Below are positions 1 to 64,000 of a stretch of 64,000 nucleotides of DNA, one piece after another. The stretch's first letter is position 1. The number at the start of each line of letters is the position of its first letter. The notes below the pieces were generated by a model, which saw nothing but the letters and a program-made list of their open reading frames with translations, was not told where the DNA came from and searched no databases. This stretch comes from Myxosarcina sp. GA_180221_E-2-1-MAG-40_15. GTDB lineage: Bacteria > Cyanobacteriota > Cyanobacteriia > Cyanobacteriales > Xenococcaceae. A program made the translations under genes and the position numbers. The DNA lies in contig JAIMKV010000001.1 in the NCBI GenBank assembly GCA_020692205.1, positions 90,743 to 154,742 on the forward strand, read 5' to 3'.

Positions 1-664
1 ATGCTTCTGGATAAGGAGGCAAAATACGATCTACACCTTCAAATAACAATATTTTTGCTTGGGTTGTGTCAATATCGCGGAAGTCATTTTTAACCGACTG
101 ATGAGCAATTTCAGCGATCGCACCTGCTAATTCTACTCCAGTTGGACCTCCGCCCACAACTACAAAGGTTAGAAGGGCTTGACGCTTTTCGGGATCGCTT
201 TCTTTTTCCGCTGCTTCAAACGCCATAAAGATTCGACGGCGCATTTCTAAAGCATCTTCTACGGTTTTTAAGCCAGGTGCCTCATCTTGCCACTGGTCAT
301 TACCAAAGTAATGATGGCTAACTCCAGTTGCTACAACTAAAGCATCATAGTTTAATGCTTCTCGATCTTTCAGATAAACTTTTTTGGCTTCAGGATCAAT
401 ATCTACAACTTTGTCTAGCAAAACCTGAGTGTTTTGATGTTTACTCAAAATCACGCGCAGAGGAGAAGCAATATCCGCAGGAGACAGTGTGCCTGTAGCT
501 ACTTGATATAGCAGGGGTTGAAACAAATGAAAATTACGTTTGTCAATTAACGTTACTCTCACCGGAGCATTCTTGAGAGATTTAGCTGCATAAAGTCCGC
601 CGAAACCACCACCAACGATAACTACATGAGGAAGTGCTGTCTGATTAGTTTGAGTGTTGTTCAT
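1..664 (-). CDS. Type II NAD(P)H dehydrogenase (NDH-2), C-terminus cut by window edge
   Basis: Partial gene: 221 codons run open from an ATG at 664 to the window edge. NDH-2 is a single-subunit, FAD-containing, non-proton-pumping enzyme that passes electrons from NAD(P)H to the quinone pool at the membrane surface. Seen: an N-terminal dinucleotide-binding motif GGGFGG at residues 18-23, the segment FHLFQPLLYQVATGTLSPADI typical of the family at about 45-65, and a second Rossmann motif (VVGGGPTGVELAG) at about 169-181. It is divergent from sufC with a 668-bp gap. The missing C-terminus would carry the rest of the FAD site and the membrane-anchoring part. The family call is firm; which of the several cyanobacterial NDH-2 paralogues this is cannot be said. 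Confidence 0.93.
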   Translation of the reverse strand, partial: MNNTQTNQTALPHVVIVGGGFGGLYAAKSLKNAPVRVTLIDKRNFHLFQPLLYQVATGTLSPADIASPLRVILSKHQNTQVLLDKVVDIDPEAKKVYLKDREALNYDALVVATGVSHHYFGNDQWQDEAPGLKTVEDALEMRRRIFMAFEAAEKESDPEKRQALLTFVVVGGGPTGVELAGAIAEIAHQSVKNDFRDIDTTQAKILLFEGVDRILPPYPEA

Positions 665-800
665 AGTGAAATGAGGGTTGAGTGTAGAAATATTGTTCTT
701 AATAAATTGGCTTAAATATAGAAAACTTCTAAAATGTCGAAATATTTTCTAGCAATTATATACCAATATTAAATTTTGTAAATTAATGTCAACTGATTAT

Positions 801-827
801 CACTTATGAATTGGAAGCGCATAAGTG
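801..827. other. Isolated hairpin in the NDH-2/sufC gap
   Basis: CACTTATG at 801-808 pairs perfectly with CATAAGTG at 820-827 around an 11-nt loop, and TTTT follows at 828-831 on the plus strand. It looks like a short intrinsic terminator or an operator, yet no gene ends here. It could stop a plus-strand transcript of the region or be a regulator site for the NDH-2 gene, which starts 137 bp away. Confidence 0.35.
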
Positions 828-1170
828 TTTTAGCTTGTCAATATTATATGTAGCTTCTATCATTCAATAATGATGTAGCAAACGAAACAAAACTTCTATA
901 CATATTTTAAATAAGCATCATCAGAGCGAGTAATCACTTCAAATCTTGACAAAAAACTCGTTTTTCTTGAATTCAGCTTCATATTTAAAGAACAAAGCAA
1001 GTTACAAAAACAACTCGTGGCACAATATATAGATTCGGCAGCGAATTACATATTTAGGGTAGTGATTTAAACTTATCTTGATTAGAGAATCAGGATCGCA
1101 CCTCAAAAACCACATCGTTATTGCAGTTGTGCGATCGCATTTAAACCCAAATTAATAATTTCCCTCAATT

Positions 1171-1198
1171 TTGACAATGTATTGATAGTTAATGTAGT
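1171..1198 (+). promoter_or_regulatory. Candidate sigma-70-type promoter of the suf operon
   Basis: A perfect -35 hexamer TTGACA at 1171-1176 is followed after 16 bp by TGTAGT (1193-1198), a 4/6 match to the -10 consensus. The inferred start would lie near 1205, about 128 bp before the sufC ATG. It is the only perfect -35 box noticed in the gap. Prediction by eye only. Confidence 0.4.
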
Positions 1199-1207
1199 CT
1201 ACAATAA

Positions 1208-1235
1208 ACTTAAACAATATTTTTGTTGTTTAAGT
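1208..1235. promoter_or_regulatory. 10-bp inverted repeat upstream of sufC (operator candidate)
   Basis: ACTTAAACAA (1208-1217) is repeated perfectly as TTGTTTAAGT (1226-1235) around an 8-nt spacer. It lies directly downstream of the candidate promoter, where a repressor would block transcription. Known SufR sites in Synechocystis are CAAC-N6-GTTG inverted repeats; the inner ACAA-N8-TTGT here is only loosely similar, so SufR binding is inference. An RNA hairpin in the leader is the alternative. Confidence 0.45.
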
Positions 1236-1332
1236 AGTAAAGTTTTACTTAATTCTCTTCAGCGCATAGCCTGATTTACCTACGTCTGAGAGTCTTTAAA
1301 CCCATAGTCAAAAATTGTTTATTTAACAAACA

Positions 1333-2109
1333 ATGAGCCAAACAATTTTATCAGTACGCAATTTAACCGCCAACGTAGAAAATACACCTATCCTCAAAGG
1401 TGTAAATTTAGAGATCAAGGCTGGAGAAATCCACGCTATTATGGGGCGCAACGGCTCAGGAAAAAGCACCCTAGCGAAAATTATTGCCGGACACCCAGAC
1501 TACGAAGTCACTGGAGGGGAGATTATCTATCAGGGTCAAAATATTATTGAGCAAGAACCCAATCAAAGGGCTAATGACGGTATATTTTTAGCTTTTCAGT
1601 ATCCTATGGCAATTCCTGGAGTCAGTAATTTAGACTTTATGCGAGTTGCTTACAACGCCAAGCTTAAACATCAAGGGTTAGAAGCAATTGACACCTTTGA
1701 TTTTGAAGATTTGATTGAAGAGAAGCTAGAAGTGGTAAAAATGAAGTCTAGCTTTCTAGAGAGAAGCCTCAACGAAGGTTTTTCTGGTGGAGAAAAGAAA
1801 CGTAACGAAATTCTCCAGATGGCATTGCTTGATCCTACTTTAAGCATCTTAGATGAGATTGATTCAGGCTTAGATATTGATGCCCTGAGAATTGTTTCTG
1901 ATGGAGTAAATCAACTGAAAACTCCCGAAAAAGCTTATTTGTTGATTACTCACTACCAACGCCTGCTAGATTATATCGAGCCAGATTTTGTCCATGTCAT
2001 GCAGGATGGCAAAATTATTACCAGTGGTGGGAAAGAACTGGCTTTGGAACTAGAGTCTCGTGGTTACGACTTTTTGGATGATAAATCTGCGGCGGGGGTA
2101 GGAAGATAA
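1333..2109 (+). CDS. sufC: SufC, Fe-S cluster assembly ATPase
   Basis: Cytosolic ABC-type ATPase of the SUF system, which builds Fe-S clusters for photosystem I, ferredoxins and other proteins. It works as SufBC2D and drives the scaffold's conformational change; it is not a transporter. Seen in 258 residues: Walker [10 protein letters not shown] at 38-46, signature [11 protein letters not shown], Walker [13 protein letters not shown] and the H-loop [11 protein letters not shown], all typical of SufC. Its stop overlaps the sufD start (TAATG, 2107-2111), so translation is coupled. A 10-bp inverted repeat lies about 100 bp upstream. Oddity: sufB, which normally precedes sufC in cyanobacteria, is not upstream. 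Confidence 0.97.
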
Positions 2110-3428
2110 TGGCAGTACAAATTCCTTTTGCAACTATTTCTAAGGTTCATCAAACTACTGTAGTGGAAGATATTTTCTTCACAGGTTTACTCCAGCAATG
2201 CCAAGTAAATCAATCAGAATCTCAATGGTTAAAAGATATTCGTCAAGAGTCCAAAAGCTGGCTGTCTCGTTTATCGGTACCTACTCGCAAAGATGAAGAC
2301 TGGCGATTTATCGATTTATCGTCTCTGACAGAAGAGAAATTTGTTGCAGCCCAAAATGTTAAAGCAACTGATGATTTGTCTTTATCAGAAACTAAACATA
2401 GTCGTTTGATATTTGTTAACGGGCTATACAATGCGGAACTATCTGACATATCAAGATTACCTTCTGGGGTGTATGTCGGTAACTTAGACAATTTGCCTAA
2501 AGAATTTGATGCAGCAAAATATTTTGCCCAGCAACATGGTCAACAAGATGCTTTTACTGCTTTAAATACCGCAGGTGGTAGAGATGTTGCGGTAGTTTGG
2601 GTAACCAAAAATATAGTGATTGAAACTCCGATACATTTAATTTTTATAGCTGATGGTGAATCAGAGGCTAGCTTTATTCAACCTCGCACCTTAGTAGTAG
2701 GCGAAACAGGATCAAGTCTTTCTCTTGTGGAAGAATATGTCGGGAAAGGAAAATACTTTACCAATGCCGTTACTGAAGTCTTGGTGAAAAATAACGCGAG
2801 AGTAAATCATACTCGCATCCAGCAAGAATCAGAGGCGAGCTATCATATTGGCAAAACCGCCATTTCTCAGGAGCGTGATAGTCACTACACTATAAGTGAG
2901 ATTAATTTAGGAGCAAAGCTGTTTCGGCATAATCCTGAAGTCTGGCAGCGGGGAGAACAAACCGAAACTAATCTCAACGGTTTAACGGTAGCGACAGGGG
3001 AACAAACATCGGATACCCACAGTATTATCGCTCTGACTAAACCCTATGGCACTACCGATCAGCTGCACAAATGTATCGTCAGCGATCGCGCTCATACAGT
3101 CTTTAATGGCAAGGTATTTGTTCCCAAAGAAGCACAACTTACTGATGCGACTCAGCTAAACCGCAATCTGCTACTTTCTTCTAAAGCCAGGGTAGATACT
3201 AAACCAGAATTACAGATTACTGCTGATAACGTCAAATGCGCTCATGGTGCGACAGTAAGCCAGTTAGAACCAGAAGAAATCTTCTATCTCCGTAGTCGTG
3301 GCTTAAGTGAAGCGGATGCTAACCAGCTATTAATTGATGCTTTTGCTGCCGAGATTATTGAGCGCATCCCGCTAAAATCTTTGAGAACCAGGATTACCCA
3401 AACTATCGAGCAAAAAGTAAAGCATTAA
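2109..3428 (+). CDS. sufD: SufD, Fe-S cluster scaffold subunit
   Basis: Partner of SufB and SufC in the SufBC2D scaffold; it contributes a beta-helix surface on which the nascent Fe-S cluster forms and helps iron acquisition. The 439-residue length and the C-terminal SUF core pattern (CAHGATVSQLEPEEIFYLRS, near residues 377-396, then RGLSEADANQLLIDAFA) are characteristic of the SufB/SufD family, and the shorter length together with the N-terminal WLSRLSVPTRKDEDWRFIDL segment indicates SufD rather than SufB. It overlaps sufC by one base and is followed 16 bp later by sufS, so the three form one operon. Confidence 0.95.
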   Translation: MAVQIPFATISKVHQTTVVEDIFFTGLLQQCQVNQSESQWLKDIRQESKSWLSRLSVPTRKDEDWRFIDLSSLTEEKFVAAQNVKATDDLSLSETKHSRLIFVNGLYNAELSDISRLPSGVYVGNLDNLPKEFDAAKYFAQQHGQQDAFTALNTAGGRDVAVVWVTKNIVIETPIHLIFIADGESEASFIQPRTLVVGETGSSLSLVEEYVGKGKYFTNAVTEVLVKNNARVNHTRIQQESEASYHIGKTAISQERDSHYTISEINLGAKLFRHNPEVWQRGEQTETNLNGLTVATGEQTSDTHSIIALTKPYGTTDQLHKCIVSDRAHTVFNGKVFVPKEAQLTDATQLNRNLLLSSKARVDTKPELQITADNVKCAHGATVSQLEPEEIFYLRSRGLSEADANQLLIDAFAAEIIERIPLKSLRTRITQTIEQKVKH

Positions 3429-3444
3429 CCAGTAACCAATTAAT

Positions 3445-4707
3445 ATGACTTTTACCCAATCAAAAACTTTAGGCGATCGCGTCAGAAGCGATTTTCCGAT
3501 TCTACATCAAAAGGTTAACGATAATCCCTTAATTTACTTTGATAGTGCTGCTTCTTCTCAAAAACCCCAGGCAGTACTAGATGTGCTGCAACATTATTAC
3601 CAAAGAGATAATGCTAACGTTCATCGTGGCGCACATACTCTAAGTGGTAGAGCTACCGATGCCTATGAAGGTGCCAGAGATAAAGTGGCGCAGTTTATTA
3701 ATGCTGCTTGCCGTGAGGAAATTATTTTTACGCGCAATGCTAGTGAAGCGATCAACTTAGTGGCATACAGCTGGGGATTAGCTAACCTCAACCCAGGGGA
3801 TGAAATCATCCTGTCAGTAATGGAACATCACAGCAACATTGTTCCTTGGCAGCTTATTTCACAAAAGACTGGCGCGGTAATTAAGTATGTCGAACTAACG
3901 CCTACTGAAGAGTTTGATTTTGAACAGTACAAGTCTTTATTGTCTAGCAAAACTAAGCTAGTATCTATCGTTCATGTTTCCAACACTCTTGGGGTAATTA
4001 ACCCCGTCGAAGCGATTACTCAAGAAGCTCATCAATACGGTGCAAAAGTACTAATCGATGCTTGCCAAAGCGTTCCCCATATGCCGATTGATGTCCAGGC
4101 AATCGACTGTGACTGGTTAGTAGCATCAGGACACAAAATGTGCGCTACTACAGGGATTGGCTTTCTCTACGGCAAAAAAGAGATCTTGCTAGCAATGCCT
4201 CCCTTTATGGGTGGTGGCGAAATGATTGATGAAGTATTTTTAGATCATTCTACCTATGGCGACTTACCCCACAAATTTGAAGCTGGAACACCTGCCATTG
4301 GGGAAGCGATCGCGCTTGGTGCAGCAGTGGATTATCTTAACAGTATCGGTATGGATAAAATTCACGCCTACGAAGAAGAATTAACCGCCTATTTATTTAA
4401 AAAGCTCGAAACAATTCCTAACTTAAGAATTTACGGTAATAAACCTAACTCAGACGGCAAAGGTAGAGCAGCTTTAGCAGCTTTTAACGTACCTGGTATT
4501 CACGCCAGCGATCTGGCCACACTACTGGATCATGATGGTATTGCAATCCGTTCTGGTCATCATTGTACTCAACCTTTACATCGCATTTTGAACGCCTCTG
4601 GTAGTGCTAGAGCTAGTTTATATTTCTATAATACTCGCGAAGAGATTGATGCTTTTGTAGCGGCTTTGAAAAGTACAATTGATTTCTTTCAGAGTATGAA
4701 CGAATAA
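3445..4707 (+). CDS. sufS: SufS, group II cysteine desulfurase
   Basis: PLP enzyme that removes sulfur from cysteine as a persulfide and delivers it, normally through SufE, to the SufBCD scaffold. In 420 residues the PLP Schiff-base lysine is K231 (in [13 protein letters not shown]) and the catalytic cysteine is C374 (in [11 protein letters not shown]), the RSGHHC context being specific to the SufS/CsdA class rather than IscS. The EHHSNIVPW motif that contacts PLP is also present. Last gene of the sufCDS operon, 16 bp after sufD. No sufE is visible in the window, and no clear terminator follows. Confidence 0.97.
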
Positions 4708-4775
4708 GTAGCAGATTACTTTTTTGCTAATTTAGCACTTACAAGAGCGTTAAAGGAAATTCCAGCCTTTTATTT

Positions 4776-4794
4776 CGCGCAAAGACGCAAAGGA
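4776..4794. repeat. Short CGCAAAG-type cyanobacterial repeat
   Basis: A tandem CGCAAAGA-CGCAAAGG motif sits downstream of sufS. Similar CGCAAAGACGCAAAGG strings are, from memory, scattered between genes in several cyanobacterial genomes. Only this one copy was noticed in the window, so the call is tentative. Confidence 0.3.
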
Positions 4795-4808
4795 TTTTGA
4801 GAGAAATA

Positions 4809-5108
4809 CTACATATTATGTTTAGTATAAAAATCAAGGGCAGCTAAGGCTTCAATTTGATGATCATGATGCCAGTTTTGCACTGTTTCAATCGGATAGA
4901 ATCCAATATTGATTGTTTCATGAGATTCAGCGATCGCTCTATCCACAATTTCACAAAAGTACTCTAGGTGATAGGTGGTGTAATTAATTTTTTTAGCAAT
5001 ATCGCAGCTTTGATCAATGCGATTGCTCGATATCTTGGGCAACAATTCTCTAAAATGTAAGATATAACGTCTAACAAACTCAAAGCTCACGCATTTTTTA
5101 AACCACAA
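4809..5108 (-). CDS. Hypothetical protein, 99 residues, start uncertain
   Basis: Open frame with believable composition (aromatic- and histidine-rich, with a HIP1-derived RAIAES stretch typical of real cyanobacterial coding DNA). No family is recognised. There is no internal ATG: the possible starts are TTG at 5108 or GTG at 5090, and no clear ribosome binding site precedes either. It is divergent from tldD with only 9 bp between the starts, which would leave almost no room for promoters. It may be a small gene of unknown function or the remains of a longer one. Coding status is uncertain. Confidence 0.4.
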   Translation of the reverse strand: MWFKKCVSFEFVRRYILHFRELLPKISSNRIDQSCDIAKKINYTTYHLEYFCEIVDRAIAESHETINIGFYPIETVQNWHHDHQIEALAALDFYTKHNM

Positions 5109-5117
5109 TTACACCAA

Positions 5118-6539
5118 ATGACTATAGCAACTACTAAGACTACAACAACTACAGAGCAAATAAAAAGCGCGATTACCCCAAGGGTACGCTCCGCGATCGC
5201 AACTTACAAAGACAAGGTAGATTACTTAGAAATCCGCGTTGAGCAAAGCGAGTCTACAGGGCTTTCGTTTCGCGGTAAACATTTGGACTCAGTAGATCGT
5301 AGTTTTTCTCTTGAGGGAGGAATTCGCGCTTGTCACAATGGTGGCTGGAGTTTTGTGACCTTTAATGGTTTAAAAGAGTTGAATGAGAGAATTGAAGAGG
5401 CGATTTCGCAAGCAAAACTGGTAGGTCAAGAAGAGACTCAACTAGCAACAGTTGAACCTATAGAGGATTATGTTCCCGAAAAAATTAAGCGCGATCCCCG
5501 TAGTGTATCTCTACAGGATAAACGGAAACTATTAGAGGCTTATAATCAAATATTGTTAGATTACGATCCTCGCATCCAAACTACAATGGCAAGTATTGGC
5601 GATCGCTTTGCGACTAAAATCTTTGCTAACTCGACTGGTAGCTGTATCGTTCAAGAAAGGTTAGACGTTAATGGACGCTTTGCGGCGATCGCTAAAGATG
5701 AAGCTGGTATTGTGCGTCAGGGTTTTGAGTCTGTCCACTCCCGCAATGACTTTGATGCTTTAGTCGGTATTGAAGATCGGGTTAGAGGTGCAGCAGAGCG
5801 AGCAGTCAGACAATTAGAAGCAAAATCGGTCAAAGGTGGTCAATATACGGTAGTTCTCGACCCTTACCTCGCTGGTGTGTTTATTCACGAGGCTTTTGGT
5901 CATCTATCAGAAGCTGATTTTGTTTATGAAAATCCTAAGATGCAAGAATTACTGACTTTAGGTAAGCCAATGGGGATTGAACAGCTAAACGTAGTAGATG
6001 ATGCAACGCTTGAGAATCTGCCAGGATCGATGAAATATGATGATGAGGGTGTGCCAGGGCAACGCAAATATCTAATTAAAAACGGTGTTTTAACCCAGCG
6101 TCTCCACTCCCTAGAAACAGCAGGCAAAATGCAGGAAATCCCTACAGGTAATGCTAGAGCGATTCGCGCCAGCTATCCCCCCATAGTGCGAATGACTAAT
6201 ACTGCTATTGAACCAGGAAACACTCCTTTAGAACAAATGTTTGAGGGCGTGGAGGAAGGAGTATACGCCGTCAGAATGTTAGGTGGACAAACTAACGGCG
6301 AAATGTTTACCTTTGCAGCAGCAGAAGGCTATATGATTCGTGACGGTAAAATTGCCGAACCCGTTAGCGATGTAACTCTATCAGGAAACGTATTTCAAAC
6401 CCTCCAGGATATAGATGCAATTAGTAGCGATACTCTCTATACTAACGGTGGCTGTGGTAAAGGAGGGCAAATGCCTTTACCTGTAAGCGTTGGTGGCCCT
6501 CACATTCGGATTAGAAACGTTGTGGTTGGTGGAAAATAA
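5118..6539 (+). CDS. tldD: TldD-family metalloprotease
   Basis: TldD works with TldE/PmbA as a heterodimeric zinc metalloprotease that trims unfolded peptides, for example during microcin maturation and CcdA antidote turnover in E. coli. The 473-residue length fits. The zinc motif HEAFGH (HExxxH, H257-E258-H262) is present, followed by LSEAD, and the C-terminal glycine-rich GGCGKGGQMPLPVSVGG block is typical of the catalytic TldD subunit rather than PmbA. The N-terminus is threonine-rich (residues 4-12). The partner tldE is not in the window. It is monocistronic by layout: a divergent small ORF lies upstream and 132 bp separate it from leuA. Confidence 0.92.
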   Translation: MTIATTKTTTTTEQIKSAITPRVRSAIATYKDKVDYLEIRVEQSESTGLSFRGKHLDSVDRSFSLEGGIRACHNGGWSFVTFNGLKELNERIEEAISQAKLVGQEETQLATVEPIEDYVPEKIKRDPRSVSLQDKRKLLEAYNQILLDYDPRIQTTMASIGDRFATKIFANSTGSCIVQERLDVNGRFAAIAKDEAGIVRQGFESVHSRNDFDALVGIEDRVRGAAERAVRQLEAKSVKGGQYTVVLDPYLAGVFIHEAFGHLSEADFVYENPKMQELLTLGKPMGIEQLNVVDDATLENLPGSMKYDDEGVPGQRKYLIKNGVLTQRLHSLETAGKMQEIPTGNARAIRASYPPIVRMTNTAIEPGNTPLEQMFEGVEEGVYAVRMLGGQTNGEMFTFAAAEGYMIRDGKIAEPVSDVTLSGNVFQTLQDIDAISSDTLYTNGGCGKGGQMPLPVSVGGPHIRIRNVVVGGK

Positions 6540-6671
6540 GCTGGAGCGAACATTTTTGTTAGTCTTAAAGCAAGAAGGTAGCAGAGATTTTTTCTATCTT
6601 CTGGTGATTCAGCACTGAGGTAAATCGCCTATAATTCTTAATATTATCAATTCCCCCAAAGTATTTGGACT

Positions 6672-8273
6672 ATGGACAATTCAAACAACCGCATCATTAT
6701 TTTCGACACCACCTTACGAGATGGAGAACAATCTCCTGGCGCGACTCTCAACGTGGAAGAAAAGCTAGAAATTGCCCATTCTCTATCTAGACTGGGAGTT
6801 GACGTAATTGAAGCGGGATTTGCTTTTGCCAGTCCTGGAGACTTTGAAGCGGTACAAAAAATTGCGGCTCAGGTTGGGACGGAAAAGGGGCCAGTGATCT
6901 GTAGTCTAGCTAGAGCGATTAAAGCTGATATCAAGGCTGCTGCTGAAGCTTTAAAACCTGCGGCAAAGGGCAGAATTCATACTTTTATTTCTACTTCTGA
7001 TATTCATTTAGAGTATCAGCTCAAAAAATCTCGTGCTGAAGTTTTAGATATTGCTCAGGAAATGGTATCTTACGCTAAATCCTTCATGGACGATGTGGAG
7101 TTTTCCCCAATGGATGCAGTGCGGACAGATTCTGAATATCTTTATCAGGTATTAGAAGCAGCGATTGCAGCTGGGGCAACGACAGTTAATATTCCTGATA
7201 CAGTCGGCTACACTACTCCCACTGAATTTGGGGAGTTAATCAAAGGTATCTGTGAAAATGTACCAAATATAGACCAAGCAGTTGTTTCGGTTCATGGTCA
7301 CAATGATTTAGGCTTGGCGGTAGCGAACTTCTTGGAAGCCGTAAAAAATGGCGCTAGACAGTTGGAATGTACCATTAACGGTATCGGCGAAAGAGCAGGT
7401 AATGCAGCTTTGGAAGAATTAGTAATGGCTCTCCATGTACGCCGTCAGTACTTTAATCCTTTTTTGGGTAGGTCAGAAGCATCGAATGAACCCCTAACTA
7501 ATATCGATACCCGACAGATTTATAAAACCTCGCGTTTGGTTTCTAATCGTACAGGGTTAATGGTTCAACCCAACAAAGCAATTGTCGGGGCAAATGCCTT
7601 TGCTCATGAGTCGGGAATTCATCAGGATGGGGTACTGAAGAACAAGCTGACTTATGAGATTATGGATGCTCAGTCTATTGGCTTGACCGATAATCAGCAG
7701 ATTATTTTGGGTAAACATTCTGGTCGTAATGCTTTCCGCACTCGCTTAAGTGAATTGGGTTTTGAACTATCGGAAACTGACCTCAACAAAGCTTTTGTGC
7801 GGTTTAAAGAAGTTGCGGATAAGAAAAAAGAAATTAGTGATTGGGATATAGAGGCAATTGTCAGTGACGAGATTAGACAACCTCCTGAACTATTTCGCTT
7901 AGAACTAGTACAAATATCCTGTGGCGATCGCTCTCAACCAACCGCTACTGTAACCATTCGCACTCCTGATGGTGAGGAACTTACCGATGCAGCCATTGGT
8001 ACAGGGCCTGTTGACGCTATATACAAAGCGATCAATCGGGTCACCAATATTCCCAATGAACTGATCGAATTTTCGGTTCAGTCGGTAACGGCAGGAATTG
8101 ACGCTATTGGAGAAGTTACAATTCGCCTACGTTATCAAGACAGGGTGTATTCTGGTCGGGCTGCTAATACCGATATTATCGTGGCTTCAGCCAGGGCTTA
8201 TCTCAAAGCGTTGAACCGCCTTTATGCGGCTTTGCAAAACGAGAAAAAAGTCGAATCTCAGATAGCAATTTAG
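6672..8273 (+). CDS. leuA: 2-isopropylmalate synthase
   Basis: First committed step of leucine biosynthesis: condenses acetyl-CoA with 2-oxoisovalerate to 2-isopropylmalate. In 533 residues the N-terminal TIM barrel starts with the family signature [17 protein letters not shown], carries the metal-binding HGH (H208 and H210) in [12 protein letters not shown], and the C-terminal regulatory LeuA dimer domain (about 390-520) is complete, so leucine feedback inhibition is expected. Homocitrate and citramalate synthases are related, but the length and the regulatory domain favour LeuA. It ends 19 bp before a strong intrinsic terminator built from HIP1 octamers. Confidence 0.96.
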
Positions 8274-8292
8274 TAGTTGTAGGTATGAACAG

Positions 8293-8331
8293 AAGCGATC
8301 GCTTTCATCTTAGAATGGCGATCGCTTTTTT
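8293..8331 (+). terminator. Intrinsic terminator of leuA built from HIP1 sequence
   Basis: AAGCGATCGC (8293-8302) pairs perfectly with GCGATCGCTT (8318-8327) around a 15-nt loop and runs into six T residues (8326-8331). Each arm contains a full HIP1 octamer. Confidence 0.8.
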
Positions 8332-8393
8332 GCTGTTTATTTAAGATAAATTAATTAATGATGATGGTTCAAGACGAAGTTTATTTTTACACA

Positions 8394-8411
8394 AGCTAAA
8401 AGCTAAAAGCT
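8394..8411. repeat. Heptanucleotide tandem repeat, AGCTAAA unit
   Basis: Two and a half copies of AGCTAAA lie between leuA and sqdB, both of which point towards it. The same unit recurs at 60599-60621 and, inverted as AGCTTTT, at 54698-54720. Short tandemly repeated heptamers of this kind (STRR) are known from cyanobacteria. Confidence 0.75.
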
Positions 8412-8449
8412 CTTAACCCGTCTACTTTACCTACTAAACCATCTACAAA

Positions 8450-9670
8450 CTAAACCTTACTTGTTTCAGTCGGTTCTAAACTGTTGCTTTGCGATTTTGC
8501 CTGCTGTTTTTGAATCCATAAAGAAGTACAGGGGATTTTACTGCGATCGCATCGATGAGCATATTTTTCTGCTACTTCGGTTACTTCTTTGAGCAATCCC
8601 TGGCTAAGAGTAGTCGGTTCTAATCCTAAATCAATAAAACGCTGGTTTTTAACAAATAGTTCGTTCTCTACTGCTTCATTGCGAGGATTTTTCAGATAGG
8701 CTATTTCTCCCCCAGTCATTTCGGAAACCATCTTGGCAAGATCGATCACCCGATGAGTTTCTGTCATTTGGTTGAGAATTCTAACTCGTTCACCCCGACT
8801 GGGTGGATTGGCGATCGCCAACTGTACGCAACGTACCGTATCTTTAATATGAATAAAAGCACGAGTTTGACCTCCAGTACCATGAACCGTCAAAGGATAG
8901 CCAATGGCAGCCTGCATCAAGAAGCGATTGAGAACTGTCCCGTAGTCTCCATCATAGTCAAAGCGATTGACCAATTTCTCATCCATTAAAGTTTCAGGAG
9001 TATTAGTTCCCCAAACAATGCCTTGATGCAGATCGGTGACGCGAATACCGTCGTTTTTATTGTAGTAGTAGAAAAATAGCTGATCCTGGGTTTTGGTCAT
9101 GTGATAGACGCTACCAGGGTTAGCTGGATAAAGAATTTCTTGTTGAATGCGATCGCCATTGTCGGTAACGACTTCCACGTCTAGGTAGCCTTCAGGAATT
9201 TTCATTCCTGCTGTACCATAGCCATAGACTCCCATTGTACCTAAATGCACCAGGTGAATATCCAAGCCAGATTCAACAATGGCGCAAAGTAAATTATTAG
9301 TGGCGTTAAGATTATTATTAACCGTATATCGCTTGTGCTTGGAAGACTTCATCGAATAAGGCGCAGCCCGTTGTTCGGCAAAATGGACGATCGCATCGGG
9401 TTTTTCTGCCAAAATCAGATTAAGTAGGCGATCGTATTCTTCGGCAATATCTATATTGTGAAATTTAATTTCTTTACCAGTAACTTTTTTCCAGGTATTT
9501 AGCCTTTGCCCAATAGGTGCAATCGGCGTTAAAGAGCTAACTTCCAGTTCGTTGTCTATATTTCGCCTCGATAAATTATCGACAATAATGACTTCAAAGT
9601 CGAGATTCGATAAGTGCAGTGAGGTAGGCCAGCCACAAAAACCGTCTCCACCCAAGATGATAACTTTCAT
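8450..9670 (-). CDS. sqdB: UDP-sulfoquinovose synthase
   Basis: Converts UDP-glucose and sulfite to UDP-sulfoquinovose, the head-group donor for the thylakoid sulfolipid SQDG. The 406-residue protein is an extended SDR: N-terminal NAD motif GGDGFCGWPTSLHL with the GFCGWP sequence diagnostic for SQD1/SqdB, the catalytic YxxxK (Y189-H-M-T-K193), and the DGDYGTVLNRFLMQAA and RAFIHIKDTVRC segments. In many cyanobacteria sqdB is next to sqdX, the sulfolipid glycosyltransferase. Here it is instead the last gene of a minus-strand polysaccharide cluster, 88 bp after a glycosyltransferase, and no SqdX-like protein is seen in the window. Confidence 0.95.
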   Translation of the reverse strand: MKVIILGGDGFCGWPTSLHLSNLDFEVIIVDNLSRRNIDNELEVSSLTPIAPIGQRLNTWKKVTGKEIKFHNIDIAEEYDRLLNLILAEKPDAIVHFAEQRAAPYSMKSSKHKRYTVNNNLNATNNLLCAIVESGLDIHLVHLGTMGVYGYGTAGMKIPEGYLDVEVVTDNGDRIQQEILYPANPGSVYHMTKTQDQLFFYYYNKNDGIRVTDLHQGIVWGTNTPETLMDEKLVNRFDYDGDYGTVLNRFLMQAAIGYPLTVHGTGGQTRAFIHIKDTVRCVQLAIANPPSRGERVRILNQMTETHRVIDLAKMVSEMTGGEIAYLKNPRNEAVENELFVKNQRFIDLGLEPTTLSQGLLKEVTEVAEKYAHRCDRSKIPCTSLWIQKQQAKSQSNSLEPTETSKV

Positions 9671-9758
9671 ATTCTACTCCCAACTATAAAACTCATAATT
9701 AAACGATCACATTTAAGTTGAATCGCTAAAATAGCAACTTAAATTATTTAAGCAAACT

Positions 9759-10883
9759 TTATGCCTTTATTTTCTCTTTTACGCGGGAATTGTGTTGGGG
9801 GATACAAGAACGAGATTCAAAAAAGCAGTTGTCGTGGTTTCTCAAAATATTTCTCAGACAAAGCTGATAGCTAAATCCAGTAAAGTGAGCTATTGGCATG
9901 GTTGCGATCGCTACGGTACACCAAAACCAGCGACTAGCAAAACTAGGAATTGATTCTGTAGATCCGTTCCAAAATTCTTCGCCAAAACTGCGGTTATATT
10001 TCCAAGTCACCCTAGCTGCTTCCATAGCAATTAGACAGATTCCCAACATAATTAGCGGTATCGTGTGTAGCAAGCCATTTAGGATAGTTAAATCAGCAAT
10101 TACAGCTATAGTTAACAACATTACGCAAAAAAAAGGAATTTTGTTTCTCAGGGGTAATGTATCAGCATATCTAGCAGACATAATGCAGCTACCACGACCA
10201 TACTTGACATATTGTCGCCACAATCCTAACAAATTGGGACGAGGATAATACCAAACTTTAATTTTCGAGCTGATATAGATAGCGCGATCGCCCTTAGTTT
10301 TCAGTAAGCGAAAATTTAGTTCCGAGTCTTCTTTTCGAGTAACTTCGTATCCACCAACCTCAGCTAACACCGAGCGCCAAAAGCAGCCTAAGAAAACTGT
10401 TTCGGCATAGCCATCATAGTTAGGATCGCGATATTTCGCGCCTCCGCTACCCAAAAGACTTCTCGAAGCTAAAGCAACTCCAGCCTGAAAACTATTGGCA
10501 GCAATAAATCGTTGTGCGCCTCCGACATTAACCGCCTGAGAACTTTGTAAAGCTGCAACACATTGTTCTATATAGTCTGAGGCATAATTACAATGAGCAT
10601 CGGCTCTTAAAAAGATATCTCCTTTACAAGCTTCTAGACCAATATTAAGAGCTGCTGATTGAATACGTCGTGGGTTTTCTATTAATTTTATTTGGGGATG
10701 AATACGAGATAAACCGATAACTTTTTCCTGTGTTCCGTCTGTACTTATTCCATCTACAATCAGTATTTCCAGTATATTAGAATAATCAGAAGCCAAAAAC
10801 TTAATTACAACTGCCTCAATGTTGTCGACTTCATTGTAAGTAGGAATGATGATTGAAACAGAAGGATTTTTACTCACACTCAT
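9759..10883 (-). CDS. Family 2 glycosyltransferase with C-terminal membrane segments
   Basis: Inverting GT-A transferase that adds a sugar to a lipid-linked or polysaccharide acceptor at the cytoplasmic membrane. In 374 residues the N-terminal domain (about 8-230) shows VSIIIPTYNEVDNIEAVV, the nucleotide-binding LIVDGISTDGT, and RADAHC as the DxD-like metal motif; about three hydrophobic segments occupy 250-340. The arrangement resembles ExoA-type succinoglycan transferases. Donor and acceptor sugars cannot be read from sequence. The gene lies between a methyltransferase and sqdB, all on the minus strand, in the polysaccharide cluster. Confidence 0.85.
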   Translation of the reverse strand: MSVSKNPSVSIIIPTYNEVDNIEAVVIKFLASDYSNILEILIVDGISTDGTQEKVIGLSRIHPQIKLIENPRRIQSAALNIGLEACKGDIFLRADAHCNYASDYIEQCVAALQSSQAVNVGGAQRFIAANSFQAGVALASRSLLGSGGAKYRDPNYDGYAETVFLGCFWRSVLAEVGGYEVTRKEDSELNFRLLKTKGDRAIYISSKIKVWYYPRPNLLGLWRQYVKYGRGSCIMSARYADTLPLRNKIPFFCVMLLTIAVIADLTILNGLLHTIPLIMLGICLIAMEAARVTWKYNRSFGEEFWNGSTESIPSFASRWFWCTVAIATMPIAHFTGFSYQLCLRNILRNHDNCFFESRSCIPQHNSRVKEKIKA

Positions 10884-10963
10884 GTCAGTTTTGGTCTAGG
10901 TTAGTTTATATATTGACATTATTAAGTGAATTTATCGTCAAATAATGTAAAAATAATTCAAAG

Positions 10964-11740
10964 TCACGAATTATTTGCCTTTATCGGTTGAGATAGCTCA
11001 ATTAAAACTAACCATGCTTGCTGTCTAATACCTGGCATCCTTAGCACAATAGAATCAATAAATTCGCAGCAGCGTAATAAAGTTTTAAATCCTGGTTTGC
11101 CCGCCACGAAACAAGCAGCCAGAGAAGTTAGGTAAAAGTAGCGAATTTTTATCTGTTTGAAGCTACGCGAGATCGTCTGCAAATCCTTTTCTATCAAGGG
11201 ATGCTCATCTTCTGTCCGAATCGTAGGTGTTAGTCGACGATAGAGGTTAATCAAAAAATTGTGTCCTAGCGGTTCAAGAAATACCGCCTTGCCATTGGGT
11301 GTAAGAGTTTGGACAATAGAATTTGTAGCCAAATCTACATCTAGATGATGTAGTATACCTGAACCACAAATTAAGTCATAAGAGCCTTCAGCAAACTCTA
11401 AATATTCGGCATTCATCACCTTAAATTCAACATTGCCATCAATATTTTCAGCGACTGCTTGCTGTTTAGCAGCTTCAATAGCAACTGGTGAGATATCAAT
11501 TCCCGTAACCAATTTCGCCTGATTTTTCGCTAGTTTAAAAGCACAGCTTCCTTTGCCACAGCCATATTCAATTACTTTAGAATTTTTACTGCTGTCTAAC
11601 AGTTTTTGCTGGTACGCTTTGGTAATTGAATCGGTAATGCTATAAAATTTACTTACTTTTTGCCGACGTATACTTTCGTCACTGTAACGAACATCATGAA
11701 ACTGCTGTTCTCGTTCGACTCTCTCGTTAATTTTGATCAT
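10964..11740 (-). CDS. Class I SAM-dependent methyltransferase
   Basis: Soluble methyltransferase of 258 residues with a Methyltransf_11/25-type core: motif I VIEYGCGKGSCAFKLA near 56-71, an acidic residue at the end of beta-2 (TGIDISPVAIEAA), and LICGSGILHHLD as the post-motif segment. In this context it probably methylates a sugar or lipid intermediate of the polysaccharide pathway, but the substrate is not indicated by the sequence. It lies within the minus-strand cluster, 80 bp before the next glycosyltransferase. A 216-bp gap upstream (11741-11956) contains nothing recognisable. Confidence 0.82.
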   Translation of the reverse strand: MIKINERVEREQQFHDVRYSDESIRRQKVSKFYSITDSITKAYQQKLLDSSKNSKVIEYGCGKGSCAFKLAKNQAKLVTGIDISPVAIEAAKQQAVAENIDGNVEFKVMNAEYLEFAEGSYDLICGSGILHHLDVDLATNSIVQTLTPNGKAVFLEPLGHNFLINLYRRLTPTIRTEDEHPLIEKDLQTISRSFKQIKIRYFYLTSLAACFVAGKPGFKTLLRCCEFIDSIVLRMPGIRQQAWLVLIELSQPIKANNS

Positions 11741-11956
11741 GAATATTTAGCCTTAATAGTTATTTTGTTAGAACCGAGGGGTTATAGATTAACCTGTTAT
11801 GTATCGACTATTAATCGGTTGAACTAGGACAGCCTAAACTCACAATGCAGCACCAATAAAATCGGGTATAAGCTGGGGAAATTGTATCAGAAATCTTCAT
11901 AGTATTACGAGTTTAATGGTCACCTAGTCGAATTTATCGTTATTTTGGGGCAAAAT

Positions 11957-12853
11957 TCAATAAAATAGGTTTTGGCGATCGCCAACTAAATTTTTGAGGC
12001 GAGAATTGGGATTAATTTTGTGTCGAATTAAAACTACCTTTCGCCCCATAAACGCTACTAGCAAATGCTTGACGTAACCAATTATAATTAGTCTTAAAGC
12101 TATGAGCGCATTGTAGACGATATTTAGGTTATTTTGCCGAATTTTCAGGGCTTCTCTAGCTCGAATTGCTATACCTGCTAAGCTTTCGGATACTCCTCCC
12201 ATACTCATAGAAGCTAAAATGCTGTTGGTAAAAACAAACTTTACTAATTTACTATGATACGCTCGAAAAATTAAATCATAATCACCACAAATTTGCAACT
12301 CTGGATCGAAATAGGCAATGGTTTCATAAACACTTTTGGTGACAAAAGTAGCGGGATGATTGAGCGGCATTCCCCAATTTATTCTACGGTTTAAATCTAT
12401 TTGGTTTCGTTGCTGGATAAATTCAATCTCAGCCTGAGTATCGAAACGAATCATCGCTCCCGTAATAATTAAATGTTCACTTGTTTGGTTGAGTAAATAT
12501 AGTTCAGCCACTTCTTGTAAAGCATTTTGGCTGTATAAATCGCCGCTATTTAAGATCCCAATAATTCTGCCTTGAGCTAGTTTAATACCTTTATTCATCG
12601 CATCATAAATACCGCGATCGCTTTCACTAACCCAGGAGTTCAGATATGGTTCATATTGCTTAATCAACTCTACCGTGCCATCTGTTGAACCACCATCAAT
12701 AATTATATATTCTATGTTTTCATAAGACTGATTGATTACTGACTGGATAGTTTTCTCTAAAGATTTTTTACCGTTAAAAACTACTGTAATTATCGAAATT
12801 AGCGGATTTGCCTGAGAATTGCGATCGCCTTCTAAATTATTTATTTTCATCAA
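11957..12853 (-). CDS. Family 2 glycosyltransferase (WcaA-like)
   Basis: GT-A glycosyltransferase, 298 residues. The N-terminal catalytic domain has PLISIITVVFNGKKSLEKT, a strongly conserved YIIIDGGSTDGTVELI block, and GILNSGDLYS at the position of the DxD metal motif. The sequence resembles the group that transfers to growing O-antigen or colanic-acid repeat units. A single weak hydrophobic segment near residue 250 may associate with the membrane. It sits between the polymerase gene and a methyltransferase. The sugar specificity is unknown. Confidence 0.85.
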   Translation of the reverse strand: MMKINNLEGDRNSQANPLISIITVVFNGKKSLEKTIQSVINQSYENIEYIIIDGGSTDGTVELIKQYEPYLNSWVSESDRGIYDAMNKGIKLAQGRIIGILNSGDLYSQNALQEVAELYLLNQTSEHLIITGAMIRFDTQAEIEFIQQRNQIDLNRRINWGMPLNHPATFVTKSVYETIAYFDPELQICGDYDLIFRAYHSKLVKFVFTNSILASMSMGGVSESLAGIAIRAREALKIRQNNLNIVYNALIALRLIIIGYVKHLLVAFMGRKVVLIRHKINPNSRLKNLVGDRQNLFY

Positions 12854-12916
12854 ATATTAGTATTTAGATAAATGTTAACCAACAGTTTCTTTAAGTAAAA
12901 TCTTCCCAAGTAAACT

Positions 12917-14209
12917 TCAACTTAAACTGCGAGTAGGCTTCTCTTTGATCTTAACGTCTTCAGTGAAATTATCTATAGCCATTTCAATGTAGTCAACAAT
13001 TGTAGAGCTGTACACCTGATCGTTTAAATAATGAAACTCACTTTTTCCTAAACTAATATCATATAAATAATAGTTGAAATACATAATCTTAAGTGTAAAT
13101 ATTAAAACCAAAATAGGCATTTTGAATATTTTCCACTTGTGATCAATTGCGAAATAGTAAAACAAGCCACCAAAAGGGAAAAGTAGAAAGGCAACTCGAT
13201 TGGAAAACATATCGATATCTTTCCCGAGATACATAAGAATGTAAAAAACTGGATATAAAAAATAAATTAATCTTTCTTGAGCAGTCTTAAATTTTTGATT
13301 TTTAACAAAAACAAAAATAATGATTAAAATCAATAAATGTTCTACTAAAGGAACGATAAAGCTAGATTCATTAACTCTTTCTTTGGCGTAGTAGGCGGTT
13401 TTTCCGACAATGAGCATAGAATAGTCCCCAGGTAATAATCCTGCCACACGCTCGGATAAATTTACTACTAAAGTATTACTAAAAGGTAAAGCAACTCCTA
13501 AAGCAACCATTAATACTACGACTACTTTGTTCCCTAATAAGCGAACCTTATCGTACAGTAGCAATATGGGCAAGTAAATTAGATTTGCCAGATGCGCCAG
13601 CAAACTAAGTAAATACAACCCCCACATTACAGGTTTTCTATCTATATTGATAACGGCAATCAAAAAGATCAAAGTAGCAAAATATTGTCTAACTAAAAAG
13701 CCTTGAAACCCGATATAAATAGGATTAGAAACAATAAATAGCAGCAGTAGACCATAATTTCGGGGCGAAAAGCCTTTGGCAATGACAAAAAAAGTTACGG
13801 CGTTAGCAAAAAAAGACCAGAAAAAAATAAAAGCATAGTTAGAGCCATTAGAAAGTATATAGATTGGATAGCTAGCTATCCAAAGCAAGCATTCTAGTCC
13901 TAGCGCTCCAGAGATTTCCAAAGGAGTTTTACTGTTCAATTTGCTGTAATTGTCAACGTACACCGCTAGGTCAGAAATAACATCTGCCGATGAGACAAAA
14001 ATGGTAATTGTGAAGATTACTAATAAAGAAACCAGGACGTTAAGCTTACTTTTTGACTTTTGGTTGAGATGAATAAAGAAAATTAGCGGAAAAATGCCTA
14101 ATATGGGAATAAAAACCCATAAAGCCAAACCCAAAAACAGGAAAATGGCTTTGTCGTTTTTACTACTTGATATATCTTGGCTGTAATGATTGGCTAGTTT
14201 AAGTTGCAT
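12917..14209 (-). CDS. EpsG-like polysaccharide polymerase, integral membrane
   Basis: Polytopic membrane protein of 430 residues with roughly ten or more hydrophobic segments, an opening segment LFLGLALWVFIPILGIFPLIFF split by few charges, and the aromatic pattern of the EpsG/Wzy superfamily. Such proteins join lipid-linked repeat units at the periplasmic face of the membrane. Its 5' end overlaps the upstream GT4 gene by 11 bp, showing co-translation with the cluster. Membership of EpsG rather than the O-antigen ligase family is judged from overall pattern, as no short diagnostic motif is available. Confidence 0.72.
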   Translation of the reverse strand: MQLKLANHYSQDISSSKNDKAIFLFLGLALWVFIPILGIFPLIFFIHLNQKSKSKLNVLVSLLVIFTITIFVSSADVISDLAVYVDNYSKLNSKTPLEISGALGLECLLWIASYPIYILSNGSNYAFIFFWSFFANAVTFFVIAKGFSPRNYGLLLLFIVSNPIYIGFQGFLVRQYFATLIFLIAVINIDRKPVMWGLYLLSLLAHLANLIYLPILLLYDKVRLLGNKVVVVLMVALGVALPFSNTLVVNLSERVAGLLPGDYSMLIVGKTAYYAKERVNESSFIVPLVEHLLILIIIFVFVKNQKFKTAQERLIYFLYPVFYILMYLGKDIDMFSNRVAFLLFPFGGLFYYFAIDHKWKIFKMPILVLIFTLKIMYFNYYLYDISLGKSEFHYLNDQVYSSTIVDYIEMAIDNFTEDVKIKEKPTRSLS

Positions 14210-15464
14210 TTGGCTTGACTAAAATTTCTTGAAAAAGTTGGCGGTATCGATCAGCTTGAATAGGAATAGTAAATTCCTGGATTACTTTAGCTCTGGCACA
14301 TTCTGACAACCTATGCCAACGCTCAGAATTTTCGATAATCCAAGCAATTCCTCTGGCTAAGTCTTGGGGATCAAAAGCGGTGGCTAAATAACCGTTTTGT
14401 TGACTATCGATAATATCTTTCAAACCAGTTGTGTTAAATGCTACCACAGGTATACCGCAAGCTAATGCCTCAGAAGCCGTTTGTCCAAAAGCTTCTTGGG
14501 TCGAAGGTACTACCATTACTTCAGCCGCAGCATAGGCAATGGCAAGAGAAATATCATCATGGAGATAGCCTAAATAATGAGTTTTAAACCCTAAGTCAAC
14601 TGATCTAGCTGGTCGAGATGAACCATATACTAGTAGTTCAACCCGATCTGGTGATATAGATAACTTTAAGTGCTGTAAAGCGGTTTGTAAAAGCTGGAAA
14701 CCTTTACGCGGATCACTAGTACCACCCATTGCACCAAATAAGATGATTTGCTTATTTGAAGGCAGTTCCAGTAGATTTTTGGCGAGCTGTTTATCAATAG
14801 GCTGATATTTATGAATATCCAAACCATTGGGAATTACTTTGATAGGAAAGTTGTGAAACAGTGAACTAGCTTTGGCGCAACTGGCTAACCATTTGCTAGG
14901 AGTAACGATAGTCAAGTTAAGATTTTGCCATGCTTTGGCTTTGCGTTGCCAGAGCCAGCGAGACAAATCCCCAGCTTGATCGCTTTTGAGGATGGGACAT
15001 TGACCGCAAGAGTGCTGATAGCGATCGCACTGTTGGCTGTAATGGCAACCGCCAGTAAACGGCCACATATCATGAAGAGTCCAAACTAAAGGGCGGTTAA
15101 ATTTAGCTATAGTTTCTACGGGAAAATAGCCCCCACAGATCCAGTGAAGATTAATTAGATCGGGGTTTAAAGCTTGAATTTGAGCATTAATGCGACTAGG
15201 TAACCATTGGCAAGAATAAATATTCGGAGTGCGATCGCGCTGACGATAAAACAACAGCGGTAGAGCATCCAATGTTGGTCTAGTAATGGCTAAACCTTTA
15301 AGTAGTTTGCTGGTTGCGCCAATCACCTGAGCCGAATCGCCCATTTTTGTTTGCACCAGCATTTGAGCATCAACACCAGCTTGGATCAAACCTTGATGCA
15401 ATCGAGAGGCAGCGCGGGGTGCGCCTCCGTTTAAATCACTGGTGCTTAGGCTCAGAATTTTCAC
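14199..15464 (-). CDS. Family 4 glycosyltransferase
   Basis: Retaining GT-B enzyme of 421 residues; start is a GTG at 15464. Seen: the N-terminal KILSLSTSDLNGGAPRAASRLH typical of a GT4 subgroup (GGA loop), WTLHDMWPFTGGCHYSQQC with several cysteines (a feature of this subfamily), LFGAMGGTSDPRKGF at the start of the C-terminal domain and the donor-binding EAFGQTASEALACGIPVVAF (an E-x7-E motif). The cysteine cluster near 143-166 (CHYSQQC, CGQC) could bind a metal. It overlaps the polymerase gene by 11 bp within the polysaccharide cluster. Specificity unknown. Confidence 0.88.
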   Translation of the reverse strand: MKILSLSTSDLNGGAPRAASRLHQGLIQAGVDAQMLVQTKMGDSAQVIGATSKLLKGLAITRPTLDALPLLFYRQRDRTPNIYSCQWLPSRINAQIQALNPDLINLHWICGGYFPVETIAKFNRPLVWTLHDMWPFTGGCHYSQQCDRYQHSCGQCPILKSDQAGDLSRWLWQRKAKAWQNLNLTIVTPSKWLASCAKASSLFHNFPIKVIPNGLDIHKYQPIDKQLAKNLLELPSNKQIILFGAMGGTSDPRKGFQLLQTALQHLKLSISPDRVELLVYGSSRPARSVDLGFKTHYLGYLHDDISLAIAYAAAEVMVVPSTQEAFGQTASEALACGIPVVAFNTTGLKDIIDSQQNGYLATAFDPQDLARGIAWIIENSERWHRLSECARAKVIQEFTIPIQADRYRQLFQEILVKPNAT

Positions 15465-15535
15465 AAATTAGATAGTTAGATCTTGACGTAGTTAATGGAA
15501 TGAGACTAGCAATAATTAGTTATGCTTAGCAACAC

Positions 15536-16459
15536 TTAGAGCCATTTTTTTAGAGGAGTTTGGCGCAGCAAGATTTTAACAGCTCTTTTGGTATTGCCAA
15601 CTGGATTAGTGCCGTATAAAGTTCTTTGCGTTAAGCGATCGGCTCTACTGTCTCTGATCATAAAAGGTGGGTGTTGGAGCGGAAATTCCATGGGTTTGGT
15701 TGGTAAATTAGCAAAATCATTCTTTTTGGTTGTATGAGTCGATTGAACATCAAACCCGATGTTAGAGATCAGGTTGTGATTGGCTAAAATACTCAGATAA
15801 TTTTGCAGCCAACAGGAAAATGTCCAGCGAATTGCCCAACTGTCAATCTGTCCTTCATAAGTCGATTGAAATAAATAATTCCAAAATTTGACCGCATCAT
15901 CATCTAATAAAAGATCTTTTAACCAACCTGCTTCTTTGACTGTTGTCCATAGTTTCATATCAAAGTCAAAATCTTGCCAAGCTCTGCGCCAGCTTGCCCA
16001 ACCCCAGCAGAGATTATAGCGAGAAAAATAGTAGCTATCATTAGTTCTGGCTTTACCGAATTGAACGTTTTGTCCTGAGATGACGGCGATACGGTTATCG
16101 TGGCGATAGCGGTCCAAAAGCTGTTCGCAGAAAGGGAAAAAGCTCGGATCTGGTAAACAATCGTCCTCTAAAATAATTGCTTCTTCTACCAGTTCAAATA
16201 CCCAATTTAATCCGCTAGCAACCCTTTTAGCACAGCCGAGATTAACTTCCGAATAATTAGTTAACACTTCGCATTCCCAATCAACTGAATCAATAATTGC
16301 CCTTGCCGCCTCGCATTTAGCTGCCTCTTCTGGGCGATCAATTCTCGCACCATCAGCAACTACTAAAAGTTTGGGCGGTTGTGCCTGACGAATTACCTCA
16401 AATACTTTTTGGGTAGTGTCTGGTCGATTAAAAATTAAGAAAGCAACTGGGGTTTTCAT
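15536..16459 (-). CDS. Glycosyltransferase-like protein (GNT-I/GT2 type)
   Basis: 307 residues beginning TPVAFLIFNRPDTTQKVFEVI, with EEAIILEDDCLPDPSFF as the probable DxD metal site (EDD) and WGWASWRRAWQDFDFD further on, a combination found in a GT-A family sometimes labelled as hemolytic or family 2 protein. It probably transfers a sugar in the surface-polysaccharide pathway. It lies between the beta-helix gene and the GT4 gene, all on the minus strand, 60-70 bp from each. No signal peptide or membrane segment is apparent. Enzymatic activity is inferred from the fold and setting. Confidence 0.75.
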   Translation of the reverse strand: MKTPVAFLIFNRPDTTQKVFEVIRQAQPPKLLVVADGARIDRPEEAAKCEAARAIIDSVDWECEVLTNYSEVNLGCAKRVASGLNWVFELVEEAIILEDDCLPDPSFFPFCEQLLDRYRHDNRIAVISGQNVQFGKARTNDSYYFSRYNLCWGWASWRRAWQDFDFDMKLWTTVKEAGWLKDLLLDDDAVKFWNYLFQSTYEGQIDSWAIRWTFSCWLQNYLSILANHNLISNIGFDVQSTHTTKKNDFANLPTKPMEFPLQHPPFMIRDSRADRLTQRTLYGTNPVGNTKRAVKILLRQTPLKKWL

Positions 16460-16519
16460 CCAACAAAGTGGTAATTAAATCGATTGATGCTTGGATTCGG
16501 CAGCAGAACCAAGAGTAGT

Positions 16520-19135
16520 TTAGCCAAAAGTTGAAGATTGTGGCTCAAAGCCTTGAATACCTATAGATTCAAGGGGAATTGCGAGAAACTGAAGTTGCTT
16601 AACTATAGCGCAGTCACTCTTGAGTTTAAAATCTTTGGGCTGAATTTGATTTAAATCTTGATTGAGAGAAGTCTCAAATGGTGGCTCGGCAATTAAAGAA
16701 TGAAGATCGAAGCCAGCCGCCTGCCATTGTTTAAAATCTCCTTCAGGTGTAATGGCTGTAGCAGTTGTGGCGAGGTTTAATCCATCAGTGTGCCAGTATA
16801 AATTAAAATCGCTGTTGATGATCAAATCGGGTTGCCAATTATTATTGCTATCCCAAAGTTTTGCTTGCAACCTGTTGTAGACAACAATATTGCGACAGAA
16901 CTGATTATCTCTCATAAATTCATCTTGGGGCGATACTTGAATTTGGTTTTCTGTTCCGCCAATAAAGATATTATTTTCGATTAGGTTGTCTCTGCCGCCA
17001 TGAATCATTACTCCACCCAAAACAGTACCGACGACAATATTGCCGTAAACCAGGGTACCGCTACTGTAGTCATCCAGATAAATGCCCCAAGTAAGGTGTG
17101 GTGAAACAATTTGTCCCTGCGGGGTAGTTTTCATACCAACTACATTACGAATAAAGTTAAACCGAATAATATTGCCACTAACCTGTTTGTCTCTGCCTAA
17201 AGTTTCTATTGCTCCGGTGTCGTTGGTTTCTAAGTTTGTATCGATAATTTCATTAAATTCGATAATATTGTGGTGAGAATAGCGATCGCCATCAAGAGAT
17301 TTGAGCGAGATCCCATAGCGAGGCAGATTACTAATACGGTTATGAGCAATAAGATTACCACTGCCAGTAATGAGGTAAATTCCCGCTACGTGCTTATAAA
17401 CTTTGCCACAGTCATCGATTTGATTGGCGGCAATCGTATTATTTAATGGCTGAGTCGTCTGGTTACCCCAAAGCACAACTCCTCCTTGACCTAACTTAGT
17501 CATGTTGTTGTGCCTTAAGCAATTTTCGGAACTACCTTCTTGTAAGCGTATGCCGTAACCACCGAGTAAAGTAAAATCACAGTTTTCAATTACACATCCT
17601 CGCGCTGCCGATAACCAGATAGCTGCATCTGCGGGAAAGTAAGAGTTATCTGCCAGAGTATAGTTGGTATCTGTAAAAGTCAAACCCTTGAAGTGAATGT
17701 TTTCGACATATTTTGCCTGAGCGCGATCGCCCTTTAAAACAATTAGCCGCTCCAATTTTGGGGCTACCACATTTACGTCATGGGGAAAATTGGGACTATG
17801 GGGATAATAATGTAAATCTCCAGTGGTGCGATCTAAATACCACTCGTTAGGAGTATCTAAGGCTTCAAGGGTATTGGCAATAAAAAACCGATTTCCTGGC
17901 ACGAGATTTTGCGGGGATTCAACATAAATAGTGTTTGATTGACTATCTACCTCGGTGACTGGCAAAATTGCGTTGACCCAGCCGCGATCAGGAAAAATGT
18001 GTATTTCTGCTCCATTCCAGCTTTGCCACCGCGGAAATTGCTTAGCCGCAGTGGCAATATTAGTACGTAAACTGGTTTCAGGAAATATGGCTAAATCTTG
18101 GCCTGTGGCCTGCTCAAATGTTTCTGCGTGAACGATAATCAAACTTTTTCCCAATTGAGGTTGCTTAATTTCAGTCTGGCTGTTGACCGATTCGCTACGC
18201 AACGCTTGGTTAGGATTCCAATCAAGATCGTTGGTCAGGCCAAAAGCATCCAGGGTTAAACCACCCCCTTGAAGATTCTGCCAAGCTAATTGCTGCTTTC
18301 CCGAACTAAGCTGAACTGTAGCAACCGACTGCCAACGGAAGGTAGAAAAGCTCCCTGTATCTGGCAGATCGGCAATCGAGATGTTAGTATTTTTCTTGCC
18401 TAAACGCAAAGCCGTTCTTCCGCCCATGTTATCGACACCGTAGGCTTTCATGTTATTGGCATAACGCAGCCAGACTTGATATCTTCCTGATTCAGGCACA
18501 GAAATATTCCACTCCAGCCTATCTCCTCGATGATGAACTCGAGCAACACCATGATTAAATTTGCCAAGCTCTGGGGCAACAGGTTGGGGTTGGGATGGCT
18601 GAAGATAAAGCCAGCCTTTGGTTAAAGGGTCATCGGGTTCAAAATTAGGATAACGAGCGCGAATTGCCCAATCGTCATTGACGCGCAGCAGGCGAAAATT
18701 CAATCCCGTCTTGACTTGCGGCAGATTAGCAATCCAAATATCTCCCTGTTGCTTCCAGTCAGTAATGCGCTGTCCACCACTAATCACGGGTTTTTCCCCT
18801 GGATATGCTCGGTAGATAATCGGAAAATCTGCTGTTCCCGAATCTTCGGCAGTTAATTCTAAAGGTTGGGGTAAAAAATGAGTTCCACCGCGTAACCAGA
18901 CTGTAATTGATTGCCTGAGAGTACCGTTTTGCTGGCGTTTTAGTTCGCGGATAGCGTCTCGCGATCGCTGTATGGTAGCAAAGGGTGCATCCTTTGTTCC
19001 TAAAGCTTGATCGCTGCCCTGAGGATCTACGTAAAACATGACTGATAAATTTTGGAGTAATTTGGCGATCGCTCTGGGGGAAATAGTAGCTAAAAAGCTT
19101 AACCCGATTAAGGTCAGAAAAAACCGACGATTCAT
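16520..19135 (-). CDS. Tat-exported right-handed beta-helix protein with a CBM-like insert
   Basis: Large exported protein; about 871 residues from the ATG at 19135. This start is preferred over a TTG at 19165 because the signal peptide then begins MNRRFFLTLIGLS, a good twin-arginine motif, ending AIA before the mature part. Next come YVDPQGSDQALGTKDAPFATIQ, the usual opening of pectate-lyase-like helices, a beta-sandwich-like stretch resembling CBM6/35 (about 190-300), and then many Asn-rich coils such as NCDFTLLGGYGI and ENNIFIGG. Such proteins cleave or bind acidic polysaccharides outside the cell. Being inside the polysaccharide cluster, it may trim or epimerise the product. Catalytic residues were not identified. 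Confidence 0.82.
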   Translation of the reverse strand: MNRRFFLTLIGLSFLATISPRAIAKLLQNLSVMFYVDPQGSDQALGTKDAPFATIQRSRDAIRELKRQQNGTLRQSITVWLRGGTHFLPQPLELTAEDSGTADFPIIYRAYPGEKPVISGGQRITDWKQQGDIWIANLPQVKTGLNFRLLRVNDDWAIRARYPNFEPDDPLTKGWLYLQPSQPQPVAPELGKFNHGVARVHHRGDRLEWNISVPESGRYQVWLRYANNMKAYGVDNMGGRTALRLGKKNTNISIADLPDTGSFSTFRWQSVATVQLSSGKQQLAWQNLQGGGLTLDAFGLTNDLDWNPNQALRSESVNSQTEIKQPQLGKSLIIVHAETFEQATGQDLAIFPETSLRTNIATAAKQFPRWQSWNGAEIHIFPDRGWVNAILPVTEVDSQSNTIYVESPQNLVPGNRFFIANTLEALDTPNEWYLDRTTGDLHYYPHSPNFPHDVNVVAPKLERLIVLKGDRAQAKYVENIHFKGLTFTDTNYTLADNSYFPADAAIWLSAARGCVIENCDFTLLGGYGIRLQEGSSENCLRHNNMTKLGQGGVVLWGNQTTQPLNNTIAANQIDDCGKVYKHVAGIYLITGSGNLIAHNRISNLPRYGISLKSLDGDRYSHHNIIEFNEIIDTNLETNDTGAIETLGRDKQVSGNIIRFNFIRNVVGMKTTPQGQIVSPHLTWGIYLDDYSSGTLVYGNIVVGTVLGGVMIHGGRDNLIENNIFIGGTENQIQVSPQDEFMRDNQFCRNIVVYNRLQAKLWDSNNNWQPDLIINSDFNLYWHTDGLNLATTATAITPEGDFKQWQAAGFDLHSLIAEPPFETSLNQDLNQIQPKDFKLKSDCAIVKQLQFLAIPLESIGIQGFEPQSSTFG

Positions 19136-19214
19136 TTCAATTTCGCCTAGAGACTGCATTGACAATTAAAATGCTGAACAGTTTAATGTCACTAATTTGC
19201 TGGATTAGCAATGA

Positions 19215-19907
19215 TTAAATATTTTTCAACTGATATAAATAATCATGACTAGAAAAGCGATCAACCTGAACATATAAATCTGAGATATACTCTTCGATTT
19301 CTGACTTGAACCTTGCCTCAATTAGCATATATTTGGGCTGATATTGATCAAAGTCCAAACCTTTAAGTACGTTTAATTCAAATCCTTCTACATCCAAAGA
19401 CAAGAAATCGATCGCTCTAACTTGGCATTGATCCAAAATAGAAGTTAAGGTTCTAGTGGGTACATCAACTTCATATGGCACAAGATTTTTTTGAATTTCG
19501 TTACCTTTTTTGAGGTGAACCTGATCGGCTGCTTCGCTTTTGAGCGCGCCTTCCACAATTGACATTAAATTAGCGTATTTCATCGTAACATAAGGCTCGG
19601 TCGAGTCTGCTGCCACTAAAGCGCAGTTAAAAACCTGTGATTTTGGTCTTTGCGCAACACACTGTTGATAAAGTTCGGGAATTCCTTCAACTAAAATCCC
19701 TGTCCAGCCGCGAAATTTCTCCAGATAATAAGTATTACTTTGACTAAATCCATCGTTAGCCCCTGCTTCAATAAAAAAGCCGTTAGTGTGAGTCAGATAC
19801 TTCTCCAGCTTTCTGTCTATCTCAGATAAAGATGGTCTAGAATAGCGGTCTGAACCAATAGATTCAAAGGCTTTTCTTCTAAATTTGGCTAACTTTTTTT
19901 TAAACAT
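19215..19907 (-). CDS. FkbM-family methyltransferase
   Basis: 230-residue SAM-dependent methyltransferase of the FkbM group: FFIEAGANDGFSQSNTYYLE is the SAM-binding motif I, followed by WTGILVEGIPELYQ, and IDFLSLDVEGFELNVLKGLD is the highly characteristic later motif. FkbM enzymes O-methylate polyketides and, in polysaccharide clusters, sugars. It lies between the flippase and the beta-helix gene, so sugar methylation of the exported glycan is the likely role, though this is inference from position. Confidence 0.87.
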   Translation of the reverse strand: MFKKKLAKFRRKAFESIGSDRYSRPSLSEIDRKLEKYLTHTNGFFIEAGANDGFSQSNTYYLEKFRGWTGILVEGIPELYQQCVAQRPKSQVFNCALVAADSTEPYVTMKYANLMSIVEGALKSEAADQVHLKKGNEIQKNLVPYEVDVPTRTLTSILDQCQVRAIDFLSLDVEGFELNVLKGLDFDQYQPKYMLIEARFKSEIEEYISDLYVQVDRFSSHDYLYQLKNI

Positions 19908-20013
19908 TGCATTTTATCCAAATCAACGACTGAAAATTAATTATTGCTTTAACGCTTCAGTGCCATGTTCAGGCTGATTATTGCCTTGAGGCGTATAATT
20001 AGGGAAATTTAAT

Positions 20014-21363
20014 TTAATTAAGAATTTTTTTAACCTTGTTGAGGTAAATAAAATTTTGCCGAACTCTCAAGGGTACGAATAGAGCCTTAGTTAACATCCA
20101 ACCACAATTGAACATCCTCGGGTAGATAAAGCAGGCGACATGAGAAGAAACGGCATAAGATATTACAGTAGCGATCGCTGCGCCCACACCTCCGTAAGTA
20201 GGAATCAGCACAAAATTTAACCAGACGTTAGCGATCGCTCCTAAGATGGTGGTGGCAAAATTAAATCGGGTAAAGTTTTCAACAATCAACCATTTGCTCC
20301 GAGCCACTCCTAAAAATACAAATGGTCCTGCCCAAATATGCAAAGCCAAAATATCTCCTGCCTCGGCATATCCTTGGCCCAATAATGCATCGACGAGAAT
20401 CCCTGACAAAAATGTCATCGCAATAGCAATCAACAGCGAGATCCATGCCATCAAGTCATACAGTTGTTGTAATCTATCATAATATTCTTGTTTGCTTTTC
20501 TCTCTAGCACGAATAATTGCTGGAAACACAGAAGCGCAGATAGCGACGGGAAAAAAGTACCAAACTTCAGAAAATCTTACTGCCGCTGCATAGTTGCCCA
20601 CGGCTTCATTGTTGACCAAGTTACCCAGCATTATTTGGTCAATCTTCATGTAAATTACCACCATTACGCCAGACAGAATTAGCGGGTAAGAATCTTTAAG
20701 CAGAGCGATCGCTCTAGTAAAATTAAACTTCCAGGCCAAAATTGACTGATTTTGTTTGAGGTAGATCCAAATAGTGCCAGCAGCCATCATCACTGCATCT
20801 GCCAGGATTAGCCAGACAAATGCGTTTAGAGGAAGTCTTAAAACAATAAACAATAATTTAGCAGTAGAGCTGAGGACGAGTTTAATACTTCTGATGATGA
20901 CAATCGATCTCGCCATAACTTTTGATTGAAACCAAAAATCAATTACTTCGGTCGAGTTGAAGATTAACCCCCCAGCAATAACCATGGCGATCCAGTAGGT
21001 TTGTGCATCTCCTTTTAAAGCCAATACAGCCCAGGCAATTAAAGCTAAAGTTACAATCGAGCTAAACAACTTAAGGATAACAGCAGTACCTAATATTTCT
21101 GGTGTTGACTCCTCATCTTGCACCAAATCACGCACGACAACGCCATCTAATCCTAATTTGGCGATCGCCCCAAACAGCTCAACCAAACTAAGACAATAAC
21201 TGAGCTTACCAAAATCCTCAGACCCTAAATATCTAATTACGTAAATGCCGATCGAAAGGTTCAGGATCATTCCCAGAACCTTTTCTCCAGATAACCAACC
21301 GATATTACGGATGATTTTACGTAAACCTGGACTAAACCTATCCATCAGTTTGTTTGACATCAA
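20014..21363 (-). CDS. Polysaccharide flippase (Wzx/MOP superfamily)
   Basis: Integral membrane protein of 449 residues with about twelve to fourteen predicted helices. The opening block with IRNIGWLSGEKVLGMILNLS and YLGSEDFGKLSYCLSLVEL is typical of oligosaccharide flippases that move undecaprenyl-linked repeat units to the periplasmic side. YAAAVRFSEVWYFFPVAICA in mid-protein also fits. It is the first gene (furthest upstream on the minus strand) of the roughly 13-kb polysaccharide cluster that ends with sqdB. No initiating transferase or export complex accompanies it in the window. Confidence 0.88.
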   Translation of the reverse strand: MMSNKLMDRFSPGLRKIIRNIGWLSGEKVLGMILNLSIGIYVIRYLGSEDFGKLSYCLSLVELFGAIAKLGLDGVVVRDLVQDEESTPEILGTAVILKLFSSIVTLALIAWAVLALKGDAQTYWIAMVIAGGLIFNSTEVIDFWFQSKVMARSIVIIRSIKLVLSSTAKLLFIVLRLPLNAFVWLILADAVMMAAGTIWIYLKQNQSILAWKFNFTRAIALLKDSYPLILSGVMVVIYMKIDQIMLGNLVNNEAVGNYAAAVRFSEVWYFFPVAICASVFPAIIRAREKSKQEYYDRLQQLYDLMAWISLLIAIAMTFLSGILVDALLGQGYAEAGDILALHIWAGPFVFLGVARSKWLIVENFTRFNFATTILGAIANVWLNFVLIPTYGGVGAAIATVISYAVSSHVACFIYPRMFNCGWMLTKALFVPLRVRQNFIYLNKVKKILN

Positions 21364-21442
21364 CTTTAGCCGTGCGTGATCAAATTAATCGTTTTCTCAA
21401 AGCAGCGATCGCTGATAATTTTACTATTTACTCGCACTAGCT

Positions 21443-21475
21443 AAAAAAATAAGGTGACAATTCATTCTCACCTTA
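21443..21475 (-). terminator. Intrinsic terminator of ndhH
   Basis: Read on the minus strand, TAAGGTGA (21475-21468) pairs perfectly with TCACCTTA (21457-21450) around a 10-nt loop, followed by seven T residues (21449-21443). It lies 28 bp after the ndhH stop and separates ndhH from the polysaccharide cluster that follows in the same direction. Confidence 0.85.
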
Positions 21476-21502
21476 AAAAAATACCGCTTAAATTTTTTGC
21501 TT

Positions 21503-22687
21503 CTAGCGATCGACTGAACCCATAATAATATCGACACTACCAAGAATAGGCATAATATCGGCCAGCTTAACTCCCTTGAGCAATTCTGGCAGAATTTGCA
21601 GGTTATTAAAATCGGGGGAGCGGATTTTCCACCGCCACGGAAAAACATTATCATTACCGATAATAAATATACCTAATTCGCCTTTACCAGTTTCCATCCG
21701 CACATAATGTTCTCCCGCAGGAATTTTGAAGGTAGGAGCAACTTTTTTGGCTATGTATTGGTATTCAAAATCGTTCCACTTTGATTTACGTCCTTCCGCC
21801 ATCCGTTTCGCTTCTAGATTTTCATAAGCACCACCGGGAATACCCTTTAATGCCTGACGAATAATTTTAAGTGATTCGCGCATTTCACGGACTCGGACAA
21901 GATAGCGAGCAAAACAATCTCCCGCTGTCTCCCACTGAATATCCCAGTCAAAATCGTCATAACATTCATAATGATCGACCTTGCGTAAATCCCATTTCAC
22001 CCCAGATGCCCTCAACATTGGTCCAGATAGACCCCAGTTGATCGCTTGGTCACGGGTAATTGTACCAACACCTTCGACGCGACGACGGAAAATCGGGTTA
22101 TTGGTAATTAATTTTTCATATTCATCTACTTTGGGATCAAAGTAATCGCAAAAATCACTACACTTATCAATCCAGCCGTAAGGCAAATCGACAACTACTC
22201 CACCGATACGAAAATAGTTATTATTAATCAACCGCTGTCCCGTAGCAGCTTCCCAAAGGTCATAGATTAGTTCCCGTTCGCGGAAAATGTAGAAAAAGGG
22301 TGTTTGCGCACCCACATCTGCCATAAATGGACCAAGCCACAGCAAATGATTAGCAATGCGGTTAAGCTCCAGCATAATTACCCGAATGTATTGAGCGCGC
22401 TTTGGTACTTCAATACCAGCAAGCTTTTCGGGAGCATTTACCGTAATTGCCTCATTAAACATCCCCGCAGCATAGTCCCAACGACTTACATAGGGAACAT
22501 ACATAACGTTGGTACGGTTTTCCGCAATTTTTTCCATACCTCGATGGAGATACCCGATTACTGGTTCGCAATCAATCACATCTTCCCCATCGAGAGTCAC
22601 AATCAGACGTAAAACCCCATGCATTGATGGATGGTGAGGCCCCATGTTCAGAATCATGGGTTCGGTTCTAGTTTCTATCTGTGCCAT
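21503..22687 (-). CDS. ndhH: NAD(P)H-quinone oxidoreductase subunit H (NDH-1)
   Basis: 394 residues, the 49-kDa-type subunit that forms the quinone-binding pocket with NdhK in the thylakoid NDH-1 complex, which supports respiration and cyclic electron flow. Seen: [20 protein letters not shown] at the N-terminus, [15 protein letters not shown] (the quinone-cavity loop), and a C-terminal [20 protein letters not shown] followed by [11 protein letters not shown] as expected for cyanobacterial NdhH. It stands alone, with a clear terminator after it and a divergent folC upstream. A 21-bp palindrome is located about 90-110 bp before its start. Confidence 0.97.
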
Positions 22688-22775
22688 AAATTAGCGATCT
22701 TGCTTTGATTAAGAAATTTATTTATATTTTGCAGCTGCTTTAGTTATCTATCTTATCTATTTTCTTGACTCGGTA

Positions 22776-22796
22776 TGAAGCCAAACTTTGGCTTCA
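22776..22796. promoter_or_regulatory. 21-bp palindrome in the ndhH/folC divergent intergenic region
   Basis: The arms TGAAGCCAAA and TTTGGCTTCA flank a single central C. Perfect symmetry over 21 bp between two divergent genes (gap 22688-22945) suggests a transcription-factor site. No known cyanobacterial consensus (NtcA GTA-N8-TAC, for example) is matched. As RNA it could not fold well because the loop is a single base. Confidence 0.45.
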
Positions 22797-22945
22797 GTGA
22801 AATTGTTGCTGAATTATTTAAACTCATATTACGATTCACCACAAATTTACGCTGAGTTTGCCAAAAATTTAAGGATAACTAAAGACCATGCTCTGACTTT
22901 CGATTATGATGATTTCAGGCATAGTAATTTGGCAAAGCTGTCAAC

Positions 22946-24250
22946 ATGATAGTTCAAGAAGACATGGTTAATTCTCTTCTCAAACCTTTTCAACGTTTTG
23001 GGGTCAATCTGGGCTTGAAAAGAATTGAAACACTATTGGCAGGTTTGGGTAATCCTCAAAATCAAGTCCCCATTATTCACGTTGCTGGAACTAATGGCAA
23101 AGGATCGGTGTGTGCTTATTTAGCTTCGATATTGACCGAGGCTGGTTATCGAGTCGGACGCTATACTTCACCTCATTTGGTTGATTGGACAGAGCGCATT
23201 AGTCTTAACGGACAGGCTATATCTAGCTCTAATTTAGCCGAAATATTAGAGGATGTTCAATTGGCGATCGCCCCTAATCTAGAAAGCCCGACGCAATTTG
23301 AGGTGATTACCGCAGCAGCCTGGCTCTATTTTGCTCGATCGCAGGTAGATTTGGCAGTAATCGAGGTAGGTTTGGGTGGAAGACTAGATGCTACCAATGT
23401 TAAAGACAATTGTTTAGTCAGCGTGATTACTTCTTTGAGTAAAGAACATTGGCAACGTCTTGGTCCTACTGTAGCTGACATTGCCCGAGAAAAAGCAGGG
23501 GTAATTAAACCTAATTGTCCCGTTGTCGTAGGTCAAATACCCAACGTAGCTAAAGAGGTAGTCATCTCCAAAGCACAAGAGCTAAACGCGCCTCTGACGT
23601 TAATCGAACCAGCCCAAGAAATTAGTCTGGCTGCGCCCAATAATCCTCGATGGGCAAAGTATCAAGACATTAAATATCCTTTACCCTTACTCGGAGAGAT
23701 CCAGCTAAGTAATTCCGCTATAGCGATCGCCACGATTAAAATATTACAGCAACAGGGTTGGATCATTCCTGAACTAGCGATTCAAACCGGGATGAATAAA
23801 ACGCGCTGGCTGGGAAGACTACAGTGGACAACCTGGAAAAATCAGCCGCTGTTGATTGATGGCGCACATAATCCCGCAGCTGCGATCGCTCTCAGGCAAT
23901 ATTTAGATACGATCAAGCGGCCAGTTACCTGGATTATCGGCATGCTATCGACTAAAGATCACGAAGATATTTTGGCAGCATTATTAAAGCCTCAAGATGA
24001 GCTGCATTTAGTTCCCGTACCAGATCATAGCAGTGCTGAACCAAAAGAATTAGCTATCCTAGCTACTCAGGTTTGTCCTAGTTTACTTAACTGTCAAACT
24101 CATCAGAATGTCATCACCGCCTTGGATGAGGTTATTGAGTCGGTCAAACATAGTGATCCAGAAAAATTAATTGTGTTATGTGGCTCTTTATATTTAATTG
24201 GTTATTTATTTCAGCAGACTAATATTTCTCACTCGAACCTGATGAACTAG
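22946..24250 (+). CDS. folC: Bifunctional folylpolyglutamate/dihydrofolate synthase
   Basis: Adds glutamate to dihydropteroate and then to folates in the cytosol. In 434 residues the Mur-ligase P-loop is seen in VPIIHVAGTNGKGSVCAYLA (about 43-62), YTSPHLVDWTERI follows, the VIEVGLGGRLDATN block is conserved, and LLIDGAHNPAAAIALRQYL marks the C-terminal domain. An in-frame ATG six codons later (22964) with AAGAAG upstream is an equally good start, since homologues begin close to NSLLKPFQRFGVNLGL. It is divergent from ndhH. A short unexplained ORF overlaps its 3' end in another frame. Confidence 0.95.
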   Translation: MIVQEDMVNSLLKPFQRFGVNLGLKRIETLLAGLGNPQNQVPIIHVAGTNGKGSVCAYLASILTEAGYRVGRYTSPHLVDWTERISLNGQAISSSNLAEILEDVQLAIAPNLESPTQFEVITAAAWLYFARSQVDLAVIEVGLGGRLDATNVKDNCLVSVITSLSKEHWQRLGPTVADIAREKAGVIKPNCPVVVGQIPNVAKEVVISKAQELNAPLTLIEPAQEISLAAPNNPRWAKYQDIKYPLPLLGEIQLSNSAIAIATIKILQQQGWIIPELAIQTGMNKTRWLGRLQWTTWKNQPLLIDGAHNPAAAIALRQYLDTIKRPVTWIIGMLSTKDHEDILAALLKPQDELHLVPVPDHSSAEPKELAILATQVCPSLLNCQTHQNVITALDEVIESVKHSDPEKLIVLCGSLYLIGYLFQQTNISHSNLMN

Positions 24251-24360
24251 TATTGCTACTCTCAAGATACTTCTGGCAGCAGTTTGCTCAGAAAGAAGAA
24301 TCGATTAAACTGTTTTCTTCAGGGCGATTAAAGTTATTACTAGATGAGGGTGTGCTGTAA
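24223..24360 (+). pseudogene. Short coding-like ORF after folC, possible gene remnant
   Basis: A 45-residue open frame overlaps the folC stop in another frame and ends at TAA 24358-24360. Its translation (EPDELVLLLSRYFWQQFAQK, then EESIKLFSSGRLKLLLDEGV) has the amphipathic, charged character of real protein rather than random frame. Only TTG at 24253 could start it. It resembles the C-terminal end of a lost gene. No family is recognised. Confidence 0.3.
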
Positions 24361-24468
24361 TCAGAAAGTGACGACTCCCTACTCTGCTGAATCAATTGAT
24401 GGCAATTACGTTCTACACTAGAATCAATTTCAGGAGGACGATTAACTATAAATCTTTTCTTTACGCAA

Positions 24469-24975
24469 TTAAGCCTCGTAGCTTTGAATCGTTTCAGGAG
24501 CTAATTGACGCAAGATTGGAATAGCGCGATCGCTAAAACCACCTGAATTTTCCACCAATACGAGATATTTGTCTGCATCAAGATAATCTCGGTAAGGAAC
24601 TGTATCACTTGCAGTACTGGTAGCCCAACCTACACCACCACCAATAAACACGCTGCCCATAGCACCGCCAATCGCACCTAAAATTCCCCCAACTATATGA
24701 TTTCCAGGATCTCCAGCCCAATCTAAATTGTCTAATCCCGTAATTAAATTAAATATATAGCCACCAATAAAGCCAAAAGGAACTAGCCAGTAAGCCATAA
24801 ACCTAGCTTTTTTCTTGGCTTGTTGCTTGGGATCGAATAACCCCAGCTCGTCAGCAGTTCTGTAGCCCTTACCAGCGATCGCAATTTTACTTAGAGGAAT
24901 TCCCGCTTTTTCTAACGCTGTGTAAGCTTCTTCTGCCTGGAAGCGATCAGGTAATACAGCAATTAGATAATTCAT
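24469..24975 (-). CDS. General-stress-type protein with glycine-zipper membrane segment
   Basis: 168 residues. The N-terminus NYLIAVLPDRFQAEEAYTAL is a beta-alpha-beta ferredoxin-like fold seen in stress proteins of the GSP17M/YflT type, followed by KKKARFMAYWLVPFGFIGGYIF and a glycine-rich segment (IVGGILGAIGGAMGSVFIGG), then a second alpha/beta portion with DADKYLVLVENSG. The glycine zipper suggests membrane association. The same layout is found in the 259-residue protein at 44630-45409. Function unknown beyond the presumed link with stress. It is convergent with folC and stands alone. Confidence 0.65.
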   Translation of the reverse strand: MNYLIAVLPDRFQAEEAYTALEKAGIPLSKIAIAGKGYRTADELGLFDPKQQAKKKARFMAYWLVPFGFIGGYIFNLITGLDNLDWAGDPGNHIVGGILGAIGGAMGSVFIGGGVGWATSTASDTVPYRDYLDADKYLVLVENSGGFSDRAIPILRQLAPETIQSYEA

Positions 24976-25170
24976 TAGTTAACTCGTGATTTAATCAAAC
25001 ATCACTTAAAATCCTATCTCAGTAGGGCATTAGATTTTGGTTACTTAATAAGAAGTATAAATTTCTAGTTATTGGTTAAATAGCTGTTGCTTGATTTGGA
25101 ATCAGAGATAATCGATGCTGGTTTGGCTACTTGAGTATTTTGGCTCGGTTAAGATTTTAAGCGCAGTTTG

Positions 25171-26061
25171 CTATTTGCTACTGTTTTGGTAATAATCAAT
25201 CATTGTTTGGCGATAAAATAAAGGCATGCCCGTGTCATAGTATTGTCCTTTAACTAAATAAGCGATCGCTCCATAGTTGGCTCTTAGTTTATCTAAGCAG
25301 GTGGTTAATTGAAATTCTCCTTTAAAGCGTTCATTGTTGGCGATCTCTGCTGCCAATAACTCAAAAATAGCGGATTCTAAGACATACATACCAAAAACTC
25401 CTAAAAATTGAGCTTGGGGCATACCTGAGATGTGCAAATGTTGCCTAGCATACTCTATGGTTGGCTTTTCGTAGATCTGAGAGATTGCTAGGATCGATTC
25501 ACTTTGCCACTTACCACCAACACATCCCGCTTTGTGAATCACATCAGCATCCATCACGGTGATGCCAATGACGCTGGTGCCTGTTTGGTGATAGATATTT
25601 ACCATCTGGGCAGCACAAGAATCATGATCGCAAGTATAAACGTGATCGCCCAGTAAAAGTAAAAATGGCTGGTTATTCACCCAATCACGGCTACAAAAAA
25701 CAGCATGACCAAAACCTTCCTGATCACTCTGAGTCAAAATAGTAATGCGATCGCCAATAGTTTGTAGATACTCGCTGTAGTCTTGATTCTCGGCAGAAAG
25801 CTTGTTCCATAGTTCAGGTTTTGGAGGAGATTTAAACAAAGCGTGAAATAAATTGCGATCGCTCTTTTGCACCACGATGGCAACTTCTTCAATCCCGGCA
25901 CTGAGCGCTTCTTCTACTATAGCCAGGATAATTGGCTTAGCTCGTCCATCCTTGTCGATGATGGGAAACAATTCTTTTTTAAAAACCTTGGTCGCAGGAT
26001 ACATCCGAGTCCCAAAACCTGCGGCAGGAATCACCGCTTTGCGTATTTTCTGGCTAGACAT
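25171..26061 (-). CDS. GalU-type nucleotidyltransferase (UTP-glucose-1-phosphate uridylyltransferase-like)
   Basis: 296 residues. The start IRKAVIPAAGFGTRMYPATK is the nucleotide-binding G-x-G-T-R signature of sugar nucleotidyltransferases; KKELFPIIDKDGRAKPIILA, EGFGHAVFCSRDW and FLLLLGDHVY correspond to GalU motifs, with GDH at the usual metal position. The expected product is UDP-glucose, precursor of glycolipids, UDP-sulfoquinovose and polysaccharides, so it could feed the sugar cluster and sqdB. The long GD-containing variant differs from classical proteobacterial GalU, so the substrate is only probable. It follows the methyltransferase gene by 26 bp, making an operon likely. Confidence 0.78.
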   Translation of the reverse strand: MSSQKIRKAVIPAAGFGTRMYPATKVFKKELFPIIDKDGRAKPIILAIVEEALSAGIEEVAIVVQKSDRNLFHALFKSPPKPELWNKLSAENQDYSEYLQTIGDRITILTQSDQEGFGHAVFCSRDWVNNQPFLLLLGDHVYTCDHDSCAAQMVNIYHQTGTSVIGITVMDADVIHKAGCVGGKWQSESILAISQIYEKPTIEYARQHLHISGMPQAQFLGVFGMYVLESAIFELLAAEIANNERFKGEFQLTTCLDKLRANYGAIAYLVKGQYYDTGMPLFYRQTMIDYYQNSSK

Positions 26062-26087
26062 AGAAATAGTGACTAATTACTTCTTGC

Positions 26088-27209
26088 TTAATACATTTCA
26101 TATTTCAACAGAGTACAGGGAATTGTGCCGTTATATAGTTTAATGCGCTTAGAAGTCCTCAGTCCTACCTGTCTAGAAAGCTTCATACTACCCGTAAGAA
26201 TATATGCTGTCCAGCCTTTAAATCTTTGCTTAAAGATATCCCCTAAAAGCTGATATAGTTCACCTAATTCCGCTTCTTTGCCTAATCTTACGCCATAGGG
26301 AGGATTACAGAGCAAAACTCCCCGATCTGCTGGTGCTTCAATGGTAGAGAGTTCTTGACGGGCAAATTTAACATAGTCTTCGAGTCCAGAACTTTCCGCG
26401 TTGGCAAAGGCTTGCCTAATCACGTTAAGATCGCGATCGCTGCCAATAATCGGTACAGCCAGATCGTGTTTTTGGCTTTGGGTAGCATCTTGAAGTAAAC
26501 TTTGCCACAAATTGTCGTCGTAGTCTAACCAGCTTTGAAAGCCAAAGTTGCGATACAATCCTGGGGCAATGTTTAAAGCTTTTAGCGCCGCTTCAATTGG
26601 TAACGTACCACTACCACACATTGGATCGAGAAAGGGCAAGTCTGGTGTCCACTCTGCCATTTCCAGCAAAGCTGCCGCTAGAGTCTCTTTCATCGGTGCT
26701 GCGCCAATTGCTGGGCGATATCCCCGACGATGCAAACTAGAGCCTGAGCTATCTAGGCTGATAATACAGTGTTTTTCGTCAATATGGGCATTAATGAGCA
26801 GATCGGGGTTTTCCGTATCGACACTAGAACGGTTTCCTCCTCGGCGTTTTTGCCAATCAGTGATGGCGTTTTTAATTTGCAACGCCGTAAAGTGAGTATG
26901 ATTGAGATTTTGATTCTTACCCGTACAGGCGATCGCCAAAGTCATGTCGGGGTCTAAATATTCTGACCAATCTAGCTTTTGCACACTGCGATAAAGCTCA
27001 TCGCCGTTCAAACTTGGTACTTTAGCGATCGGCATTAAAATCCGAAAAGTAGTCCTAGTCCAAAGATTAGCTTGATAAAGTAGTCTTTTATCGCCTTTAA
27101 AATGAACCCCGGTAAAGTCTGGGCGAACCTCTTCTGCACCAATACGTACCAATTCTTGTGCCGCAACCTCTTCTAAACCGCGAGATACTGTAGCAAAATA
27201 ATTATTCAT
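26088..27209 (-). CDS. THUMP-domain class I RNA methyltransferase (RlmL/YpsC type)
   Basis: 373 residues. The N-terminal part (NYFATVSRGLEEVAAQELVR) followed by a THUMP RNA-binding domain (about 45-160) precedes a UPF0020 methyltransferase domain with FLDPMCGSGTLPIEAALKAL as motif I and LLCNPPYGVRLG as the NPPY catalytic motif for N2-guanine or N6-adenine methylation. Homologues modify 23S rRNA (guanine-2445 in E. coli) or tRNA; the exact position is not settled by sequence. Upstream of the nucleotidyltransferase gene in the same direction, 26 bp apart. Confidence 0.88.
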   Translation of the reverse strand: MNNYFATVSRGLEEVAAQELVRIGAEEVRPDFTGVHFKGDKRLLYQANLWTRTTFRILMPIAKVPSLNGDELYRSVQKLDWSEYLDPDMTLAIACTGKNQNLNHTHFTALQIKNAITDWQKRRGGNRSSVDTENPDLLINAHIDEKHCIISLDSSGSSLHRRGYRPAIGAAPMKETLAAALLEMAEWTPDLPFLDPMCGSGTLPIEAALKALNIAPGLYRNFGFQSWLDYDDNLWQSLLQDATQSQKHDLAVPIIGSDRDLNVIRQAFANAESSGLEDYVKFARQELSTIEAPADRGVLLCNPPYGVRLGKEAELGELYQLLGDIFKQRFKGWTAYILTGSMKLSRQVGLRTSKRIKLYNGTIPCTLLKYEMY

Positions 27210-27325
27210 ACGCCTGATGTGAGTTGGCTTGATTGATGCTCAAGAATTTTTGACCAGCTTTTAGATTATTGTAGGTGAATCTGGGACACAGATGACAATT
27301 CAGATTTGATTACAAATATTTAAAA

Positions 27326-29239
27326 TCAGCATCGTCGCACACAATCTCGTCCTTGTTTTTTTGCTTCGTATAAAGCTTTGTCCGCTGCACCAATTAGCCC
27401 ATCAACGTCAATACTATCATCAGGAAAACAACTTACACCGATAGAAACGCTAATTGATTCTAGTTTTTGACCTTGATATTCTAGCTCAAGCTGTTTTACT
27501 CCCAATCTAACTTCTTCAGCCCGAAGAATCGTACTTTCAATCGAAGCTTCAGGCATGACAATAACTAATTCTTCTCCGCCAAAACGACAGGCAATATCAT
27601 ATTGACGAGTTTGAGAACGGAGGTATTGTCCAACCTCTTTGAGGATCAAATCTCCCGCACTATGCCCATAGAGATCGTTGAACCGTTTAAAATGGTCAAT
27701 ATCAATCATCAGAATGCCAATAAACTGCTGTTTTCTTTGAGAGCGATCAATTTCTTTAGTTAAACATTCTTGCAAATAGCGGCGATTATATAATCCCGTT
27801 AAAGGATCGCGCAAACTTTGATATCGCAGTTTTTCCTGAAGTTTTAAATTGGCAAAAGACATGGCAATATTTTGCGCCACGGTTTCTGCTAAGTCTTGAA
27901 TTGATTTATTAATTGTTTCAACACTATTGAAACGCAAATACAGCATTCCTAATGTTTCTCCCTTGGCAATCATGGGTAAACAAAGAGTAGGAGTCAAATC
28001 AGTTTGGCACTCAACATGAGAACAATAAAGTCCAGCAGTGTTAGGGTGAGAGATATGGGAATTTCCTCGGCGCAATGACCAACATTCATTTGGCTCAAAG
28101 CTAATCTTACTGTGAGATGTTCCCCAAACTGCGATCGCATTTAATAAATTTTTGCTGTTGTTCACTAGATATACCGCACCATGAGTTTTGGGAAATAATG
28201 GCTGGAGTAGATCAATTAACGCTGTCTCAGCTTCTTGGATCGTCAAACAAGCTTGCAGAAATTCGTTCATTTTTGCTAGCTTGAGTCGTTCTTGGTGCCA
28301 TGTTTCTAGAATTTTGATTTTTTCAGCTAATTCCAGATTGAGTCTGGCTGATTGTGACTGAATTTTTTTAGTTTCGGTAATATCTTGAATAACGCCTAAT
28401 ATTTGTGTTGGCTTACCAGTTTTGTCTCGCTCAAAGACAGTATCTTTGCTCTGAAGCCAGTGCCATTTTCCGTATCGATCCTGCATCCGAAATTCGAGTT
28501 CAAGACAATTATCATGACTCAATGTCAGGCAAGCTTGATGATGCTGCTTGACCAAATTGCGATCGTTTGGATGTAATGATGTATCAAATAGTTGCACATT
28601 TATCTGCTCTACTTCCGCAGCAGAATAACCGAGCATTTCACCAGCAAAACGATTAATATAAACATTACATTTTTTTTCCAAATCATAGATGTAAAGAATA
28701 TGGGGAGTTAGTTCGGCAATTTTCTTCATTAAAAGATTGCTTGCTTGGATATCTTGATTAAGTAGACTTATACTTGCGGTTCTTTTGATAACTTGAGATT
28801 CTAATTTAGTTTTTAATTCAACTGTTTCTTGTTCAGCAGCAATTTTAGCCTCACTTTGTTGGTTTGACTTTTTGATTAAATTTGCTGCTAATTGATTATT
28901 TAGCAAAAAATTTATAGCTTTAAATTTTAAACCAACTGCTGTACAAATAAGGCAAGCTAAAATTAACGGAGCAATTGTTGGTGTATTTAGATAAGTTTTT
29001 TTACCTAAATTGAATACATTTTGATCGCTTGAAAAGTAAATGACTCCATAGATTGTTGATAATAGACCAAATAAGCTAATAGCAATTAACGCTTTCTGAT
29101 AATGTTTTTGACCAATAAAATAGCTCGGCATAAAAGCTGAAAAATAACTAAAAATGAGCGTTATCAAATCGACTTGTTGATAATCATCAAATGTACTATC
29201 TTGATTAATAAATTGTAAAATTCTGCTGATACTTTTCAT
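27326..29239 (-). CDS. Membrane-bound diguanylate cyclase with PAS and GAF domains
   Basis: 637 residues. Two to three hydrophobic segments near the N-terminus (about 22-110) anchor it; a coiled region (about 125-155) leads to a PAS domain with PAC (about 165-290), a GAF domain (about 320-465) and a GGDEF domain (about 475-637). The active site is GGEEL, preceded at the usual five-residue spacing by RQYD, an intact I-site (RxxD), so feedback inhibition by cyclic di-GMP is expected. The GAF holds ECWSLRRGNSHISHP and YCSHVEC, a cysteine/histidine-rich pattern. No EAL domain. The protein should make c-di-GMP, which in cyanobacteria controls motility, aggregation and exopolysaccharide. Confidence 0.9.
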   Translation of the reverse strand: MKSISRILQFINQDSTFDDYQQVDLITLIFSYFSAFMPSYFIGQKHYQKALIAISLFGLLSTIYGVIYFSSDQNVFNLGKKTYLNTPTIAPLILACLICTAVGLKFKAINFLLNNQLAANLIKKSNQQSEAKIAAEQETVELKTKLESQVIKRTASISLLNQDIQASNLLMKKIAELTPHILYIYDLEKKCNVYINRFAGEMLGYSAAEVEQINVQLFDTSLHPNDRNLVKQHHQACLTLSHDNCLELEFRMQDRYGKWHWLQSKDTVFERDKTGKPTQILGVIQDITETKKIQSQSARLNLELAEKIKILETWHQERLKLAKMNEFLQACLTIQEAETALIDLLQPLFPKTHGAVYLVNNSKNLLNAIAVWGTSHSKISFEPNECWSLRRGNSHISHPNTAGLYCSHVECQTDLTPTLCLPMIAKGETLGMLYLRFNSVETINKSIQDLAETVAQNIAMSFANLKLQEKLRYQSLRDPLTGLYNRRYLQECLTKEIDRSQRKQQFIGILMIDIDHFKRFNDLYGHSAGDLILKEVGQYLRSQTRQYDIACRFGGEELVIVMPEASIESTILRAEEVRLGVKQLELEYQGQKLESISVSIGVSCFPDDSIDVDGLIGAADKALYEAKKQGRDCVRRC

Positions 29240-29610
29240 AAATTATTTTTAGCACATTGTTGAATTGGCAAAGTAATGTACTTTTAATTGAATATCTTAT
29301 AGAGCAAACGTTGATATAGCAATGGTAGTAAGTAAATACCGACATGGTACTATCACTAATTAATCGAGTTGATTTTCTGGTAAATAATCATTCGTTAATA
29401 GCTAATTATTTAATTATGTATTAATGTTTTAATAAAGTAATTTAAATGTAGTATAAAATTGTTATTTAAAATTACAGTTAAAATTTGCCTAACCAATAAA
29501 ACATAAAAGATATATATTTCAGTGAAACAGTCGACGTGGAATCTGCTGCTCTCATTGCAGCATTTAGACCCACTAAATAGCTATTAATTACTAGTTGAAT
29601 TTTTGTCTAA
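29240..29610. other. 371-bp intergenic region, AT-rich
   Basis: Lies between the GGDEF gene and the MFS gene, both on the minus strand. It is very AT-rich and has no convincing ORF, hairpin or repeat. A 23-codon stretch at about 29510-29578 on the plus strand (ETVDVESAALIAAFRPTK then stop) reads as protein-like but is too short to call. Confidence 0.5.
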
Positions 29611-30837
29611 TCATCTAATTGCAATTAACCGTTTTAAATACTGTAAAATCCCTATGCCAAGAAATATAGAGGCAGCACAACCAAGCCAAAAATAATTAGT
29701 AAACTGGGGATTATCTAATGCCCAACCGCCTAGTGGTGGCCCAATAAAGTAGCCAATCGCCCAACACTGAGAGTTAATCGATAGATAAACTCCTCTCAAA
29801 GATTCTGGTGCTAAATCTGCCACTAACCCAGAGGCAATAGGAGTATAAGTCACCATTCCCAAAGACATTAATCCTAAAGTCAGGATTGCCCAATTTAAAA
29901 TATGATCGCTTCTAGTTCCTGTGACCCAAACCAAAATAAAGGCGATACCCCAAAGTAATAGCGAAAAGCTTAAACCTGTAACGCGACTGAATCGATTTAG
30001 CATCCAGGCGGCGGGAAGCTGGCAGATAGCAGCAAAGGCGATGTGCCAAGTAAATAGACCACTAATGATCTTTTCGGAGAAACCCGTACTCGTATCAGGC
30101 AGTTGCACAAAATTTTTCAGATAGAGAGGCATGGTGCTTTGCACCTGAGAGAGATAAATGGTAAATAAAATATTTACCAGAACAAAAACCATCAAAGCGC
30201 GATCGCGTAATGCTAAAGACCAGCCATTTTGCTTGGTTGTGGTTGATTGGGATTTAAATTGATAAGTTTCGGCGATCGCAAAATAAATTACGGCAAAAAA
30301 GATTGTAAAAGAAATTCCATCAATAACAAATAAGGCTCGGTAATTACCAGAGTTAGCAATCCAAGCACCACCTAACACCACCCCCAAACTTAAACCTAAA
30401 CTATCAGCCAATCGAGTAATGGCAAAGGCTTCGTTACGTTGTTCTGGAGTAGTTAGATCGATAATTGCTGCTTCAGTAGCTGGCCAATACATCCCCACCC
30501 CGAAACCCATTAACAGATTGCCCAAAACCAAAATCGGAAAATTGGCTGTCAAAGATAAAACCACATCCGCCAATATGGATACCGCCGCCGAAGCCAGCAA
30601 AGTTTTTCTGCGTCCCCATCGTGGAGAATCTGTTCCTTGTCCACCTAAAAATCTCCCGATAACTCCCGAAACAGATCCACTACCTAAAGCTATGCCAACC
30701 AGGGTAGAAGAAAGCCCAACCTGATTAACAAAAAAAATCGGTGCATAGAATAAAGTAAAGCCCGTTCCGATCTGGGATAACAGTCTGCCTGCTGCTAAAA
30801 TCCAAACCTTAAAATTAAAAGTCAGTATTCGAGACAT
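29611..30837 (-). CDS. Major facilitator superfamily transporter
   Basis: 408 residues with about twelve hydrophobic segments. The MFS loop 2-3 motif is present as GRFLGGQGTDSPRWGRRKTLL (a G-x-L-x-D-R-x-G-R-R-x-x-L relative), and the second half has a corresponding weaker repeat. It resembles drug-efflux-type or YajR-like MFS proteins from cyanobacteria. Substrate unknown. The gene is alone, with its start about 130 bp from yidD in the same direction. Confidence 0.85.
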   Translation of the reverse strand: MSRILTFNFKVWILAAGRLLSQIGTGFTLFYAPIFFVNQVGLSSTLVGIALGSGSVSGVIGRFLGGQGTDSPRWGRRKTLLASAAVSILADVVLSLTANFPILVLGNLLMGFGVGMYWPATEAAIIDLTTPEQRNEAFAITRLADSLGLSLGVVLGGAWIANSGNYRALFVIDGISFTIFFAVIYFAIAETYQFKSQSTTTKQNGWSLALRDRALMVFVLVNILFTIYLSQVQSTMPLYLKNFVQLPDTSTGFSEKIISGLFTWHIAFAAICQLPAAWMLNRFSRVTGLSFSLLLWGIAFILVWVTGTRSDHILNWAILTLGLMSLGMVTYTPIASGLVADLAPESLRGVYLSINSQCWAIGYFIGPPLGGWALDNPQFTNYFWLGCAASIFLGIGILQYLKRLIAIR

Positions 30838-30968
30838 AAAATTATTGCTCGTTGATCAATTCGTAGTCATACTTACTAATTCTCATCGAACACTGCATCA
30901 AAAGTAGACTAGTCGTATACTAGAGCATCTTAAAGTTTAAATATGTCTAAAGCTGGATTGAAGTTAGG

Positions 30969-31205
30969 TCATTTAAAATTATCAGATCGATCCGAAGATG
31001 GTACAGGATCGTAACCTCCAGGATGAAAAGGATGACACCGCAAGATGCGACCAACGGCTAACCAACTACCTTTGATCACTCCATAAATTGCGATCGCCTC
31101 CAGAGCGTATTGAGAACAAGTGGGTTGAAAGCGACAAGTAGGAGGAAACAAAGGCGAAATTAGCTGGCGATAACTGCGGATTAGCCATAACAATATAGTT
31201 TTCAT
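30969..31205 (-). CDS. yidD: YidD, membrane protein insertion efficiency factor
   Basis: Small membrane-associated protein of 78 residues that aids YidC-dependent insertion. The family hallmark is intact: [36 protein letters not shown] and [16 protein letters not shown], with three conserved cysteines. It is commonly found in the rpmH-rnpA-yidD-yidC block; here none of those genes is adjacent. It is downstream of a GT4 gene with 160 bp in between, which includes a protein-like relic. Confidence 0.95.
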
Positions 31206-31249
31206 GAATAAATTGATGATTCGCTACGAAATTACCTAATACATTTAAA

Positions 31250-31369
31250 CTAATTCAATTGTTCGAGAAATTCGCTAACGTTTAATTTATCTCCATCCTC
31301 ATTTTTTAGCAGAAGTTTTGGATCGTTAATGGTTTTTTTAATTAGCGCAACGGAGCGCAGAATTTCAGC
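31250..31369 (-). pseudogene. Protein-like ORF remnant between GT4 gene and yidD
   Basis: Directly after the GT4 stop, in another frame, runs a 39-residue open frame with no ATG (AEILRSVALIKKTINDPKLL then KNEDGDKLNVSEFLEQLN, stop at 31250). Its charge pattern and helix-like periodicity look like the C-terminus of a real protein. It overlaps the last bases of the GT4 gene by five bases. Probably the remains of a deleted gene. Family unknown. Confidence 0.33.
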
Positions 31370-32468
31370 TCAGGAATGCCATAGCGATCGCTTCTTGATA
31401 AGCTGCAATAGTTTTGTCATACATATGTTTAAAAGTAAATTGAGATTCATATTTCTGGCGAGCCATAATGCCCATACTGATTCTAGCTGGCTCATTGGCA
31501 AGCAGATAATTTAGCTTTTGACGTAACGTTTGGCGATCGCCACGGGGAATTATATAGCCCGTCTGCCCCTCAATGACAATTTCTTTGACCCCGCCAACGT
31601 CAGAAGCAATTACGGGTAAACCAGCTCGCATCGCCTCAATGATGGTGCAGGGTAGCCCTTCCCAGTTGGAGATTAAAACATAAATATGTACTTGGGCTAA
31701 AATTTGGGCTATGTCTTTACGAAAACCTAAAAAAGTTACTTTTTGATTCATTTCTAGCCGCTCAACTCTTTGACGAGTTTTGTCTAAGCTTGGTCCATCC
31801 CCTACCAAAATTAATTCTGCATTTACGTCTTTAAAGGCTTCAATGAGAGTCAAATGATCTTTTTGTCGATCAAAACGAGCAATCATCGCCACTTTAATCG
31901 GTTCAGATTGAGCAGGATTGGCTCGCAAATTGGCAGCAACATCTTTCATGCCATTATGAATCATTACTAGTTGCCGAGAGTTGATCCCAGCTTTTAAACC
32001 AATTTGGCGATCGTATTCGGAAACACAGATTATTTTATCTGCCAATGGTGCGGTTAGTTTTTCTAGCCAACGATAAATCGTACGGTTAGGCTCAGGAATC
32101 CCCGTAGTAAAAGACCAGCCGTGAGCAGTGAAAACACAAGGTACTTTAGTAATTTGACTAGCTAAACGCCCCAAAATTCCAGTTTTGCTTGAATGAGCAG
32201 CGATTAAATCTGGTTTAAATAAATTCACTATATGAAGAATGTAGCGTAAGCTTTTACCGTCTGCAACGGGGCTAATTCGCTGCTGCAAGTATTGGCAGGC
32301 AACTGATTCGATACCTGCTTGGTTTAAATCTTCGTTGTAGATACTTTGTTCGCCAGTGATAACCATTACTTTATGCCGATCTTCCTGTAAAGCAAGAGCC
32401 AAGTCTTTGACGTGTACTTGAGCGCCTCCAATAGTATCTGCTCTAGTAATTACAAACAGAATATTCAT
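31365..32468 (-). CDS. Family 4 glycosyltransferase (EpsD-like)
   Basis: 367 residues, GT-B fold: NILFVITRADTIGGAQVHVK holds the GGA loop of the N-terminal domain; VFTAHGWSFTTGIPEPNR follows; VAMIARFDRQKDHLTLIEAF opens the donor domain, and NWEGLPCTIIEAMRAGLPVI is the E-x7-E donor-binding motif. It resembles EpsD/PelF-like exopolysaccharide transferases. It is separated from the main sugar cluster by 10 kb and is a lone gene; it is not like SqdX. Donor and acceptor are unknown. Confidence 0.87.
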   Translation of the reverse strand: MNILFVITRADTIGGAQVHVKDLALALQEDRHKVMVITGEQSIYNEDLNQAGIESVACQYLQQRISPVADGKSLRYILHIVNLFKPDLIAAHSSKTGILGRLASQITKVPCVFTAHGWSFTTGIPEPNRTIYRWLEKLTAPLADKIICVSEYDRQIGLKAGINSRQLVMIHNGMKDVAANLRANPAQSEPIKVAMIARFDRQKDHLTLIEAFKDVNAELILVGDGPSLDKTRQRVERLEMNQKVTFLGFRKDIAQILAQVHIYVLISNWEGLPCTIIEAMRAGLPVIASDVGGVKEIVIEGQTGYIIPRGDRQTLRQKLNYLLANEPARISMGIMARQKYESQFTFKHMYDKTIAAYQEAIAMAFLS

Positions 32469-32697
32469 GTTTTATCAATGTCGCTCAAATAAAGTTAATA
32501 AATTGCCCTAATTATAATTACAGTAAGTTAAACCGCAACGATCTTCTCTATTTTTTCCCTGAATTGTGCCAAACAATACTCGCAACAGTTTTACCAGAGC
32601 TTCGCTTGTCAAAATAATCTTCAGAGAAAATGTAATCAAAAAGTCGGCTTAGGGGAACTATATAAGGGAAAAGGTACTTTCTAGATGACTGTTGTTT

Positions 32698-33675
32698 ATG
32701 CACTCTGCTGATTTATCACCCACTTTTGCCTCTAGTAATTCAATGCCAGTAGTTCAAACCTGGAATTTAGGTAAAACTTACCGAACTGGTTTTTGGCTGA
32801 ATCAAAAAATTGAATCGCTAAAAAACTGTTCTTTGACTATTTATCGCGGCGAAACTTTTGGTTTATTAGGTCCAAATGGTGCAGGAAAAACTACTCTATT
32901 AAAAACGTTACTAGGCATTACTCGTCCCACTACTGGTAAGGCAGTGATTTTGGGTAAGCCGATAGGTGATCGCACCGTCAAGCAACAAATTGGCTATCTA
33001 CCTGAAAATGCTTATCTTTATGATTTTTTGACTGCTTGGGAATTTTTGGAATTTATTGCTGGACTATTTCAAATATCAAAGCGCAAACAGCGTCAACGGA
33101 TTGCCGAATTATTAGATTTGGTCGGATTAGCTCAATCTACCGCCCGCCAAAAGAAGCTCAAGCAGTATTCTAAGGGAATGTTACAGCGGGTTGGGATGGC
33201 GCAGGCTTTAATTAACGATCCCGAAATTGTGTTTTTAGATGAGCCGATGTCTGGACTTGATCCGATGGGGCGTTATCGAATGCGAGAAATTGTTCTATCG
33301 CTTAAACAGCAGGGGAAAACGATTTTTTTTAATTCGCATGTTTTGTCTGATATTGAGCAAATTTGCGATCGCATTGCTTTTTTGGCTTTAGGAGAATTAA
33401 TTTGCCAAGGTTCTCTTGATGAATTACTTGGTACTAGTAATGCTTACCAAGCTGTTGTCTCAGGAGGTAATTCACTCACCCTAGATCCGTGGTTAACTAA
33501 TTTAACTCAGGAAAATAACTATTGGCATGGACAGTTAAAGGTCAAACCTAATCAATTCGTCGCTCATTTAGATGATGTTGAAGCTCAGTTAGTCAGTATT
33601 CATTTAGCCAGACCTTCTTTAGAAGAATTTTTTATGCAGCAACTGCGAGATCGCGGGATCGAAGTCAGTCGCTAA
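32698..33675 (+). CDS. ABC transporter ATP-binding protein (CcmA/YbhF type)
   Basis: About 325 residues from the ATG at 32698 (TTG at 32692 is an alternative). Seen: Walker A GPNGAGKTT, Q-loop YLPENAYLYD, signature YSKGMLQRVGMAQAL, Walker B IVFLDEPMSGLDP and a switch histidine in NSHVLSDIEQ. The C-terminal part (about 240-325) is a regulatory extension as in multidrug or gliding-type ABC-2 exporters. An ABC-2 permease gene would be expected next to it but none is in the window. An imperfect terminator follows. Confidence 0.88.
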   Translation: MHSADLSPTFASSNSMPVVQTWNLGKTYRTGFWLNQKIESLKNCSLTIYRGETFGLLGPNGAGKTTLLKTLLGITRPTTGKAVILGKPIGDRTVKQQIGYLPENAYLYDFLTAWEFLEFIAGLFQISKRKQRQRIAELLDLVGLAQSTARQKKLKQYSKGMLQRVGMAQALINDPEIVFLDEPMSGLDPMGRYRMREIVLSLKQQGKTIFFNSHVLSDIEQICDRIAFLALGELICQGSLDELLGTSNAYQAVVSGGNSLTLDPWLTNLTQENNYWHGQLKVKPNQFVAHLDDVEAQLVSIHLARPSLEEFFMQQLRDRGIEVSR

Positions 33676-33787
33676 AATACTGAAAAACATTGAACTTATG
33701 GACAGTGAATTAAAAGTCTGGTAGCAAGAAACAGTATTGCGCTCATTCTTCTATCTAAGACTAAGACCAATCAGCCTCAATCGCAAT

Positions 33788-33818
33788 ACCCCAGCTAGCT
33801 TTTAGTTAGGGTGTTTTT
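33788..33818 (+). terminator. Probable terminator after the ABC ATPase gene
   Basis: ACCCCAGC (33788-33795) pairs imperfectly with GTTAGGGT (33805-33812), with one mismatch and one wobble, followed by TTTTT at 33814-33818. It lies about 110 bp after the stop of the ABC gene. Confidence 0.4.
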
Positions 33819-33844
33819 GCTGGATTATCGGCTATTGAGACTGG

Positions 33845-34207
33845 CTAAACATTTTGCAAAGTTGGCGCATTATCTGAATTAAGCGATTGAGCTGCCGATG
33901 GCTGTGCCTGGTATTTAATTAAATCTGCTAAATCCTGTAGTTGATTAATTGCTTCTGCACCTTCTAATTTCATTAGTTCGCGGTCATCTCTCATTTCAGT
34001 CCAGGTGATTCCATAGTCTGAGACTAAAAACCGAATTAAATGCTCATCTTTCAAACTGACCATGAAAGAAGCACTATTCATCTCACCGCCACAGGTATAG
34101 CAGGATGCTAAGTAGCCTTGATTTTCCAAGGCGATCGCTAAAGCCTGAAGAGTCATCACTAAATTGCTGACAAACTGACGATGCTGTTGTGCAAGTCTTG
34201 TAAACAC
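33845..34207 (-). CDS. DUF1815 family protein
   Basis: 120-residue conserved cyanobacterial protein of unknown function. The block SCYTCGGEMNSASFMVSL, then HLIRFLVSDYGITWTEMRDD, is the invariant core of DUF1815 as I know it. The start is a GTG at 34207: GGAGG lies 9 bp before it (GGAGGAACAAAGTG on the minus strand), and the homologues begin with the same MFTRLAQQHR. The CxxCGG pair could bind a metal or form a disulfide. No operon partner is evident; a coiled-coil gene follows upstream in the same direction 120 bp away. Confidence 0.88.
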   Translation of the reverse strand: MFTRLAQQHRQFVSNLVMTLQALAIALENQGYLASCYTCGGEMNSASFMVSLKDEHLIRFLVSDYGITWTEMRDDRELMKLEGAEAINQLQDLADLIKYQAQPSAAQSLNSDNAPTLQNV

Positions 34208-34328
34208 TTTGTTCCTCCGAACACCTTAAATTTTATTGTAAACGGTTAAGTATTTTTTTTATACTTTCTTTAGATTTTCTCAGCACCTCGTTTGTGGCTA
34301 AGCGCATTTTTTATCAGTCTAACTAAAT

Positions 34329-35108
34329 TCAAACCAAACTTTGTGTGTCATTTGATTCAATTGTTAAAGGTTTTAGCCGAAAATCGCACAAAGAAACAAC
34401 GGTTTTATCGGTTAATAACGCTTCTAGACTAAGCTCAATTTCCGCTGGGATACTTGCAACTGCTACAGAAAATTCAAACCCGCTTTTACTAGCACTGGGA
34501 ATATCAGGATACTGCTGGATAACTATTGGACGGCGTAACTGAACAGGGGTTTCTAATAAACTTTCATTTTGATACTTAACCCTTACGGTTTGAGCCTGAG
34601 CTTTTTTCCCCAATACCCATCCTTTGACTAAAATTGCTCCTGTAGTAATCGTAAAATCAACGTTCGGCGTGATAATTCCAAACCCCCACAGAGTTTCAAA
34701 ATCTTTTTTTGGCAGGGTTTTTTTGATCTCGGTAATTTGAATTGGAGTTTTAAGCTGCTGTGGCCAATTTTGAGCTTGAGCTAACTTCTGCTGTATGTGT
34801 TTGAATTGAGCTTGAGTTGTATCAAACTGCTTTTGCTGCTCAAATAATTCTTTTTTGTAACGCTGTGCCTCGGTTTGAACTTGCTGTAGCTGTTGCTGAG
34901 TTTCTCCCAACTCGATTTGAAAACCTTGATTGATTTGTAACTGAGCTTTTGCTTGAGCCAGTTTTTTTTGAGCTTGTTGGAAATCATGGCTAAGTTTTTC
35001 TAGCTCAGACTGCATTTTTGGCAATTTAGCTTGTGCCTGCTGTGCCTGTAGTCGGTATCTCTCTAAATCTCCATTAGATAACCAATTTGCAAGTTTTGTC
35101 AGCCTCAA
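34329..35108 (-). CDS. Coiled-coil protein with C-terminal beta-rich domain
   Basis: 259 residues; start is TTG at 35108, supported by GAGAGG about 8 bp before it. Residues about 15-118 form a long Gln/Ala/Lys-rich coiled coil with heptad-like repeats (QQAQKKLAQAKAQL). The remaining 140 residues (LWGFGIITPNVDFTITTGAI, then LVKGWVLGKKAQ) look like a beta-sandwich of the kind attached to cyanobacterial glycosyltransferases and sulfotransferases, here without any enzyme domain. No signal peptide or membrane helix. Function unknown; a cytoplasmic scaffold is a guess. Confidence 0.7.
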   Translation of the reverse strand: MRLTKLANWLSNGDLERYRLQAQQAQAKLPKMQSELEKLSHDFQQAQKKLAQAKAQLQINQGFQIELGETQQQLQQVQTEAQRYKKELFEQQKQFDTTQAQFKHIQQKLAQAQNWPQQLKTPIQITEIKKTLPKKDFETLWGFGIITPNVDFTITTGAILVKGWVLGKKAQAQTVRVKYQNESLLETPVQLRRPIVIQQYPDIPSASKSGFEFSVAVASIPAEIELSLEALLTDKTVVSLCDFRLKPLTIESNDTQSLV

Positions 35109-35192
35109 ATCTTTACCTCTCTGGCATTGTGGTCAATTCAAGTCAACGTTACTCCGTTCAAGAGTGAACGGGATTTAATGTTAAATATGTTA

Positions 35193-35211
35193 TGACCGCG
35201 TTCCACGGTCA
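35193..35211. other. Short hairpin upstream of the ABC ATPase at 35309
   Basis: TGACCG (35193-35198) and CGGTCA (35206-35211) form a perfect 6-bp stem about 100 bp before the ATPase start. The sequence before it, GAACGGGATTTAA (near 35166), recurs near 53039 in another intergenic space. No T-tract follows. It could be an operator or part of a dispersed repeat. Confidence 0.3.
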
Positions 35212-35308
35212 GTTAAATTTTAGCTTAAGATTTAGACTATCCTGACAATAGACGATGCGTCATAATAAATCCTGTTTGGTTAATTATCAAGGTTGAATGA
35301 GATAATTT

Positions 35309-36067
35309 ATGAGGGAGCGCCATATTCGGCCCGTCTTACGTTTAGAACAAGTTAGTCTTCAGGCAAAAATTAGCTCAGATTATTTATTGCGGAATATTTC
35401 TTTGCAAATTCAACCAGGAGAAAAAGTAGGAATTATCGGAGTATCAGGTGCCGGGAAAACTTCTTTGCTGAGACTGCTCAATCATTTGGTTTCTCCCAGC
35501 AGTGGTGAAATATATGTTCAAGAACTACCAGTTCGACAGCTAACCCCAGTTCAACTGCGCCGTAAGATCGTTTTAGTTACACAAGAGCCTAAATTATTGG
35601 GTATGAACGTTATGGAGGCTTTGAGCTATCCTCTCAAGCTACAGCAAGTGCCAGAGTTAGAAATCCGTGCCAAGGTTGAAACTTGGACAAGCCTGTTGCG
35701 TATTAACTCAGAATGGTTCAATAAAACTGAACTACAGTTATCTTTAGGACAAAGACAGCTAGTAGCGATCGCTCGCGCTTTAATCATGCAGCCTGAAGTA
35801 ATCCTGTTAGATGAGCCGACATCGGCTTTGGATGTTGGTCTGGCGACTCATTTATTAACTGTATTAAATGAACTAAATCAAAGTCAAAATATGACTATAA
35901 TTATGGTCAACCATCAGCTAGAGCTAATCAAAAAACTTGGCGATCGCTTCTTATTGATTGATCAAGGAACATTAGCAGCAGATGTTCCCGCTACCGAATC
36001 AAATTGGCAAAAGCTACGTCAAAAAATGTCTCAGCTACAGACGCAGCAGGTACAAGATTGGCTTTAA
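35309..36067 (+). CDS. ABC transporter ATP-binding protein (FetA/STAR1-like)
   Basis: 252 residues. Walker A GVSGAGKTS, Q-loop VTQEPKLLG, signature LSLGQRQLVAIARAL, Walker B VILLDEPTSALD and H-loop MVNHQLELIKK are all in place. The compact sequence and short linker resemble the FetA/YbbL and STAR1 group, whose partner is a UPF0014 permease; such a permease was not found in the window. The D-loop and switch His are intact, so ATPase activity is expected. The gene stands alone. Transported substrate unknown. Confidence 0.86.
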   Translation: MRERHIRPVLRLEQVSLQAKISSDYLLRNISLQIQPGEKVGIIGVSGAGKTSLLRLLNHLVSPSSGEIYVQELPVRQLTPVQLRRKIVLVTQEPKLLGMNVMEALSYPLKLQQVPELEIRAKVETWTSLLRINSEWFNKTELQLSLGQRQLVAIARALIMQPEVILLDEPTSALDVGLATHLLTVLNELNQSQNMTIIMVNHQLELIKKLGDRFLLIDQGTLAADVPATESNWQKLRQKMSQLQTQQVQDWL

Positions 36068-36099
36068 TTAATTAGTTAGTGATTGCTAATTAAGTGAAA

Positions 36100-36867
36100 T
36101 TATATTTGACGAGAAAAACGAGTCATCTTCGGTGGTGCGATCGCTGGTAAATTATTGTCTAGTGAATTTGCTTCTGGTTCAACTAACTCAGGATTAAATC
36201 GATAGCCTATATTCCGTACTGTTTGAATTATATTAGGCTGCCTGGGATTAAATTCAATTTTCTTACGCAACGATAGCACATGGGTATCTACGGTACGAGG
36301 ATTGTCAATCGCATCAGGCCACGCACGCTGTAATAGCTCTGAGCGACTTAAGGAATTTCCTTCAGCTTGCGCCAAAACATAAAGCAAACTAAATTCTTGC
36401 GGGGTCAATTCAATAAAACTGCCTTTTAACTGAACTCGCCGCTGTGCCAAGTCAATCTTTAGATCTTTACATTCCATAGATAGGGGAACAGAACTAGACA
36501 GACGCATTCGCCGGACTAATGCTTCAACTCGCGCCAAAAACTCTTGCATCCCAAAAGGCTTGGTTAAATAATCATCAGCACCAGTTTTTAGCCCTCTGAC
36601 AATGTCTTGCTCATTGCTTCGAGCCGATAGCAAAAGAATTAGAGACTTTTGTTGTTGGAATAACCAATGAGATAATTCTAATCCATCTCCATCAGGTAAA
36701 TCAGAATCAATAATGACTAATGTTGGCTGATGCCGATAAAAAGCATCTCGACCCTGTTGCAAACTAGCAGATTGGCTAACAACATAACCTGATTGTTGTA
36801 AGTGCCAACCTAGTAGCGAGCGCAAGTGAGGATTACTTTCAACTATAGATATATGTGTTGACACCAC
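36100..36867 (-). CDS. OmpR/PhoB-family response regulator, atypical acid pocket
   Basis: 255 residues; GTG start at 36867 with GAGG upstream. Receiver (about 5-120): phospho-acceptor D54 in VIIDSDLPDGDG, S81, and K103 in LTKPFG are present, but the acidic pair that normally binds Mg is E10-S11 (SIVESNPHL) instead of two acids. The winged-helix output (about 125-235) shows IELTPQEFSLLYVLAQ and NPRTVDTHVLSLRKKI. Cyanobacterial regulators of this type include NblR, whose receiver is also atypical, so it may be an NblR relative; not proven. No histidine kinase gene is adjacent. Confidence 0.86.
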   Translation of the reverse strand: MVSTHISIVESNPHLRSLLGWHLQQSGYVVSQSASLQQGRDAFYRHQPTLVIIDSDLPDGDGLELSHWLFQQQKSLILLLSARSNEQDIVRGLKTGADDYLTKPFGMQEFLARVEALVRRMRLSSSVPLSMECKDLKIDLAQRRVQLKGSFIELTPQEFSLLYVLAQAEGNSLSRSELLQRAWPDAIDNPRTVDTHVLSLRKKIEFNPRQPNIIQTVRNIGYRFNPELVEPEANSLDNNLPAIAPPKMTRFSRQI

Positions 36868-37083
36868 TTTTGCCTCATTAAATTTAGGGAAAATTCCTAT
36901 AAGAATAAGGCTAACAGAGGCTTCAATCGTATTTTGTAGCGATGGTTACGAGTCAACGTTACTAATAATTCTCGCCAAAAATGTGATTGTTAAAAGCCAA
37001 CACAGTAAAATAAGAAAAGATAGAAAACTTAATAACAGTTCAATTTCTACTAATCTCTTAAGTAATACTAACGAATTAAAGAC

Positions 37084-37347
37084 ATGATTCTTCAAGATCC
37101 TCAAACCATTAGACATTACCAAAAAATTACAGATGGCATGGTCGATCTGTGGCGCAGACGCTATAGTTTCGAGGAAATTAGGCTGTATCTCGATGGATAC
37201 ATTGCCTGTCTACGTAACAGCGACTTTGTGGAACAATATCACATTCACCGCCTAGAAGAACAGACACTACGCTTTTTAAGAGATTCATCTAACTTTGAGT
37301 TATCATCACCTCAAACTCAGATGGAAGTAGACACTGATTATTATTAA
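37084..37347 (+). CDS. Conserved small cyanobacterial protein, 87 residues
   Basis: Small acidic soluble protein; helical, with RHYQKITDGMVDLWRRRYSF and the repeated-looking EEIRLYLDGYIACLRNSDFV, then HIHRLEEQTLRFLRDSSNFE. It resembles a family found only in cyanobacteria (possibly DUF6761, from memory). It has no known function. A good 12-bp terminator stem lies 160 bp after the stop and may serve this gene and grxD from the other side. Confidence 0.68.
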   Translation: MILQDPQTIRHYQKITDGMVDLWRRRYSFEEIRLYLDGYIACLRNSDFVEQYHIHRLEEQTLRFLRDSSNFELSSPQTQMEVDTDYY

Positions 37348-37503
37348 ATATTTATCTAGATTGACTGCGTTCGTATCGGAAGTTTTCTAACCTAAGCTTT
37401 CAATCACTGTCGAGCGCCATAGAGATCAACTCAAAAAACTACTTTTTGCCCGCCAGTTTTATTGAAAATTAATAGTTATAGTTATTCAACTTTTGAACTA
37501 AAT

Positions 37504-37543
37504 AAAAGACGACTATATGGTTATACTGCGTTAGTCGTCTTTT
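37504..37543. terminator. Bidirectional terminator between the 87-residue gene and grxD
   Basis: AAAAGACGACTA (37504-37515) pairs perfectly with TAGTCGTCTTTT (37532-37543) around a 16-nt loop. Four T residues end each strand, so it can stop both the plus-strand gene and grxD on the minus strand. Confidence 0.8.
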
Positions 37544-37584
37544 GCTTACTGCCGAGTTAGAAGCTTTCAATAGCTAGCCAGACT

Positions 37585-37908
37585 TTAAGAAGCTAATGCT
37601 ACTTCTGCCATCTGCTGCAATTCTCCACTTTGGTAAAGTTCGATCGCAATATCAGAACCGCCAACAAACTCTCCATCAATATAAATCTGTGGTATGGTGG
37701 GCCAATTGGAATATTCTTTAATTCCTTGACGTATTTCAGGATCAGCTAAGATGTCCACGGTTTCGTAGGGAACACCCAGAGTATTCAGGATTTGCACCAC
37801 ATTATTAGAGAAACCGCACTGAGGCATCAATTTTGATCCCTTCATAAACACCATAATTTTGTTTTCATTGACTAAGCGATCAATTTTTGCTTTCACTTCG
37901 GGTGTCAT
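37585..37908 (-). CDS. grxD: Monothiol glutaredoxin (Grx4 type)
   Basis: 107 residues, complete. The active site is CGFS (C31) in LMPQCGFSNN; WPTIPQIYIDGEFVGGSDI carries the TIP cis-proline and the GSH-binding GG. Monothiol CGFS glutaredoxins bind a [2Fe-2S] cluster with glutathione, carry clusters to target proteins and regulate iron, usually with a BolA partner. The BolA gene lies just upstream in the same direction (37908 versus 38083), so the two are probably co-transcribed. The sequence ends with the usual ELQQMAEVA helix. Confidence 0.96.
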   Translation of the reverse strand: MTPEVKAKIDRLVNENKIMVFMKGSKLMPQCGFSNNVVQILNTLGVPYETVDILADPEIRQGIKEYSNWPTIPQIYIDGEFVGGSDIAIELYQSGELQQMAEVALAS

Positions 37909-38082
37909 AAGTCTTAGTTGTCTATTTTTCTTAATTTACTAAAAACGCCAATGATAATTTATAGCGATTAACTTGCTTAATTCTACTAAACTGTAAAACT
38001 AAAACAGTTGGATAATTTTAGATAGCCATTCAGCATCTTGCCAATTCTTAGGTTCGCACACCTTGGCTGCAAATATCTATCG

Positions 38083-38334
38083 CTATACAGCTTGTCCAGT
38101 AGCCTGCCAAGTTTCAGGGGTGTAAGTTTTGAGAGACAAAGCATGAATAGTTTCGGAGGCCATTTCGTTCTGTAATGCCGAATATACCATCTGATGTTGT
38201 TTGACTCTGGTTTGACCAGCAAAATCAGGAGAGATAATTATGGCTTCAAAATGCTGTCCATCGCCGACAACTTTGACTTCGGCACGGGCTAACCTCTCTT
38301 GAATCATTGTTTGGACTTGTTGTGGACTAATCAT
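38083..38334 (-). CDS. BolA-family protein
   Basis: 83 residues with the BolA fold: QERLARAEVKVVGDGQHFEA (the loop with invariant HF), then SPDFAGQTRVKQHQMVYSAL and ALSLKTYTPETW. BolA proteins form [2Fe-2S] heterodimers with monothiol glutaredoxins and sense or regulate iron and Fe-S status. It is 174 bp upstream of grxD on the same strand, the classic gene pairing. Together with sufCDS elsewhere in the window it belongs to Fe-S metabolism. The BolA/IbaG subtype is not determined. Confidence 0.93.
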   Translation of the reverse strand: MISPQQVQTMIQERLARAEVKVVGDGQHFEAIIISPDFAGQTRVKQHQMVYSALQNEMASETIHALSLKTYTPETWQATGQAV

Positions 38335-38525
38335 GATTGGTTTAGTTGGTTTAAACAGATTGATTTGAGGATTGATCGCTCTTGCTAATTGTAAATGTTT
38401 TAAACAGCGACTCTATCTTGTGATGATGTTGGCTAATAATCTCTATTTTACTTTTAAATTTAAGTAAAGATGCTTAATTATTATGACCTTAATTTTCTCC
38501 TAGTTTGGCAAAGAAATTGTTACGA

Positions 38526-39212
38526 CTAAGGACTATCTGGAGCTGGATTTGGTGGCTGCTCTGGAGTTAAAGCTGGGGGTTGCTCTTCCGCAGGAGGTTG
38601 GGCATCACCTGGGGGTGTTTGAGGAGCGGGAGGAGGAGTATTGGCTGGGTTTGGCGGAGTATAGGGTGTATCAACAAAGCCAATTTCTAGAAGCTGTTCA
38701 TAGGCTTTTCTGCCGAGTCCAATACCAGGGCTTTGGGAAGTAACAATTTGTACCAACAGAGGAATAGATAGCTCTGGCTGATTTTGCGATCGATGTACCA
38801 AAGCTAGCTGATAAGTAGCGTTATCCCTTGCAATGCTAGTATCTAACGCTTTTTTACGGTGAGATTCGGCAGCAGCATTATCTAGTCCCGAAAAGCTATT
38901 AAATAGCTGGAGATAAAAGTTAGATAGTTGGTTAAAAACTTGTCGCGCACTCTGCAATTTCTCGGCAGCAAGATCGTATTGCTGAGCATCAATAGCTTGC
39001 TCTGCTTCCTTCATTAATCTATTGCCTCCTTCAATACTAAAAATACTGTTAGACTGTGTCGGAGTAGAACTATCTGAATCAGGAATGCTGGGCGTTGATT
39101 CGGCTGGAGAGACTGTCTCTTGTGCCTGTAAGTTGGTGGTTAAACCGATGGACAATAAGCCCAGCAACAACAAATAACGCGCACTACGATCAATAATATT
39201 TAGTTTTGGCAT
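38526..39212 (-). CDS. Exported protein with TPR-like middle and proline-rich tail
   Basis: 228 residues. A signal peptide is visible (LLLLGLLSIGLTTNLQA then QE). The middle (about 60-170) is helical with alanine-rich, TPR-like spacing (AEQAIDAQQYDLAAEKLQSA). The tail from about 183 is low-complexity Pro/Ala/Glu/Gln-rich (NPANTPPPAPQTPPGD). Probably periplasmic or surface-associated; function unknown. No partner gene is obvious, and the PLD lipoprotein gene diverges from it 187 bp away. Confidence 0.65.
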   Translation of the reverse strand: MPKLNIIDRSARYLLLLGLLSIGLTTNLQAQETVSPAESTPSIPDSDSSTPTQSNSIFSIEGGNRLMKEAEQAIDAQQYDLAAEKLQSARQVFNQLSNFYLQLFNSFSGLDNAAAESHRKKALDTSIARDNATYQLALVHRSQNQPELSIPLLVQIVTSQSPGIGLGRKAYEQLLEIGFVDTPYTPPNPANTPPPAPQTPPGDAQPPAEEQPPALTPEQPPNPAPDSP

Positions 39213-39398
39213 AAGTTATCTATTTTGGTTCTTTCTCGCCATTTTAAATAAGAGAATTAGACTTCAGGTATCTTATCACCCCATAACCATAGTGTCAGAA
39301 GCAGAAAATGTCTCTTCTTTCGGGTTCGAGACTAGTTGATTTTAAGTTAGTTCGCTTATGGTAGAAAGGTTTATTTTTCAGCAGTAGGCTTTTGATTT

Positions 39399-40781
39399 AT
39401 GTATCGCTTTAAATGGATCTTTTGGTTCGGCTTTACTTTGACTATTGCCTGTTCTAAAAACTCTCCACAATCGGCTAGCTTACCCCAAGACGAGTTTGTG
39501 CAAGTTTATTTTAATCACCGAGAAAGCCAGACTCAAATTTATCGCGATCCTTACCGTAAAATCGAACGCCAGGGAGATGACTTAGAATCAGTCATTATTC
39601 AAGAAATAGCGGCGGCAAAGTCTACTATCGATCTGGCTGTGCAAGAGCTTAACCTACCGTTAGTTGCTCAGGCTTTAGTCAAAAGCCAGCGTTCTGGGGT
39701 CAAAATCAGAGTAATCTTGGAGAATAATTACAGTCATTCCTTAAGCAAACTAAATTCATCAGAGATTGAAGGCTTAAATCAGCGTGATCGCCAAAAGTAT
39801 AATCAGTTTTTTCAGCTAGTCGATCTAAATCAAGACAACTACTTAAGTTCCGCCGAAATTGCCCAACGAGATGCTTTAGTGATCTTAGAACAAGCTGGTA
39901 TTCCCATAATTGATGATACTGCCGATGGCTCAAAAGGTAGTGGTTTAATGCACCATAAATTTATGGTTGTAGATCGTAAAACCATGGTTACTGGCTCAGC
40001 TAATTTTACCCTTAGTGATATTCATGGCGATCTAGACAATCCTGAAACCCGAGGAAATGTTAATCATTTGCTTAGAATTGAAAATTCGGCAGTGGCCGAT
40101 TTATTTACCGCAGAATTTAACTATATGTGGGGCAATATTAATGGAATTAACCCGAAGTTCGGTTTGGGGAAGCCTTGGCGATCGCCAACGACAATTACCT
40201 GGAAAGACACTGAGATTACACTACAGTTTGCCCCCACTTCTAGTCGTTTGGATTGGCGTTTTAGCACTAATGGTTTGATTAACGAAACAATCGATCGTGC
40301 TACAATATCTATTGATCTAGCCCTGTTTGTTTTTAGCGATCAGACAATAGCCAATACTTTGCAGCAAAAGCACAGCCAGGGTGTAGAAATTAAAGGTGTA
40401 TTTGACTCTGGTTTTGCCTATCGTTATTACAGCGAGGTACTTGATATGCTTGGCGTTACTTTATATCGAGGTTGTCAAGCTGAAGCTGCTAACAATCCTT
40501 GGGATCAGCCACTGAAAACTATCGGTACAGCACAGCTAGCCACAGGTGATAAACTGCATCATAAGTTTACAGTCATTGATAATCAGACAGTAATTTCAGG
40601 ATCGCACAATTGGTCAGAAGCTGCTAATAAAAATAATGATGAAACTTTGATGATCATTAAAAATTCTCTGGTGTCTCAGCATTTTGCTCAGGAATTTAAC
40701 CGTCTCTATAGTTCAGTACAATTAGGATTATCTCCTAAGATTCAAAATAAGCTAAAGCAACAAAAGCAACAATGTAATTGA
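39399..40781 (+). CDS. PLD-like lipoprotein with an embedded EF-hand loop
   Basis: 460 residues. The N-terminus has a lipobox (LTIAC at about 14-18), so the protein should be a lipid-anchored periplasmic or outer-membrane protein. It has two phospholipase-D catalytic motifs: H185-x-K187-x4-D192 in HHKFMVVDRKTMVTGS and H387-x-K389-x4-D394 in HHKFTVIDNQTVISGS. Between the start of the first PLD half and its motif lies a canonical EF-hand calcium loop, D142 to E153 (DLNQDNYLSSAE). PLD proteins hydrolyse phosphodiesters in lipids or nucleic acids; calcium dependence is inferred. The substrate is unknown. The gene is single. Confidence 0.9.
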   Translation: MYRFKWIFWFGFTLTIACSKNSPQSASLPQDEFVQVYFNHRESQTQIYRDPYRKIERQGDDLESVIIQEIAAAKSTIDLAVQELNLPLVAQALVKSQRSGVKIRVILENNYSHSLSKLNSSEIEGLNQRDRQKYNQFFQLVDLNQDNYLSSAEIAQRDALVILEQAGIPIIDDTADGSKGSGLMHHKFMVVDRKTMVTGSANFTLSDIHGDLDNPETRGNVNHLLRIENSAVADLFTAEFNYMWGNINGINPKFGLGKPWRSPTTITWKDTEITLQFAPTSSRLDWRFSTNGLINETIDRATISIDLALFVFSDQTIANTLQQKHSQGVEIKGVFDSGFAYRYYSEVLDMLGVTLYRGCQAEAANNPWDQPLKTIGTAQLATGDKLHHKFTVIDNQTVISGSHNWSEAANKNNDETLMIIKNSLVSQHFAQEFNRLYSSVQLGLSPKIQNKLKQQKQQCN

Positions 40782-40957
40782 TCTCAAGCACGGTTAAATA
40801 TCTCAACTCTCTGCCTGAACCAATAATTTTTTTCGGTCTATTGACAAAGATTACTAATTAGTGTTTATAATCTTGTGAGCCTAATTAATTGAATATTATT
40901 TTCAATAAGCTAGTTAATTGATTTTTTTAGCAAAATATTTAATCCAGGAAATTGACA

Positions 40958-41275
40958 ATGAGCGATCGCACCTCAAAAAAAATCAGTCCTTCAGAAAAGC
41001 AACAGCCTAGCCGTGTACTGCCAGTTAAGTGGGCTTATCGGTGGGATGTATTTCGCCGCTTAAAATCCTTAGAGATAGATTGTCAATGTTCCACTAATGA
41101 GCCTTTATTAGTGGATATATATAGCCCAACTACTCTGATCCAGATTTGGAGCGTAGTCAGACAATTTAGCGGCGAACGTCACCAATTGATTGATTGGTTG
41201 GATAATTGCTGGTATGTGCAATACGATGATCAAAGTCGGCAGAATGAATTGATAAAGCATCATGGCAAAAGTTAA
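40958..41275 (+). CDS. Conserved hypothetical protein, 105 residues
   Basis: ATG at 40958 is chosen because AGGA lies eight bases before it; a TTG two codons upstream is the alternative. The sequence has a basic start (SDRTSKKISPSEKQQPS) then a compact WAYRWDVFRRLKSLEIDCQC region rich in Trp and Arg. It overlaps the next gene by 14 bp (41262-41275), so the two are translated together; that neighbour carries a [2Fe-2S] domain. Known only as a cyanobacterial hypothetical; function unknown. Confidence 0.62.
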   Translation: MSDRTSKKISPSEKQQPSRVLPVKWAYRWDVFRRLKSLEIDCQCSTNEPLLVDIYSPTTLIQIWSVVRQFSGERHQLIDWLDNCWYVQYDDQSRQNELIKHHGKS

Positions 41276-41837
41276 TCACCTAGTTTCTGAGTTCAATTTC
41301 CAAGGCAAGCTAAGCAAACTGTCTTGGCGGAAAAACCAAATCAAATATATTAAGCTAGTTACCGATGAAGGTAAATATTGGCTGAAAATTCCTCAAAACC
41401 TGAGAGAGAAAATTGCCAGTTTGTCTCCTGGGTGTCAACTAGAAGTAGCAGGAAAATCTAAACAGCACCCAACCACGGGCAAAACTAAATACAAGGCTCA
41501 AACAGTAGTGCTAGTTGCTCGCGATCAAGCTGTGGTTAAAACCCAGTCATCTCGATTACCTGTCTTTGACAGCAAAACTAAATCCAAAGCCAAGGTGCTA
41601 GTTTGCCAAAAGTCTAACTGCTGGAAGAAAGGAGGTAAAAGAGTTTGTGCCGAGTTAGAATCCATTTTGAGCGATCGCGGCTTAACCAACCAGATTCCGA
41701 TTCAGAAAACAGGTTGTCTGAAACAGTGTAAAAAAGCGCCAGCGTTGGTGATGATGCCAGATAAAGCTCGTTATAACCAAGTAAAGCCTCAACAGGTAGA
41801 GAAAATGGTCGAGAAACATTTAATTGCTGATAGCTAA
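41262..41837 (+). CDS. Protein with C-terminal thioredoxin-like [2Fe-2S] ferredoxin domain
   Basis: 191 residues. The first 95 residues (NHLVSEFNFQGKLSKLSWRK) form an uncharacterised basic domain with predicted beta structure. The C-terminal 80 residues match the NuoE-like (2Fe-2S) domain: VLVCQKSNCWKKGGKRVC and QKTGCLKQCKKAPALVMMPD supply four or more cysteines (C-x4-C then C-x3-C). Such proteins carry a thioredoxin-fold [2Fe-2S] cluster. It is the second gene of a two-gene operon. The redox partner is unknown. Confidence 0.8.
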   Translation: MAKVNHLVSEFNFQGKLSKLSWRKNQIKYIKLVTDEGKYWLKIPQNLREKIASLSPGCQLEVAGKSKQHPTTGKTKYKAQTVVLVARDQAVVKTQSSRLPVFDSKTKSKAKVLVCQKSNCWKKGGKRVCAELESILSDRGLTNQIPIQKTGCLKQCKKAPALVMMPDKARYNQVKPQQVEKMVEKHLIADS

Positions 41838-41846
41838 AATTAGATC

Positions 41847-41928
41847 TGATACCAATTCTCCATAAAGATGCATTAAATTATAGTTATCAAGGCTTTATTA
41901 AGTGCAACGTCATAGAGATTTGGTATTA
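41847..41928. repeat. 82-bp MITE-like inverted-repeat element
   Basis: TGATACCAATTCTC (41847-41860) and the complement of GAGATTTGGTATTA (41915-41928) match at 12 of 14 positions as terminal inverted repeats. Nothing inside codes for protein. From memory, near-identical ACCAATTCTCCATAAAGATG sequences are dispersed in other cyanobacterial genomes, which suggests a miniature mobile repeat. No clear target-site duplication was seen. Only one copy was found in the window. Confidence 0.5.
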
Positions 41929-42090
41929 GCCGAACAAGAACAAATAGAATGGCGATCGCGCCAGATATTAAATCCGATGTCTACGAGCAAATTTTGCAGT
42001 TGTGCGGTTTGGCATAGAAAACACCAATCTTCAGCTTGATCTCAGTTTATTAACGATTTTTTGCTTATTTGTCATAGACTTCTGGCATAA

Positions 42091-42891
42091 TTACAATCGA
42101 TCCAACCATTGTTGAATATCTGCCAAAACCAGATCGGGGATTTCCCAGGGGAAAAGATGCGCCACTTGAGAATAGTTTTTATATGCGCAATTGCTCAAAT
42201 GTTCGGCGGTTTTTTGACTAGCAGAAGGGATGATATGGCGATCGCATTCTCCCGATAACATCAAGCAGGGTATTTCAATTCGATGTAAATCTGATAAGCG
42301 ATTGTAACCCTGTCTCATTGCCGTTCTCAAAGCTGTATTAGCCGTCTTAGAAGTCTGAAAATAAGCGGGAACTCCTTCTTTAGCCAAATACTGATAGGAC
42401 TCTGGCTGGTGATGACTAATCAAATAGCGGAAAAGCGATCGCTTGCCAAAGGTATCAATATTCCATTGCCAAGCTGGTTTGAGGTAATTCACCATGCCGC
42501 CAATCCCTGTAAACAGTACATCTTGCCAAGTTTCTTGAGGATGACTACTTACAGGATGTGCTGCTGTAGCAATTAAAATCATGCCACTAAACCTTTCAGG
42601 CTGTGCTATGGCCAATTCCATGGCGATAATGCCCCCCAAAGACCAACCTAATACTAAACAACGATCTATTTGCTGTTTGTCCAACAAAGCAATAATGTCC
42701 TGTAAATGATCTTGCATGGTAAAGTTTTGTTGATAACGACTCTTGCCATAGCCACGAAGATCAGGAGTAATAGTTTGATACTGCCTGGATAAATAATTGG
42801 TAAATACAGACATACTGGCAGCGCAACCAGGGTGACCATGTAAGCAAAGGATAGGATATCCTTGCCCTTTAATTTCTGTATTTAATTCCAT
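42091..42891 (-). CDS. Alpha/beta hydrolase
   Basis: About 266 residues from the ATG at 42891, preferred over TTG at 42924 because GGAAAA lies just before it and homologues begin at this point. Catalytic triad by position: nucleophile serine in GWSLGG, aspartate in LSGECDRHI and histidine in YSQVAHLFPWE; the oxyanion turn is LHGHPGCAAS. It looks like a soluble esterase or epoxide-hydrolase/haloperoxidase relative. Substrate unknown. It is isolated, and a short coding-like stretch runs away from its start in the opposite direction. Confidence 0.84.
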   Translation of the reverse strand: MELNTEIKGQGYPILCLHGHPGCAASMSVFTNYLSRQYQTITPDLRGYGKSRYQQNFTMQDHLQDIIALLDKQQIDRCLVLGWSLGGIIAMELAIAQPERFSGMILIATAAHPVSSHPQETWQDVLFTGIGGMVNYLKPAWQWNIDTFGKRSLFRYLISHHQPESYQYLAKEGVPAYFQTSKTANTALRTAMRQGYNRLSDLHRIEIPCLMLSGECDRHIIPSASQKTAEHLSNCAYKNYSQVAHLFPWEIPDLVLADIQQWLDRL

Positions 42892-43020
42892 ATATTTTCC
42901 ACAATCAACAGTAAATTTGAGCAAGTTGGCGATCGCTTAAAACAATTAGGCAATGGTGTTGCCGATCTAGCTCACGATTATGCAGATATTTTAGATAGTT
43001 CTAATAATAAAATATCTTGA
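42886..43020 (+). pseudogene. Short protein-like ORF remnant
   Basis: A 44-codon open frame on the plus strand ends TGA at 43018-43020 and reads FEQVGDRLKQLGNGVADLAH then DYADILDSSNNKIS. It has coding character (helical, charged, HIP1 in frame as VGDRL) but no usable start within it. It overlaps the first bases of the alpha/beta hydrolase on the other strand. Probably the C-terminal end of a gene that has otherwise been lost. Family unknown. Confidence 0.28.
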
Positions 43021-43096
43021 GAATCAAGGATCTGATTGATAAGACGCTCTCTTTGACAGCAGGCGCCGCCTTAAAAGTGCCTGCTATCACTTTCCT

Positions 43097-44267
43097 TTAT
43101 GGTTTAAGAACTACTTTGGTGCAGTTATCTTCTTTGTTGCGGAACATTTTATATCCTTTAGGTGCATCGTCGATACTCAGATGATGAGAAATAACATAAG
43201 AAGGATCGATTTCTCCCTGTTGAATCCGCTCAAGTAGAGGCTGGAGATACTTGTGAACGTGGGTTTGCCCTGAGCGCAAAGTTAGAGCTTTATTAACAAT
43301 TGCACCCAAAGGTATTTTATCGACCAAGCCACCATATACCCCAGGAATAGACACTGTCCCCCCCCTTACGGCAAGCAACAATTGCCTGGCGCAAGGCTGT
43401 AGGACGACCTGTTTCTAGCTTTACTCCCTGTTTAACTTTATCGTAAGCTGCCATAGCATCTGTGCCGTGGGCTTCCATACCTACCGCCTCAATACAGCGA
43501 TCTGGACCTCTGCCACCCGTCATTTCTTTGAGGGCTTCTCCTGCGTCTATTTCTTCGTAGTTAATTACTTCGGCTTTGCCCTGTTCTTGTGCCATTTGTA
43601 ACCTTTCGGGGAAGCGATCAATCGCAATTACTCTGGCTGCACCTAACATATAGGCACTCTTGATGGCAAACTGACCAACGGGACCGCATCCCCAGACTGC
43701 TACGGTGTCCCCTGGTTCGATATCCGCATTTTCCGCTGCCATGTAGCCAGTGGGAAAAATGTCAGTTAGAAATAAGACTTTATCGTCTTCTAAATCATCG
43801 GGTACTTTTAATGGGCCGACATCAGCGTAAGGAATCCGAGCGTATTCTGCTTGTCCCCCTGCATAACCTCCTAGCAAATGGGAATAACCAAAAAGACCAG
43901 AAGGGGAATGTCCATAAAATTTCTCTGCCATCCAAGCATTAGGATTAGAATTATCGCATAGTGACCACAAATCTTTTTGACAGAAGAAACAGCCGCCACA
44001 GGCGATCGTAAAAGGAACAACGACGCGATCGCCTTTTTGGAGATTTTTTACTTCTTTACCAGTTTCGACTACTTCTCCCATAAACTCGTGACCTAAAATA
44101 TCTCCCGATTCCATAGTGGGAATATTGCCTTCGTATAGGTGCAAGTCTGAACCGCATATAGCGGTGGAGGTTATTTTAATAATGGCATCACGGGGATTGA
44201 GAATTTTTGGATCGGGTACGGTTTCAACTCTGACATCGTGTGCGCTATGCCAACATACAGCTTTCAT
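43097..44267 (-). pseudogene. Zinc-dependent alcohol/formaldehyde dehydrogenase, frameshifted
   Basis: The gene reads in two overlapping frames, 43317-44267 and 43097-43381. Joined, they give about 390 residues of a medium-chain zinc dehydrogenase of the glutathione-independent formaldehyde/threonine dehydrogenase type: [12 protein letters not shown] and [12 protein letters not shown] carry the catalytic zinc ligands, [15 protein letters not shown] the structural zinc cysteines, and [13 protein letters not shown] the NAD motif. The break is an 8-C run at 43358-43365; seven C would restore the frame exactly ([15 protein letters not shown]). It may be a sequencing error, a true inactivation or a slippery phase-variable site. 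Sits at the start of a stress-gene run. Confidence 0.85.
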
Positions 44268-44629
44268 AATTAGTTGGGGTTTAAAGGTGTGGGGAGTGTA
44301 TTGGGTATTATTTACGGCAGTTGTCAGTTAAATTGACTACGCTTTTTATTAACTAGTTTTGAGCTTCGTCGGTTTTTGGCGTAGTCCTAAAGGACTATGC
44401 GGCTTGTCGAGTGAGAAGCTTCTCACTCAACAAGTCGATTCCATCTCTTGTAGCGAAACCTCAGCATTGCTCGACTTCAAAATGCGCCGTATAGCTTCCC
44501 TAAAGAACCAGCTTCTAGCTTCTTAAAGTCAAACTCATGTATTCTACTCAACCTAAAAGCGCGGTAAGTAACTAGAGCCTCACTAAGAAGCGCGAGATAA
44601 CTAAATTAAATATGCTTAAATTTTAATGA
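44268..44629. other. 362-bp intergenic region containing two strong palindromes
   Basis: No coding region seen. The region lies between the dehydrogenase start and the stop of the stress-protein gene, both on the minus strand. Its striking content is a pair of palindromes (44379-44400 and 44403-44434). The rest (44435-44629) is not recognisable. Confidence 0.6.
44379..44434. repeat. Adjacent palindrome pair (REP-like)
   Basis: First palindrome: GCGTAGTCCT (44379-44388) against AGGACTATGC (44391-44400), 10 bp with one G-T wobble around AA. Second: the perfect 20-bp palindrome GAGTGAGAAGCTTCTCACTC (44409-44428), extended by CTTGT (44403-44407) and ACAAG (44430-44434) with one mismatch between. 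Two strong hairpins two bases apart are typical of REP-like or mobile palindromic repeats in cyanobacteria. No T-tract follows, so simple termination is unlikely. Confidence 0.65.
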
Positions 44630-45409
44630 TTATCTAATGTTATCTCGCGTGTCTTTCGGTTCTACAATAATTACATCAGGGTCACTATTTGTAGTAACGT
44701 TACGTTTATTTGTAGTTCTTGGTTCGGTGGCTTCTAGGCGATCGCTTGAAGTTGTTAGAGGTTCACCTGCCACTGTACGACCACCTATAGTATTACCCAC
44801 GGCAGCATTAGTTTCAACTACTCCAGAGCGATTAATGCCAGAGGTACGATTATAAGCATCGTCATCGATATCGTTAGCGTCGTAAACGCCATATTCTTCA
44901 ATGCCATTATCTCGTAAAATTCTTTCTGCACGGCTAATATCGGCATCTGTACCATTAACCATAATTAAATAACTGCCGCTACCGACGCGATCGCTATAAA
45001 TTTTGGCTTGATCTTCAGGAATACCCAAGCCTACTAAACCGCCAATAATACCGCCTGCTGCTGCACCGATACCTGCACCAGCTAAAGTTGTTGCGATCGC
45101 AGTTGCTGCTTCGCCAGCGACAATAATTGGACCTACACCAGGAATAGCCAAAGTACCTAAACCTACTAGCAAACCACCGATACCGCCTAACACAGTCCCA
45201 GTAGTTGCGCCAGCACCAGCACCCTCAGCTGCGTTGTTGCCTTCATCTTGAGCTGTATCTATTCCTGCTGCTTGAGTAACCTGATCGGCATCTTTAGCAA
45301 TAACGTTGACGCGATTCATATCAAAACCGTCGTCTTTGAGTGCGCGCAAAGCTCTTTCTGCTTCATCGCGACTATAAAATAAACCTACTGAACGTCTGTA
45401 CTTATTCAT
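44630..45409 (-). CDS. General stress protein with glycine-zipper domain, 259 residues
   Basis: N-terminus RRSVGLFYSRDEAERALRAL is the GSP17M-type beta-alpha-beta domain, then a long Gly/Ala-rich hydrophobic stretch (TTGTVLGGIGGLLVGLGTLA, AGAGIGAAAGGIIGGLVGLG) at about 70-135, a second alpha/beta part (SYLIMVNGTDADISRAERIL), and an acidic-to-polar, low-complexity tail from about 180. The glycine zippers suggest membrane insertion or oligomer formation. It shares its layout with the 168-residue protein at 24469. Found in a run of stress-type genes. Function unproven. Confidence 0.72.
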   Translation of the reverse strand: MNKYRRSVGLFYSRDEAERALRALKDDGFDMNRVNVIAKDADQVTQAAGIDTAQDEGNNAAEGAGAGATTGTVLGGIGGLLVGLGTLAIPGVGPIIVAGEAATAIATTLAGAGIGAAAGGIIGGLVGLGIPEDQAKIYSDRVGSGSYLIMVNGTDADISRAERILRDNGIEEYGVYDANDIDDDAYNRTSGINRSGVVETNAAVGNTIGGRTVAGEPLTTSSDRLEATEPRTTNKRNVTTNSDPDVIIVEPKDTRDNIR

Positions 45410-45514
45410 GATTTTTTTTGAGTAAACGACACTTCATTCTTTTCTGCATCGCTAATTTATTCATCGCTCAAAAGTTATAAGTGTAGACAACTACAACTTT
45501 GGGTAGAGAAATAT

Positions 45515-45611
45515 GGCGTTGCCTAGCTATGAGTTAGTTTAGTTTAGATAGCGATTGATGAGTCTTTCATTCTTCGCCTCCAACTAAACCATTCCACAGT
45601 GACGCAACGCC
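45515..45611. repeat. 97-bp MITE-like element with long imperfect terminal repeats
   Basis: The ends, 45515-45544 and the complement of 45582-45611, both start GGCGTTGC and both carry GTTTAGTT at the same position (22 bases in), with a variable 14-base stretch between. Adding one base outside extends the perfect terminal match to nine (TGGCGTTGC). Nothing inside codes. This is the pattern of a miniature inverted-repeat transposable element. It lies between the two stress genes. No target duplication was obvious. Confidence 0.55.
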
Positions 45612-45623
45612 AGAAATATTTAT

Positions 45624-45980
45624 TTAAGGGTGCGTTTCGTTATTGATTGGTTCGTCGCCCGTAATCTGTTCGACAAACTTTTTGGTGCTACGAGGTAATG
45701 TTTCGTCTAAGTTAAGCTTTTCACTAATACTTTTATTATCTTCGTCTGGTTCAGCCATCTTAGATCGCATTGCTTGTTCCTCTTGTCGACGCATTTTAGC
45801 CGCTTCGTATTGAGCATCGCTTACCACATCTGTCGGATCAAGATTAGTTGTATCACGAGTAATAGCATCTGCTGCGATCGCAGTAGTATTACTGATAAAA
45901 GCTACGCCAAAACATAAAGTAATTGAAGCTAAAAATATAGTGACAATGCGACGTAAATTGAGCGAGAAAAATGACAACAT
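45624..45980 (-). CDS. Exported hypothetical protein, 118 residues
   Basis: A signal peptide is clear (RRIVTIFLASITLCFGVAFI, cleavage probably after AIA-A near residue 36-37). The mature part is short, acidic and lysine/glutamate-rich (YEAAKMRRQEEQAMRSKMAE), with a predicted helical, partly disordered form. It may be a lumenal or periplasmic stress protein; no family is recognised. The gene lies within the stress run, 140-210 bp from its neighbours, and a MITE-like element is just past its stop. Confidence 0.6.
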   Translation of the reverse strand: MLSFFSLNLRRIVTIFLASITLCFGVAFISNTTAIAADAITRDTTNLDPTDVVSDAQYEAAKMRRQEEQAMRSKMAEPDEDNKSISEKLNLDETLPRSTKKFVEQITGDEPINNETHP

Positions 45981-46123
45981 GATTACCTCTTGGTTAATCT
46001 AAATTAATTGAATTATGGTTTGCTTTTGGTTTTATTGTTGGAATCAGCTTTAACCAAAGTATCTCGTTTATTGACTCGTTTGATTTTTCGGCATGATGAA
46101 TGGTTAAAACAGCTCCAACCTGT

Positions 46124-46792
46124 TTATTTAGGACCCTTTGGTTGCCCTGTGGTGGTAGCTATTTCACCAGTTTCCATCAACTGTTTAAAGCGATTTAATT
46201 CGTCACCTATTTGTTCTTGAGGTGATTCACCAAAAAGTTTGGCGATCGCATTAGTTAGCGCGCCTCCTGGAGGTTGATATTCCAGAACTACTTTGACCTG
46301 AGTACCGCGATTGCCTGTAGCCGGTTGAAAGCGCACCAAACCACAGTTGTTGATGTCTGCATTGCCCAAAGCATTCCAGGCGATCAGATGATCTGGTTCA
46401 TCAGCAATAATTTCTGCATCCCACTCAACGTTTAGATCTAAAGGTGCATTGGCTACCCAGTGAGATACTGTCCCTGCTTCGTTTTTATTGGTTACGGACT
46501 TTAGATGTTTCATAAAGTTGGGCAGGTTAGTCAAGTTACGCCAGTAGTTATATAGTTCGCTAGCAGGACGATCAATTGTCACCGTTTTTTCTACCTGAAT
46601 ATTTGGCGTTAAACCAACTGCTTCGGCAACCTGATCAACTAGATTGGTTTCCTTCGGTTTGGGCTTCTGGCTATAATCGGCTAAAACCTCTTGTAAAGAA
46701 CGCTGCTGCAAATTTCTAATGACCAAGGGACTATTAATAATTTCCTCGGTGGTAGTTGCCGTAATCGTACCTGACGAATCAACTCGTTCCAT
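46124..46792 (-). CDS. SRPBCC-family protein (polyketide cyclase/START-like)
   Basis: 222 residues. The N-terminal 70 residues are specific; then a START-like lipid/ligand-binding fold: VEKTVTIDRPASELYNYWRN, FMKHLKSVTNKNEAGTVSHW, AEIIADEPDHLIAWNALGNA, and VKVVLEYQPPGGALTNAIAK. Cyanobacterial homologues (cyclase/dehydrase, YndB type) are frequent in stress and membrane-stability neighbourhoods. A hydrophobic ligand is likely but unidentified. Located between two small exported proteins in the minus-strand stress run. Confidence 0.8.
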   Translation of the reverse strand: MERVDSSGTITATTTEEIINSPLVIRNLQQRSLQEVLADYSQKPKPKETNLVDQVAEAVGLTPNIQVEKTVTIDRPASELYNYWRNLTNLPNFMKHLKSVTNKNEAGTVSHWVANAPLDLNVEWDAEIIADEPDHLIAWNALGNADINNCGLVRFQPATGNRGTQVKVVLEYQPPGGALTNAIAKLFGESPQEQIGDELNRFKQLMETGEIATTTGQPKGPK

Positions 46793-46982
46793 AATAGTTG
46801 TGGATAAGGGGTGTACGCGATCGCACTCAATTAAACTGAAAAATCAATTCAAATTCATGCAACCGTAATAGCTACAAAACTATATTTCGCTAATTTGGTC
46901 ACTTTGACTTCAATCTAAAGACAGAAGTTTTGTGGGTAACAATAACGTTCAGGCAAGAATTGATCACACTGAGCCAAGTAAA

Positions 46983-47333
46983 CTAAAAATTACTAGCGTC
47001 CTGGAACATTTGCTTGGTTTTCTCTAATAGTTTGTTTTCAGGATTGACACGATTAATAGCTGGTTGTTTGGGAGTCGGAATTTGACGGGGATTTAATAAC
47101 TCCTCTTGTTGTTTTGGACTGATAAAATCATCAACGCTATCTAATGATTTTGCTTTTTTGGATTTGGAATAAAGTAATCCTACTTCCTGTTTTCCCGTTG
47201 ACAAATCTGCTTTTGCAGTTTTACTTGTTTCTTCATTGTTACAAGCTGTAGCAAATAAGAGAATAACTCCCAACAAAAAGCCAATAATAATTCTGTCTAG
47301 CTTCAATTGTTGAAGTTTGTTGCTTATTTTCAT
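46983..47333 (-). CDS. Putative lipoprotein, 116 residues
   Basis: A lipobox ATAC follows the hydrophobic IIIGFLLGVILLF at about 15-31, so the mature protein starts with a lipidated cysteine. The remainder is short, lysine- and serine-rich, with a repeated-like KSKKAKSLDSVDDFISPKQQ stretch and no known domain. It was probably attached to the membrane or the outer membrane. Same strand and order as the neighbouring stress genes; separated by about 70 bp from the oxidoreductase. Confidence 0.6.
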   Translation of the reverse strand: MKISNKLQQLKLDRIIIGFLLGVILLFATACNNEETSKTAKADLSTGKQEVGLLYSKSKKAKSLDSVDDFISPKQQEELLNPRQIPTPKQPAINRVNPENKLLEKTKQMFQDASNF

Positions 47334-47400
47334 GTTTGAACCTCTATGAGTAAATCGATTAAATAATTGATCTATTTGGCGGTCGCCTGCAATTCGAGCT

Positions 47401-48915
47401 TTAAACTGCTTTCGGTTCTAAATCTTTGACAGGAGGGCCTTGAATTACCTTACCGTCACAGGTAAAACGCCCACCGTGACAGGGACAATCCCAGCTTTTT
47501 TCGGCACTGTTCCATTGAACAATACAGGCTAAATGAGGACAGGTAGCATTAACCGCAGTTACTCTGCCTGCTTCATCTTTATAAACCCCAACTTTCTCAC
47601 CCTTGAAGGTAATTATTTTACCTTCTCCTGGTTTAACATCATCGGCAGACCAGTTTTGAATGCCTTTGAGCCTGTCTCCTACCCAGTGCATTCCCACATC
47701 TAAATTGTTTTTAATTGATTCTTGAGTAATAAAAGGAGTTGCCCGCAGAGAGTCGTATAGTTCTGCCCAGGGGTTTTCTTTGCCTAACACTAAATCAGAT
47801 AATAGCATTCCCGCCATTGTTCCTTTACTCATGCCCCAAAGGCTAAAGCCCGTTGCCACATAAATGCGATCATTAGCAGGAGTCAATTTACCAATGTATG
47901 GGAGTCGATCAAAAGACTTATAATCTTGACTAGACCAACGATAGTCAATCTGGTCAATGCCAAAATGAGAATGTGCATAGCGTTCTAATTCTGCGTAAGA
48001 CTCTTCTGTATTGGTTTGGTCAGCTACTTTATGACCACCGCCACCAATTAATAGCAGTAAATTACCATCATCTGTGGGGGTTGTACGAATGGAGTGATAG
48101 TTTTTGCCAACACCAATATACATTCCTGCTGGGGCTTTTGTGGGATTAATTTTGGCCCCGATAATGTAAGAACGTTGGGGATATGTCTTGGCAAAGAATA
48201 ACCCTTGATCCATAATTGGCAGCTGGGTAGTTAACAGTACATCACTAGCTTGTAAAGTAGTATCGTTAGCAAATACAGTACAGAGTGTACCTTCTTCGAC
48301 AGTTTGGACACGGCTATCTTGAAACACATAGCTACCGTCACCAGGGATAGTATTAACTAAGTGCAAAAGATATTTGCGGACATGAAACTCAGCTTGGTTG
48401 GTGAATTTTAATGCCCCGGCAATCTCAAACGGAAGAGTAGTTTCGGTAACTAATTCGGCTGGCAAACCAAGCTTTATTGCTGCATCGTACTCTTGTTGAA
48501 TCTGATTAAGATTGTCTTGATTCTCGGCAAAGCTATAGGTATCATTACGTTGAAAATCGCAGTCTATTCCTTCTTGTTCTACAGTAGCTGCGACAAACTC
48601 TACCCCAGCCTGATTTGACTCGCCATAGAGTCTGGCTTGATCTTCGCCAAGTTTGTCGATTAAGTCTGCATAGATTAACTGATGTAAAGAAGTAACTTTA
48701 GCGGTAGTATGGCCACTGGCACTAGCTGCTATCTGTTGTGCTTCGATTAAAGCGACAGTCTTGCCTGCTTTTTTGAGTAGATAGGCTGCGGTAATACCCG
48801 TGATTCCTGCACCAATTATTGCTACATCTACAGTCACGTTTTCCATTTGAGGAAAAGAGGTTTTAACAGTAGAATCTAGCCAAAAGGAAATCGGTTTCCC
48901 TGGCAAAGTTTTCAT
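47401..48915 (-). CDS. FAD-dependent oxidoreductase fused to a Rieske domain
   Basis: 504 residues. N-terminal DAO-type FAD domain: VDVAIIGAGITGITAAYLLK is the nucleotide motif, and IGKLTPANDRIYVATGFSLW resembles the family C-terminal FAD block. The C-terminal 100 residues are a Rieske [2Fe-2S] domain: CPHLACIVQW and CPCHGGRF provide the two-cysteine, two-histidine cluster ligands. Known relatives in bacteria are described as DadA/FAD-Rieske oxidoreductases. Substrate unknown; redox or glycine-type amine oxidation is possible. Located in the run of stress-type genes. Confidence 0.87.
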   Translation of the reverse strand: MKTLPGKPISFWLDSTVKTSFPQMENVTVDVAIIGAGITGITAAYLLKKAGKTVALIEAQQIAASASGHTTAKVTSLHQLIYADLIDKLGEDQARLYGESNQAGVEFVAATVEQEGIDCDFQRNDTYSFAENQDNLNQIQQEYDAAIKLGLPAELVTETTLPFEIAGALKFTNQAEFHVRKYLLHLVNTIPGDGSYVFQDSRVQTVEEGTLCTVFANDTTLQASDVLLTTQLPIMDQGLFFAKTYPQRSYIIGAKINPTKAPAGMYIGVGKNYHSIRTTPTDDGNLLLLIGGGGHKVADQTNTEESYAELERYAHSHFGIDQIDYRWSSQDYKSFDRLPYIGKLTPANDRIYVATGFSLWGMSKGTMAGMLLSDLVLGKENPWAELYDSLRATPFITQESIKNNLDVGMHWVGDRLKGIQNWSADDVKPGEGKIITFKGEKVGVYKDEAGRVTAVNATCPHLACIVQWNSAEKSWDCPCHGGRFTCDGKVIQGPPVKDLEPKAV

Positions 48916-49084
48916 AATATTAAAGGGATTAAAAAGATTCAGCTAATGTATTCAGTCTAGATAATTAGGCCAATAAAACACCATCTATCATCAGATTTAT
49001 TTAATTGCTATAGAAGTAAAGAAATAGAAACAACTAGAAAAACCAACTAGGTTTTAATTGATGAATAACTACTATTGGTGGCAA

Positions 49085-49882
49085 TTAATGGCGATTAATT
49101 ATCTGCTGAGGTTTGGTCGGATAAGTATCTAAATTGCTTTGGTTTTGTTCAATTTGCCTTTGAATCGCGATCGCCTGTTGATGAGCCTGTTCTCCCTCAA
49201 TACCTTCAGGGCGCATATCTAACTCGATTAAAGCTGCTTTTCGACCATAAACAATCAAAGTATCTCCAGGATAAATACAGGTATCGCCGTATGGTGCGCC
49301 GATATAAATGCGATCGCGTCTCTCAATACCCAAGACAGCTATTCCTTCATCCGCTAACCGTAACTGTTTAAGTTTTTTATTGGCCAGCCAATTATCATCA
49401 TTGACTTCTATTTCTGTTACTTGGTATTTTCCTTTAAGATGTAGCAACCTAGCATAATCTCGTAAATCTAAATCCGTCCAGCGACGTAAACCTTTTCTGA
49501 CCAAACGAGTCAAGATACGATTAAAAGCGCGATTGGTAGCCAATAGCCACAGCACCCCAATGCCGATTAATAAGTAGAGTAACCGAGATAGTCCATCTCC
49601 CGTCGAAGAAGTGGAGACAAAGGTAATAACCAAAGAAGAAATAACGGTAATGAAACCCGCGTTACCTAAAAACATCAGCCACATGATAATGCGTCGGCGT
49701 AAGGGATGCTTGACTATTGCCTCGGATTCAGCCGTGGCAAATCCTGTACCAGTAAAAGCAGAGCGTGCTTGAAATTTAGCTGATGTTCGCGATAAGCCTG
49801 TCAAGGTTAAAGCTTCTGTGGCAATACGAGTAATTAGTAGAGATAGTGTAATTGCAATTAAAACTGAAATCAGAGCAGCCAT
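49085..49882 (-). CDS. Membrane protein with TrkA-C domain and a K-channel-like loop
   Basis: 265 residues. N-terminal hydrophobic helices: LISVLIAITLSLLITRIATE (about 4-23), IIMWLMFLGNAGFITVISSL, and LLYLLIGIGVLWLLATNRAF. Between them is ARSAFTGTGFATAESE, resembling the selectivity-loop motif of TrkH/KtrB proteins, although it is shorter than a transporter. The C-terminal half contains a TrkA-C (RCK_C) domain with IYIGAPYGDTCIYPGDTLIV. A regulatory or ion-linked role is likely; transport is unproven. The gene starts seven bases from an AGTCAGA repeat array. Confidence 0.7.
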   Translation of the reverse strand: MAALISVLIAITLSLLITRIATEALTLTGLSRTSAKFQARSAFTGTGFATAESEAIVKHPLRRRIIMWLMFLGNAGFITVISSLVITFVSTSSTGDGLSRLLYLLIGIGVLWLLATNRAFNRILTRLVRKGLRRWTDLDLRDYARLLHLKGKYQVTEIEVNDDNWLANKKLKQLRLADEGIAVLGIERRDRIYIGAPYGDTCIYPGDTLIVYGRKAALIELDMRPEGIEGEQAHQQAIAIQRQIEQNQSNLDTYPTKPQQIINRH

Positions 49883-49888
49883 TATTTA

Positions 49889-49920
49889 AGTCAGAAGTCA
49901 GAAGTTAGAAGTTAGAAGTA
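49889..49920. repeat. Heptanucleotide repeat array, AGTCAGA/AGTTAGA unit
   Basis: Two copies of AGTCAGA followed by two of AGTTAGA and a partial copy. It lies seven bases before the start of the TrkA-C gene. The unit is the reverse complement of the TCTGACT arrays at 50789-50816 and 53201-53214. Confidence 0.8.
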
Positions 49921-49977
49921 TTGTTGCTCTATTAACCTTAATATATAGTATTTCCTTATTTGCAGCTGAGAATGATG

Positions 49978-50019
49978 TCACTTGTCCCAGGTAAAATAAA
50001 AAGTTGCTCCCTGGGCGAG
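49978..50019 (-). pseudogene. Remnant of the kinase C-terminus
   Basis: Read on the minus strand this 42-base stretch gives LAQGATFYFTWDK and stop, nearly the same as the end of the kinase at 50817 (GQGATFYFTWDE and stop). The DNA matches at about 35 of 42 positions. An in-frame TAA lies immediately before it, so only the last 13 codons survive. It appears to be a decayed duplicate of the kinase gene's 3' end. Confidence 0.7.
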
Positions 50020-50112
50020 TTACAGTATCTTTAGTCTGGTAGCAGCAGGAACATTAAATCTAAGTCTTTGGTTAGTATTGATGCCGTAGAATCACCTATA
50101 AATAAGTACTAA

Positions 50113-50793
50113 ATGACTACCTATACCGACAACAATAAAAGCGTAGAAATAACTCTCCAACCTGGCGAGTCTATTTATGCAGAAGCTGGCGCATTTTGCT
50201 ACAGTGATGGCTTTATTGAAGCTAAAACTACTACGGGTGGCGTTATGTCGGCAGTAAAAAAGCTAGTTACTAAAGAAAAGTTGTTTCAAGTCCTCTGGAT
50301 AAATAACGGCAGTAAACCTGGCCGAATTGCTTTAGCTAGCCCGTTTGAAAGCACGATTGAAGAAGTAGAAGTTTCTGCCAACTATAGCTTAATAGCGCAA
50401 AGAGGCGCCTGGTTAGCTTCAGACCCAACTGTAAGGCTAGATGTAACGATGAATTTGGGGTTGAGTGGCTTTCTGGGTGGAGAAGGAATTATTTTTCAGA
50501 AATTCACGGGCAAGGGTCGGGTTTTTATTACGGCAGGCGGGGATCTCAAAGCAATTAATCTCAATGCAGGAGAAAGCTTGAATGTTGATACTGGGTGCAT
50601 TGTTGGTTTTGCCGAGTCGGTGAAATATGAGATTAAATCCGCAGGCGGCATATTCACTTCGATATTCGGCGGAGAAGGTCTGATTTTAGCTAAATTAAGC
50701 GGCCCTGGGATCGTAATCCTACAAACACATCCCGAAAATGCGATCAACAAAGTAGCTTCAGGCTCTGCTCAAAGATCATCGGGGGGTTTCTGA
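50113..50793 (+). CDS. AIM24/TIGR00266-family protein
   Basis: 226 residues, rich in glycine and beta strands: SVEITLQPGESIYAEAGAFC at the start, then SGFLGGEGIIFQKFTGKGRV and GGIFTSIFGGEGLILAKLSG, the repeated GGEG pattern of TIGR00266. Members are found in bacteria, archaea and mitochondria (AIM24), form ring-like beta-roll assemblies, and are of unclear function. The stop codon TGA at 50791 lies inside a TCTGACT tandem array, so the repeat abuts the gene. It is divergent from the TrkA-C gene and convergent with the kinase. Confidence 0.85.
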   Translation: MTTYTDNNKSVEITLQPGESIYAEAGAFCYSDGFIEAKTTTGGVMSAVKKLVTKEKLFQVLWINNGSKPGRIALASPFESTIEEVEVSANYSLIAQRGAWLASDPTVRLDVTMNLGLSGFLGGEGIIFQKFTGKGRVFITAGGDLKAINLNAGESLNVDTGCIVGFAESVKYEIKSAGGIFTSIFGGEGLILAKLSGPGIVILQTHPENAINKVASGSAQRSSGGF

Positions 50794-50816
50794 CTTCTGA
50801 CTTCTTGTCTCTTGGC
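50789..50816. repeat. Heptanucleotide repeat array, TCTGACT unit
   Basis: Two copies of TCTGACT then two diverged copies (TCTTGTC, TCTTGGC). The first overlaps the stop codon of the AIM24 gene and the last ends one base before the kinase stop triplet. Confidence 0.75.
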
Positions 50817-52904
50817 TTACTCGTCCCAGGTAAAGTAAAAAGTTGCTCCTTGTCCTAGTTTGGACTCAACTCGGATCGAGTTACCTCGTTCCTCTAAAAT
50901 CTTTTTGACGATTGATAAGCCAATGCCTGTACTTTCAAAGGTATCCCTGGGTTGTAAAGTCTGAAAAATTTGAAAAATTCGTTGATGATGTATGGGGTCA
51001 ATGCCAGGCCCATCATCGCTTACAGCAAACTCGTAACAATTATCTTGCTCTTGAACTGAAATCTCAATTTTGCCTTGATCTTGGTGATGATATTTGATGG
51101 CGTTGCCGATAAGGTTAGTAAACACCTGTTGCAGAGAGATAATATCGGTTTTGAGCGTGGGCATATTAGGGGCGATCGCAATTTCGATCCCCGCAGGAGG
51201 GGACAGGAAATCGATTACTTTTGTAAGCAAGTCTTTAACCTGAACTGTTGCCGACGAGCGATCGCTTCTGCCAACCCGAGAATAGTCTAATAAGCCTTGA
51301 ATTAAGCCTTCCATCCGCTCAACCCGCGACTGCATCAACTGAAGATGACGCTGGTTTTCCTCGGGGATGATGCCTTCTAAATCTTCTCCTAACCAAGTAG
51401 CTAGATTGGCGATCGCTCTCAACGGGGCTTTGAGATCGTGAGAGGTAACGTAGGCAAAACGATCTAATTCCTGGTTACGTTTTTTAAGCAGAGATGCGGT
51501 TTTAATCAGTTCTTGATTGACCCACTTTAGTTCATCAGCTCTTTCTCTCAGCGACTTTTCTGACTCGATTTGCTCGCTGAGATCTCGCATCACCGTAGAT
51601 ATATACTCCACATCACCTTTGGCGGATTTATGGGCAATAATCAGTTGAGAAACTGGTATTTCCTTGCCATCTCGCGTCAGCAAGGCACTTATTCCCAGCC
51701 AAGTTCCTTGGGCAGTGGCGGTAGGAATTCCTTCATTCTGGACGACCCTTGATGCCCATGCAGGATGGTAGTCATTTACCGCTAGATTGGTTGTGTCGTT
51801 ATCGGCGCTAACTTCGACAATCTCCTCCATGCGGGGATTGTGCCAAATTACCTTTCCTGCCACATCAGCTAGTCCGATATAGTCCTCTGAGGCTTCTAAG
51901 ACTTTAACCAGACGTGCTAACTCTATCTCCAGTTTGTTTCTCTTTTCCAACTCGTGCTGCAAATTAGTAATTAATTCTGCTTGTTGAATTGCCAGCGATA
52001 GCTGTACTGCCAATTTATCTAACAAATCAACTTCATCGGTTTTCCACTGGCGAAAGCGATCGCATTGGTGCGCAATCAGTAATCCCCACGGAAAAGAAGC
52101 ATTGGCTGAGGTGCAGGCAAGTAAAATCGGTACGACAATCTGAGCTTTGACTTGAAATTTCTCTAGTAGCTGAAGGTGACAATTAGTAAACCCAGCTTGA
52201 TAGATATTATTGATTGTCAAAGTTTTTCCGAGTTCATCTGGGCTTGCAGCTCCATTATGAAAGCAAGTATCGCTGATCTTGGTGTTTAATGACTGTTTTT
52301 GACCCAATTTAACCGACTCGGCGACAATATCACCACTCATGTCTGGGGCAAAGCGATAAATCACCACGCGATCGCATTCGAGTAATAGTCTTACTTCCTT
52401 AACGGCGGTATCGAGAATTTCTGATAAATTGAGTGACTGGCGAATTCTCAAGGCAGTTTCGGCAATTAACTGTTGCTGTTGCTGATTTTGAGTAAATAGT
52501 TTTCTTAGGTGTTGCTGCTGAAAAACATTAGCGATCGCATTAATTAATATATCCGAGGTTAAGTTTACTTTGACTAGATAATCTTTGACTCCGCTTTTCA
52601 TTGCCTTGACCGCCACAGCTTCACTTCCGTGACCTGTTAACATGATAATCGGCGGAATTCTGCTTCTTTGAGACTGTAGTTCATCAATAAATTCCAGACC
52701 ATTGCAGTCAGGCAGTAAATAATCTAGCAAGATTAAATCTGGTAAAGATTTTTCTAGTTTTTCTAAACCTTCTGACCCAGATTCTACTGCGGTTATTTGG
52801 TAATCAAATTGTGTTTGCTGGTTTAAGCAACGACGATAAACCTCTTGGTCTTCTTCTGAATCCTCAATGATCAAAATATTAATCGGGTATTGATTGATAA
52901 CCAT
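50817..52904 (-). CDS. Hybrid histidine kinase with a DXCF-type cyanobacteriochrome GAF domain
   Basis: About 695 residues from the ATG at 52904 (TTG at 52925 is an alternative). Order: receiver domain (about 8-125; phospho-acceptor in LILLDYLLPDCNG), GAF domain (about 150-310), PAS (about 330-440), HisKA (DRFAYVTSHDLKAPLRAI) and HATPase (NLIGNAIKYHH, SDDGPGI, TGIGLSIVKK). The GAF holds the canonical bilin cysteine-histidine C242-H243 (TNCHLQLLEKFQVKAQIVVP) and a second cysteine C214 in SDTCF, the DXCF motif; the 28-residue spacing equals that in TePixJ. A light-regulated kinase is therefore likely. No output regulator is fused; a separate receiver gene is 5 kb away. Confidence 0.9.
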   Translation of the reverse strand: MVINQYPINILIIEDSEEDQEVYRRCLNQQTQFDYQITAVESGSEGLEKLEKSLPDLILLDYLLPDCNGLEFIDELQSQRSRIPPIIMLTGHGSEAVAVKAMKSGVKDYLVKVNLTSDILINAIANVFQQQHLRKLFTQNQQQQQLIAETALRIRQSLNLSEILDTAVKEVRLLLECDRVVIYRFAPDMSGDIVAESVKLGQKQSLNTKISDTCFHNGAASPDELGKTLTINNIYQAGFTNCHLQLLEKFQVKAQIVVPILLACTSANASFPWGLLIAHQCDRFRQWKTDEVDLLDKLAVQLSLAIQQAELITNLQHELEKRNKLEIELARLVKVLEASEDYIGLADVAGKVIWHNPRMEEIVEVSADNDTTNLAVNDYHPAWASRVVQNEGIPTATAQGTWLGISALLTRDGKEIPVSQLIIAHKSAKGDVEYISTVMRDLSEQIESEKSLRERADELKWVNQELIKTASLLKKRNQELDRFAYVTSHDLKAPLRAIANLATWLGEDLEGIIPEENQRHLQLMQSRVERMEGLIQGLLDYSRVGRSDRSSATVQVKDLLTKVIDFLSPPAGIEIAIAPNMPTLKTDIISLQQVFTNLIGNAIKYHHQDQGKIEISVQEQDNCYEFAVSDDGPGIDPIHHQRIFQIFQTLQPRDTFESTGIGLSIVKKILEERGNSIRVESKLGQGATFYFTWDE

Positions 52905-53158
52905 CGATCCTAAATAGTTAAACAAAGCAGCAATTATTAATCACAAACAAGATCCCCAATTGAGATCTCCAATCATGATGGAATAGTCAACAATGATTAG
53001 CAGATTATAAGCCAAATCATCCAGCCACTGTGCCATGCCGAACGGGATTTAACTTTATTATGATCTCAAATTTGCTTGTTTTGCCCAAATATACTGATAA
53101 AACTATCGTATTACAGATATTTACTCCATCAGCAGTAAGATATTTAGGTTCAATAACG

Positions 53159-53179
53159 AATGGGTAATGGGTAATGGGT
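53159..53179. repeat. Heptanucleotide repeat, AATGGGT unit
   Basis: Three perfect copies of AATGGGT lie between the kinase and the CRY-DASH gene. Distinct from the other heptamer families of the window. Confidence 0.75.
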
Positions 53180-53200
53180 AAAAGATATAGTTTATCAACC

Positions 53201-53214
53201 TCTGACTTCTGACT
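53201..53214. repeat. Heptanucleotide repeat, TCTGACT unit
   Basis: Two perfect TCTGACT copies end two bases before the CRY-DASH stop triplet (53217). Same unit as at 50789 and, inverted, at 49889. Confidence 0.7.
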
Positions 53215-53216
53215 TT

Positions 53217-54677
53217 CTACCTAACGGCGCTTTGATACACTTTTTCATTAGCCTTAATCGATTTAAAAAAGTCTACGACTGGATGAGGATAATGCACGCC
53301 AATTCTCACTCCATAACGCTTTTGCTCGTCTTGAGTTAGTTTCCACGGTTCTCGAACTTGATCTCCAGGAAGCGAGGCCAATTCTGGTAGCCAGTGTTTA
53401 ACATACTCTCCTTGAGGATCGTAATCTTTAGTTTGCTTGGCAATATTAAAATAACGGAAGCCTCGCGCATCGTTACCTACCCCGGCGGTGTAATTCCAGT
53501 TACCCCAATTGCTGCATACATCGTAATCAAGCAACAGCGACTCAAACCATTCTGCACCCATTTGCCAGTTGATGCCCAGGTTTTTAGTCAGAAAGCTAGC
53601 TACGTTTTGCCTACCCCGATTTGACATAAAGCCTGTGGCGGCAATTTCGCGCATATTGGCATCAATCAAAGGGTAGCCCGTTTTGCCTTCTCGCCAAAGA
53701 TCGAAGCGTTGCCAATCTTCTTGCCAAGGAATTTCTATACCCTGCATCCCCTCAAGTTTAAATACGCGATCGCCGTGTTTGGCGACAATAAAACGGAAAA
53801 AATCGCGCCAGATTAGTTCAAAAATTAACCAGTAAGTAGAATCATTTTTAACCCTTTCTGCCTCGTACTCAATTACCTGATCGTTAATATAACGTGGTGA
53901 AATACATCCCATAGCCAACCAAGCCGAAAACTTAGAGGAATAGTTTGCCCCCAGCATGCCATTACGGGTTTGTTTATAATCCCTGAGACAGTCTTGTTGC
54001 CAGAAATAGTTTTGTAGTCGTCTAATGGCTTCAGTTTCACCACCTTTAAATTTCAAGACTCCTCGCTGCTCAAATTCGGGAGTAGATAAACCAAAATCAG
54101 CTAAGGTGGGAATTGTTCCTGGCTCGATTTCAGGTAGTGGAGGCAACTGCTGCGGGGCAGCGATCGCGGCGGAAATTGCTGATTTTTGCTCAACCTGCTT
54201 GCGGAAATTGGTATATAGTTCTGGTGTTTGAGCAATCTTAAAAGGTAAATCTTCAGGGAAATATAGAGTTGCTTGCCAATAGGTATTAACCTGAATATTT
54301 TGCGCCGACAGAGCGTTTTTAAGCTTTTGTTCAACTCGGGTTTCTTCGGAAGTAACTTCTTTGCTGTAGCAAACTCGGTCAACCTTGAGCTGTTCGGCAA
54401 TCGCAGATATGATCTTTTCAGGTAAACCGCGACGCACCACTAAATTACTCCCTAATTTCTGTAGTGATGAGCGTAAATCGGCGACGCTTTCGAGCAAAAA
54501 CTGTGCGCGATAATTACCTGTTTTAGGAAAGCCAAAAGAAGTCTTGTCAAAAGTGCGATCATCAAAACAATAAACAGGAATAATTTCTGCTGCTTGCTGC
54601 ACCGCCTCATTTAATGCCAGATGATCGTGTATTCTTAAGTCGTTGCGATACCAAATTAAAATCCGCTGTTTTGCCAT
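53217..54677 (-). CDS. Cryptochrome DASH / photolyase-family flavoprotein
   Basis: 486 residues. N-terminal alpha/beta antenna domain starting RILIWYRNDLRIHDHLALNE, then an FAD-binding helical domain with GMLGANYSSKFSAWLAMGCI and WREGKTGYPLIDANMREIAA. The YFNIAKQTKDYDPQGEYVKH signature fits the CRY-DASH subgroup rather than CPD photolyase class I. Such proteins repair cyclobutane dimers in single-stranded DNA and may act in blue-light signalling. The gene lies 312 bp before the cyanobacteriochrome kinase in the same direction. AGCTTTT repeats precede its start. Confidence 0.93.
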   Translation of the reverse strand: MAKQRILIWYRNDLRIHDHLALNEAVQQAAEIIPVYCFDDRTFDKTSFGFPKTGNYRAQFLLESVADLRSSLQKLGSNLVVRRGLPEKIISAIAEQLKVDRVCYSKEVTSEETRVEQKLKNALSAQNIQVNTYWQATLYFPEDLPFKIAQTPELYTNFRKQVEQKSAISAAIAAPQQLPPLPEIEPGTIPTLADFGLSTPEFEQRGVLKFKGGETEAIRRLQNYFWQQDCLRDYKQTRNGMLGANYSSKFSAWLAMGCISPRYINDQVIEYEAERVKNDSTYWLIFELIWRDFFRFIVAKHGDRVFKLEGMQGIEIPWQEDWQRFDLWREGKTGYPLIDANMREIAATGFMSNRGRQNVASFLTKNLGINWQMGAEWFESLLLDYDVCSNWGNWNYTAGVGNDARGFRYFNIAKQTKDYDPQGEYVKHWLPELASLPGDQVREPWKLTQDEQKRYGVRIGVHYPHPVVDFFKSIKANEKVYQSAVR

Positions 54678-54697
54678 CTTGTCTGGATGAAATTTAA

Positions 54698-54720
54698 AGC
54701 TTTTAGCTTTTAGCTCTTAG
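54698..54720. repeat. Heptanucleotide repeat, AGCTTTT unit
   Basis: Three copies (AGCTTTT, AGCTTTT, AGCTCTT) lie 20 bases before the start of CRY-DASH. This is the reverse complement of the AAAAGCT unit at 8394 and 60599. Confidence 0.7.
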
Positions 54721-54943
54721 TTTAAGTTATCTGTTAGTATCGCTAGTTGGCAATTAACGCTCTTAATATTGAGTGGTATTACGAACAGGCTATTTACCCT
54801 ACGGTTAGATAAATATATTTTAAGCCTAAATTAGCCAAGATTCAGACCAAGATTATTTAATCCGATTTAAACCCAAAGCGATCGCTCTTGATAAGCAACA
54901 TCGAGATAAAAACCTAAATAAATTAATCATCAAGATGTATAGC

Positions 54944-55057
54944 TTTTGACTTTTGACTTTTAACTTTTGACTTTTGACTTTTGACTTCTTGATGCAGTCG
55001 CTCATGGGGGAAACCCCCAAGACCGCGCTGCATCGCTTTTGACTTTTGACTTTTAAC
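54944..55057. repeat. TTTTGAC heptamer arrays flanking a hairpin repeat
   Basis: Six copies of TTTTGAC/TTTTAAC (54944-54985), then a compound hairpin: GATGCAG (54991-54997) with CTGCATC (55028-55034) and TGGGGG (55005-55010) with CCCCCA (55014-55019), then three more copies (55037-55057). The order of units (GAC, GAC, AAC) is the same on each side. A composite repeat in which a hairpin element has gone into, or recombined with, a heptamer array. Confidence 0.8.
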
Positions 55058-55148
55058 TTCACCTAATATAGACATAAATAACCCAAGTTTGACGCTTTTA
55101 ATCTAAAATAGCTAATCCTTACTTCTCCTCACTTAGAATAATTGACTA

Positions 55149-55757
55149 ATGGATGCTAGACAATATGCCCCAGCTACTCAACGCAACCGCGAGCCAATTT
55201 TGGCAATACTATCAGAAGTGCTGCTTACAAGAAGTAATGTTTTAGAAATCGCTAGTGGTACAGGAGAACACGCAGTTTACTTTGCCTCAAAATTAGCATC
55301 ATGCCATTGGATTCCCTCCGATGCTAATCCTGCCGCTCAAGCCAGCATAGTCGCTTGGAAGAATGCCCAGCAGCTACAAAATTTAGATTTTCCCTTGCCG
55401 ATTGACGTAACTCAAGCTAGTTGGCAACAACAGGTAGCAGAGCGAAACATTAAGGCGATTGTTAATATCAACATGATTCATATATCGCCCTGGCTAGCGT
55501 GCCTAGGTCTAATGGAGGGTGCAGGACAAATTTTACCTCCAGGTGGCATTCTTTATCTTTATGGTCCATATAAACGCAATGGGGAACATACTGCGCCGAG
55601 CAATGATAGTTTTGATCGCTCATTACGCGATCGCAATTCTCTATGGGGTGTTAGAGACTTAGAAGCAGTTACCGAAGCAGCAGCAGCACAAAATCTGAGA
55701 CTAGAGCAAGTTGTTGAGATGCCTGCCAACAATTTATCCGTTATTTTTAGTCGCTGA
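55149..55757 (+). CDS. DUF938 SAM-dependent methyltransferase-like protein
   Basis: 202 residues. The N-terminal MDARQYAPATQRNREPILAI is the conserved DUF938 opening; VLEIASGTGEHAVYFA is motif I of class I methyltransferases; a later part, LYGPYKRNGEHTAPSNDSFD, is strongly conserved in this family. The substrate is unknown; eukaryotic members (METTL26 group) are also unassigned. It ends 29 bp before the receiver-domain gene in the same direction, so co-transcription is possible. Confidence 0.88.
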   Translation: MDARQYAPATQRNREPILAILSEVLLTRSNVLEIASGTGEHAVYFASKLASCHWIPSDANPAAQASIVAWKNAQQLQNLDFPLPIDVTQASWQQQVAERNIKAIVNINMIHISPWLACLGLMEGAGQILPPGGILYLYGPYKRNGEHTAPSNDSFDRSLRDRNSLWGVRDLEAVTEAAAAQNLRLEQVVEMPANNLSVIFSR

Positions 55758-55786
55758 ATTACTCGCTTGTAGACTAGACAAATTTT

Positions 55787-56527
55787 ATGATGATCAAAAT
55801 TTTGCTTGCAGACGATCAATGCCTAATCTTAGAAGGCATCAAGACAATTTTACAACACGAACCCGAAATAGAGATCGTGGGGACAGCTCAAGATGGACAA
55901 AGCGCGATCGCTCAGGTGAAAAAATTACGACCGGACATTGTGTTGCTCGATATTGAAATGCCTAAAATGAACGGCATTACCGCCACTAAGCACATCTGTA
56001 AATATATGCCAGGTACTAGGGTAATTGTGCTGACAAGTCACAAAAACCAAACTTATCTTGCTCAAGCATTACAGGCTGGCGCATCAGGCTATTTATTCAA
56101 AGACAGTCTGATTGAAGATCTCAAACAGGCAATTCACTCTCTGGGTACGGATTATTCTGGTATCGAAACCAAGTTATTGACTCAAACCCTGAATAAAATT
56201 CAGCCAGCTAAAATTATCAGATATCAGAAAAAAGTGACCTATGTTCAAAAATATCGGCAAAATATTTACATTCCTACTCCCAAACACCAAAGTAAGCTGA
56301 GTTCATCGCTCAACAGCTCAAACACTATTCCTGGTACTGGTATGACCAAAGCCAGTTTGGCTCCAATATTTGAAGCCTCGACTGACGAAAGGCTGACAGA
56401 TTGGACGACACAACCTAAGTTAGATACAGATACTTCAGCCAAACTGCAGCTAAAAAATTATGGGAAAAGAATTGCTTGGCTACTAATCGCGATCGCCAGC
56501 CTCCTGCTATCGATAATCATTTTTTAA
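55787..56527 (+). CDS. NarL-type receiver protein with C-terminal transmembrane helix
   Basis: 246 residues. The receiver (1-120) has the acidic pair D9-D10, phospho-acceptor D55 in IVLLDIEMPKMNG, T83 and K105 (YLFKDS), a functional set. After it, instead of the LuxR-type HTH usual in this family, comes a 90-residue polar linker (about 130-225) and a terminal hydrophobic helix, RIAWLLIAIASLLLSIIIF, ending the protein. It would be a membrane-tethered receiver with no DNA-binding domain. It could be a truncated relative of receiver-transporter-adaptor fusions. 29 bp after the DUF938 gene. Confidence 0.87.
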   Translation: MMIKILLADDQCLILEGIKTILQHEPEIEIVGTAQDGQSAIAQVKKLRPDIVLLDIEMPKMNGITATKHICKYMPGTRVIVLTSHKNQTYLAQALQAGASGYLFKDSLIEDLKQAIHSLGTDYSGIETKLLTQTLNKIQPAKIIRYQKKVTYVQKYRQNIYIPTPKHQSKLSSSLNSSNTIPGTGMTKASLAPIFEASTDERLTDWTTQPKLDTDTSAKLQLKNYGKRIAWLLIAIASLLLSIIIF

Positions 56528-56546
56528 AAGCGGAGCGATCGGTGAG

Positions 56547-57329
56547 TCAGCGCAAAGGCCACCAGGATACTTTATCGCGAGTCGCTCCATAAACTACCTT
56601 TAGTTCTTCAGCATTGATTACTGTTACCAAATCATTTTGGGCTTTATGGGGTTTTAATAGTCCTACCTTAGTCATCCCTTTAAGCACTTGTTCCACGGTA
56701 CGATGGTTTAACTGACAAGCCTTGGCAATGACTTCTGTCGGTAAATCAAAGACAAATCCATCATCCTGTGGTTGATTACCTAATTCTCTTTCTTGGTAGA
56801 TCAAAGCTCTCAATAATGCGGCCACGGCTTGCGGCGGATAGGTACTACAGTTGAGCAAATGATATTGAAATTTTTCCTGTAGTTCAAACATCAATCCATA
56901 GCGTTGGCGAAATATCTCAGATTCTTGATGAATTGAGCGAATAGTTTCTACGGGAATTTTAATTACATCTGCCGTTTTATACGCCTCGACTAAGCTAGGA
57001 AAAGCACGAGAAAAATTGCCATAGCTAAAGGCTAAATTTTGCATCCCAAAACAACTGTTGGCATAGGTAATCGCAATAATCCGATCTAAGGGAGTAGTGC
57101 GAACGACAATCGGCCCGCCGTTGGTTACCACATAGAGATGTTCCAAAGCAGTATTGGGACGAAAGGCGGTGTAAATTGGGCGATTAGAATAAAGTTTTTC
57201 AGTAACCAGTTGCTGGGGGCTTAGATATTTGGCGATTAAGGCGGGATCTAAATCTTTAAATAAAAAATTGTGATGAATTAAATTTTCGACTGACTCCAAC
57301 TTTTTAGCTTTTTTACTAGTTTTCCTCAT
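56547..57329 (-). CDS. Crp/Fnr-family transcriptional regulator
   Basis: 260 residues, with an N-terminal cyclic-nucleotide-binding-like beta-roll (about 20-135, PIYTAFRPNTALEHLYVVTN) and a C-terminal winged helix (VFDLPTEVIAKACQLNHRTV, about 195-235). The nucleotide-binding residues typical of CRP (RSA segment) are not evident, so it may sense another signal. Basic N-terminus KTSKKAKKL is unusual. It is convergent with the receiver-TM gene and has no clear operon partner. Confidence 0.8.
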   Translation of the reverse strand: MRKTSKKAKKLESVENLIHHNFLFKDLDPALIAKYLSPQQLVTEKLYSNRPIYTAFRPNTALEHLYVVTNGGPIVVRTTPLDRIIAITYANSCFGMQNLAFSYGNFSRAFPSLVEAYKTADVIKIPVETIRSIHQESEIFRQRYGLMFELQEKFQYHLLNCSTYPPQAVAALLRALIYQERELGNQPQDDGFVFDLPTEVIAKACQLNHRTVEQVLKGMTKVGLLKPHKAQNDLVTVINAEELKVVYGATRDKVSWWPLR

Positions 57330-57498
57330 AGTTAATTATTATGCGCATAGCAAGAGTTTTGTACAACTTCAGCACAATTTTTGTCTTGGTTAAGTTTCAA
57401 TCTAAATCGATTCTAGATTAAATTACAAAACATCTAAAAATTTACGTGATAAACTTTGACTTATTTGACCTAAATTTACCATTATTGAAGGATGTTCG

Positions 57499-59406
57499 AT
57501 GGAAGCAAGACGATTATCTCGCAGAATTTTCGCTCAGAAGACTGGCAGGTACTGGCTGATATGGGGATTTTTGGGCTTTACTATCTCAATAGCGATCGCG
57601 GTTTGCTCCTACGTAGCCACTTCTGCTAGTTTTGCTCTTAGTTGGCAAGCCTGGACTACTATTGCTGTGACTGTGGGAGTTTTCCTGCTTAACGCCCTGA
57701 CTACTTTATCGGCTGAAGTAGTATTTTTAGGTGGCACGGCAATATTGCTAATTAGTGGGATCTTAACCGAAGAAGATGCCCTAGCAGGATTTAGTAATCC
57801 AGGGATGATCACCGTAGCGGTACTTTATCTGGTAGTTACTGGTTTATCCCAAACAGGGGGCTTAACCTGGATTTCTCAGCGAGTCTTGGGACTTCCTCAA
57901 GGGCAAAATGCTGCTTTACTGCGCTTAATGACTCCTGTGATGGGCATGAGTGCTTTTCTCAATAACACTCCTGTGGTGGCAATGTTTATTCCCGTGGTTA
58001 GTGATTGGTCACGCAAATTAAGGATCAGTCCTTCCAAACTAATGATTCCCTTGAGCTATGCGGCAATCTTTGGGGGAATCTGTACACTAATTGGCACTAG
58101 CACTAATCTGGTAGTTAATGGTCTGCTAATTTCTGCCACAGATTTGCCAGGATTAAGGCTATTCGATATCACCGTAGTCGGTTTGCCCTGTGCGATCGCA
58201 GGAATGACATATTTATTTATCGCCCATCGTTGGCTTTTGCCTAGTCGTAAGCCCGTCATCAGCGAAAGCGACGATGTTCGGCAATATACTCTAGAAATGA
58301 TGGTTCCAGTAGCTAGTCCTCTAACTGGCAAAAGTATTGAGCAGGCGGGTTTAAGAAATCTGCCTGGACTGTATGTTGTCGAGGTTATTCGCAACCAACT
58401 AATTATTCCTGCGGTTAGCCCTAAAGAAATTTTACACGATGGCGATCGCCTTGTATTTATCGGCATGATTGACTCAATTGTCGATCTTCATCGTTTTAGA
58501 GGACTTCAGCCAGCTACCGATGAAGTATTTAAACTAAATATACCCCGCTCAGAACGTTGTTTAATTGAAGCGGTAGTATCCAATACCTGTCCGATGGTGG
58601 GTAAGACGATTCGTGAAGGCAAATTTCGGACTCAATACAAGGCGGTAGTATTAGCGGTGGCTCGTAACGGGGAACGTTTGCCAGGAAAAATTGGTAGCAT
58701 TCGGCTCAAGCCTGGAGATACTTTATTACTAGAGGCCAACCCCAGTTTCTTGTCTCGACAGCGCATTTCTAACGATTTCTATTTAGTCAACGGCATTCCT
58801 GATTCTGAGCCTTTACGCCATGAGAAAGCTCCTTTGGCAATGATCATTCTCGGAGTCATGGTTTTACTAGCCTCTTTGGGAGTGATGAGTATGCTCAACG
58901 CAGCAATTTTAGCCTCGGTGGCAATGTTATTAACAGGCTGTTGCTCTTCAGTTCGAGCCTTTCGTAATATCGAGTGGTCAGTATTGCTAGTTATTGGCGC
59001 AGCTTTAAGCATTGGCAAAGCTTTAGAAACTACGGGAGCGGCAGGAGCGATCGCTGGTAGCTTAGTTCAATTTTCAGGTGATAATCCCTGGCTGGCCTTG
59101 GCGATAATTTACGGCGTGACTAACTTACTGACTGAAGTAATCACTAATAACGCCGCCGCCGCCTTAATTTTTCCCATTGCTTTAGCTATTTCCCAAAATT
59201 TAGCAGTTAGCTTCATGCCTTTTGCGATCGCGATTATGATTAGCGCCTCGGCTAGCTTTTCCACTCCCATTGGCTATCAGACTAACTTAATGGTATATGG
59301 ACCTGGAGGTTATAAGTTTACTGACTTTATGCGCGTCGGGATTCCACTTAATTGCTTATTTTGGCTGATTACGGTGACTCTAACACCTTTGTTTTATCCA
59401 TTTTGA
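57499..59406 (+). CDS. SLC13-family permease with TrkA-C domains
   Basis: 635 residues: two bundles of hydrophobic helices (about 25-255 and 445-635) flank a soluble part (about 260-420) that has two TrkA-C domains (VASPLTGKSIEQAGLRNLPG and CPMVGKTIREGKFRTQYKAV). The SNT motif typical of SLC13 transporters is visible in CTLIGTSTNLVVNGLL and the second-half counterpart NNAAAALIFPIAL. Family members move sodium with sulfate, phosphate or dicarboxylates. GAAGGATG just before the ATG serves as ribosome binding site. Substrate unknown. Confidence 0.88.
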   Translation: MEARRLSRRIFAQKTGRYWLIWGFLGFTISIAIAVCSYVATSASFALSWQAWTTIAVTVGVFLLNALTTLSAEVVFLGGTAILLISGILTEEDALAGFSNPGMITVAVLYLVVTGLSQTGGLTWISQRVLGLPQGQNAALLRLMTPVMGMSAFLNNTPVVAMFIPVVSDWSRKLRISPSKLMIPLSYAAIFGGICTLIGTSTNLVVNGLLISATDLPGLRLFDITVVGLPCAIAGMTYLFIAHRWLLPSRKPVISESDDVRQYTLEMMVPVASPLTGKSIEQAGLRNLPGLYVVEVIRNQLIIPAVSPKEILHDGDRLVFIGMIDSIVDLHRFRGLQPATDEVFKLNIPRSERCLIEAVVSNTCPMVGKTIREGKFRTQYKAVVLAVARNGERLPGKIGSIRLKPGDTLLLEANPSFLSRQRISNDFYLVNGIPDSEPLRHEKAPLAMIILGVMVLLASLGVMSMLNAAILASVAMLLTGCCSSVRAFRNIEWSVLLVIGAALSIGKALETTGAAGAIAGSLVQFSGDNPWLALAIIYGVTNLLTEVITNNAAAALIFPIALAISQNLAVSFMPFAIAIMISASASFSTPIGYQTNLMVYGPGGYKFTDFMRVGIPLNCLFWLITVTLTPLFYPF

Positions 59407-59451
59407 ACCTAAGACGGTTAAAGAGCCAATTTGGCAAGTTGAGTGAGCCTA

Positions 59452-60252
59452 TTAAAGCGATTCTAATTGAGCATAAGTTACGATCCGATTGAGCTTGGGT
59501 TTACCAAAACGCGACCAGGCATTGCCCCCACGCAAAAATAGTTCCATCCAAGTAACTCTTTGACCGTCTTTTCTTTGCCAGCCAGAACTACCAGGAGCAA
59601 AAGCTAAAGTTCCTTCTGGTACTCGAAAACTACCGTCCGAATAAATAGCATCGCTGACTACATCACCCACGCGCACTGCAACCTTGCTCGACAAGGGTAG
59701 ATTAACGCTACTTGCTGGGATGGTTGTTTTAAGATTGCCGTAACCGTCAATCCAGGCTACGCGATCTGTAGGCAAATCGGGAATTTGCGCGGGTGCAATT
59801 TCATCCCCTAATAAACTATAGTCCCCATTGGCGATCGCAGCTGCTGCACTAGGAAAAACATCACGAGAGCGAAATTGAGAACCGCCTCTAGATACTTCAA
59901 TCGTATTAATTTGTAGTGCTTCTGACTTGATAAACGACAGAGTATAGCCAGCTAAGACTCCGACTAGCTCAACGCCATTGTAAAGTTTTACGTAAGTCAA
60001 CCCCTCTCCTTCATTATCAGGTCGAGCTTCGAGATTATCTTGTCGAGGAGCGCAATTGTGAAAGATGAGGCGTTCGGGCGCACCAGGATTAAGACCAAGT
60101 TGAGCTAGCCAAAATCCCGTTGCTAGGGTACTAAAAGGAGGAACGCTGAGACAAGAAATTTGTGCTGTCGGCAGTTTCTGATTTAAGCGTTGGCTAACTT
60201 CAGCAAATGCTGGGTCGCCAATACCGTAATCGGCAATAAGATTGATCAACAT
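59452..60252 (-). CDS. DUF62 SAM hydroxide adenosyltransferase-like protein
   Basis: About 266 residues from the ATG at 60252; a TTG seven codons upstream is the alternative. The family hydrolyses SAM to adenosine and methionine with a side-chain-activated water. Seen: LINLIADYGIGDPAFAEV (position of the DFG-x-x-D motif), then VAWIDGYGNLKTTIPAS, matching the conserved D-x-F/Y-GN-L-x-T motif, and a C-terminal barrel GTLAFAPGSSGW. The N-terminus departs from the usual DFGxxDxYVG, so activity is uncertain. Stands alone. Confidence 0.72.
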   Translation of the reverse strand: MLINLIADYGIGDPAFAEVSQRLNQKLPTAQISCLSVPPFSTLATGFWLAQLGLNPGAPERLIFHNCAPRQDNLEARPDNEGEGLTYVKLYNGVELVGVLAGYTLSFIKSEALQINTIEVSRGGSQFRSRDVFPSAAAAIANGDYSLLGDEIAPAQIPDLPTDRVAWIDGYGNLKTTIPASSVNLPLSSKVAVRVGDVVSDAIYSDGSFRVPEGTLAFAPGSSGWQRKDGQRVTWMELFLRGGNAWSRFGKPKLNRIVTYAQLESL

Positions 60253-60406
60253 CGATAGTTTGAGATTTATCAAGACGGTTTTCTGTTTAATCGTATTCTT
60301 TTTAAATCAAAATTGCGTGTCATGCACTTTACATACTGGTCAATCGATGAGCAATTAAGCGAGTATCCAAGTGCAAGCTGATTTTTCAGTAGATCTTGAG
60401 TACCAA

Positions 60407-60514
60407 TTACTTCTTCCAAGGTAGTTTAGTCCCCATTTCTGTGACTGCGGAGAAAAACAGATAGGCAATTAATATGCTGACACCTGCTAAAAAAGGGAGC
60501 AAATCATTTTCCAT
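60407..60514 (-). CDS. 35-residue single-pass membrane miniprotein
   Basis: A short frame with ATG at 60514 reads ENDLLPFLAGVSILIAYLFF then SAVTEMGTKLPWKK and stop. The hydrophobic centre (about 6-22) is a transmembrane helix, with an acidic N-terminus and a basic C-terminus, which is the look of the tiny subunits of cyanobacterial photosynthetic or NDH-1 complexes. I could not match it to a named subunit. No strong ribosome binding site. The frame has protein-like composition and lies alone in a 460-bp space between two genes. Confidence 0.55.
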   Translation of the reverse strand: MENDLLPFLAGVSILIAYLFFSAVTEMGTKLPWKK

Positions 60515-60598
60515 GATTAGATTGAAGTTAAAAATTATTTTAAACTTAGTCTATTCTAGATTTATACACGCCAATATTGATTGTTTTGCTCAAATTAA

Positions 60599-60621
60599 AG
60601 CTAAGAGCTAAAAGCTAAAAG
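60599..60621. repeat. Heptanucleotide repeat, AGCTAAA unit
   Basis: AGCTAAG followed by two AGCTAAA copies and AG; same unit as at 8394. About 92 bases before the semialdehyde dehydrogenase start. Confidence 0.7.
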
Positions 60622-60712
60622 CCAGTTAAAATAATTACGTTTTCTATAAAAATAACCATCCTGTCAAAACACAAAGCTAGCCTAGTATATATAGCTACCG
60701 AGATAATGGCAC

Positions 60713-62080
60713 ATGGCGATCGCAACTATCAATCCTGCAACAGGTGAAACTCTCAAAACTTTTACTCCTCTAACTGATGTTGAAATAGAAGACAAGCTGG
60801 CATTGGCACAAGCAACCTTCGATCAATATCGTCACACTACTTTTGCTCAACGAAGTCAGTGGTTAAACCAAGCGGCAACTATCTTAGAAAAAGATACTCT
60901 CAAGTTTGCCCAAATTATGACGACGGAAATGGGCAAGACGCTACAAAGTGCGATCGCTGAAGTGGAAAAATGCGCTAAAGTCTGTCGTTTTTATGCTGAA
61001 AAAGCTCCCGAATTTTTGACCGATGTGCCGATTGATAGCGATGCCAGTCAAAGCTATATAGCTTATCAGCCTTTGGGAACAATTTTAGCGGTGATGCCCT
61101 GGAACTTTCCTTTTTGGCAGGTATTTCGTTTTGCTGCACCTGCTTTGATGGCGGGTAACGTGAGCATCCTCAAACACGCTTCTAATGTGCCTCAATGTGC
61201 TTTGGCGATCGAATCAATTTTTTCTCAAGCTGGTTTTCCAGTTGGAGCATTTCAAACTCTCTTAATTGGTGCAGATCAAGTTAAATCCCTCATTGAAGAT
61301 GAACGCGTCAAGGCAGCAACCTTAACTGGAAGCGAACCTGCGGGAGCAGCTCTAGCATCCGCTGCAGGACAACAGATTAAGAAGGTAGTCTTAGAACTTG
61401 GGGGTAGCGATCCGTTTATTGTCTTGGAAAGTGCCGATCTCGAAGCAGCAGTAGCTACGGCAGTTAAAGCCAGAATGCTCAATAACGGACAGTCTTGTAT
61501 TGCAGCCAAGCGTTTTATTGTTGCCGAAAGTGTTGCCGATCGCTTTCAAGAGCTTATGCTAGCTCAGTTTCAAGCTTTGATTATCGGCGATCCCATGCAA
61601 GAAGATACCGATCTTGGCCCTTTAGCTACGGTTAGCATTCGCTCAGAATTAGCTCAGCAGGTCAAAAAAGCAGTTGAACAAGGGGCAAAAATCTTAACTG
61701 GGGGAGAACCAATTACAGACCGTTCTGGTAACTACTATCCACCAACGATTTTAACCGACATTCCCAGCGACTCCCCGATTGCTCAGGAAGAGTTTTTTGG
61801 TCCAGTTGCTTTGTTGTTTCGAGTTGCCGATCTCGAAGCGGCGATCGCTTTGGCAAACGATATTCCCTTCGGTTTGGGTGCTAGTGCTTGGACTAATAAT
61901 GCTGAAGAAAGCCAGCGTTTAGCTGCCGAAATCGAGGCAGGAGCTGTCTTTATCAACGGTATGGTCAAATCCGATCCTCGTTTACCCTTTGGCGGAATCA
62001 AGCGATCAGGTTATGGCAGAGAATTAAGCAGTCAGGGTATTCACGAATTCGTAAATATTAAGACCGTTTGGATTAAGTAA
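60713..62080 (+). CDS. gabD: NAD(P)-dependent succinate-semialdehyde dehydrogenase
   Basis: 455 residues of the ALDH superfamily. Catalytic glutamate in VVLELGGSDPFIVLE and nucleophilic cysteine in NNGQSCIAAKRFIV are seen, with the PWNFPFWQVFRFAAPALMAG block. Cyanobacterial members of this length (about 454) oxidise succinic semialdehyde to succinate as part of the 2-oxoglutarate decarboxylase bypass of the TCA cycle. The decarboxylase gene is not in the window. The ATG at 60713 overlaps a HIP1 octamer (ATGGCGATCGC). Other aldehydes could be substrates. Confidence 0.88.
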   Translation: MAIATINPATGETLKTFTPLTDVEIEDKLALAQATFDQYRHTTFAQRSQWLNQAATILEKDTLKFAQIMTTEMGKTLQSAIAEVEKCAKVCRFYAEKAPEFLTDVPIDSDASQSYIAYQPLGTILAVMPWNFPFWQVFRFAAPALMAGNVSILKHASNVPQCALAIESIFSQAGFPVGAFQTLLIGADQVKSLIEDERVKAATLTGSEPAGAALASAAGQQIKKVVLELGGSDPFIVLESADLEAAVATAVKARMLNNGQSCIAAKRFIVAESVADRFQELMLAQFQALIIGDPMQEDTDLGPLATVSIRSELAQQVKKAVEQGAKILTGGEPITDRSGNYYPPTILTDIPSDSPIAQEEFFGPVALLFRVADLEAAIALANDIPFGLGASAWTNNAEESQRLAAEIEAGAVFINGMVKSDPRLPFGGIKRSGYGRELSSQGIHEFVNIKTVWIK

Positions 62081-62441
62081 ATGAGGTCTTCTTGGCAGAA
62101 GCGAGCTAATCACCCTGCTTAAGCAAGAATTGAAGGTAGTTGAATCGCCTTCCCAATTAATTTTTGTAAAGTATCATTGCGGTAGGTTTATTTTTCTGGC
62201 TTGATAAGAATAGCCAAAAATTATATATCGTGTTTTATAGCTCTTTCTGTTCAAAGAGAGCAAAAAGATCAGCAAAATTTGATCGCAGTCTCTTAACAAG
62301 CGATGATGGTTAAACCCCAATTATGATAACGCATCACTCAGTTAGTGATCAATCATTAACCATAAGTGAATGAGACGATCAATCGTCATTATCTTCATTT
62401 AGGATCGAGCTTTAATTTTATTGATAGGAGTAACCTGACTT
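62081..62441. other. 361-bp intergenic region with small inverted repeats
   Basis: Nothing coding is seen. Two short perfect inverted repeats, ATCACT/AGTGAT (62333-62338 with 62344-62349) and GACGAT/ATCGTC (62374-62379 with 62382-62387), are within 110 bp before the next gene and may be regulatory sites. AGGAG lies about 11 bases before the ATG at 62442 as a ribosome binding site. Confidence 0.5.
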
Positions 62442-62984
62442 ATGCAAATGCTCAAAAAGCTGTTCAATTCTAATAGTAAATACTATCTGGAATTAGACGA
62501 GATCAAAGAATCAGAGGTAGTACAAACTGCGGTTAAAACTGCGTCTAAAGCTGCTGAAGCTGTTAAAGAAAAAGCATCAGAAGTAGCTAAATCTCAACCC
62601 GTACAAGAAGCCGTCAAAACTGCTGCCGAAGTTCAGGACAAACTGTCATCTACTCTTACGGAAGAAAAGGCAGTTGAAACTAAGTCAGCTAAACCAAAGA
62701 ATAAGGCAAGCAAATCTGAGCAAAATGGCAAGGTAGCTGAATCTACCGCAGAAACCAAACCAACCCAAGAACATAATGGTGCATCTTCTTTCGAGCCGCC
62801 ATTTTGGGTTGCTGCTATGTACAACAATAATGGCAGTAACACAAATGGCAACGCTAAGATGCCAGAACAAACCTTTGCTACAGATAATTTGATGCCTACA
62901 GTGACTAAATATCGTCGTCGTCCTGGCGGTAGCTTGAACAAATTTAAAGATATGGCAAAACAAGCTAAGACTCCCAAGAGCTAG
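62442..62984 (+). CDS. Cyanobacterial low-complexity protein with conserved ends
   Basis: 180 residues. The first 40 residues (LKKLFNSNSKYYLELDEIKE) are followed by an Ala/Lys/Glu-rich amphipathic helix resembling phasin or LEA-like sequences (ASKAAEAVKEKASEVAKSQP), a polar linker rich in Asn, Lys and Glu (to about 120), and a distinctive C-terminal block, EPPFWVAAMYNNNG then TFATDNLMPTVTKYRRRPGG. The two end blocks appear conserved among cyanobacteria (from memory). Function unknown. A terminator-like stem follows. Confidence 0.72.
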   Translation: MQMLKKLFNSNSKYYLELDEIKESEVVQTAVKTASKAAEAVKEKASEVAKSQPVQEAVKTAAEVQDKLSSTLTEEKAVETKSAKPKNKASKSEQNGKVAESTAETKPTQEHNGASSFEPPFWVAAMYNNNGSNTNGNAKMPEQTFATDNLMPTVTKYRRRPGGSLNKFKDMAKQAKTPKS

Positions 62985-63306
62985 ACTGCTAGCCAATTCT
63001 CGGTAAATGGCATTAAAAGTGTTCTCTAGCAGCAAAGCAACACCCGTAGACGGAAGAATTATCTTCACAAAGGTAGCCTTCCGTCTTGGTTTTGATAGTT
63101 TATAATTTCAAAGCTAAATCCGAATCCGCTCTGGGGTCAGGCAAGCAATTGTAGATTTGCAATTAACTTTGTCCCCCTTTCAGATAAGATGGGAATTGCC
63201 GCTTTTTTATTTAAGCCAGGGTTTGGTTTGATTGGAGAAAAATCCCGTCTATTGCTGAACATATATTTATTTTTGTTGAAACGGGTTACTTAGTAGGAAA
63301 GAATTA
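62985..63306. other. 322-bp intergenic region before acpP
   Basis: Contains the terminator-like stem at 63048-63086 and the acpP leader. A short inverted repeat (AATTG/CAATT near 63150-63166) is seen. No ORF. The acpP ribosome binding site AGGAAAG lies immediately before its ATG. Confidence 0.55.
63048..63086 (+). terminator. Probable terminator of the low-complexity-protein gene
   Basis: AGACGGAAG (63048-63056) pairs perfectly with CTTCCGTCT (63078-63086), with a 21-nt loop. The tail is TGGTTTTG, so the T-tract is weak and interrupted. Confidence 0.6.
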
Positions 63307-63552
63307 ATGAATCAAGAAATTTTTGAAAAGGTAAAAAGTATTGTAGTAGATCAACTAGAAGTTGAAGCAGATCGAGTTACACCAGAAGCCAGCTTTGCTA
63401 ACGATTTAGGTGCTGATTCTCTGGATACGGTAGAGTTGGTCATGGCTTTGGAAGAAGAATTTAATATTGAGATTCCTGATGAAGCAGCAGAACAAATAGA
63501 CACAGTTGGTAAAGCAGTCGACCATATTAGCGCCGAAACCGCTGCTGCGTAG
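63307..63552 (+). CDS. acpP: Acyl carrier protein
   Basis: 81 residues, acidic. The phosphopantetheine attachment serine lies in [19 protein letters not shown], the invariant DSL motif. It carries growing acyl chains in type II fatty acid synthesis. AGGAAAG before the ATG is a good ribosome binding site. It is followed 210 bp later by fabF in the same direction, the usual cyanobacterial acpP-fabF order. Confidence 0.98.
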
Positions 63553-63762
63553 CTCAATTGATTTTCTAGCTTGAGTTCGGATGTGCTATGGCTGCCGAAA
63601 ATGGTGCCGAACTAATCGTTAAAAAGAGCAAATTAAATCAATAAAGATTTGCTAACATCACTATGCCACTGACGAGGACAATTGGAGAAAATAGTGAAAG
63701 CGAAAACGCCAAACGGCAGCCAAAGCAAATAGTGCTATATCAAAAGCGTAAACAGAGCAAAA

Positions 63763-64000
63763 ATGACAAATAGGCAAAGCAAGCGAGTTGTAATTACAGG
63801 CTTGGGTGCAGTTACTCCCATCGGCAACAATTTGGCGGATTACTGGGACGGTTTATTGCAGGGGCGTAATGGGGTAGGTGCGGTAACTCTATTCGATGCT
63901 TCAGAACATGCCTGTCAAATTGCTGCGGAAGTTAAAGATTTTGATCCGCATCTTTATTTAGATAAAAAGGATGCGAAGCGGATGGATCGCTTTGCTCAGT
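63763..64000 (+). CDS. fabF: Beta-ketoacyl-ACP synthase II, C-terminus cut by window edge
   Basis: Partial: 79 codons run from the ATG at 63763 to the window edge. N-terminus RVVITGLGAVTPIGNNLADY is the standard KAS II start, and DPHLYLDKKDAKRMDRFAQ matches the family. FabF elongates acyl-ACP with malonyl-ACP and controls membrane unsaturation at low temperature. Follows acpP on the same strand; the active-site Cys-His-His triad lies beyond the edge. Confidence 0.95.
   Translation, partial: MTNRQSKRVVITGLGAVTPIGNNLADYWDGLLQGRNGVGAVTLFDASEHACQIAAEVKDFDPHLYLDKKDAKRMDRFAQ

Follow-up and report, generated by a model that had tools for sequence, protein, structure and literature searches.

A predicted DXCF-type, PAS-containing variant of the PPHK receiver-GAF kinase design in Myxosarcina sp.

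Among solved systems, the one closest to the kinase analysed here is the histidine kinase PPHK. Its receiver is said to be an input, and the abstract of the original paper reportedly described an upstream photoreceptor paired with PPHK. The titles of its PDB entries (6OAP, 6OAQ and 6OB8) name a dual sensor histidine kinase and refer to green-absorbing (Pg), BeF3-bound and green-illuminated states. In the available parts of two papers, PPHK is assigned to Leptolyngbya sp. JSC-1 (PMC11480761, PMC8092228), with the Pg state placed at 562 nm (PMC11480761), and the title of the original report, as given in a reference list, contains the words “molecular logic OR” (PMC8092228). The second point of reference is TePixJ, the GAF domain of which carries the cysteines numbered Cys494 and C522 in the consulted part of PMC6955287.

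The gene compared with these systems lies in a stretch of 64,000 nucleotides, designated here the window, from the genome of Myxosarcina sp. GA_180221_E-2-1-MAG-40_15. An earlier note on this DNA had described it as a receiver-GAF-PAS-HisKA-HATPase kinase with a DXCF-type cyanobacteriochrome (CBCR) GAF domain, and its coordinates, residues and domain order are borne out by the open reading frame and by Pfam, and for the PAS domain by a predicted model (Table 1).

Table 1. Features of the kinase gene (positions in the window; residues numbered along the protein)
Feature	Position	Strand	Basis
Histidine kinase gene, receiver-GAF-PAS-HisKA-HATPase, 695 aa	50817..52904	-	ORF and Pfam
Receiver domain, residues 10-114; E14, D15, D61, T90 and K112 present	52563..52877	-	Pfam and alignment
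Asp61, predicted phosphoacceptor (LLDYLLPD)	52722..52724	-	Sequence
Long helix, receiver to GAF, residues 117-156	52437..52556	-	Predicted model
Bilin-type GAF domain, residues 159-306	51987..52430	-	Pfam, PDB matches, tree
Cys214, second (DXCF) cysteine	52263..52265	-	Sequence and alignment
Asp223; Tyr in the other 16 aligned family proteins	52236..52238	-	Alignment
Cys242, canonical bilin-binding cysteine (CH)	52179..52181	-	Sequence and alignment
Long helix, GAF to PAS, residues 289-337	51894..52040	-	Predicted model
PAS domain, residues ~340-441, below Pfam cut-off	51582..51887	-	Weak Pfam and model
HisKA domain, residues 480-544, His489	51273..51467	-	Pfam
HATPase_c domain, residues 587-694; N and G box residues present	50823..51146	-	Pfam

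Organization of the kinase gene and its surroundings

The reading frame starts with ATG and has an in-frame TTG 21 bases upstream. Four of its domains (Response_reg, GAF, HisKA and HATPase_c) score above the Pfam cut-off, and the kinase motif residues H489, N601, G632, G634 and G662 are present, the kinase residues being found in 17/17 aligned family proteins. For the PAS domain, Pfam gave a PAS_4 match below the cut-off (E 0.0014), while residues 342-441 of the full-length AlphaFold2 model show an order of strands and helices compatible with a PAS fold. Since modelling of this region from the single sequence was of no use (pLDDT 42.5), the PAS assignment leans on the full-length model and the weak Pfam scores. 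That model (mean pLDDT 76.7) contains a third long helix at residues 443-508 besides the two listed in Table 1; with a pTM of 0.40, its domain packing means little.

Relatives were sought in 27 genomes of the family (the own genome included), of which 18 gave a match at E 1e-80. A contig scan with the query protein as single sequence returned no relative, and a scan with the alignment A1 did find relatives, the best-matching named records belonging mainly to Pleurocapsales, Xenococcaceae and Hyellaceae. The 17 aligned family proteins comprise nine with the receiver-GAF-PAS-kinase order (the query and L022-L029) and eight devoid of PAS (L030-L037), the two kinds being intermixed in the kinase tree. 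The protein of genome G022 (L038) is longer and different, and that of G002 (L042), found with a weaker E-value, is a GAF-kinase without a receiver.

In the part of the neighbourhood that was searched, no gene beside the kinase names an output target. Directly upstream, both in the window (53217-54677, minus strand) and in the nearest relative (L143), lies a gene for a DASH-type cryptochrome (TIGR02765; score 626 bits, cut-off 317). It was considered as a partner and set aside: the photolyase-family gene near the orthologs L155 and L156 is only about 31% identical, and the best model for the L155 gene is the 8-HDF type, just under cut-off, so that nothing is concluded from this neighbour. In 10 of 20 stretches a neighbour of the receiver-GAF kinase is an EcsC-like gene (about 338 aa; L155:6891-7907), often accompanied by a protein of 113-124 aa without a Pfam match. 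This candidate was likewise rejected and no link to the kinase is claimed, because EcsC-like genes occur in 24 of the 27 family genomes and the copy of the own genome lies on another contig, C15. Two further genes of the window may be mentioned. Pfam gave no DNA-binding domain for a response regulator (55787-56527, plus strand), which has a relative at the same place in L143 and a C-terminus that by eye looks membrane-spanning; an oxidoreductase-like protein (47401-48915, minus strand) carries an apparent C-terminal Rieske motif, also recognized by eye.

The GAF domain, its pigment pocket and a proposed mechanism

The GAF domain contains D212-T213-C214-F215, within SDTCF, corresponding to the D-X-C-F second-cysteine motif, and C242-H243, corresponding to the canonical site. 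The claim that both bilin cysteines are present at the TePixJ spacing holds: they lie 28 residues apart, as do the same cysteines in PDB 3VV4 with no gap between them, and both fall in the DXCF and CH columns when the query is aligned with this TePixJ chain. Moreover, C214 is kept in 17/17 and C242 in 16/17 of the aligned family proteins with a receiver (query included), which argues against a chance match. Both cysteines occur in at least 62 of the 83 other distinct receiver-GAF proteins having an aligned GAF row (an 84th, without such a row, was left out), a lower bound because the rows of L048 and L049 are cut short and their canonical cysteine is visible in the alignment. Three receiver-GAF proteins (L022, L088 and L093) keep DTCF, with the canonical cysteine replaced by Tyr. 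In the own genome, 20 loci yielded 21 distinct GAF domains after overlapping fragments had been merged by hand, a count of these loci and not a genome census, and 12 of them (query included) combine D-X-C with the canonical cysteine. DXCF cysteine pairs are therefore meaningful, yet common here. Contig C73 of the own genome (L011, L053) carries a kinase gene and, at a distance of about 3 kb, one for a bilin reductase, perhaps a chromatic acclimation locus; in the tree, the GAF of this kinase is paired with PDB 8K9O (99/93).

The 26 PDB matches to the query GAF (E 1e-5), with CBCRs first, are taken to be bilin GAFs, in part by name. In a tree rooted on eight phytochrome GAFs, which were entered as stretches longer than the profile match, 35 CBCR-type rows stand opposite the root with full support (100/100); the query is among them, and the earlier assignment to the CBCR clade thus withstood the phylogeny. 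Within the CBCRs it falls outside the TePixJ group (12 rows, 99/95) and inside a group of 13 rows (94/98) that consists for the most part of receiver-GAF proteins from related cyanobacteria. The WXDXXL motif of the extended red/green (XRG) CBCRs, as given in the available part of PMC11284453, is absent, Ile210 of the query being aligned with the Trp of AnPixJg2. These results support the prediction that the query GAF is a CBCR domain of the DXCF type.

Our preferred reading, to which we give a probability of roughly 0.65, is that the gene encodes a histidine kinase with two inputs, built like PPHK. The receiver and a DXCF GAF that binds bilin, connected by long helices, would jointly set the activity of HisKA/HATPase, with PAS between. 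To judge from the accessible portion of the DXCF literature, phycocyanobilin would be attached at C242 and could be converted to phycoviolobilin (PMC11284453). C214 would form a second bond, reversible and light-labile, so that the dark state would be violet/blue and the photoproduct of longer wavelength. The own genome gave one match to heme oxygenase and four to ferredoxin-dependent bilin reductases, which means that bilin synthesis is available in principle. The second input, by extension from PPHK, would be phosphorylation of the receiver by another kinase. It has also been considered that the receiver takes phosphate from its own HisKA, light driving an internal relay. The receiver and kinase residues of the query are intact, as this would demand, but Pfam at E 0.001 gave the query no separate phosphotransfer domain, BeF3- is bound in a crystal structure of PPHK, and the protein of G007 retains its kinase residues without having Asp61, all of which makes an internal relay highly improbable.

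As regards the pigment, the GAF might bind phycocyanobilin without conversion to phycoviolobilin and have a photocycle other than blue/green. Its place outside the TePixJ group and the Thr, rather than Pro, at the X of DXCF are compatible with this, as is the statement, in the part of PMC11284453 at hand, that several pocket residues govern conversion. Against it stand the second cysteine of the query and its Ile at the site of the red/green Trp, and the same portion of that paper has typical DXCF members binding phycoviolobilin (PMC11284453), so that absence of conversion seems quite improbable.

A feature not remarked in the earlier note is residue 223, at which the query alone of the 17 aligned family proteins has Asp. 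The position is occupied in 76 other distinct receiver-GAF proteins, of which 72 have Tyr, three Phe and one Asn. The preceding residue is Pro in the query and Arg, Lys, His or Gln in the 16 aligned relatives. In the alignment with PDB sequences, residue 223 shares a column with Tyr302 of AnPixJg2, without gaps up to the canonical cysteine, and Tyr302 appears in the available text of PMC7727823 as one of the bilin-surrounding residues assigned to the quantum region in an NMR calculation. The replacement of Tyr by Asp may weaken or retune bilin binding.

Could the GAF have ceased to be a photoreceptor in the query lineage, leaving the kinase to the receiver and/or PAS and the cysteine pair as a leftover? 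The rarity of Asp223, the proximity of the aligned Tyr302 to bilin (PMC7727823, as far as available) and the loss of Cys242 in the nearest relative, G012, speak for it. On the other hand, D212, C214, F215, C242 and H243 are all kept, the genes for bilin synthesis are in the own genome, and the GAF looks constrained: between the query and G012, dN is 0.087 and dS 0.63 for the GAF (dN/dS ~0.14), against 0.062 and 0.40 for the receiver (dN/dS ~0.16), so that neither domain seems released from selection. A lost photoreceptor is for these reasons considered unlikely, although Asp223 and the loss of Cys242 in G012 may mean that bilin function is decaying or altered in this lineage.

Phytochrome neighbours and residue changes in related genomes

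Of the 17 family genomes that have an aligned ortholog, 13 bear a phytochrome. In six of these 13 (G001, G004, G005, G011, G025 and G026), a phytochrome gene and one for a response regulator of 151-163 aa are found at most 4 kb from the kinase. Pfam, run on the G004 pair, identified PAS_2, GAF, PHY, HisKA and HATPase in the phytochrome and Response_reg in the regulator, and the genes of the other five genomes cluster with these by BLAST. In the remaining seven of the 13, no phytochrome was seen near the kinase, either on contigs shorter than 7 kb (G010, G017, G019) or in the surrounding 12-19 kb (G003, G006, G008, G018). In G027 and G041, which belong to other families, a PHY match and a receiver-GAF match are about 2 kb apart, and in G002 a PHY match adjoins another receiver-GAF gene. 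The kinase that would phosphorylate the receiver in the relatives is probably the phytochrome encoded nearby.

At least one PHY match is present in 23 of the 27 family genomes (in G024 only a partial one, E 9.2e-13), and no PHY domain was found in G000 (the window's genome, listed as 99.99% complete), G007, G009 and G012. At E 1e-25, these four genomes gave no match to the G004 regulator, and 6/6 comparison genomes gave at least one, that in G003 being only 38% at 2.0e-26. With neither a PHY domain nor a match to the linked regulator, the query strain has no obvious donor for its receiver, which would either take phosphate from another donor or have lost its role.

When 17 positions were checked in 17 proteins, changes were found in those of the four PHY-less genomes (Tyr223 to Asp in the query, Cys242 to Tyr in G012, Asp61 to Gly in G007 and Asp15 to Asn in G009), the other 13 proteins having none. 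There are counter-examples among genomes with a phytochrome, namely G022, with Ala for Asp61, G002, without a receiver, and, outside the family, G049, without both cysteines; G018, also phytochrome-bearing, departs at four otherwise invariant GAF columns, including Y183S and G191C. Taking G022 as a counter-example, and with a residue list drawn up after looking, Fisher tests gave 3/4 against 1/14 (p 0.019) or, with G002, 3/4 against 2/15 (p 0.037) when residue 223 was excluded, and 4/4 against 2/15 (p 0.004) when it was included. On the kinase tree, which is not a species tree, PHY absence requires three changes, and well-supported branches compel two of these; with only two to three independent pairs, the independent-pairs test, in which G022 was scored as unchanged although its Asp61 is Ala, cannot reach significance. 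The clustering of changes in the four PHY-less genomes is thus post hoc and small, and is to be taken as a lead.

One way to read this lead, tentative and on balance doubtful, is that phytochrome and blue/green CBCR kinase form a two-colour relay and that the inputs of the kinase decay once the phytochrome module is lost. The phytochrome, with its small regulator, would phosphorylate the receiver of the DXCF kinase; it would apparently have been lost two or three times, the window's lineage included, after which receiver residues would decay in some genomes and bilin-pocket residues in others. The orthologs would then constitute a natural series, from those with both inputs intact and a phytochrome nearby to those of PHY-less genomes with one input altered. 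Such a series, if real, would allow testing of how a kinase integrates two inputs and of what becomes of it after loss of the donor. The orthologs also offer a solved dual-sensor design in DXCF form, which might serve to control a kinase by light.

Comparison with PPHK, TePixJ and other receiver-GAF proteins

The earlier note had considered an N-terminal receiver a less common arrangement. This does not agree with what is seen in receiver-GAF proteins of other cyanobacteria (L063-L119), as receiver and GAF fell within one match at 67 of the 80 loci kept, in a scan that contained the receiver in its query and hence favours receiver-GAF loci. Most of these proteins have DTCF and CH, like the query, and several belong to open frames longer than 1900 aa; they differ in that many continue into further domains, and their identity to the query is mostly 36-50% over the matched stretch. 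In titles and abstract openings of the open-licence literature, no pointer to a DXCF receiver-GAF-PAS kinase was found.

TePixJ (GAF structures PDB 3VV4, 4GLQ and 6PRU) shares with the query the place of the DXCF and CH cysteines as well as their distance. It differs in its chemotaxis-type output, as stated in the consulted part of PMC6955287, in occupying a separate branch of the GAF tree, and in having Tyr where the query has Asp223. The earlier note named blue/green or violet/green photocycling as typical of DXCF members; for the query, such photocycling is a prediction. The last two differences weaken the transfer of TePixJ spectra to the query, and Asp223 makes that transfer unsafe.

The best solved match of the query receiver and GAF is PDB 6OAP, which covers residues 10-314 in one alignment (E 2.5e-71), and the first six matches of a fold search are six chains of 6OAP, 6OAQ and 6OB8 (41-42% identity, 311-314 columns). 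In PPHK, as in the query, a receiver is followed by a CBCR GAF within a histidine kinase. The DTCF of the query corresponds to DQYF in PPHK, the colours of which are for this reason not transferable; in the query, moreover, the second cysteine is present and the GAF is followed by a PAS domain. The earlier note had suggested a two-way light/phosphorelay node. Of this, the idea of two inputs is plausible in view of the PPHK precedent, while for the relay there is no obvious receiver phosphate donor in the strain; and such a node is a known design, PPHK being a dual phosphorylation/light sensor kinase. The query is a DXCF, PAS-containing variant of this solved receiver and GAF design.
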